DNA of 25,971 nucleotides from a virus. Below, piece after piece: positions 1-25,971 of this stretch. The notes under the pieces are model-generated. The model saw nothing but the letters and a program-made list of their open reading frames with translations, was not told where the DNA came from and made no database searches. Each line of letters starts with the position of its first letter. Position 1 is the first letter of the stretch. The stretch spans positions 1-25,971 of the IMG/VR virus record IMGVR_UViG_3300007511_000128, one strand, 5' to 3'. The position numbers and the translations under genes are program-made.

Positions 1-10
1 TGCTGCCCCC

Positions 11-415
11 TTAAAAGTTATCGTTATCAACACACCAGTTCCAGTAGTTTACCCACTCTTCCCGGATTGTCTTTTTGTCAATATGGTAGTTTTCTAAAGC
101 ATCAATCGCATCTTCTGGGTTTCCAACGATCTGGCATTCATAGTTAGCAAATTCACGCCATAAGATTTTCTTAATACCGTTTTCTTTGATGTCTTGAGTA
201 ATGCCGTTTTTATTGATATTTTCTAAAGCTTCAATAAGATTTTTATAAGTTTCTTTTGGTGCAATTAATCCAGCGCCAAGGTGAACATATTTAATACCGT
301 CTTCTTTTTTCTCGTCAAATTGGTTCTGTCCGAAAGCAAAGAATGCGCCATATCTATTGAAAGCTTCAGTTTGTGCTGCTTGTGTATAAGTGTTTAGTGT
401 TTTCATTTTATTCAT
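11..415 (-). CDS. Conserved phage protein of unknown function (134 aa)
   Basis: Small soluble acidic protein with no signal peptide or membrane segment. The ATG at 415 overlaps the stop of the upstream membrane-protein gene (ATGA) and has an AAGGGG Shine-Dalgarno just before it, so that start is preferred. A run around residues 25-50 (FFAFG, then HLGAG) and a C-terminal part with NYECQIVGNPEDAIDALENY resemble a conserved family of phage hypothetical proteins that I recall from early regions. No catalytic motif is apparent. A GGGGG stretch after its stop, at the left window edge, looks like the ribosome-binding site of a further gene outside the window, so the operon probably continues. Confidence 0.8.
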   Translation of the reverse strand: MNKMKTLNTYTQAAQTEAFNRYGAFFAFGQNQFDEKKEDGIKYVHLGAGLIAPKETYKNLIEALENINKNGITQDIKENGIKKILWREFANYECQIVGNPEDAIDALENYHIDKKTIREEWVNYWNWCVDNDNF

Positions 416-756
416 CAAACCCCTTTCTTTCTTCTTCTGTTAGTGCAGCCATCTTTCTCCCTTTCTTTTACAAAAGTTTTTGCTTCTTTCCATGTGCGTA
501 TTGATTTAATGGAAAGATAAGTTACTATGAGAAAGAATAAAGACACATAAAAAGAATATCCTACCCATACTAAGACTTTTTGTGAAGATATAAAGTTGTT
601 CATCGCTATGGCAAAACTAAGAACAAAGTAAGCGAAACAAAGTACCATTAGTATCATTTCCGCTATCTCTTTCCCAGTTGCTTTCCACCAGTCTTTAATT
701 TTATCCTTTGCCAATTCAATAAACTTTTTGAAGATTAGTTTAGTTTTGATTTTCAT
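415..756 (-). CDS. Two-TM membrane protein of the early region
   Basis: 113-aa protein with a basic, amphipathic N-terminus (about residues 1-30) and two hydrophobic segments at about 34-54 and 61-83, followed by a charged tail (WKEAKTFVKEREK). It should sit in the host inner membrane. The start ATG at 756 has a strong AAAGGAG lying inside the 3' end of the DUF5131 gene, and its stop overlaps the start of the next gene, so it is translationally coupled on both sides. Its C-terminal tail is nearly the same as that of the upstream gene because of a 50-bp direct repeat. Function is unknown; host-membrane takeover or superinfection exclusion is possible, but nothing in the sequence shows it. Confidence 0.75.
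   Translation of the reverse strand: MKIKTKLIFKKFIELAKDKIKDWWKATGKEIAEMILMVLCFAYFVLSFAIAMNNFISSQKVLVWVGYSFYVSLFFLIVTYLSIKSIRTWKEAKTFVKEREKDGCTNRRRKKGV
451..500. repeat. 50-bp direct repeat, copy 1
   Basis: Direct repeat of 758-807, with 46 of 50 positions identical by eye. It encodes the C-terminal tail of the two-TM protein. It also carries a ribosome-binding site (GGGAGAAAG) directly before an ATG at 452 that opens a 14-codon reading frame ending at 408. That tiny frame overlaps the start of the next gene and may be a remnant. Confidence 0.85.
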
Positions 757-1552
757 TTTCTTTCTCCTTTTCTTTTACAAAAGTTTTTGCTTCTTTCCGT
801 GTACGTACAGCAAATTTCTTCTCTATAACTTCGGGATATTGTTGCCAGATTTTGCCATCAATTTCTTTTCCGTTTAATTTTTTATTCCGTTTCACTTTGT
901 CGGCGCCCCAGGTCCCCCATTGTTTAAAGAAAAAAGCAATATCCTCTTTTTCGCATTGTTGTTTAATATTTACAACCCATTCTTTTTCCATTGGTCTTGC
1001 TTTGTTCCCACTTTCACCGCCAACAATAACCCAATCAATATTTTTTAAATTCAATTTGCCTAAATCTTCAAGTAATGGCTCTATCGAAAGAAATAATACG
1101 CTTGCATGCAGTTGTCTCAACTTATCAATTCTCGGCAAACCTTCTTTTTGATTTTCAACAGTAACACCCAACCAAATATTTTTTGGTATTTTTCGTTGCG
1201 ACAAATATTCAAACATTCTGTCTGCTCTTTTCGTCAAAATTTGATAGGTATGATGTGGCGTTTCTTCAATGACCTTAAATATTTTGTTTAAATATTCTTC
1301 TGGCATATCCTTATGAAAAATATCACTCATTGAATTTACAAAAAATACGGTTGGCTTTTTTCTTTTACAAGGGTCGTTTAGTCTGCTTAGAACGGGATTG
1401 AATTTAAAGCCGTTTTCATAGCCTTCTACGCCCATAGCCTGCAAACGAATTGCCATTGTTTCGGCATAGCAATTTTTACAGCCTGAACTAATTTTAGTGC
1501 AACCTGCCGATGGATTCCACGTTTGCTCTGTCCATTCTATTTTATGTGCCAT
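740..1552 (-). CDS. DUF5131 family protein (phage Gp37/Gp68-like), radical-SAM-like
   Basis: 270 aa. The N-terminus IEWTEQTWNPSAGCTKISSGCKNCYAE is the hallmark of the DUF5131 / phage Gp37-Gp68 family. Three cysteines (C18, C25, C28) are placed so they could ligate an iron-sulfur cluster, as in radical SAM enzymes. Further family-like blocks are FFVNSMSDIFHKDMP, YQILTKRADRM, WLGVTVENQ, LSIEPLLEDL and WVIVGGESG, and FFFKQWGTWG near residue 210. The biochemical role of the family is unsettled as far as I know. The last ~20 residues (RTRKEAKTFVKEKEKENENQN) look like an added tail and come from the direct repeat shared with the next gene. Start ATG at 1552 follows AAAAGG. Confidence 0.9.
   Translation of the reverse strand: MAHKIEWTEQTWNPSAGCTKISSGCKNCYAETMAIRLQAMGVEGYENGFKFNPVLSRLNDPCKRKKPTVFFVNSMSDIFHKDMPEEYLNKIFKVIEETPHHTYQILTKRADRMFEYLSQRKIPKNIWLGVTVENQKEGLPRIDKLRQLHASVLFLSIEPLLEDLGKLNLKNIDWVIVGGESGNKARPMEKEWVVNIKQQCEKEDIAFFFKQWGTWGADKVKRNKKLNGKEIDGKIWQQYPEVIEKKFAVRTRKEAKTFVKEKEKENENQN
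758..807. repeat. 50-bp direct repeat, copy 2
   Basis: Partner of 451-500 (four mismatches). It lies at the 3' end of the DUF5131 gene and encodes RTRKEAKTFVKEKEKE; the other copy encodes RTWKEAKTFVKEREKD. The block includes the Shine-Dalgarno sequence of the next gene, so the repeated unit is an end-of-gene tail plus ribosome-binding site. Confidence 0.85.
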
Positions 1553-1577
1553 CGTCTAACCTTTTATTCTCCTTTAA

Positions 1578-2117
1578 TTATTTGATTTCTATGCGTTCCT
1601 TCTCTATCAATGATGCTCCAGACACTTTTTCGCCGTTTTTAAGCGCAGTTTTGATCAATGCTTTATCTGCTTTTTTTACGATTTTGATGAATGTCTCTGG
1701 CAACAATTCCTCCGCATCAACTTGAACAGATTGTGATTTTTTTATCCAATATTTGTGAAGATTTGTCTTGATGAACAAATTTCCAGACGCATTCTTCTCG
1801 CCAATTTCATTTACAACCCAACGAACGATTTCGTGCAGCCTGTCAATTGCATTCAACCGTGATTTAATCTTTTTCTTGTATTCATCTATCAGTTCCTTGT
1901 GGTGATTGACAGCACCCTCCAGCATTGAAATTTCAAGGCGGATTGACTGAATCATGCGAGCAATATTGTCGGATTTGACAATCTGAGCATTGCGCAGTTC
2001 ATCCAGTTTTTCTTCCAACTCCGCAGACAATTCACCCTCGTTCGCAATAAGAATTTCAATCAAGGAACGATATTCTCTGATTAAATCTACTGTTCTTGTG
2101 TTTTTTATTTCTTCCAT
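1578..2117 (-). CDS. Siphovirus Gp157-like protein
   Basis: 179 aa, highly charged and largely helical. An N-terminal half rich in Leu/Glu forms a long coiled coil (about residues 20-100: LSAELEEKLDELRNA, then MIQSIRLEISMLEGAV), followed by a GNLFIKTNLHKYWIKKSQSV beta segment. The order (coiled coil, then a short FIKT...KYWIKKSQSVQV strand region, then LLPETFIKI) matches the Gp157 family of siphovirus early regions, which was linked to phage resistance in Streptococcus thermophilus. It lies between a zinc-ribbon gene and DUF5131 in an early operon, as is common for the family. The start ATG follows AAAGGAG at a rather long spacing. Confidence 0.85.
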   Translation of the reverse strand: MEEIKNTRTVDLIREYRSLIEILIANEGELSAELEEKLDELRNAQIVKSDNIARMIQSIRLEISMLEGAVNHHKELIDEYKKKIKSRLNAIDRLHEIVRWVVNEIGEKNASGNLFIKTNLHKYWIKKSQSVQVDAEELLPETFIKIVKKADKALIKTALKNGEKVSGASLIEKERIEIK

Positions 2118-2124
2118 TTTCTTT

Positions 2125-2295
2125 TTATTTCTCCTTTGCTTCTGCTTTCTCCTCTAATGAAGTTTCTTGTTCACATTGACAACACCAGACTACTTCCCCA
2201 TCATCTACCAATCCAGCTGACTTTCCTGTATTTATTTTCACCCATTGTTTTTCTTCAACATCAGAAGAACCACATTTTTCACATACATATTTCAT
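2125..2295 (-). CDS. Small zinc-ribbon protein (56 aa)
   Basis: Short gene in the apparent gap between Gp157 and the next upstream gene. The ATG at 2295 is preceded by AAAGGAGAAATAAA, the same signal used by the neighbouring gene at 2520, which strongly supports translation. The product starts MKYVCEKCGSSDVEEK and has a second pair of cysteines in WCCQCE, giving CxxC...CxxC, the pattern of a zinc ribbon. The C-terminus is a charged tail (LEEKAEAKEK). Role unknown; small zinc ribbons like this are common in phage early regions, where they may bind nucleic acid or host proteins. Confidence 0.75.
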   Translation of the reverse strand: MKYVCEKCGSSDVEEKQWVKINTGKSAGLVDDGEVVWCCQCEQETSLEEKAEAKEK

Positions 2296-2307
2296 TTTAT
2301 TTCTCCT

Positions 2308-2520
2308 TTATAACTCCGTAATATAATTATCAACAATATATTTAGCTTCTGTATATAGCTGAAATTCACCTAATTCATCCAAACGATCTTTAGAGATTTC
2401 AGTGATCCATCCATTATTGATTTTGAAATAATAGTAATTAGTATCTTCATTAACCAATTCAGGCACAGCAAAGGGATTGGTTGCTGTAATTTCTCTGAAT
2501 AGTTTATTTAGTTTATTCAT
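2308..2520 (-). CDS. Small early protein of unknown function (70 aa)
   Basis: 70-aa acidic soluble protein, probably alpha/beta (YYYFKINNGWITEISKDRLDEL, then a helical end YTEAKYIVDNYITEL). It is the first gene after the promoter at 2577-2605, with a leader of about 50 nt and AAAGGAG before its ATG. No family recognised. Being promoter-proximal, it is probably expressed early and strongly. Confidence 0.7.
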   Translation of the reverse strand: MNKLNKLFREITATNPFAVPELVNEDTNYYYFKINNGWITEISKDRLDELGEFQLYTEAKYIVDNYITEL

Positions 2521-2576
2521 TTTATTTCTCCTTTATTGCTTTTTAACTGTTTTAAAGTGCTGTTGCCAGCTACTAT

Positions 2577-2605
2577 AATATAACACTTTTTTTACAACAT
2601 GTCAA
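2577..2605 (-). promoter_or_regulatory. Sigma-70-type early promoter (copy 2)
   Basis: On the minus strand: TTGACA (2600-2605), a 17-bp spacer, then TATATT (2577-2582). It lies in the only open intergenic space of the left arm (2521-2640) and fires toward 2520-2308 and the genes beyond. The spacer and -10 region share a 19-base block, AAAAAAAGTGTTATATTAT, with the promoter at 5822-5850. The leader contains a short GCTG-gcaa-CAGC hairpin. Confidence 0.8.
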
Positions 2606-2640
2606 GAGAATTTTACAAAAAAATAAATTTTTTTTATGAT

Positions 2641-2898
2641 TTAACGCATCCCACAATTTAAGCATTTTTTCTCTTGGAATTTTCCAAGGCGCTTAAAGTG
2701 ATCTAAAAAAACCGTAGAATAATTCTTGTTTCCTGCTGAACGCTCGTTGTTATAAATCCTACGGCATTTTGGACAAAACTTCACATCGAATTGTTTCGGC
2801 GGTAGTTCTCTTTGTCGTTTTCGGCAGTGTTGTGGCTGCTTGTGATAAATATCCGCATACCACCATCCATTTTCTGCGTTGCAATAATCGTTACTCAT
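2641..2898 (-). CDS. Small zinc-ribbon protein (85 aa)
   Basis: 85-aa basic protein. C42-P-K-C45 and C79-L-N-C82 form two CxxC knuckles 33 residues apart, the signature of a zinc ribbon, with an aromatic N-terminus (NGWWYADIYHKQ). The ATG at 2898 overlaps the 3' end of rusA (stop at 2891), so it is coupled to it. The position next to a Holliday-junction resolvase and a replication initiator suggests nucleic-acid binding, but no named family was recognised. It ends at 2641, followed by the promoter-containing intergenic region. Confidence 0.75.
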   Translation of the reverse strand: MSNDYCNAENGWWYADIYHKQPQHCRKRQRELPPKQFDVKFCPKCRRIYNNERSAGNKNYSTVFLDHFKRLGKFQEKKCLNCGMR

Positions 2899-3286
2899 AT
2901 TCCTCCCTTATTTTTATTTCTGTGTAATTTTCACCATAAACTTTTTTTGCTTCAATCGAAAAGATTTGAGAGTCATCGCTCCAAAAATTGCGATTAAGTG
3001 CATCCATCACGAATTTCACTAAATTATCAATATCTGGCTTTGTTGTGTGGTTCTTTGGTGATGTGGCTTTTAGTTTCCCAGAACGATAATGGCTTTTCGG
3101 TCGCTGAAACGAAAAGGTTAGAATCAAGTGGACATTTTTGTAAGGTTTTGTTGGTTTGTGTTTTAATGCCATTAGCAGGAACTCTGCTTTGTCTTTTTTG
3201 CTCGGATCGTATGTCCACCCTTTTCTTGTGTGTCGATGCCTCTGTTGTGGCTTTGGTACTGCTTTAATTACGATCGTCGTATCCAT
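2891..3286 (-). CDS. rusA: RusA-like Holliday-junction resolvase
   Basis: 131 aa, close to the usual ~120 residues of RusA. The family core is present: a basic N-terminus (PKPQQRHRHTRKGW) and KPDIDNLVKFVMDALN followed by FWSDDSQI. The Asp residues D85, D87, D95 and D104/105 fit the metal-binding acidic residues of E. coli RusA. It would act as a dimer, resolving four-way junctions formed during phage replication and recombination, here alongside the annealing protein at 4504-5199. ATG at 3286 lies inside the 3' end of the replication initiator gene (stop at 3268). Confidence 0.92.
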   Translation of the reverse strand: MDTTIVIKAVPKPQQRHRHTRKGWTYDPSKKDKAEFLLMALKHKPTKPYKNVHLILTFSFQRPKSHYRSGKLKATSPKNHTTKPDIDNLVKFVMDALNRNFWSDDSQIFSIEAKKVYGENYTEIKIREEYE

Positions 3287-4044
3287 AGTCCATTATCCTG
3301 TCTTTGATAATCACTCTGTTTCTCTCCTTCATCTATCTTCTTTAAAATCTGGTCATATGTAAATTCTTTTTGCGTGGAATTAACCGTATCTTTCCATCGC
3401 TCATTCCTCAAATAATTTTTTAATAGCGGACAAAAATTATTGTTTGGTAATTGTCCGCTTTCTTTTTGTTTTTTAATCGCCTCTATAATATCCATTGCCA
3501 ACTGATCATGAACCTTGATTTGATTCCAAACTCGAGCGGCACTTTGGATGTCGTTCAGGTTCGGGTATAAATTCACAATCATCTCCCAGCGAGAACGCAA
3601 CCAGATAAAATTGCTCGTATATTCTTTTTCTTTCTTTTTAATTCTTTTTAATTCTTTGTTTGTGTCCATTTGATGTTCATTTGATGTTCGTTTGATGTTC
3701 ATTTGATGTTCGTTTGATGTTCGCCCGTTTTGGTAAGTCTCGTAATTACAAACAGTTAGGTATGTCGTTTTGTTGTCCGATTTCAGTTCAATCATAGAAT
3801 CATTTTCGAGCAGAAGCAAGAATCGCCTTGTTTTGCTTCGATTCCAGCCGAATTTCTTCGCCCATGTCATTGTGGAATTACACGACTCACCTCTCTTGCA
3901 GGTGACAATTCTATCACCGAGAAGTACTTTTTTTTCATCATGATTGACATCCATCAGAATTTCCAGCCACGCTTTCAGTTTCTCCGAGTCAGACCACAGC
4001 CAGTGCTGTCGGAGTTTTCTGTGGATGAGAATGTAGCCGCTCAT
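3268..4044 (-). CDS. Phage replication initiator / replisome organizer (wHTH N-domain)
   Basis: 258 aa. The N-terminus (residues 1-105; GYILIHRKLRQHWLW, GDRIVTCKRGES, WAKKFGWNRSKTRRFLLLLE, TTYLTVCNYETYQ) is the winged-helix DNA-binding domain typical of phage replication O-like and DnaD-type proteins. A repetitive linker (about 108-128) is encoded by the iterons at 3667-3721, then comes a Lys-rich stretch, and a helical C-terminal domain (about 145-225; PNLNDIQSAARVW through FCPLLKNYLRNERW) that probably recruits the helicase loader or helicase. No helicase gene is in the window, so host helicase is likely used. Start ATG at 4044 has no strong Shine-Dalgarno and follows an inverted repeat, hinting at control of translation. 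Confidence 0.82.
   Translation of the reverse strand: MSGYILIHRKLRQHWLWSDSEKLKAWLEILMDVNHDEKKVLLGDRIVTCKRGESCNSTMTWAKKFGWNRSKTRRFLLLLENDSMIELKSDNKTTYLTVCNYETYQNGRTSNEHQMNIKRTSNEHQMDTNKELKRIKKKEKEYTSNFIWLRSRWEMIVNLYPNLNDIQSAARVWNQIKVHDQLAMDIIEAIKKQKESGQLPNNNFCPLLKNYLRNERWKDTVNSTQKEFTYDQILKKIDEGEKQSDYQRQDNGLWIRRS
3667..3721. repeat. Five 11-bp iterons, candidate phage replication origin
   Basis: Five perfect tandem units of C[A/G]TTTGATGTT (plus-strand reading), each exactly 11 bp, within the initiator gene; the second base alternates A or G. The unit is not a multiple of three, so it is not explained by a simple peptide repeat: three units encode 11 residues that then recur (TSNEHQM twice). 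Immediately to the left (about 3600-3660) is a T/A-rich tract (TTTTTCTTTCTTTTTAATTC). Iterons plus an adjacent AT-rich stretch inside the initiator gene is the layout of the lambda origin in gene O. Confidence 0.75.
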
Positions 4045-4139
4045 ATCAGAGTAACCGAGACATTGGCGGCAGAGAGTAGCCGTCTGAACCTCACGATTTC
4101 AGATGTCTCGGTTATGCGTAGTTTGTCTCTCATTCCCAT
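4041..4139 (-). CDS. Possible 32-aa ORF upstream of the initiator
   Basis: Short frame starting at ATG 4139 (or 4133) and ending TGA at 4041, overlapping the initiator start as ATGA, which would couple the two. The product is basic (begins MGMRDKLRITETSE). There is no strong Shine-Dalgarno, and the stretch overlaps the inverted repeat 4052-4114, so it may instead be untranslated leader. A still shorter frame (TTG at 4199, 16 codons, ending at 4149) follows a strong AAGGAGG; it may be a leader peptide or chance, since that AGGAGG also encodes the Arg-Arg of the preceding protein's C-terminus. Confidence 0.3.
   Translation of the reverse strand: MGMRDKLRITETSEIVRFRRLLSAANVSVTLI
4052..4114. promoter_or_regulatory. 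12-bp perfect inverted repeat before the initiator gene
   Basis: TAACCGAGACAT (4052-4063) and ATGTCTCGGTTA (4103-4114) are perfect inverted copies separated by 39 nt. A smaller CGGC...GCCG hairpin can form in the loop. The left arm ends only 8 nt before the initiator ATG. In RNA this would be a cruciform-type stem next to the start codon; in DNA it could be a pair of operator half-sites about five helical turns apart. Which of these applies cannot be told from the sequence. Confidence 0.6.
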
Positions 4140-4195
4140 AATTGCAATTTACTCGTCTTCCTCTATATCGAGCAAATCATCATGTAATTCGCACC

Positions 4196-4504
4196 TCAAA
4201 ATAACCTCCTTTGCTTTTTATCTTCGAAATACTCATATTTTGCCTTTTGAAGCCCTTTTCTTGCAATCCTTATCCCTGCCTCTCTTTCAATGAGATTTTG
4301 GATCGTAGCATCTAATTCCTGCGGATTTTCGGCAAGCCAATAACCTTTTGCACCGCTGCAAATAGGAAATCCCTCTTTTCGTAGATTATGGATCGCAGAA
4401 CGAATTTCAATTCCCTTTTTTGCGAATTTTCGCTCTAATCGATCCGACAAAATCGGATTAGGATGTACAAGAAAGTGGTTTTTAATTTGGGATTCGAGAA
4501 TCAT
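4196..4504 (-). CDS. Winged-helix phage protein with clamp-binding-like C-terminus
   Basis: 102 aa. The segment IEIRSAIHNLRKEGFPICSGAKGYWLAENPQEL (about residues 32-64) is a winged-helix pattern common in small phage proteins, followed by a helix (LIEREAGIRIARKGLQKA). The very C-terminus is KKQRRLF. QxxLF at a C-terminus resembles the beta-sliding-clamp-binding pentamer QL[SD]LF, which would fit a protein acting at the replication fork; this is an inference. The ATG overlaps the stop of the annealing-protein gene (TAATG). Its stop is at 4196, followed by about 150 nt of leader-like sequence before the initiator. Confidence 0.7.
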   Translation of the reverse strand: MILESQIKNHFLVHPNPILSDRLERKFAKKGIEIRSAIHNLRKEGFPICSGAKGYWLAENPQELDATIQNLIEREAGIRIARKGLQKAKYEYFEDKKQRRLF

Positions 4505-5199
4505 TAGAACGGGACTTCGTCAGAAAATTGATCGGATTCTTCGTTTTGATTTGGGTTTTTTCGCAGTCCCAATTCCTTGTCGGCGATATCTTTTGGCTTA
4601 CCATCCATATTTTTAGAAATCCACTGCAAATAGCCCATGTCCAACTCTGCCCACGCAACCCCTTTGTGTTTTCCAAACCATACAACCGAGTCGTCTAAAT
4701 TTTGCCGCTCTCCTGAGTTTTTCCATTCTCCTTGAGTGTTGGTGTTAGATTCGGAAAAACTCGCCGTATTGCTATCGTTTTGTCGCCCTACATACCGATT
4801 GTCATCGAACCTCCCAAGAAAAACATCAGCATTGAATCCAAGTCGGGATAATCCCTTTGTGATTGCATCTGTAGAAAGTTTCTTCACGACATCATCATCT
4901 ACTTTTTCTTCTTTGTCCACAAGTTTTGCACAAGTAGAAATCGGGAACTGTCCTCGTTTTTCGTCAAAAACATAAAACAGAATGGCAGAATACAACAAGA
5001 CCTTCCCATTATAGAGAGGCGTAATAATCTCATTTTCAATGCCCCACCCTGTGCCAAACCGCCCGAATACTTCAGTGGCGGCGTGGAATTGATATTGTGC
5101 ATCGATGGCGGTAAAGCCCCCTCGCCGCTTAACCTGTTTTACGTATTGTTCGTCTGTCGTACAAACAGAATCCCACAATTTAGTGTTTTCATTTGTCAT
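4504..5199 (-). CDS. Single-strand annealing protein (Rad52/ERF-like) with SSB-like acidic tail
   Basis: 231 aa in three parts. Residues ~10-135 include GGFTAIDAQYQFHAATEVFG and TDAITKGLSRLGFNADVFLG, typical of phage Rad52/ERF-type annealing proteins, with DDNRYV after it. A Ser/Asn-rich linker (~140-168) follows. Residues ~170-197 (VVWFGKHKGVAWAELDMGYLQWI) match the small FGKYKG...YLxW motif of DUF3820-like proteins. The last residues, SDQFSDEVPF, copy the acidic tip of bacterial SSB (consensus DDDIPF), used to recruit repair and replication enzymes. It would anneal phage single strands for recombination or replication. AAAAAGGAG precedes the ATG. Confidence 0.75.
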   Translation of the reverse strand: MTNENTKLWDSVCTTDEQYVKQVKRRGGFTAIDAQYQFHAATEVFGRFGTGWGIENEIITPLYNGKVLLYSAILFYVFDEKRGQFPISTCAKLVDKEEKVDDDVVKKLSTDAITKGLSRLGFNADVFLGRFDDNRYVGRQNDSNTASFSESNTNTQGEWKNSGERQNLDDSVVWFGKHKGVAWAELDMGYLQWISKNMDGKPKDIADKELGLRKNPNQNEESDQFSDEVPF

Positions 5200-5351
5200 T
5201 TTGTTATCTCCTTTTTAATCGAATGAATTTTCTCTTCCAAGGAAAGGCTTTCTGTTTGAAGGTCGTTGATGCCCTGTTCCAATTCTTCCAGCCTTTTCTT
5301 GTTGCTATTCTGTAAGAAAAAGAGATTTTTAATTATGTTTTTTAGTCTCAT
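5196..5351 (-). CDS. Small coiled-coil protein (51 aa)
   Basis: Short gene whose ATG at 5351 follows AAAAGGAGAATCAA and whose stop overlaps the start of the annealing-protein gene (AAAATGAC: TGA at 5196-5198). It therefore fills the gap between the neighbours with proper signals at both ends. The product has a basic N-terminus (MRLKNIIKNLFFLQNSNKKR) and a heptad-like helix (LEELEQGINDLQTESLSLEE), so it probably forms a coiled coil. No family recognised. Confidence 0.7.
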   Translation of the reverse strand: MRLKNIIKNLFFLQNSNKKRLEELEQGINDLQTESLSLEEKIHSIKKEITK

Positions 5352-5538
5352 TTGATTCTCCTTTTCTTTTTGCTATTTCCTTTTTGTTGCGAAATAAGGC
5401 TAAACGCTGCCATTCTAATTGACTTTTTCGCCAATAAACCAGCATGGTATTGTAATATGCAATGGCAAGATTTCTGTCTTCTGTTGATAAAAGGGTGTCA
5501 ACCTCACCGCTCTGTCTTGTTACTTTTATTTCCCACAT
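5329..5538 (-). CDS. Small early protein of unknown function (69 aa)
   Basis: 69 aa from ATG 5538, which has AAAAAAGGAGATTAT before it. A much longer reading of the same frame exists (to 5787), but it runs antiparallel to nothing and overlaps the repressor gene in another frame, so the longer start is rejected. The product has a beta-rich start (MWEIKVTRQSGEVDTLLS) and a helical basic end (LVYWRKSQLEWQRLALFRNKKEIAKRKG). It is the first gene after the repressor in the same operon, behind a long stem-loop. No family recognised. Confidence 0.65.
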   Translation of the reverse strand: MWEIKVTRQSGEVDTLLSTEDRNLAIAYYNTMLVYWRKSQLEWQRLALFRNKKEIAKRKGESNETKKHN

Positions 5539-5561
5539 ATAATCTCCTTTTTTAAAAATGA

Positions 5562-5619
5562 GAGCCGACACGAGAAACAAGTCAAAGGAGAAGAAAAAAA
5601 CAAAAACTCGTGCCAGCCC
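5562..5619 (-). terminator. Stem-loop after the repressor gene (attenuator or terminator candidate)
   Basis: On the minus-strand RNA, GGGCTGGCACGAG can pair with CTCGTGTCGGCTC: 13 bp, three of them G-U, with a 32-nt pyrimidine-rich loop. The opposite strand would have A-C mismatches at those places, so the structure belongs to the minus transcript. It begins right after the repressor stop and is followed by ATTTTT. The loop contains CTCCTTT, which is complementary to the AAAGGAG of the next gene. It could be a leaky terminator or a translation switch. Confidence 0.5.
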
Positions 5620-5620
5620 A

Positions 5621-5815
5621 TCAAAACTTTTCCCACAAAAATGAATATGGAACGCCAAGAACTTCTGCAAGCCTTTTACGATATTTTTGCAAAACCCGAC
5701 GATTACCACTGATCCATAATGAAACAAGGCTGTTTGATACGCCCATTTTCTCGGCGACCCAACCTTTTTTTCTTCCCGTTTCGTCAATAACTTGTTTTAA
5801 ATTGCTGTTATCCAT
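5621..5815 (-). CDS. Small XRE-type HTH repressor (Cro/CI-like)
   Basis: 64 aa from ATG 5815. Residues ~5-55 are a classic helix-turn-helix of the XRE family (LKQVIDETGRKKGWVAEKMG, then VSNSLVSLWISGNRRVLQKY), close to the size of Cro-type proteins; no C-terminal oligomerisation or cleavage domain is present. The -10 box of the promoter at 5822-5850 ends 7 nt before ATG 5815, so transcription should begin at or within a base or two of that AUG and the mRNA would be leaderless, as for lambda cI made from PRM. An ATG at 5821 is an alternative start but would lie upstream of the expected transcript end. It probably regulates this promoter and its copy at 2577-2605. Confidence 0.8.
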   Translation of the reverse strand: MDNSNLKQVIDETGRKKGWVAEKMGVSNSLVSLWISGNRRVLQKYRKRLAEVLGVPYSFLWEKF

Positions 5816-5821
5816 GCCCAT

Positions 5822-5850
5822 AATATAACACTTTTTTTGTATTATGTCAA
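5822..5850 (-). promoter_or_regulatory. Sigma-70-type promoter (copy 1) of the repressor/early operon
   Basis: TTGACA at 5845-5850, a 17-bp spacer and TATATT at 5822-5827 (minus strand): consensus -35, consensus spacing and 5 of 6 in the -10 box. The upstream stretch is A/T-rich (AATTTTATATATT), which could act as an UP element. It lies between the phosphoesterase stop and the repressor ATG. It shares the 19-base block AAAAAAAGTGTTATATTAT with the second promoter, a candidate operator. Confidence 0.85.
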
Positions 5851-5879
5851 AATTATTTTTCACAATATATAAAATTTTT

Positions 5880-6836
5880 TTATGAATAGAATGGATACCA
5901 TGTGCCGCTTGACTTTACTATGCCGTTTTTTCCAACGATCAAATCAATAATCCAAAAGCCAGTATGGAATGCGATTCGCTTCCCTCTTGCCCATTTTGAT
6001 TGTGTCTGGATAGAGCCGATTGAATAAGTATGGATAAATCGCTCAAAAATATAAATGGCTTTGTGTGTGTGTCCTGCGAAAATTGCGCTTGGCTTTTCGC
6101 CGCCAGTTAGGCTTTCGATAAGTTTCTGCAAGCGATAACTCAAAGCGTAACTATTGCCATCGAGTCCGTGCCACAGTTTTAAGGTCGCTTTTCCTTTTAG
6201 ATTTATGTTTCCTTCATCATGTCCAAGATAAGTCGCACCAATCGAATCGCAGACATCCTGAACAATATTTGCCCCATTAGATTTCATAAACCAAAAATCA
6301 TGATTCCCACTAATAACAAATAATGGCAGCGGACATTCCCTGAACAAACGAATCGCTTCTTTCTTTTGTGCTGCATATCCGAGATGAGAACACTCATAAA
6401 TATGTCCGGCCCTGTTACTCATCCCTTCGGTTACATCTCCAGAATGAGTTACGAATTCGACTCCTTCTTTTTCGAATTGTTCATACGCTTGGAAAAGAAA
6501 ATCTGGCTTCGTGTATATAGAGCCAATGTGAGTATCAGAGATTGCACCAATTCGGATTCGTTGCCCTGTAAAACCTACGACTGGCACTTTGTCCATCCCA
6601 GCCATCACCCGACCGCCCTTGGCAATTGCTTTTAGTTCAGAATCACTATATTGTTCGACAATTTGTTTTAAAATGGATGATTGGTCGAGGTCCAGAGTGA
6701 GACCTCGTCTTCTTGCTTCTCTCTTATATCTGGAAATTGATTCGTGCGCCAAACCAAAATTGTCGCAAGTTTCCTGTTCAGAATGATTTTGGAGATATGT
6801 TAAGACTTCTTTGAGTTTTTTGTCTTTTATTTGCAT
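5880..6836 (-). CDS. Calcineurin-like metallophosphoesterase with N-terminal HTH
   Basis: 318 aa. All four metal-binding motifs of the family are present: SDTH (100-103), GDVTEG (133-138), GNHD (177-180) and GHTH (255-258). The first ~45 residues are a helix-turn-helix (QETCDNFGLAHESISRYKRE), a combination often seen in phage phosphoesterases. It should hydrolyse phosphoester bonds in a two-metal centre; a nucleotide or nucleic-acid substrate is likely given the HTH, but this is an inference. It sits between the lysis genes and the repressor, beyond the stem-loop 6846-6878, and its stop is only 30 nt from the -35 box of the early promoter. Confidence 0.88.
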   Translation of the reverse strand: MQIKDKKLKEVLTYLQNHSEQETCDNFGLAHESISRYKREARRRGLTLDLDQSSILKQIVEQYSDSELKAIAKGGRVMAGMDKVPVVGFTGQRIRIGAISDTHIGSIYTKPDFLFQAYEQFEKEGVEFVTHSGDVTEGMSNRAGHIYECSHLGYAAQKKEAIRLFRECPLPLFVISGNHDFWFMKSNGANIVQDVCDSIGATYLGHDEGNINLKGKATLKLWHGLDGNSYALSYRLQKLIESLTGGEKPSAIFAGHTHKAIYIFERFIHTYSIGSIQTQSKWARGKRIAFHTGFWIIDLIVGKNGIVKSSGTWYPFYS

Positions 6837-6845
6837 TTAAAAGAT

Positions 6846-6878
6846 GGGAGCAGCGAAAAAGGAAGAAACGCCACTCCC
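6846..6878 (-). terminator. Stem-loop at the end of the late/lysis operon
   Basis: Minus-strand RNA GGGAGTGGCG pairs with CGCTGCTCCC over 10 bp, two of them G-U, with a 13-nt loop; the plus-strand RNA would have mismatches there. It follows the holin-like gene (stop at 6889) and is followed by ATCTTTTAAATG, a weak U stretch just before the phosphoesterase start. A 10-bp palindrome, GCAGTACTGC (6880-6889), lies immediately upstream. Partial terminator or processing site at the end of the lysis genes is plausible. Confidence 0.45.
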
Positions 6879-6888
6879 TGCAGTACTG

Positions 6889-7113
6889 CTATTTTTTTAA
6901 TTCTTTCGTGATGTCCGAAAGTTTGGTTAGTCGTGCAGAGAATGCTGCGCCGACCCAAAACACCCACGCACCCATAATCCATTCGTACAATTGTGGGTCA
7001 AGCCAATCAAGATAAAAGCAAACCGAAGTTATCATTGCGCCAACAATCCCGATTTGTCGTTTTTTGCTGTTTGCGCCAATAAACAATCCGGTGATGTTTT
7101 GAATTAGTTTCAT
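6889..7113 (-). CDS. Holin-like small membrane protein
   Basis: 74 aa with two hydrophobic segments (about residues 21-38, GIVGAMITSVCFYLDWL, and 44-58, WIMGAWVFWVGAAFSARL) and a charged C-terminus (LSDITKELKK), the usual shape of a class II holin. It lies two bases after the stop of the coiled-coil/TM gene and two genes downstream of an M15 endolysin, so a role in making inner-membrane holes for lysis is the best reading. Sequence alone does not prove it. It could also be the antiholin partner. Confidence 0.65.
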   Translation of the reverse strand: MKLIQNITGLFIGANSKKRQIGIVGAMITSVCFYLDWLDPQLYEWIMGAWVFWVGAAFSARLTKLSDITKELKK

Positions 7114-7114
7114 C

Positions 7115-7402
7115 TTACCCTCCTATTAAATGTTTTACTATCCCGAAAAGAACGCTCGCAATCAAACTAACAAGAAACGCTGTTGTCCCAATTTTTGCTT
7201 TCAGAGAGTTTCTCCAAAATTCCAATGATATGATTCGACCATTCGTTTTTTTGGCTTCTTTCAGTATGTCTTCTACTTTTTCGTGAATCACATCAAACCG
7301 CTCAAATAACTGTGTAAACTTTCGTTCTTGTTTCAGTGCCTCGGAGTTTCGCTTCTCTTCAGCCTTGTCTAATTTACGCAAAATTCTGTCTAAATCAGGC
7401 AT
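7115..7402 (-). CDS. Coiled-coil protein with C-terminal TM (holin-associated, XhlA-like)
   Basis: 95 aa. Residues 1-70 are a highly charged helix with heptad character (RILRKLDKAEEKRNSEALKQ), and about 72-92 is a single membrane segment (GTTAFLVSLIASVLFGIVKHL). Coiled coil plus C-terminal anchor resembles hemolysin XhlA-type proteins that partner phage holins. It lies between the endolysin (stop 7404) and the holin-like gene (start 7113), with one- to two-base gaps, in a three-gene lysis cassette. A direct role in lysis is an inference from context. Confidence 0.65.
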   Translation of the reverse strand: MPDLDRILRKLDKAEEKRNSEALKQERKFTQLFERFDVIHEKVEDILKEAKKTNGRIISLEFWRNSLKAKIGTTAFLVSLIASVLFGIVKHLIGG

Positions 7403-7403
7403 T

Positions 7404-7766
7404 TTATTTACTTTCTGCTGTCCATAGCACTTTCTTACCGTGTTTTCTTGGTTTCATATCTATATGAAAATGACGACTGCCAATTTCAATCCCAATAAAT
7501 CCGACCCGTAACAAGGCTTCGAAAATTTGTCTATCAGTTGCAGGGTTATCTCTGGCAATATCTATTGCCAGTCCTTTTTTGTGCGCCGACCGTGAATCCC
7601 CACCAATATTTTGATTGTGGTCTTCGCATCGATACGCAGAGGTTACCACAAATGGGACACCAGCAATAACACGAGCCGCCTCAACTAACTGCATGAAAGG
7701 AACGCTCATTTGCTCTTTTCCACAACATGGACAAACTAATTCTTTTTTGTTGAAATGTGGAGTCAT
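7404..7766 (-). CDS. Endolysin, M15-type (D-Ala-D-Ala carboxypeptidase-like) peptidase
   Basis: 120 aa, a single-domain enzyme. It carries the M15 zinc motif SAHKKGLAID (S60-D69, with H62 and D69 as ligands) and the later RHFHID (H101, D103), plus SAYRC at 43-47. It would cleave peptide cross-bridges in host peptidoglycan at lysis. The N-terminus has VCPCCGK (C12, C14, C15), as in other phage M15_3 proteins. No signal peptide, so release needs a holin, and holin-like genes follow directly. ATG at 7766 is preceded by GGGGATAG. Confidence 0.9.
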   Translation of the reverse strand: MTPHFNKKELVCPCCGKEQMSVPFMQLVEAARVIAGVPFVVTSAYRCEDHNQNIGGDSRSAHKKGLAIDIARDNPATDRQIFEALLRVGFIGIEIGSRHFHIDMKPRKHGKKVLWTAESK

Positions 7767-7767
7767 T

Positions 7768-9243
7768 CTATCCCCATGCGATTAGTTTTATTTTTGAGTA
7801 TGATTTAGCCGAAACAGATTTTGCGTTGATTGCTGTCATGATGTTTGTATCGCCAGCACTTACCCCATGGTTTTGTGAGCCGCTAAAAGCAGATTCGTAA
7901 AATGCACTCACTACAAATTCAGCATCTGCTGGACAACCTGTCATTGTCAATGCCCCTGTTTCGTAGTTTATTGTTCCAGTTCCACCATCAGAACGAGCCA
8001 AAGTTCCATCACCGTTGTCAATTAAGAATACAGATGTATTGGGTCTGCCGATGTTATTCTCTGTTTCGTAAATTGTATCGTCTGGGAGTTCAGCATCAAC
8101 AGCATATTGCATATCTGCATCAGCAGGAATTTGTCCGCTTCCGAATAACGAAGTCCCTGTCGTCCCATCGGTCAAAGCGATGGCACTTGTTGATAAATGA
8201 GAATCAGAAGTAAAACGAATATCACCTCCAACTAAAGTAACGGTTACTTCTGCATTATTATCGTCTAATTCATCTTGGATTTTCGCAATCACACCATTCG
8301 TGCCACCCCAGTTTACATTACTCGAATCTGTCGTAATATCATATTCAGTTACACCGCCCACATCTTTATTTATTTTAAAATAATACTGTGTGCTTGCCGT
8401 TAATCCTGTGTCTGTTGAATTGGTTTGTGCATCCATTCCGAGGTCTTGGTATCCAGCGTTGTAGAATTTTACGGCAACAGAACCGCTAACAACCCCAGCG
8501 GCAATTGCATTAGAAGTTCGTGCGTAACCAAAGAAATTAGAACAACTGAATTTTCCGTTTTTATCTGTTTTTACAACAGAATCGTTTGGATATTCAGTAT
8601 TGTAAAAATAAAAGTAAATATCAGTGCTATCATCGTGTTGAACACCAGATGTGCCTAACTTGCCTCTTTGAACTGTCAAATCCTCATCACCTACTGCTGT
8701 AACTTTTAAGATTTCATCGTCAATTTGTATGTAATCATTTACCTTAAAATAATCACCATCCGTAACTGTTAAAGTAGTGTCGTCTGATGCAAATGCCTCT
8801 CCCTCGTCGATGTTGGCTGTTGAATCTAACTTACCTGCTGTGGCAGGTACTACATTGTCTAACTCGTCTGCGTTAGAGCCAGACGCTCCATCAATATCTA
8901 AAAATCTCACATTTGAAAAATAAATAAGTTCGTTCGGTAATAAGATTTGGTTTATATGCCTCGTATCAATAACAGGGGTATCTGGGTCTCCATCAGTCCA
9001 AACCCCCATCGAATACTTTAGTTCCGCAGGAGTCGTAGATATGTTTTGTATTAACATCCCCCTGCAATCTTCCATGTTTTGACTGTCTTTTGAGCCGGGA
9101 TTGAAGCCAACCAATCTCAGATTTACAGCCCCGTGAGTCAATTCTTGTTCTATTTTGAACATTTCTTTATATGTTTTTGTGTCCGTAACCGAGAAAGTTT
9201 CCTCGCCAGCCACCATCGTAATTGTTGTTTGTAGTTCAGCCAT
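7768..9243 (-). CDS. Probable tail fibre / receptor-binding protein
   Basis: 491 aa, acidic, rich in Thr, Ser, Asp and Gly and largely beta. A module at about 150-205 (TTLTVTDGDYFKVNDYIQID, then EDLTVQRGKLGTSGV) matches a repeated-use domain of phage tail and fibre proteins. Another (TGLTASTQYYFKINKD, about 285-300) is also common in tail fibres. It ends near the last structural gene, directly before the endolysin, which is the usual site of receptor-binding proteins. Mosaic make-up suggests module exchange between phages. No enzymatic (depolymerase) motif is visible. GAGG lies before ATG 9243, one base from the upstream stop. Confidence 0.65.
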   Translation of the reverse strand: MAELQTTITMVAGEETFSVTDTKTYKEMFKIEQELTHGAVNLRLVGFNPGSKDSQNMEDCRGMLIQNISTTPAELKYSMGVWTDGDPDTPVIDTRHINQILLPNELIYFSNVRFLDIDGASGSNADELDNVVPATAGKLDSTANIDEGEAFASDDTTLTVTDGDYFKVNDYIQIDDEILKVTAVGDEDLTVQRGKLGTSGVQHDDSTDIYFYFYNTEYPNDSVVKTDKNGKFSCSNFFGYARTSNAIAAGVVSGSVAVKFYNAGYQDLGMDAQTNSTDTGLTASTQYYFKINKDVGGVTEYDITTDSSNVNWGGTNGVIAKIQDELDDNNAEVTVTLVGGDIRFTSDSHLSTSAIALTDGTTGTSLFGSGQIPADADMQYAVDAELPDDTIYETENNIGRPNTSVFLIDNGDGTLARSDGGTGTINYETGALTMTGCPADAEFVVSAFYESAFSGSQNHGVSAGDTNIMTAINAKSVSAKSYSKIKLIAWG

Positions 9244-9990
9244 TTAAGCCTCCTCTATCGTTATGTATCCGCCATAAATTACATCCGTTGTTGCGGTTGT
9301 CCCCACTCGGATTATCAAATAATTAGTGGTCGAAGAAGTTACGTCTGTTATATCATGTTCTGTATTGCAAGCCATCCCGTCAGATTTTACAACAGCACTT
9401 GTGCCGTCAATAAATCCCTCACGAACCGTTGCGGCTCGTGCTTGCGAACAATACACCATAGCATTTGTTGCCTTGAATCCAGTAGGGATTGGAATGTAAG
9501 CATATAATTCTAATGACGATATCGTTACACGAGTACCATAAGAAGCGTCCTCATCTTCAACAGCGACATTGTAATAAGACTGGTCATCATTTGGCATAAA
9601 ATCGCTTGGCAAAATTTTTATTCTTGTCGGCGAATTGTTCCAGCCTGCTTTCGAATCGACATAAGCCTTGATTGATTGTTGGCTCGCCAACGCACCAGCA
9701 CTATCGGAAGCCAGATCATCCTCGTCTAAAAACAAAGACCCGTTTATCGTTGAGGCATCTGAATCAACCCCAACCAAAACAACCCCTGCTTTAGTAGCAA
9801 CAGCAAAGGCTTTGTTTGTGTCATCGTTTTGAGGTTGTACTTTTACGCCATCGTCAGAAATTTGCAGCGCAGAAGAAGTCCCATCGGCACTCTTGACAGT
9901 TTTTAATGATGTGCCAACGCCATCGTTGGAATTGTCAAGTTGCAAGATATCTTTGTAAGTATTACTCGGTCTCTTTCCTGTGAAACTCAT
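9244..9990 (-). CDS. Tail fibre-like structural protein
   Basis: 248 aa from ATG 9990, whose start overlaps the upstream stop (TGATG). Residues ~88-118 (SLFLDEDDLASDSAGALASQ then QSIKAYVDSKAG) contain the ALASQ(Q/K)SIKAYVDS motif that recurs in phage tail fibre and appendage proteins just after a beta-rich stalk. The C-terminal half (about 120-248) is a beta-rich domain (RVTISSLELYAYIPIPTGFK, YLIIRVGTTATTDVIYGGY). It probably forms a trimeric appendage with the 491-aa protein. Confidence 0.65.
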   Translation of the reverse strand: MSFTGKRPSNTYKDILQLDNSNDGVGTSLKTVKSADGTSSALQISDDGVKVQPQNDDTNKAFAVATKAGVVLVGVDSDASTINGSLFLDEDDLASDSAGALASQQSIKAYVDSKAGWNNSPTRIKILPSDFMPNDDQSYYNVAVEDEDASYGTRVTISSLELYAYIPIPTGFKATNAMVYCSQARAATVREGFIDGTSAVVKSDGMACNTEHDITDVTSSTTNYLIIRVGTTATTDVIYGGYITIEEA

Positions 9991-10901
9991 CACCAACTCT
10001 CCCTTATATTTAATGAAATTTTATAGACTCTATTTGCCACCTGTTCTTTTCGGAATGTTTTCATATCAAAGCGTGCTATCGCAAAATCCGACACCTCGTT
10101 GTCTGGCTGAAAAATAAACGGAAGATGACCTCCCATCGTCTTGTGAACAACATCAGAAAAGAAATTAGACTCATCCTCTGAGTAGGCACTCGGTTCTAAA
10201 TCACTCTCTGAAACATAATTAAAACTCAAATTCCAAACTCTTCGACCTGAATAATGCCAATCGTCATCACCCTCCAACTGCCAAGCATCCAAATCGCCCC
10301 ATTTAGGCGGCTTAACCCAATTGGCATGACTCAAAGTAGAACCGCCTTTTGCCGTTATTTGTTTTAACCCGTATTCTCTTCCAACAGATAACGATAAGTC
10401 TGGAGAAAATGGCATATCGTAGTATTTTCCGAAAACAACAGACCCAATCTGGTGAGATGTATTCCCTGTCTGCCAAAGTCGAAAGGTTATTGTATCCGTA
10501 TCGTCAAAAGGGTTGAATGTCCCAATAGAATACCCCTTCTTGATTGCACAGAAGCCAGAACCATGCGAGGAAGCGTTAATTATTTCTGTTGTATTCTGTG
10601 CATTCTGTACTGCATCGTTAAGTTTCGCATATATCCGCATTCCTGCCGATTCGGTATTGTCCCCATGATGGTGTTCGGTGTACTCGTGATTTAAAACCGC
10701 TAAGAAATTTACACCCTTGCCGTTCCCAGAGATAGATTCTTCGTAGTAGTTCTGGTCGTTGCTTCCTACCAATTTTTTTTGAGATGGGTTTAACCGCCAT
10801 AAATTATTTTGTGCGGTTTGATTCCCAAGTGCTAACCACCACTCACCCCAATTTACATAAAATCTTGGTGTGCCTACATTCCCATAACTCACGATGTCCA
10901 C
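9990..10901 (-). CDS. Minor tail protein
   Basis: 303 aa, Trp- and Tyr-rich and beta-rich, with a HHHGDNTESAGMRIYAKLND patch at about 77-96 and a C-terminal domain (RRVWNLSFNYVSESDLEPSA through FAIARFDMKTFRKEQVANRVYKISLNIRESW) that looks like a tail-tube-related beta fold. Family not identified. Start uncertain: GTG at 10901, or GTG at 10892, which overlaps the previous stop as GTGA and has a GGGGGTGG six bases before it. It lies in the tail-tip block between the dockerin protein and the fibres. Confidence 0.6.
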   Translation of the reverse strand: MDIVSYGNVGTPRFYVNWGEWWLALGNQTAQNNLWRLNPSQKKLVGSNDQNYYEESISGNGKGVNFLAVLNHEYTEHHHGDNTESAGMRIYAKLNDAVQNAQNTTEIINASSHGSGFCAIKKGYSIGTFNPFDDTDTITFRLWQTGNTSHQIGSVVFGKYYDMPFSPDLSLSVGREYGLKQITAKGGSTLSHANWVKPPKWGDLDAWQLEGDDDWHYSGRRVWNLSFNYVSESDLEPSAYSEDESNFFSDVVHKTMGGHLPFIFQPDNEVSDFAIARFDMKTFRKEQVANRVYKISLNIRESW

Positions 10902-11281
10902 CCCCTATCCAAATCTTCCCATTTTTTCGTCAAATCTTCCCAGTTAGTATTCAAGCGTTCCCACAATTGGATATTTTCTAACTCAATCACTACTGGAATT
11001 TTCTCTGCGTCCCAACTCGCAACTATCACATCAAAGACTTGAAAATATCCCGAATAAGCCCCTAAAAACTCTGGAAGGTCGCTTACCCCTAAAGAATAAA
11101 TAAGTATCTTTTTTGCCCCCATTGCGGCTGTCCAGTCGTCAGGTAAAGCCCAATCAAAGGTTGGTTTTCCTCTAAAAGCAATCTCAATGCCTGCAATTGC
11201 CCCATTTGATTCTATTCTTAACTGTCCATCGCCATAAAACAATTTGGCTGTGGTTGGTTTTGGTTTTGCTTTGTTTTTCAT
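10889..11281 (-). CDS. Small cohesin-like beta-sandwich candidate (130 aa)
   Basis: 130 aa. Residues ~10-100 read as a small all-beta domain: LFYGDGQLRIESNGAIAGIE, then LPDDWT, KKILIYSLGVSDLP and FQVFDVIVASW. The pattern IAGIEI..., a Trp-containing turn, then ILIYSLG...G-x-F resembles the strand order of cohesin and related carbohydrate-binding sandwiches; this is my inference, not a recognised family. The C-terminus has a Trp heptad (NTNWEDLTKKWEDLDRGWTS). It starts by ATGA overlap with the dockerin-bearing gene just upstream, so both are made in the same place and ratio. Confidence 0.5.
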   Translation of the reverse strand: MKNKAKPKPTTAKLFYGDGQLRIESNGAIAGIEIAFRGKPTFDWALPDDWTAAMGAKKILIYSLGVSDLPEFLGAYSGYFQVFDVIVASWDAEKIPVVIELENIQLWERLNTNWEDLTKKWEDLDRGWTS

Positions 11282-13653
11282 TCTTCTAATATCAGATTTA
11301 CAATCTGTATGATGTCAAGCACATTTATCCGCCCATCTTCGTTTACATCGGCTCTCACAAATTCTGCCTCTGTTGGGACGTCTGCATCCAATGTGAAATT
11401 TGCACATTTAATTGCGTCTAAAACATTTACTTTCCCATCTCCGTTTATATCGCCGAGAATACCTTGTTCGGGTTCTTCATCCCCCTCGCCTGTCCCTGCT
11501 GTTAGTTTATGTAATTGAATGGTCTTGAGTTTCACTTTGTCGATTGATTTTGTACTCCCAATCACCATGAAATACGGATAAATCCATTGCCCATTGCGTG
11601 TATTACCGACAGTATAGTCTTCTCCGTATGCTTTCATGCCACCAAGGAGTTCATCAAAGCAAATTATATCCCCTATTTCTACATCCAAATAATTCAAAGG
11701 AAGGTTTAGTCCAAATATATTGTGTTGGTTACAATACCAAGCAAGCAAGAAGTCTTGTAACTTTCCTGCTGTTTCTTCGTCTCGGATATATTCGGCTTCG
11801 AACTCATATTCGCTTTCAGGATGAGACCCATCCTCTTCCACCTGCAAGCCGTAAAAATCCATCGAATAGCCGCTAAATAAATCAGTAACAGACTTCCAAT
11901 TTTTGTTTTTCATAAATTCGTCTGTAGCGTAATCTTTTTCGTACAAGATTTTCACTCGTGTTTTTACATCTTCAATATTTGTTCGGGAAAGACTGTAATC
12001 AATGACATCTTCCGCCTTGATTATGTGATCAACATCACTATAAGTATCCTTAATTTCAGCAAAACCAAAATTACCATCATTCTTGAACACAGGAATAAAT
12101 GGAGTGTTGCTTGCTATTTCCTCTATTAACTTTTTGCTATCTATTTTCTTAGATACGGTAAAAGCAGTTTTCCAATCTGTTGAAATCGGGTCTGTGTCAT
12201 TAGAGAAACCCAATTCATTCGTAACTATATCCGCTATTTGGAATGTGGGTTGCCGATAATTATCAATATCACGCCCTCTAACATTCGCAAAATAATCTCT
12301 GGCAAATGGCTCGGTAACCTTAAATTCAAAGAACAACCGTAAGTCTTGCGATTGGTCCAATGTTACTTGCCCGTTAGTATTGCCGTATAAATCAAAGGCG
12401 AGTTTTGCACCGCTATCTGCCGAATAACGAATATACATATTGGAAGGGAAAGAGCCAACACTCTCAGACAACACACCTGTATCTGTCTCGTCCGACAAAT
12501 TCTGTGAGATGTTGATGTTCTCACCATCGGCTTTGATATATCTCGACATGTGGTCGTTGTTCGCATTTATCGTTTCGTTTAAATCAAGTCGCCAAGACAG
12601 CGTAACATCTGAAGCCAACTTTGACTCGGTAATAGATAAATAATCAACAAAAACTCGCAGTTCTTGCACAAGATAACCGCCGCCCGTGAGGGAAGCAACA
12701 ATTCCGACCGCACCCACTACATTAAATTCAGAATTGTTCTGGGAAAGTTCTATAATATTATGTTGTCTAAATGCATCATCCATAGAGAAATAATCTGTGG
12801 TATGCACAAAATAGGTCCACCCACCTGTGCTGTTAGGGTTACCATCTGGGATTCTTATAGACGTTGGGTACGCCCATGTCCGACAAGCCATTGTGCCAGC
12901 ATACAAATCAGATGCCCCTGAAATATCCAACGAAATCGTATGGGGGTTTTCGTAATTAAGTTGACCATTTGGGGTGATATACATAGGATGTTGTTCTGAT
13001 GATAAATAATAAATGGTTGGTGTTTCCTCATCCCCCGATTCAGGATACAATATTTGTTTCATGTTCCTTGAATCATAAAATATTTCACGATAAGAATCTT
13101 CTCCACTCCCATCGTGGTCAGTACTGCCGAAAACGACAGGCGACCTGTCCACATCACCGTAAACCATAGGGATTGGTTTGTTTTTGTATTTAGGCATAAT
13201 GTCATCGCTATCGCCAAGCCGTGCAACAGGCACATCTCTGTGAAGCGTAGATTGCGTTCTGTCCTCTAACTCAATTGTGCATTTTGTGTCATCATGCGAA
13301 AACCTGCGTATAGTTCCTTCGTATATCTTTAATGCCGTATTACCAAAATCGTCAAAGTCTGTTGTTTGGGAAGCCCACCAAATGCAACATGTTTTATTGA
13401 TAAAATTCGGCAATCTATCGCTAAACCGTTGCCCATTATATTCAACATTTGATACATCTAAAGATACATTACTAATCTTTAATTTTCGGCTTCCAAAATC
13501 CAAGGATTCTTTTACGCTCGGAAGGTTTAATAGCAGTGGCTCGTACCCACCAGACACATTGCGAGTAGAAATCTTTATGTCATCAATAACCACCACAGGG
13601 AATAAATTTAAATTCTTCCCTAAATTATGGAAACCTAAAGGAATGTCAAGCAA
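11278..13653 (-). CDS. Large tail protein with C-terminal dockerin-like domain
   Basis: 791 aa. It directly follows the tape measure and so is likely a tail-tip or baseplate component. Residues 1-230 are beta-rich (SGGYEPLLLNLPSVKESLDFG; KNKPIPMVYGDVDRSPVVFG). The region about 480-690 (KLIEEIASNTPFIPVFKNDG; LPLNYLDVEIGDIICFDELL) recalls tail hub proteins. Residues 733-791 form a type I dockerin-like unit after an acidic linker (GTGEGDEEPEQG). Start is TTG 13653, overlapping the tape measure stop; there is no nearby ATG. Family of the body not identified. Confidence 0.75.
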   Translation of the reverse strand: MLDIPLGFHNLGKNLNLFPVVVIDDIKISTRNVSGGYEPLLLNLPSVKESLDFGSRKLKISNVSLDVSNVEYNGQRFSDRLPNFINKTCCIWWASQTTDFDDFGNTALKIYEGTIRRFSHDDTKCTIELEDRTQSTLHRDVPVARLGDSDDIMPKYKNKPIPMVYGDVDRSPVVFGSTDHDGSGEDSYREIFYDSRNMKQILYPESGDEETPTIYYLSSEQHPMYITPNGQLNYENPHTISLDISGASDLYAGTMACRTWAYPTSIRIPDGNPNSTGGWTYFVHTTDYFSMDDAFRQHNIIELSQNNSEFNVVGAVGIVASLTGGGYLVQELRVFVDYLSITESKLASDVTLSWRLDLNETINANNDHMSRYIKADGENINISQNLSDETDTGVLSESVGSFPSNMYIRYSADSGAKLAFDLYGNTNGQVTLDQSQDLRLFFEFKVTEPFARDYFANVRGRDIDNYRQPTFQIADIVTNELGFSNDTDPISTDWKTAFTVSKKIDSKKLIEEIASNTPFIPVFKNDGNFGFAEIKDTYSDVDHIIKAEDVIDYSLSRTNIEDVKTRVKILYEKDYATDEFMKNKNWKSVTDLFSGYSMDFYGLQVEEDGSHPESEYEFEAEYIRDEETAGKLQDFLLAWYCNQHNIFGLNLPLNYLDVEIGDIICFDELLGGMKAYGEDYTVGNTRNGQWIYPYFMVIGSTKSIDKVKLKTIQLHKLTAGTGEGDEEPEQGILGDINGDGKVNVLDAIKCANFTLDADVPTEAEFVRADVNEDGRINVLDIIQIVNLILEE
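11281..11457 (-). other. Type I dockerin-like domain at the C-terminus of the tail protein
   Basis: Two Ca-binding loops in tandem: GDINGDGKVNVLDAI and ADVNEDGRINVLDIIQIVN. Each has DxNxDGxxNxxD, the dockerin/EF-hand-like signature, with the usual spacing of about 23-30 residues between loops and a helix after each. In known biology dockerins bind cohesins, holding enzymes on cellulosomes; similar pairs also occur in non-cellulosomal proteins. Presence on a phage tail is unusual. Confidence 0.8.
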
Positions 13654-15553
13654 GACCTAAATCCCCACCCCTGCGTAATGCTTCTTTAATCGCTGGCACA
13701 GCCTCGTCTTCTATGAAATCTTTGCTTAATACATTGCCAGAAAAATTTATTGTAATTCCTGTCCCACGCCCCGAATTTAGGCGGCTCGCTGTATCTACGC
13801 CAATAGATTCTACAGCAGACTTTGACAGCACAAATTCACCCGGGGTTAGCATCGCTGGAACAGTATCACTATTCCCTGGACCACCAACCAAACCACCTCT
13901 TGCGAATTTTTGCCTTTCAATCATTTTGACGTTTGCTAATCCAGCAGCTACTGCTGATGCAGATGCAGCTACAGCAAGGGCTGGCCCAACTATTGGAATA
14001 CCAACCATTGATTTATAAGCACCTGTCGCAGAAGCATAAGTATCCATCAACGCTTGCATTTGTGCAGCTCTCTGTGCTGTTTTCGCAAATTGAGGATGTG
14101 CTTGAGATGCTATTTTCATATTACTCGCGATATTAGCAACACCTGCTCTTGATAGTAATGTAATCGCGTGTATCGTTTCACCTGCTGATACATTTATGCT
14201 TGGAAGCGTTTCATCTGCATATTTTGTGGAAAGTGGTATGAGTTTGTTTTCCATAATATCTGCCGATTCTCTTAATCCTGTATCAACTTCAAATGCTGGT
14301 GTTTCAGCGATAACATTTCGCGTTATTGCTAATTGTGATTCAGTTTTCTGAATATTGACCAACAGCTTTAAATTCTCACCTAATAATTCTGATTCTTCTG
14401 TTAATTGCTCTAATCTTTCATCGGCAAAACTTATATCGCTCTGTAAATCCTCTTGCTTTTCTTGGTTTTGTTCTATCAGATCAGAATTAGCATCTATCAT
14501 TTCATTCAATACGTCATTATTCATATCCGCAAATTCGCCTTCTCGCTGAACCATTGAAATTCTTTTATCTTGTAATGTAGTAAATTCTTTACTTAATCCA
14601 ATCTGTTTAGCTGTGCCTTCTGCATTTAATGTGGCAAAGTGCGTTGTTTCTTCTGCCTTTTGATTTATTTCTGCCTGAAGAACATCTATGTCTTTAAAAA
14701 ATCCTTTTGTGAATTTTAATTCATTATTATATAACAATAAATCGCGCTGTAATTGGATTTTTTCCAACGCAAACAGGGCTTCCGTAGATGCACCAAGTTC
14801 TTTTAATTCGCGGATAGTTGTTTCTAATGGCGTTTCTGTGAATCTCTTAAAAAAACTACCAAGCGATACAGCTGCTTTTGTGAATAGTGTTGAAACAGAC
14901 GTAACGGCTGGTGATACTATTGAACCCATTTCTTCAGCTACATCACCAAAAGCGTTCTTCATTTGCTCTATTGAGCCTGTCATTGTTTCGGCTTGTGCCT
15001 TTGCTTGACCACCCCAAAGTCGTGCAATGCCTTCTGTCAAACTATCCAAGCGTTCCGTTGATCCAACCGCACCTTCTACCGCGACACCATATCTCGTCAA
15101 TGCGTTTGTAGATGATCCTAATGTTTTGGCAACCAATTCACCAGCTGCTTTTAAATCCATTCCCATTGCAGCTGCCATATTCAGCGTTGCTTCGGTGGCT
15201 TTTGCGATAGCACCTTCATCTTTTTCAAAAGCTGCGATTGATGCCATTACTCCGAGTGTTGCTTCATCACCGAACATTGTTACCTTTTGTAATGCTCTTG
15301 CTTTGTTCAGCAATGCGTCAGATATTTTGCCTAACTGTGATGATAATTTCTTTTCAGCGAGTTCTTGCTCACCAGCAGCTGCTATAACGGCTTTCAATCC
15401 ACTAAGAATGCCACGAGCCGCGAAGAATGATCCACCTGCTATCAAAGCACCTTTGGCAAGTTTCTTGAGTGAATTATCAACGCCACCAAGTTCTTTCTTG
15501 GTTTTCTTTGTGCCTTTTGTTTTTACTTTTATATTTAATTTTTTATCAGCCAT
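13646..15553 (-). CDS. Tail tape measure protein
   Basis: 635 aa, the second-longest gene in the window, right after the chaperone frameshift pair. It begins MADKKLNIKVKTKGTKKTKK and is mostly helical, with Ala-rich stretches (residues ~30-65 and 80-170), long coiled coils in the middle (about 330-420) and a hydrophobic segment near 510-545 (SMVGIPIVGPALAVAASASA), typical of tape measure proteins. It sets tail length; at the known ~0.15 nm per residue the tail would be about 95 nm (inference). Its start overlaps the stop of the chaperone extension (ATGGCTGA). No peptidase or lysozyme domain is apparent. Confidence 0.9.
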   Translation of the reverse strand: MADKKLNIKVKTKGTKKTKKELGGVDNSLKKLAKGALIAGGSFFAARGILSGLKAVIAAAGEQELAEKKLSSQLGKISDALLNKARALQKVTMFGDEATLGVMASIAAFEKDEGAIAKATEATLNMAAAMGMDLKAAGELVAKTLGSSTNALTRYGVAVEGAVGSTERLDSLTEGIARLWGGQAKAQAETMTGSIEQMKNAFGDVAEEMGSIVSPAVTSVSTLFTKAAVSLGSFFKRFTETPLETTIRELKELGASTEALFALEKIQLQRDLLLYNNELKFTKGFFKDIDVLQAEINQKAEETTHFATLNAEGTAKQIGLSKEFTTLQDKRISMVQREGEFADMNNDVLNEMIDANSDLIEQNQEKQEDLQSDISFADERLEQLTEESELLGENLKLLVNIQKTESQLAITRNVIAETPAFEVDTGLRESADIMENKLIPLSTKYADETLPSINVSAGETIHAITLLSRAGVANIASNMKIASQAHPQFAKTAQRAAQMQALMDTYASATGAYKSMVGIPIVGPALAVAASASAVAAGLANVKMIERQKFARGGLVGGPGNSDTVPAMLTPGEFVLSKSAVESIGVDTASRLNSGRGTGITINFSGNVLSKDFIEDEAVPAIKEALRRGGDLGLA

Positions 15554-16165
15554 CGTTTTTGTGCCTTTGTGCTGCTGTTAATTCAAGTGAAATAATATCA
15601 AACATTTCTAACAGATTCGCATCTGCTTCTTCTAAACTTCTTGCCACAGGGATGTGATAATCTTTGCAATAGTGATAATCTTTTATCATTTCTTGGCATT
15701 CCGAGTCAAGAAACCAAAGCGGATTTGCGAACAACGGAATCTGATAAAATAGATTCTGTCCAATTGAATATTTTGTTTTTTCGCTAACAATCCGCTCAAC
15801 TTCTCTCCATATTTCTTCCGTGTTCCAAACAATAACCTTCCGAGTCGTCGGTGATTGTGCAGAATAAGGAAACCTTAATCCGTTATCTTCCCACCCGAAT
15901 AAACTAAACCAAACATTTATTCGGGTTTTGATTTCTTTTTTTTTGCGCTCTCACTAATCCCTAAATGGTCTGACAGAAACTCCACACGAAATCCTTGATA
16001 GCCCATTCCGAGTTCATCGTATTTCTCGTCTGGGTTTTCGTGAAATTCCCAAAAGAAGTCGTCCGCCAGATCGCCCAACAAAACAATATCAGGTTCTCCA
16101 TGAGGGTAAGCCGCCGCTAACCGATTCAGGTAGTATTGTTTTCGCCTACGAGATAGTAATTTCAT
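15546..16165 (-). CDS. Tail assembly chaperone GT fusion made by -1 frameshift
   Basis: Joined product of about 206 aa: 77 codons in the frame of the short chaperone, then a -1 shift at A AAA AAG (15935-15941), then 129 codons running open to TGA at 15546. The -1 frame has no start codon of its own near the junction. I read it through without stops from 15935 (EIKTRINVWFSLFGWEDNGL) to the end (LTAAQRHKNDG). As with lambda G and GT, the short and long forms would bind the tape measure and tail tube subunits during tail assembly. The gene sits between the tail tube and tape measure, as in lambda. Confidence 0.85.
15893..15941 (-). other. -1 programmed frameshift signal (slippery site plus stem-loop)
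   Basis: The 3' end of the chaperone gene has nine A's then G. In frame this gives the heptamer A AAA AAG (15935-15941), the strongest known bacterial -1 slippery site. Eight nucleotides downstream begins a perfect 11-bp stem: ACCCGAATAAA (15916-15926) pairing with TTTATTCGGGT (15893-15903), with a 12-nt loop. The zero-frame stop lies in the 5' arm. Spacing and position match functional frameshift stimulators. Confidence 0.88.
15917..16165 (-). CDS. Tail assembly chaperone, short form (G-like)
   Basis: 82 aa from ATG 16165. Alternative GTG/TTG starts at 16180/16183 lie inside the tail tube gene end. The product is mixed (KLLSRRRKQYYLNRLAAAYP; DDFFWEFHENPDEKYDELGM; GFRVEFLSDHLGISESAKKK) and of the size of known G-type chaperones from small siphoviruses. 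It would be made in excess over the frameshifted form. It has no sequence motif I can name; the assignment rests on its place between tail tube and tape measure and on the frameshift signal at its end. Confidence 0.8.
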   Translation of the reverse strand: MKLLSRRRKQYYLNRLAAAYPHGEPDIVLLGDLADDFFWEFHENPDEKYDELGMGYQGFRVEFLSDHLGISESAKKKKSKPE

Positions 16166-17123
16166 ATAACAATTCTGCACCAAGTGCTACACACTCAAAA
16201 GGCACTTCCACAAATGCACCTTCCTCGCCATCAAAAGTCGTATTGTAACCCGTATAAATGACCTGTGGACAACTAAAATTGATTGTAGAACCATCGCCTA
16301 AAGCGATTGCTTTTTCTGCCGCCGTGAAAAAATGTGCGATTTCTCCGTCAGTATTACCATCGTATTTTGCATTGATTGAACCGCTCGCCATCAATTCTCC
16401 TGCTCTGGAATAATATTCGGCATTTGCCGTAGATCCACTCCAAACGCAAGGATAACTCAAATTCAGATTAAACGATTTCGCAACAATATCTGACCCACCT
16501 AATGTCCGAGTCGTGCAACTATGGATAGTTTTTATCCAAGCCGTTTCTGTTCCACTCGGCACAACTGTATTCGCTCCAATTGTGGGATTGTAACCGCTAA
16601 TAAATGTTCCGCTAACTTTCAATCTCCCACCATCACTTCCTGCATCCATCGAGAAATTTAATTCTGTCAAAGCCGCCGAGTGCATCACTCTATCATCGCT
16701 TGTGTTTGGGTTGGAAATAATAAGCGTTGCCAATTCACCTGTCGTTGCGCCATCCTGATATATCGATTGTGAGAAAGTCCCTGCTACACTATATGCCGAA
16801 GTCGAATCTTCGCTAATCAACTGCAAGAGTTTTAGCAACCCTTCCTTATGAGAGACGACCCACTCAAACGCAAGAGTATAAGTCGCTCCATTTTGACTCG
16901 CATAATGGTCTGTCGGTTTTTTTATTTGTTGTCCTGTCCGTAAATTTCTGTCCTGCACAATCCCCGAAAAATCAATATCGGAAACCGAAGCCATATCTAA
17001 TTTCACAAACTCACCATTGACCGCACCTGCCGTTCCCATCGCCACGGGTGTAGTCGCACCTGTCTGCAAGCCAAGATATAATTCAAACTGCGAGCCAGAA
17101 TATACGCTCCCACTAATTGCCAT
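16146..17123 (-). CDS. Major tail (tube) protein
   Basis: 325 aa, beta-rich and rich in Thr, Ser, Gly and Ala (QFELYLGLQTGATTPVAMGT; ELNFSMDAGSDGGRLKVSGT; NLNLSYPCVWSGSTANAEYY). Length and composition fit a phage tail tube protein (V-like), and it lies immediately upstream of the frameshifting chaperones, as the major tail protein does in lambda-like genomes. Its ATG at 17123 overlaps the end of a 59-aa gene. Residues ~225-260 (ELMASGSINAKYDGNTDGEI) suggest a second beta repeat. Family name cannot be fixed by eye. Confidence 0.8.
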   Translation of the reverse strand: MAISGSVYSGSQFELYLGLQTGATTPVAMGTAGAVNGEFVKLDMASVSDIDFSGIVQDRNLRTGQQIKKPTDHYASQNGATYTLAFEWVVSHKEGLLKLLQLISEDSTSAYSVAGTFSQSIYQDGATTGELATLIISNPNTSDDRVMHSAALTELNFSMDAGSDGGRLKVSGTFISGYNPTIGANTVVPSGTETAWIKTIHSCTTRTLGGSDIVAKSFNLNLSYPCVWSGSTANAEYYSRAGELMASGSINAKYDGNTDGEIAHFFTAAEKAIALGDGSTINFSCPQVIYTGYNTTFDGEEGAFVEVPFECVALGAELLYEITIS

Positions 17124-17292
17124 TGTTCGCTCCTATCTTTTTTATGTATTTTTTATCCACCAATTCTTTTGGCGGAGTTTTTATTGAAACAGTTTTTCCT
17201 GCCTCAAGTTTTGTAAATTTGTCTTTACCAAGACCTGCCCAATTTCCCGAAGAATCCAATTCAGAAAACCTTTTTGTTCTTTTATACCTCAT
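17113..17292 (-). CDS. Small basic protein in the tail cluster (59 aa)
   Basis: Fills the gap between the tail-completion gene and the tail tube gene. ATG 17292 overlaps the upstream stop as ATGA and the TAG at 17113 lies inside the start of the tail tube gene, so it is coupled at both ends. The product is strongly basic (MRYKRTKRFSELDSSGNWAG, then LVDKKYIKKIG at the end). No family recognised. Frame, overlaps and position support a real gene of the head-tail joining region. Confidence 0.7.
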   Translation of the reverse strand: MRYKRTKRFSELDSSGNWAGLGKDKFTKLEAGKTVSIKTPPKELVDKKYIKKIGANNGN

Positions 17293-17723
17293 AATACCTC
17301 GTGAATTATTACCTGAAAAATTAAATCAATCTGGTTGTAGCCTTCAATTGTCTCTGAAACAAACTCAATGCTTTCAACTCTACCTTCGTGCCATTGGTAA
17401 CTACCATTCAATGAATAGTTTTTATTATCGAAAAGCAATCGCTTTAGGCGAGCGGCAAAATCACTCATCGTGTCAATGTGAGTGTGCTTTTGATAATCTC
17501 CTCCTAATCGCCGTAAATAATTGATTTTTATCGTATATTCACGAGTTTGTCCATTAGCAGTGTAGTCGATCAAGTTATCACTCACCGGGACGATATTAAC
17601 GAATTGTGGCTCGTGTGCTTCTAACTCATAATTGTAATGAATCGGCATAGTAGCCCATTCACCTTGAATCAAAGCCACCAGCCCGTTAATTACTCGACTG
17701 AATACATTTTCGTAAGTTATCAT
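17289..17723 (-). CDS. Tail completion / terminator-like protein
   Basis: 144 aa. Alpha/beta pattern with a helical N-terminus (YENVFSRVINGLVALIQGEW), then beta strands and DFAARLKRLLFDNKNYSLNG, ending in IDLIFQVIIHEVL. The position between the connector and tail tube gene, and the size, match tail terminator / completion proteins (such as lambda U or HK97 gp10-type), which cap the tail and join it to the head. Assignment is mainly by context. Its ATG at 17723 overlaps the end of the connector-like gene. Confidence 0.55.
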   Translation of the reverse strand: MITYENVFSRVINGLVALIQGEWATMPIHYNYELEAHEPQFVNIVPVSDNLIDYTANGQTREYTIKINYLRRLGGDYQKHTHIDTMSDFAARLKRLLFDNKNYSLNGSYQWHEGRVESIEFVSETIEGYNQIDLIFQVIIHEVL

Positions 17724-18706
17724 TTTCTGCTCAAATTTATAGAAACTATTTGTGGGTTATCTGGAGCATCGCCGCTCACCTCCAATTCCCATTCATCATC
17801 TGCCACATATGTTCCACTTGAAAATCGAATATAAACACCACACCCACAATAATCAAATCCGCCCGTGATTGTTTCGTCATTTACAACAAGTTCTGATTTC
17901 AGTCCGCTTGAATTCCTGACATAGGTGGAATAAGTCGCTGTCCCAACTGCTCCGCCTGTCCCAATAATAATTTTGATGACATCCCAATCACAAGTCGCTG
18001 TTCCCCGTGTATCCACGATAGAACCTGTTGTTGAACTATCAATGGAAACATCTCGTGCAATGCCTTCTCGCTTCTGTGCCGAATTTTCATTCCACAGAGT
18101 GTACACGCCTGCCTTGAGTTCATCAAGCAATCCTGCCGCTTCACCCCGAACATCCCAGCCGGGATTGACAATTCTTCTTTCTAATTCTTTCGATTTCTGA
18201 AAATCAAAACTTCGTATCAATTCAGCACAAGTGAGGACTGCGTTCGAGTGGATCACAATCCAATCGTATTCACGACCACTTGCCGATTCAGTTCCAACTC
18301 CCTTCCGACTGTAGATTGGTCTGCCAATATAAGACCGAATCCGCTCGGCTTGTTCTTCTGCAACTCTTTGTTTGAGAGTTTCCCAGTCTTCGCCACCTTC
18401 ATACACTGAATTTGTTGCATCATTTGAATCGTGGACAATCAAATAATCGCCATCGCTGTCATAATACCATTCATAATCAGCATCAACTGCAATTTCTGAT
18501 GCTTGTGGCGATCCTAAATCTTGCCCATCTCGAAATAACACGCCCACATATCCGCTATTGTGGATTTTATATTCATCACCATTCTCGCTTACCCAGCCAT
18601 ATAGTATCCGCTTTCTGTCGAATGAATCGATGTTCGGTTCGACCGCCTGTAGGTCTGTCGTTATGTTACAATATTTCGTTTCGTAATTACTCATTTCTTC
18701 GCCCAT
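17720..18706 (-). CDS. Head-tail connector / adaptor-like structural protein
   Basis: 328 aa. N-terminal region (about 1-110) is beta-rich with ITTDLQAVEPNIDSFDRKRI; the middle (about 120-220; QRVAEEQAERIRSYIGRPIY, NAVLTCAELIRSFDFQKSKE) is helical, as in head-completion adaptors; the C-terminus (about 225-320; ATYSTYVRNSSGLKSELVVN, FSSGTYVADDEWELEV) is a beta domain of a type I have seen repeatedly in phage virion proteins. Start at 18706 or ATG 18694 (with a better Shine-Dalgarno) is open. It follows the sulfotransferase gene after a 57-nt gap. Confidence 0.6.
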   Translation of the reverse strand: MGEEMSNYETKYCNITTDLQAVEPNIDSFDRKRILYGWVSENGDEYKIHNSGYVGVLFRDGQDLGSPQASEIAVDADYEWYYDSDGDYLIVHDSNDATNSVYEGGEDWETLKQRVAEEQAERIRSYIGRPIYSRKGVGTESASGREYDWIVIHSNAVLTCAELIRSFDFQKSKELERRIVNPGWDVRGEAAGLLDELKAGVYTLWNENSAQKREGIARDVSIDSSTTGSIVDTRGTATCDWDVIKIIIGTGGAVGTATYSTYVRNSSGLKSELVVNDETITGGFDYCGCGVYIRFSSGTYVADDEWELEVSGDAPDNPQIVSINLSRK

Positions 18707-18763
18707 TCTTTTAGAAGTTTATTAAAAGAGCCTTTCACTGATTTGCTTTTTCTTTCTTTCCTT

Positions 18764-19252
18764 CTAACCATATTGTCTCGCCCCAAATTTTTTGTGATCA
18801 TCAACCCATAATGGATGGTTTTTTAAATCAGCGTAATTGATTTCTCTGTGATTTACCAAATTTTTTTGATAATTCCACGCAAGTTTTTTTACCTCTGACG
18901 AAATCCCCACCGTTAAACCAAATTTCTTAAGTTCTCGTTCATTGTCATTCCAACCAATTCGTTTCTCACTCGCCCTGATGTCTTTTTCGTCTCGAGAAAC
19001 AAACACAACCACGCAATCCAGTTTGTGCAATAAATGACACATTCCCGGTGCTTGGACTACGCCTTTCTTTCGTGTCAATTCAAGAAACTTCTTCTCATTA
19101 TGCGCGCCGAATTCTTCTTCAAGCCTTAACGGCAGCCCCAGATCGTAAGCCAACATCGCCGAGCAAATTGTCGTTCCAGACCGTTGTGGTGCAGCAACGA
19201 CAACCGTATCGCAGGAAACTAAGCTTTTGACAAGGTTTTCGTATCGAACCAT
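18764..19252 (-). CDS. Short PAPS-dependent sulfotransferase-like protein
   Basis: 162 aa. Residues 21-28, APQRSGTT, are the 5'-phosphosulfate-binding P-loop of sulfotransferases, and VVVFVSRDEKDIRASEKRIG (81-100) is the 3'-phosphate-binding block with R87 and S95 in the expected places. It is shorter than usual for the family (often 250 residues or more), so it may be a reduced enzyme. It would transfer sulfate from PAPS to a glycan or other acceptor. The reading frame begins inside the glycosyltransferase gene (34-nt overlap), so the two are coupled, and both lie in the head gene cluster of a phage. Confidence 0.72.
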   Translation of the reverse strand: MVRYENLVKSLVSCDTVVVAAPQRSGTTICSAMLAYDLGLPLRLEEEFGAHNEKKFLELTRKKGVVQAPGMCHLLHKLDCVVVFVSRDEKDIRASEKRIGWNDNERELKKFGLTVGISSEVKKLAWNYQKNLVNHREINYADLKNHPLWVDDHKKFGARQYG

Positions 19253-19998
19253 TTTGTAAAAACCTGATCATCGTCATCTAAATGTCGATGTTCAGCCCAA
19301 TTATCTGTATCCACAAACAACTCAAATCCCTTATCAAAGGCTTCTTTAAAAAAAATAAAATCCGTAAATTGCTGATTCACTTCTGGGGTTCTAATTTTGA
19401 ATTTTATCTCTTCTAAAACCTCCCTCGTGATTAGGACTGAACCAACACCTGCAGAGAGTGCTCTAACAAGACCCCTTTGTGGCAAGGCATCGTCTATATC
19501 CCACAATCTGGACTTCGTTCCGAAGATGCCCCACACTGAAGGGATTAACCGTTGTCTTACAATTGCCGCCTTGCCCTGAAGCCCCATCTCGCCCCACTGT
19601 GAATTTTCTGGGACATCAATAGTAACATATTCCTGTGTTTTAATGAAATACAGGCTCGAAACCATATCTTTTTCGTGTTTAACAAAATTTGTAATCGTGT
19701 CGATTGACGGGATATTGTCGCTCTCCAGATTGAACAAGTGAGTGAAATCATGCTGTAAGAAATAATCTCGCATTTGGTTTTGTTTGTTGCAGAGAATGTC
19801 AATTCCTCGCTCATCAGCCTTATTGTAATAACGAATCACTTTGTGCTTGAAACCTTTTGGATGGCGATTGCCATTCCAGAAAATAACTGGAGTTACTTCG
19901 ATTCCTGCATCTCTGGAATGGCACACCATTTCCTTCAAGTTTGCCAAAAACTCGTCCTTACAATAAGAATGACCGGGATAGGTTACTATCCCGGTCAT
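19219..19998 (-). CDS. GT-A-type glycosyltransferase (family 2-like)
   Basis: 259 aa from ATG 19998. Motifs fit GT-A glycosyltransferases: the N-terminal GIVTYPGH strand, the metal-binding ESDN in FNLESDNIPS (about 90-97), AGVGSVLITREVLEEIKF (183-200), which matches the GGG-x-M-x-I-R-R-E-V motif, and FKEAFDKGFELFVDTDNWAEH (217-237), like the typical acceptor-side block. The frame stays open upstream to 20055 inside the capsid gene, but there is no good start there. It would glycosylate a virion or host surface component. Directly after the major capsid gene, with a sulfotransferase next. Confidence 0.75.
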   Translation of the reverse strand: MTGIVTYPGHSYCKDEFLANLKEMVCHSRDAGIEVTPVIFWNGNRHPKGFKHKVIRYYNKADERGIDILCNKQNQMRDYFLQHDFTHLFNLESDNIPSIDTITNFVKHEKDMVSSLYFIKTQEYVTIDVPENSQWGEMGLQGKAAIVRQRLIPSVWGIFGTKSRLWDIDDALPQRGLVRALSAGVGSVLITREVLEEIKFKIRTPEVNQQFTDFIFFKEAFDKGFELFVDTDNWAEHRHLDDDDQVFTKWFDTKTLSKA

Positions 19999-19999
19999 T
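19968..19999 (-). promoter_or_regulatory. Perfect 14-bp hairpin over the glycosyltransferase start codon
   Basis: Plus-strand AATGACCGGGATAG (19968-19981), loop GTTA, and CTATCCCGGTCATT (19986-19999) are perfect inverted copies. In the minus transcript this is a 14-bp stem with a 4-nt loop 16 nt after the capsid stop, and the likely start codon of the glycosyltransferase (ATG 19998) is in its first arm. No U-run follows it, so it is not a typical terminator. It may hide the start codon or stabilise the capsid mRNA end. Confidence 0.75.
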
Positions 20000-20014
20000 A
20001 CCTTTATGTCAGGC

Positions 20015-20875
20015 TTATGATGTTTTCGTGTGTATTTCAACACCCCAACCATCAATGATTTCGGTCGTCCCCCAAAAACCTTTCCCTATGTAATCGGTTC
20101 GGAGATAATCGCCTTGTCGGAATTTCTCAACCCCAAGCAACTCGCCTGCATAACCAAAGCCAACCGCACCGGAAACAAACACGCCGCCCTTTATTGCGTT
20201 GGATGTTTCTGTGAACTCTGGAGAATCATAAATATTGATTCCAGCGATTTTCGTTACGAAACCAGTTTTGACACCTTCGTCTTGCGCGACACCGCCTGCA
20301 TAATCTGCATTTGTAACCACATCGTTCAAGACACCATAAGTTCCCCATATTTGCGAACCGTACAAGACCGCATTTGGGAATCCAATTGCTGAATTGTTTT
20401 TTAGTGTTTTGAGTGCATCGAACAAGTTGTCGAGAGTCAATGCTGCTGTTGATGTTCCAACGCTGTTAGAAAAATTGTCATAATTTGCATTTACCAAAGC
20501 ATCCACTTTGGCGGCTAACGCATTTCCAACCAATTCTCCAATATTGCCTTCAACATCACCAGCATTACTCAAGAGTGCTTCATCATATATCGGAACACGC
20601 ACCGAATAAGAATCTAATGTTATTGTTTTCTTTTCACTGTCGAGTGCCGTTGCACCTATTTGATTTCCTTCTGTCGTTGCTGTTACATCTGCAGAACCCA
20701 GAACATTCGTGCCAGCATTCCAAGCCGTAAATGTAATTTGATCCGCCTTCGGCTCGCCACGAAGCGAAACCAAAGGCAAAGTTACATTGGCTTTATTAAA
20801 ATTAACAATTGCATCCGCTGCTATGACCTCTAAAAGTCCACCAGCGAAGTAACTGCTATCACCTGCTACTGCCAT
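20015..20875 (-). CDS. Major capsid protein
   Basis: 286 aa. Composition and order fit an HK97-fold coat protein: acidic and Ala-rich, with an N-arm (GDSSYFAGGLLEVIAADAIV), EGNQIGATALDSEKKTITLD with SVRVPIYDEALL, a long helix GNIGELVGNALAAKVDALVN, then DALKTLKNNSAIGFPNAVLY and a C-terminal domain GFGYAGELLGVEKFRQGDYL. It follows the scaffold-like gene and, with the portal and terminase upstream, lies in the standard head order. The ATG overlaps the preceding stop (TAATG). No delta domain is visible in the same frame, consistent with a separate scaffold protein. Confidence 0.85.
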   Translation of the reverse strand: MAVAGDSSYFAGGLLEVIAADAIVNFNKANVTLPLVSLRGEPKADQITFTAWNAGTNVLGSADVTATTEGNQIGATALDSEKKTITLDSYSVRVPIYDEALLSNAGDVEGNIGELVGNALAAKVDALVNANYDNFSNSVGTSTAALTLDNLFDALKTLKNNSAIGFPNAVLYGSQIWGTYGVLNDVVTNADYAGGVAQDEGVKTGFVTKIAGINIYDSPEFTETSNAIKGGVFVSGAVGFGYAGELLGVEKFRQGDYLRTDYIGKGFWGTTEIIDGWGVEIHTKTS

Positions 20876-21096
20876 TATTTTTTACCCCCAAAAATTTTAT
20901 TCCATTTTTCGTCAGGAATGTGAGAATAAGAATAAAACCCATCTCGGCATTTTGGAGAAGTCTCCTTGCCTGTCAAGATAGCAAAGCCATCTTCATCAGA
21001 CAATTTTTCTTTCTCGTCATACAAATAGACCATTTCACCTTCTTTAGTTTCAGCAGCGGACACCCTCCCCTCTGGGTCTGGATTCCACCCATTCAC
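20875..21096 (-). CDS. Small virion-region protein (about 73 aa)
   Basis: Acidic small protein (NGWNPDPEGRVSAAETKEGE; KLSDEDGFAILTGKE; DGFYSYSHIPDEKWNKIFGG). The frame is open far upstream inside the scaffold gene, so the start is unclear: GTG 21096, 25 nt after the scaffold stop but without a clear Shine-Dalgarno, or ATG 21033, preceded by AGAAGGTGAA. Its stop overlaps the capsid start as TAATG. Role unknown; a capsid decoration or assembly role is possible from location only. Confidence 0.55.
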   Translation of the reverse strand: MNGWNPDPEGRVSAAETKEGEMVYLYDEKEKLSDEDGFAILTGKETSPKCRDGFYSYSHIPDEKWNKIFGGKK

Positions 21097-21121
21097 ATTC
21101 GTTGGCTGTCGGTCTATCCGA

Positions 21122-21634
21122 TTAAGATCTGAATGCTTTACGGATTTCTTGATATTCTTTTTCACTAATTTTTCCTGCGATTCTTGCCTGTGCGGCTTCC
21201 ATTGGTGAAGCATATCCACTTGCACCGCCCGGCTTACCTGTCGTGGGTTTTATTTTCGTTTTTGCCATCTGTCTCTCGACAATTTTTTCCAGTTTGGAAA
21301 TAGGCAACTCGCCAAATAATTCCCTATCATCATCAGACAACTTTTCTAAAAGTGAATCACGCCGTTGCGCTTTGTAGTTATCCCACTCATCCGCCTTGAC
21401 CTGTAGAGAATCAACCTTTTTCTTTCTTTCTTCAGCAAGTTCTTGCCATTGGTTTTGCTCTTCAAGTGCTTTTTGTCGTGCTTCTTCTTGTCCGGTTTTA
21501 AGCCGTTCAAGTTCTGACTCTGCTGTCTGCGCCCGTTTACGATACTTCTTGCTTTCCGCAATAAATTCAGCCATTTCGGGATTGGCTAATCCGTCTTTTG
21601 TTTCTTCGACTACTGTCTTTTGTTCTTCGGTCAT
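21122..21634 (-). CDS. Scaffold-like protein
   Basis: 170 aa, very charged and mostly helical, with a long coiled coil (about 25-90; KKYRKRAQTAESELERLKTG; EERKKKVDSLQVKADEWDNY) and a basic, flexible end (KTKIKPTTGKPGGASGYASP). Such helical, Glu/Lys-rich proteins directly before the major capsid gene act as internal scaffolds for procapsid assembly. Good ribosome-binding site (AAAGGTAAGAA) before ATG 21634. No protease motif seen. Confidence 0.78.
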   Translation of the reverse strand: MTEEQKTVVEETKDGLANPEMAEFIAESKKYRKRAQTAESELERLKTGQEEARQKALEEQNQWQELAEERKKKVDSLQVKADEWDNYKAQRRDSLLEKLSDDDRELFGELPISKLEKIVERQMAKTKIKPTTGKPGGASGYASPMEAAQARIAGKISEKEYQEIRKAFRS

Positions 21635-21647
21635 TTCTTACCTTTCT

Positions 21648-22403
21648 TTATTTTCCCAAATCTAATATTGCTAATTTTTTTCCTGCACTAATTATTTTTT
21701 TTACCATACTGTCTTTGTCGCTCACCTTAATTCCTGCAACAGCAAGCCCATCAATGACAGTACTTTTTACACCCAGTGTATTCGCAAGAAACAAAGCATC
21801 ATTCCCGTAGGCTTCATAGTGGTCTTTTACTATGATTAACAAGATCGCATCCTCTGGGATTCCCTTTGTAATGGTTTTAATTTGTTTTTCTCTTAAACCT
21901 ACGCTCCTTATTATTCTGCTTGGAATTTTCGTCTTTTTCCTCACCAGCGGCTGCTCTAAATTCTCCCCCTTATATCCACTCGCAACAAATGTGCATCGGC
22001 AATTAGCACCACAAACGCTGAACCCCGAACCCGGCAGTCCTGCTGCTTGCCAATACTTCAAAGTACCTTCTTCTCCGTGCCTACCCACGCAATCAAAACA
22101 ACTTCTGTCATCACCAATAGTTACCCATCGCAAAATTTCAACACCTTTGTCTTGATATTTTTTCAATGTTGAGAATAACCCTGCTTGTTCAATTCCGTTA
22201 GATGTGTGCATTTTTAATTTTTTCTTAAACCCACCAAAGATTTGACCGCCTGTTTGAAGGTCGGTTAATAGGGTCTTTTTTATTGCATCCTTGGACATTC
22301 CAGATGCTTGCATTTGTCGAATGATTCCTTTAATGTTCAAAGTGGTTTGAGCCGCTGCATTCGCAATGTTGTTCGCTAATGTGATTTCCATCGCATCAGG
22401 CAC
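21648..22403 (-). CDS. Minor head protein, phage Mu F-like (head morphogenesis)
   Basis: 251 aa. Residues ~92-137 show the family core: RWVTIGDDRSCFDCVGRHG followed by GFSVCGANCRCTFV, with five cysteines (C102, C105, C131, C135, C137) for metal binding. The ~110-residue C-terminal extension (VRKKTKIPSRIIRSVGLREK through KLAILDLGK), which includes a Lys-rich turn and a Rossmann-like stretch (ILLIIVKDHYEAYGND), is not part of the core. GTG 22403 is well placed: GGAG seven bases before it, and it overlaps the upstream stop. It should sit near the portal and help initiate head assembly. Confidence 0.82.
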   Translation of the reverse strand: MPDAMEITLANNIANAAAQTTLNIKGIIRQMQASGMSKDAIKKTLLTDLQTGGQIFGGFKKKLKMHTSNGIEQAGLFSTLKKYQDKGVEILRWVTIGDDRSCFDCVGRHGEEGTLKYWQAAGLPGSGFSVCGANCRCTFVASGYKGENLEQPLVRKKTKIPSRIIRSVGLREKQIKTITKGIPEDAILLIIVKDHYEAYGNDALFLANTLGVKSTVIDGLAVAGIKVSDKDSMVKKIISAGKKLAILDLGK

Positions 22404-22800
22404 GCTGTATCTCCAGTTTTATTTTTTCTTCAATCATTGTGTAAATCTCTGATTTTGCTTTTTCACTAATACCGAACCATTCACGCTGTGGAATTTGTGG
22501 GTTTAGTCCGTAATTGTGGATTGCTCCAACCATTTTACGCTTTGGCGAGACACCAATAATTACTTCTTGATTCTGTGGTGTCGCCTTTTTCTTCTTTGGT
22601 AGCCATTGCATAGTGCCAGTATCATATAGTGGCTTATCGAACCCTTTTCTCGCAATTGTAGATGGAGCATTCCGCTTCCACTTTTTACCAAAATTGCCTC
22701 CCATCTCAATTCCATTCACGATGTCTTTCGTGATAATCTCGGCGGCTCGGTTTAATTCCTTCGAGAAATCCAACTGAATCTTGCCTAAATTAAAATTCAT
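22396..22800 (-). CDS. Virion morphogenesis protein (Mu gpG-like / Phage_tail_S type)
   Basis: 134 aa from ATG 22800; a TTG at 22839 lies inside the preceding gene. The pattern is typical: amphipathic N-terminus (FSKELNRAAEIITKDIVNGI), FGKKWKRNAPSTIARKGFDK, PLYDTGTMQW, and a late IPQREWFGISEKAKSEI motif near residues 105-121, matching the gpG/Phage_tail_S family. It would act in tail or head-joining assembly. Overlaps the minor head protein start (TGA at 22396-22398). Confidence 0.78.
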   Translation of the reverse strand: MNFNLGKIQLDFSKELNRAAEIITKDIVNGIEMGGNFGKKWKRNAPSTIARKGFDKPLYDTGTMQWLPKKKKATPQNQEVIIGVSPKRKMVGAIHNYGLNPQIPQREWFGISEKAKSEIYTMIEEKIKLEIQRA

Positions 22801-22807
22801 TTCAACT

Positions 22808-23041
22808 TCAACTGCTTTTGGCAACGACTTTCTCCGCAAATTTTTCGCCTGCTTTTTGTGCTTTGGCTATTTCTTTAATGTGAAGCCTCGCATATTCCAC
22901 ACCCAGTGCAGATAGATAGCCCTCTGGGTCTTGCAATAATTTATCCAAATCAATTGCTGCAAGTATTCTGTCAGCATTTTCTTTTGCTATCTCTTTGAGA
23001 TCGTCAATGTCATCAAGATAATTATAGACTAATTTTGCCAA
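22808..23041 (-). CDS. Small helical protein of the head cluster (77 aa)
   Basis: 77 aa, all-helical and acidic-to-basic (DDIDDLKEIAKENADRILAA; YARLHIKEIAKAQKAGEKFA). Start TTG 23041 overlaps the end of the portal gene, and no ATG exists in the frame. Its stop overlaps the next frame. It is too short for a scaffold and has no recognised family; a portal- or head-completion-associated role is possible from location only. Confidence 0.55.
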   Translation of the reverse strand: MAKLVYNYLDDIDDLKEIAKENADRILAAIDLDKLLQDPEGYLSALGVEYARLHIKEIAKAQKAGEKFAEKVVAKSS

Positions 23042-24332
23042 TATTACCGCCCAAAAGACTTGGAGTTTCTTCTTCTTTTTCTTCTTTCACTTCACCTAAT
23101 AACTTATCTATCTCATCTTCATCCATATCTGGATTGTTTTTTTTGAACCAATCTTTCTTCGTCGCCAATCCGTGCTTCCACTTCCATTCCCATAGTTTCT
23201 GTTCTTCATCTTTCGTTAAAAAAGGTTGTGGCTCGGCAAAATCAACTGAATGTTCATCTGTGATTTTAACGCCGCTGTGATATTCTATGATAGACCGATC
23301 AACTTGGAAACGCTCTTTTTCGAAATTACGCCAAATGTCTTGGACAGACGCTTGACGCTGTTCTGTATTTTCTATGTTAGAGATTGCCAGAGCCACCCCC
23401 GACTTTGTCGCCTCACCTGTCCCACTCCAACTAATATTCAGATGATTGTTCTTTGCTGTCAACTCAACCATTCCTTTGATGCCGTCTAATGCTTCAGTAA
23501 TTGAGCCGCCGGGAAGTATCGAACCCATTGTAACACCTTCAGGAAGATATATCAGTTTGTTCGCTCCAGTGGAGAGGGAAACATCGTGTGGGTTGTGAAC
23601 GCCAGTAACATACTTAATACCTCCTAACGCCCCAAAATGGATATGAAGCAATAAATTCGTAAGCGCAATCATTACCGACCTGTTGGTTTCTGCTATATCT
23701 GTTGCACCTTCACACCACCAATTCGGTGCTATCGGTGGGAACTTATGTAGAAAAGTAACGGGAAGTACGCCATAAGGATTTATCATTTCGGGATTGTTAG
23801 GGTCTGGAAGAACCTCACCGTGGCTATCTACCCTAAAGTTCCATTCATCTGTCCATACAATCCAATTAGGCTCATCCCCACCAAAATTCAATTCTGGGTA
23901 TATCACTCCATAAGGTTTCGTTTCACCAGAACGAAACATCGGTCGAAAGTCATATATCGCTGAATGCTCCAACTTGTCTTCCTGCCAAATAGAAAGAAAA
24001 CCAATCGTTCCGAGCAGGAGCAAAAACTTCTCTGCACTGCGGCATTCTTGATCTAAATTCCACAGCATATCTAAATACTTTTCGTCGGCTTTTCGCAATG
24101 GAGGTTCTTTGTATGTCAACGCCCTTGCGTCAATCATTCTTTTCGTAATGTTCGATTTGAAGATCGGGACTTCTCGCAAGGTCGTTGTGTCAAAATACTG
24201 TGCAACCAAATCTTCTGTTCCGCTCCCAAAGTACCATTGCAATAATTCTTCACGCTCATTTTCACGAGCCGATTGAATCGTTTTTAACAACCCCCTTACA
24301 GAGTCTTTAATAATTTTTAACGCCATATTCAT
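23022..24332 (-). CDS. Portal protein
   Basis: 436 aa, normal for an SPP1/HK97-type portal. It follows the large terminase by ATGA overlap (ATG 24332). Portal-like features include an N-terminal basic helix (KIIKDSVRGLLKTIQSAREN), a beta/alpha wing with KPYGVIYPELNFGGDEPNWI, the DIAETNRSVMIALTNLLLHI helix and HNPHDVSLSTGANKLIYLPE, then GEATKSGVALAISNIENTEQ and a long C-terminal helix (QDIWRNFEKERFQVDRSI). The last ~40 residues are acidic (DMDEDEIDKLLGEVKEEKEE). It would form the dodecameric DNA channel at the capsid vertex. Confidence 0.85.
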   Translation of the reverse strand: MNMALKIIKDSVRGLLKTIQSARENEREELLQWYFGSGTEDLVAQYFDTTTLREVPIFKSNITKRMIDARALTYKEPPLRKADEKYLDMLWNLDQECRSAEKFLLLLGTIGFLSIWQEDKLEHSAIYDFRPMFRSGETKPYGVIYPELNFGGDEPNWIVWTDEWNFRVDSHGEVLPDPNNPEMINPYGVLPVTFLHKFPPIAPNWWCEGATDIAETNRSVMIALTNLLLHIHFGALGGIKYVTGVHNPHDVSLSTGANKLIYLPEGVTMGSILPGGSITEALDGIKGMVELTAKNNHLNISWSGTGEATKSGVALAISNIENTEQRQASVQDIWRNFEKERFQVDRSIIEYHSGVKITDEHSVDFAEPQPFLTKDEEQKLWEWKWKHGLATKKDWFKKNNPDMDEDEIDKLLGEVKEEKEEETPSLLGGNIGKISL

Positions 24333-25543
24333 AATGAAATCTCACCAAAGTTTTGTTGTACAATCGGAAATAAATAATTTACGGGATAACCAAGTGCATC
24401 ACCTGCATGGGTCATCGCTATGTCTCTCTTGTCAATATCGCCTGACCGCCAAACATTCCGCTCTAAATCGGCAGTCAAATTCGGACAATTTTCAACTGTT
24501 AGCAACCCCCTCATCAATAACCGATTCACTGAGTTGACTCTTTGCCTGACTGGCGGATTACTTCTGTGTGAAAAAACTTGAAACCCAGATTGTCTGAGTA
24601 TGTCGTGGTCGCTCTGCGTGGAACTCGACCTGCGAGCCGAACCACTCGCATCAGGATAAACCGCAATTCTTGGATATTTCTCTTGTAGTGCATCAGCAAG
24701 TTCAAATGTGTTTGAATTACTCAATCGGATTTCATCAAAAATGTGTAAGAATGTCGGTGCTTTTCGCATTAGAATTGCCGTCATATAATCCACATTGAAA
24801 TCAATCCCTGCGATGACTGGCAGGTTTTCTAAATCCTTTCGATGCACGCAATGCTTTTCCCTGTCAAACGGCTTGTAAACCCTTCCTTTTGATAAATTGA
24901 CAAACTTTCCGTGAATATAAGCATCGACCATTTCTTCTGAATATGAATCTGTGAGGCTTTTTTTAAATTGGTCCGGGAGGTGTTGGTTATCCATTGTTGA
25001 ACCATAAACCAAACCCACATCCCTCTTGTTGCCATCATTCATTGCGATTTCGTGTCCCCAGTTTAATTCTTCTGGAGTGCCTACCATCCCAAGTTCTCTG
25101 TGTTTCGCTTTTGGATGTCTTATTCGGGACATCACAATATCGAAGACCATTCTATCTTGAATAAATGGCTCATCAATCAAGCCTGCCGCCAAATTCTGCC
25201 CTCGCAATGAATCTGGGTCATCTCCTGAACCAATCCAGATGATACCATTCCAATTCGAGATCCGAATGTCATTGTCGGTTTTATTGTGCTTAAATTCTAT
25301 GTTCGCCCTCGTCAAAATACCCCGAAGTGTTGGAATAATAGTTCTCTTGGCGAACTTGTAGCTCGGCGATACATACAGCACTGGGATTCCGCTGTTCACA
25401 TATGAAAGCCATATTGCTCGGAGTGCTGAAATATAAGTCTTTCCGCAGCCAAAACCACCTACAAGCAACTTTATGTAGTTTGGGAGTTCCCACCATTCCT
25501 TTTGATGCTTGAGGAAGTTGCCGCTTTTTATTTTGAAGATCAC
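24329..25543 (-). CDS. terL: Large terminase subunit
   Basis: 404 aa. ATPase: Walker A-like GGFGCGKT (29-36) and Walker B GLIDEP (121-126, D124/E125). Nuclease: acidic residues in GIDFNVDY (D248), YPDASGSARR (D298) and HAGDALGYP (D382), the RNase H-like triad. It packages DNA by cutting concatemers and pumping into the portal. Start is GTG 25543, overlapping the previous stop as GTGA. Cutting mode (pac or cos) cannot be read from the sequence. Confidence 0.93.
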   Translation of the reverse strand: MIFKIKSGNFLKHQKEWWELPNYIKLLVGGFGCGKTYISALRAIWLSYVNSGIPVLYVSPSYKFAKRTIIPTLRGILTRANIEFKHNKTDNDIRISNWNGIIWIGSGDDPDSLRGQNLAAGLIDEPFIQDRMVFDIVMSRIRHPKAKHRELGMVGTPEELNWGHEIAMNDGNKRDVGLVYGSTMDNQHLPDQFKKSLTDSYSEEMVDAYIHGKFVNLSKGRVYKPFDREKHCVHRKDLENLPVIAGIDFNVDYMTAILMRKAPTFLHIFDEIRLSNSNTFELADALQEKYPRIAVYPDASGSARRSSSTQSDHDILRQSGFQVFSHRSNPPVRQRVNSVNRLLMRGLLTVENCPNLTADLERNVWRSGDIDKRDIAMTHAGDALGYPVNYLFPIVQQNFGEISL

Positions 25544-25848
25544 TCAATTATTATTCCATCTTTTATTTCTTGCGTTTGTACTCGTTCTAATGCCTTCCCC
25601 TCCGTCCTGTCTGCAATAAACTGTACTGCCCAGGGCTTCCCTTCTAATGCGAACTGAAATACTTTATACATGATTACATCTAACTTCGTTTTTCCGTCTT
25701 GTGTGCCTTCTTCATCCCCTATCTTTCGGAGTATATCCGGGATAGACTGGATGCCTTTAGGTCTGCCCTTTCCTTTGGAAGCAGAATTGCCAGAAACAAA
25801 TTGCCCCTTTTTGTTCCGATTGCTTCCGTTTTCAATCGGGTCAGGCAT
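25540..25848 (-). CDS. DUF5681-like protein, probable small terminase subunit
   Basis: 102 aa. Residues ~8-30 (NRNKKGQFVSGNSASKGKGR) carry the KKGQ...GRPKG signature of DUF5681. A helical C-terminal part (DVIMYKVFQFALEGKPWAVQ; FIADRTEGKALERV) is like small terminase proteins found before terL in many phages. It would bind phage DNA and recruit the large subunit. ATG 25848 overlaps the preceding stop (TAATG). Its stop overlaps the terL GTG. Confidence 0.75.
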   Translation of the reverse strand: MPDPIENGSNRNKKGQFVSGNSASKGKGRPKGIQSIPDILRKIGDEEGTQDGKTKLDVIMYKVFQFALEGKPWAVQFIADRTEGKALERVQTQEIKDGIIIE

Positions 25849-25934
25849 TACTTAAATGGAGCGATGTGGTCGGTATCGCACCGCCACCTACATCTTGGTA
25901 AGATGTCGTGCTTCTCTTTACACCAACATCGCAT
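25848..25934 (-). CDS. Possible 28-aa zinc-knuckle peptide
   Basis: Frame from ATG 25934 to TAA 25848, overlapping the next ATG (TAATG). The product is Cys/Arg-rich: MRCWCKEKHD, then PRCRWRCDTDH. Four cysteines and two histidines could bind one zinc. AAAGGT lies about eight bases before the ATG. Another frame is open across the same bases from the window edge to 25843 (ending LHLSNA), so this may be either a separate small gene or a shadow of an upstream gene cut by the window edge. Confidence 0.45.
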   Translation of the reverse strand: MRCWCKEKHDILPRCRWRCDTDHIAPFK

Positions 25935-25971
25935 TTCTTTTTACCTTTATACATTCCAGCACCCATTTCAT

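Follow-up and report, generated by a model that had tools for sequence, protein, structure and literature searches.

The locus analysed here raises the question of why a phage tail protein should end in a dockerin, and whether the product of the gene that overlaps it could be the partner of that dockerin. In the window (the whole stretch of DNA that was analysed, a virus record of 25,971 bases), the structural genes lie on the minus strand. The tape measure gene (13646..15553), recognised by PHROG tape measure matches, is directly followed by the gene for a 791-aa tail protein, P0001 (11278..13653), then by the 130-aa gene P0002 (10889..11281) and by P0003 (9990..10901), a 303-aa tail gene of the xVGTPRFY family that is a conserved neighbour; judging from this gene order, P0001 probably occupies the hub/Tal position. 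The domain encoded by P0002 and its relatives is referred to below as X.

A type I dockerin at the end of the tail protein

By sequence, the C-terminus of P0001 (residues 733–788; 11290..11457) is a bona fide type I dockerin, for which calcium-dependent cohesin binding is a prediction. The dockerin family PF00404 matched it with an E-value of 1.7e-10 in a protein scan (41.4 bits, relative to a curated cut-off of 22.9) and with an E-value of 5.1e-13 in a genome search, and its closest solved relatives were the clostridial cellulosomal dockerins of CelS and endoglucanase SS. Both 12-residue calcium-binding loops, DINGDGKVNVLD (residues 735–746; 11416..11451) and DVNEDGRINVLD (residues 769–780; 11314..11349), carry D/N ligands at positions 1, 3, 5, 9 and 12, all of which are canonical. 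Both loops are preceded by an acidic linker (GTGEGDEEPEQG), delimited by alignment as KLTAGTGEGDEEPEQG (residues 716–731; 11461..11508). The initial annotation had placed a dockerin here and had described two loops, an acidic linker, an ATGA overlap with the next gene and a Trp heptad tail on its product; the dockerin was borne out by the above-cut-off PF00404 match, the canonical loops and the cellulosomal relatives, and the description proved accurate in every one of these details.

Homologues of P0001 were found in the matching position in L002, L003, L255, L257 and other phage records. P0001-like relatives of 782–825 aa aligned to the body of P0001 and ended just before the linker, and in relatives with neither dockerin nor X the P0001-like gene was directly joined to a P0003 homologue. 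The distant relatives were obtained through the tape measure (L002 and L003) and through terminase; no dockerin was found in the 33 relative records searched, and P0002 had no match in those 33 records in a search run without a positive control.

Predicted fold and relatives of the overlapping gene product

The start of P0002 overlaps the stop of P0001 in the ATGA sequence (11278..11281). P0002 is a real and conserved gene, since related genes lie at the same site in about 17 other phage representatives and X is under purifying selection (dN/dS 0.10–0.47 in six pairs). The core of X spans residues 10–101 approximately (10979..11254), as delimited by HMM boundaries, alignments and the predicted fold, and bears the signature IESNGxIAGIEI..G..LPxxW..ILIySL...Y.G. 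The remainder is a phage-specific C-terminal tail (10892..10978) in which W107, W114, W121 and W128 follow exact heptad spacing; W-rich ends that partly resemble it occur in L279, L281 and L283. The type IX secretion system (T9SS) sorting domain PF18962 was absent from P0002, and the Trp tail occupies the place that the type IX secretion tail holds in bacterial versions of the domain.

Searched alone, P0002 matched no family in Pfam or PHROG, none of the phage X members was matched by the cohesin family PF00963, and no Pfam family covers X. Single-sequence folding of P0002 gave no usable model (pLDDT 38.7). The fold was taken from the family, using an AlphaFold model of L284, a phage record in which dockerin and X are naturally fused in one chain with a 13-aa linker. 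This predicted X as nine strands with a mean pLDDT of about 93 over the domain; the alignment behind the model held 16 phage rows covering X only, and because there were no aligned rows for the dockerin half, that half was modelled with low confidence. Cohesins were the seven best PDB matches of the X model (E-values of 6.6e-4 to 3.3e-2), and its matches included cohesin chains from a cohesin–dockerin complex and the Archaeoglobus cohesin 2xdh. The predicted family fold is thus a nine-strand beta sandwich of cohesin type, with TM-scores to cohesins of only 0.3–0.4.

In profile comparisons, phage X matched bacterial X at 99.7%. A bacterial or combined X profile matched cohesin-like domains of Marinimicrobia at 95.5% (P = 1.6e-8), compared to column-shuffled controls at or below 2.6%, but reached only 5% against a broad cohesin set; phage X alone reached 32% against the Marinimicrobia domains and 0.1% against the broad set. 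As for the Marinimicrobia proteins themselves, one cohesin-like domain in L203 exceeded the PF00963 cut-off, and L193 was retrieved by PF00963 with a score above the cut-off. On the modelled structure, X is best called a cohesin-fold domain, and it is probably homologous to cohesins while not being a member of PF00963. The earlier proposal that the neighbouring gene encodes a cohesin-like fold was supported by the nine-strand model, by cohesins taking the top seven PDB matches and by the 95.5% profile link; as regards known families, P0002 gained no Pfam match, whereas the predicted family fold lay closest to cohesins.

Distribution of the two domains in phages and Marinimicrobia

Direct protein scans of viral contigs and of a phage collection with P0001 and P0002 returned nothing useful, and X queries found no matches in the phage collection. 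The phage clade was found by scanning viral contigs with X (as a 5-row alignment) and with the C-terminus of the tape measure protein (GNVLSKDFIEDEAVPAIKEALRRGGDLG). Its gene order runs from the tape measure through one or more hub-side proteins to X and then P0003, and X lay at one conserved site in about 18 phage representatives, in 14 of which the preceding protein ended in a dockerin. According to a family-model census these 14 were the window, L255, L264, L270, L271, L276, L277, L278, L280, L281, L284, L285, L287 and L288. In four representatives (L257, L273, L279 and L283) X was present but no canonical dockerin; a degenerate or single-loop dockerin-like stretch was visible by eye nearby in the last three, and none in L257. 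Neither domain was present in five (L002, L003, L092, L097 and L100), in all of which the X family model found nothing, and no representative with a visible downstream interval had a dockerin without X. The association of the two domains gave a one-sided Fisher value of 0.004, which is a guide only because the representatives are related.

Dockerin and X were encoded by separate genes in 13 of the 14 representatives, with overlaps of 1, 4 or 8 nt or gaps of 1–16 nt, the exception being the L284 fusion. For L255, the option of treating its two genes as a fusion was dropped, L284 being the natural fusion. The X domains of the phages grouped together (2 label changes, compared to 16 in shuffles), and recent capture of P0002 by this phage alone was rejected because phage X domains cluster and are spread across the clade.

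A dockerin scan of cellular genomes led to a Marinimicrobia peptidase (L105) whose dockerin was very similar to that of P0001, and a search of Marinimicrobia with P0002 gave matches down to an E-value of 1.7e-11 with 37% identity. All 52 Marinimicrobia loci chosen for carrying a full X domain had the order dockerin, X and type IX secretion tail motif, with a dockerin–X linker of 4–15 aa. Pfam detected a dockerin in each of nine of these proteins that were scanned (above the cut-off in eight) and PF18962 in all nine. Distribution was compared across Marinimicrobia and two other phyla: with a 20-row model, X was found in 50 of 244 Marinimicrobia genomes, in up to 19 copies, and, in searches run without a positive control of their own, in 0 of 198 genomes from the phylum of G035 (a Muribaculaceae bacterium) and 0 of 199 from that of G045 (Acetivibrio). 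The split between P0001 and P0002 falls within the region equivalent to the bacterial dockerin–X linker; the ends of the two proteins would give an 11-aa linker if joined, and the window has two genes. Dockerin and cohesin-fold domain thus form a dyad that is one chain in cells and two adjacent genes in most phages. The pairing noted in the initial annotation was conserved rather than a product of chance, but it is no simple cohesin–dockerin couple, as all 52 bacterial loci and L284 fuse both domains.

A fragment of the P0003 family, lying close to a recombinase-like gene, was found in 1 of 245 Marinimicrobia genomes, and in 0 of 296 genomes from the phylum of G035. Together, this single fragment and the shared dyad weakly suggest that Marinimicrobia are the hosts.

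Proposed coupling of dockerin and X at the tail tip

Domains that are fused in some proteins and split into adjacent genes elsewhere often interact, an established although not a certain argument, and the fusions in L284 and at all 52 Marinimicrobia loci bring this argument to bear on dockerin and X. We propose a split dyad whose two parts bind each other in trans, in a calcium-dependent manner, at the tail tip, a reading to which we give an even chance. The tail protein in the hub position ends in the dockerin, and the overlapping next gene encodes X; captured by the dockerin, X would be held at the tail tip, and the two chains would thereby rebuild what Marinimicrobia produce as a single two-domain chain ahead of a T9SS tail. 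X may in turn display its phage-specific C-terminal tail, or a free face, either to join up with the tail proteins that follow or to contact the host. We infer the binding of the two domains, its dependence on calcium, its location in the virion and the identity of the hosts. The wider proposal, that the tailed phages of one clade, whose hosts are probably Marinimicrobia, have a tail tip with a non-covalent, calcium-dependent snap of dockerin and cohesin-fold domain, a dyad common to secreted proteins of the host, is tentative, and we rate it at somewhat under an even chance.

Binding in trans was favoured because the fused form occurs in bacteria and in one phage, because X has the predicted fold of a known dockerin partner, and because no dockerin without X was seen among the phages. 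It was weakened by the low TM-scores and the negligible match of phage X alone to broad cohesins, by the lack of a Pfam match for P0002, its poor single-sequence model and the low confidence of the dockerin half of L284, and by the survival of X in the four representatives that lack a canonical dockerin. The co-evolution test also counted against it: a mirror-tree comparison of 13 phages showed no correlation between dockerin and X distances (r = 0.10, p = 0.26), while X distances followed those of P0003 (r = 0.66, p = 0.001). The correlation between dockerin and X in bacteria (0.25) was likewise weaker than that between X and the T9SS tail (0.44).

The main rival explanation is docking to the host surface, in which the dockerin, with X as a neighbour in cis or in trans, would grip cohesin-like domains of the host and so copy the attachment of secreted host enzymes. 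Cohesins were encoded in all 12 genomes with close dockerins, L193 is a large protein of Marinimicrobia genome G034 with at least three cohesin-like domains, and the cellular dyad is located on secreted T9SS proteins. The dockerin does not track P0003, and its dN/dS values in two pairs were 0.78 and 0.26, the fast evolution in one pair being what could fit a receptor-facing part. However, docking of this kind leaves unexplained why X is kept beside the dockerin, or kept after dockerin loss, and its link to a host is the one P0003-family fragment, with Marinimicrobia as unproven hosts; overall, we consider it somewhat unlikely. The tracking of P0003 rather than the dockerin by X, and the four lineages with X but no canonical dockerin, would also be expected if the two domains were independent small parts of the tail tip, with X anchored through its C-terminal tail or through P0003 and the dockerin serving as no more than a calcium-stabilised terminus. 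We regard such a structural end-cap as unlikely, given that bacteria and L284 keep one domain order with a short linker, that X has a modelled cohesin fold and that dockerin-only records are absent. That a sequencing error broke a single dockerin–X gene, or that a bacterial cassette was joined by chance to a phage contig, would agree with the fused bacterial form and with the observation that the frames would join with one extra base near GAAGAATGA. The two-gene layout nevertheless recurs across many contigs of independent phages, with varied overlaps and gaps and the same flanking tail genes, and an assembly artefact was rejected as extremely improbable.

Trans binding in the virion would resemble the type I cohesin–dockerin system of cellulosomes (PF00404/PF00963), in that the phage dockerin belongs fully to its family by profile and calcium loops and X has a cohesin-like predicted fold. 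It differs in that the phage dockerin sits on a tail protein, the two partners lie side by side instead of being divided between a scaffold and an enzyme, enzymes play no part, and X has about 90–95 residues, compared to about 140 in a cellulosomal cohesin, and no PF00963 match. Cohesin–dockerin pairs, which have found use in biotechnology, rank with the strongest non-covalent couplings known between proteins, and we know of no earlier coupling of this type in a virion. X modules of cellulosome scaffoldins precede a dockerin, and dyads of this kind (e.g. PDB 4iu2) likewise combine, within a single chain, a dockerin and an adjacent small beta domain; unlike them, phage X follows the dockerin, resembles a cohesin and has, in most of the phages, a gene of its own.

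Cellular dockerins outside the classical cellulosome offer further parallels. In the cloacimonadotal 'Ca. Stygibacter', the dockerin and cohesin proteins linked with type IX secretion comprise secreted enzymes with C-terminal dockerins, C25 peptidases included, and a scaffold that carries cohesins and a conserved domain at its C-terminus (PMC8542988). The Marinimicrobia loci resemble these dockerin/T9SS proteins, although the accessible part of that account describes no domain between dockerin and secretion tail and no virus (PMC8542988). ANME archaea have non-cellulosomal dockerin and cohesin proteins outside cellulose degradation, sometimes with both kinds of domain in one protein, according to the accessible part of the source; these are cellular, and that part reports no link between dockerins and phage tails (PMC9012536). 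Our literature searches, which left most subscription papers outside their reach, found no paper on both dockerins and Marinimicrobia, and none describing a dockerin–cohesin pair in a phage tail.

The fusion of the same two domains in secreted proteins of Marinimicrobia suggests that part of the tail of these viruses is built with a snap fastener common to such proteins. If true, it would be, to our knowledge, the first cohesin–dockerin-type coupling in a virion and would make X a new family of dockerin partners. Confirmation would also show how a phage can add parts to its tail tip in modular fashion, and would establish both a molecular device common to uncultured Marinimicrobia and the phages that probably infect them and a new domain family that, in many secreted proteins of bacteria, lies between the dockerin and the secretion tail. 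It would further open the tail tip and the hosts of an uncultured clade of phages to experimental testing. Among other phage proteins, no cohesin-fold gene was noted adjacent to the C-terminal dockerin repeats of two endolysin-like proteins (two repeats in L006 and at least one in L008), which are lysis-type enzymes rather than tail proteins.

Hub and neighbouring tail genes in related phages

In six of the related phage contigs encoding the cohesin-fold X domain (L255, L264, L284, L285, L287 and L288), the hub protein was made up of two genes, of about 600 and 790–1050 aa, and wherever the hub was split in this way the dockerin was always carried by the second gene. The family of P0003, the 303-aa tail gene that follows X in the window, occurred in tandem copies in L278 (14359-17615), L279 and L283, and both copies in L278 contained an internal insert.

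Dockerins and cohesin-like domains at other loci

Dockerin repeats were also found at the C-termini of lysis enzymes in two other phage contigs (L006, 3572-4216; L008, 3143-4081), which provide a precedent for dockerin-bearing phage proteins; judged by sequence, one of these enzymes is a CHAP-type amidase and the other resembles a lysozyme. At a Marinimicrobia locus (L193, genome G034), a large protein encoded at 721-3321 contained three or more cohesin-like domains and is a candidate for a scaffold or receptor that dockerins could bind. In a second Marinimicrobia genome (G203, contig C143; locus L290), a fragment of a P0003-family gene lay near a tyrosine-recombinase-like gene, possibly a prophage trace; the L290 record includes a stretch of N. 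Weak structural matches included a protein of an uncultured phage, from outside the window (BFVD entry A0A6J5M064), whose annotation lists a sorting domain for type IX secretion.

Other genes in the window

An odd fusion was seen in a 251-aa protein (21648-22403, minus strand): one part matched the phage Mu F-like head morphogenesis family (PF04233, E 2.8e-4), and the C-terminus matched MutS domain I (PF01624; 36.6 bits vs a cut-off of 20.6). Also on the minus strand were genes for a calcineurin-like phosphoesterase with kinship to exonucleases of DNA repair (5880-6836) and a DnaD-like helicase loader (3268-4044).
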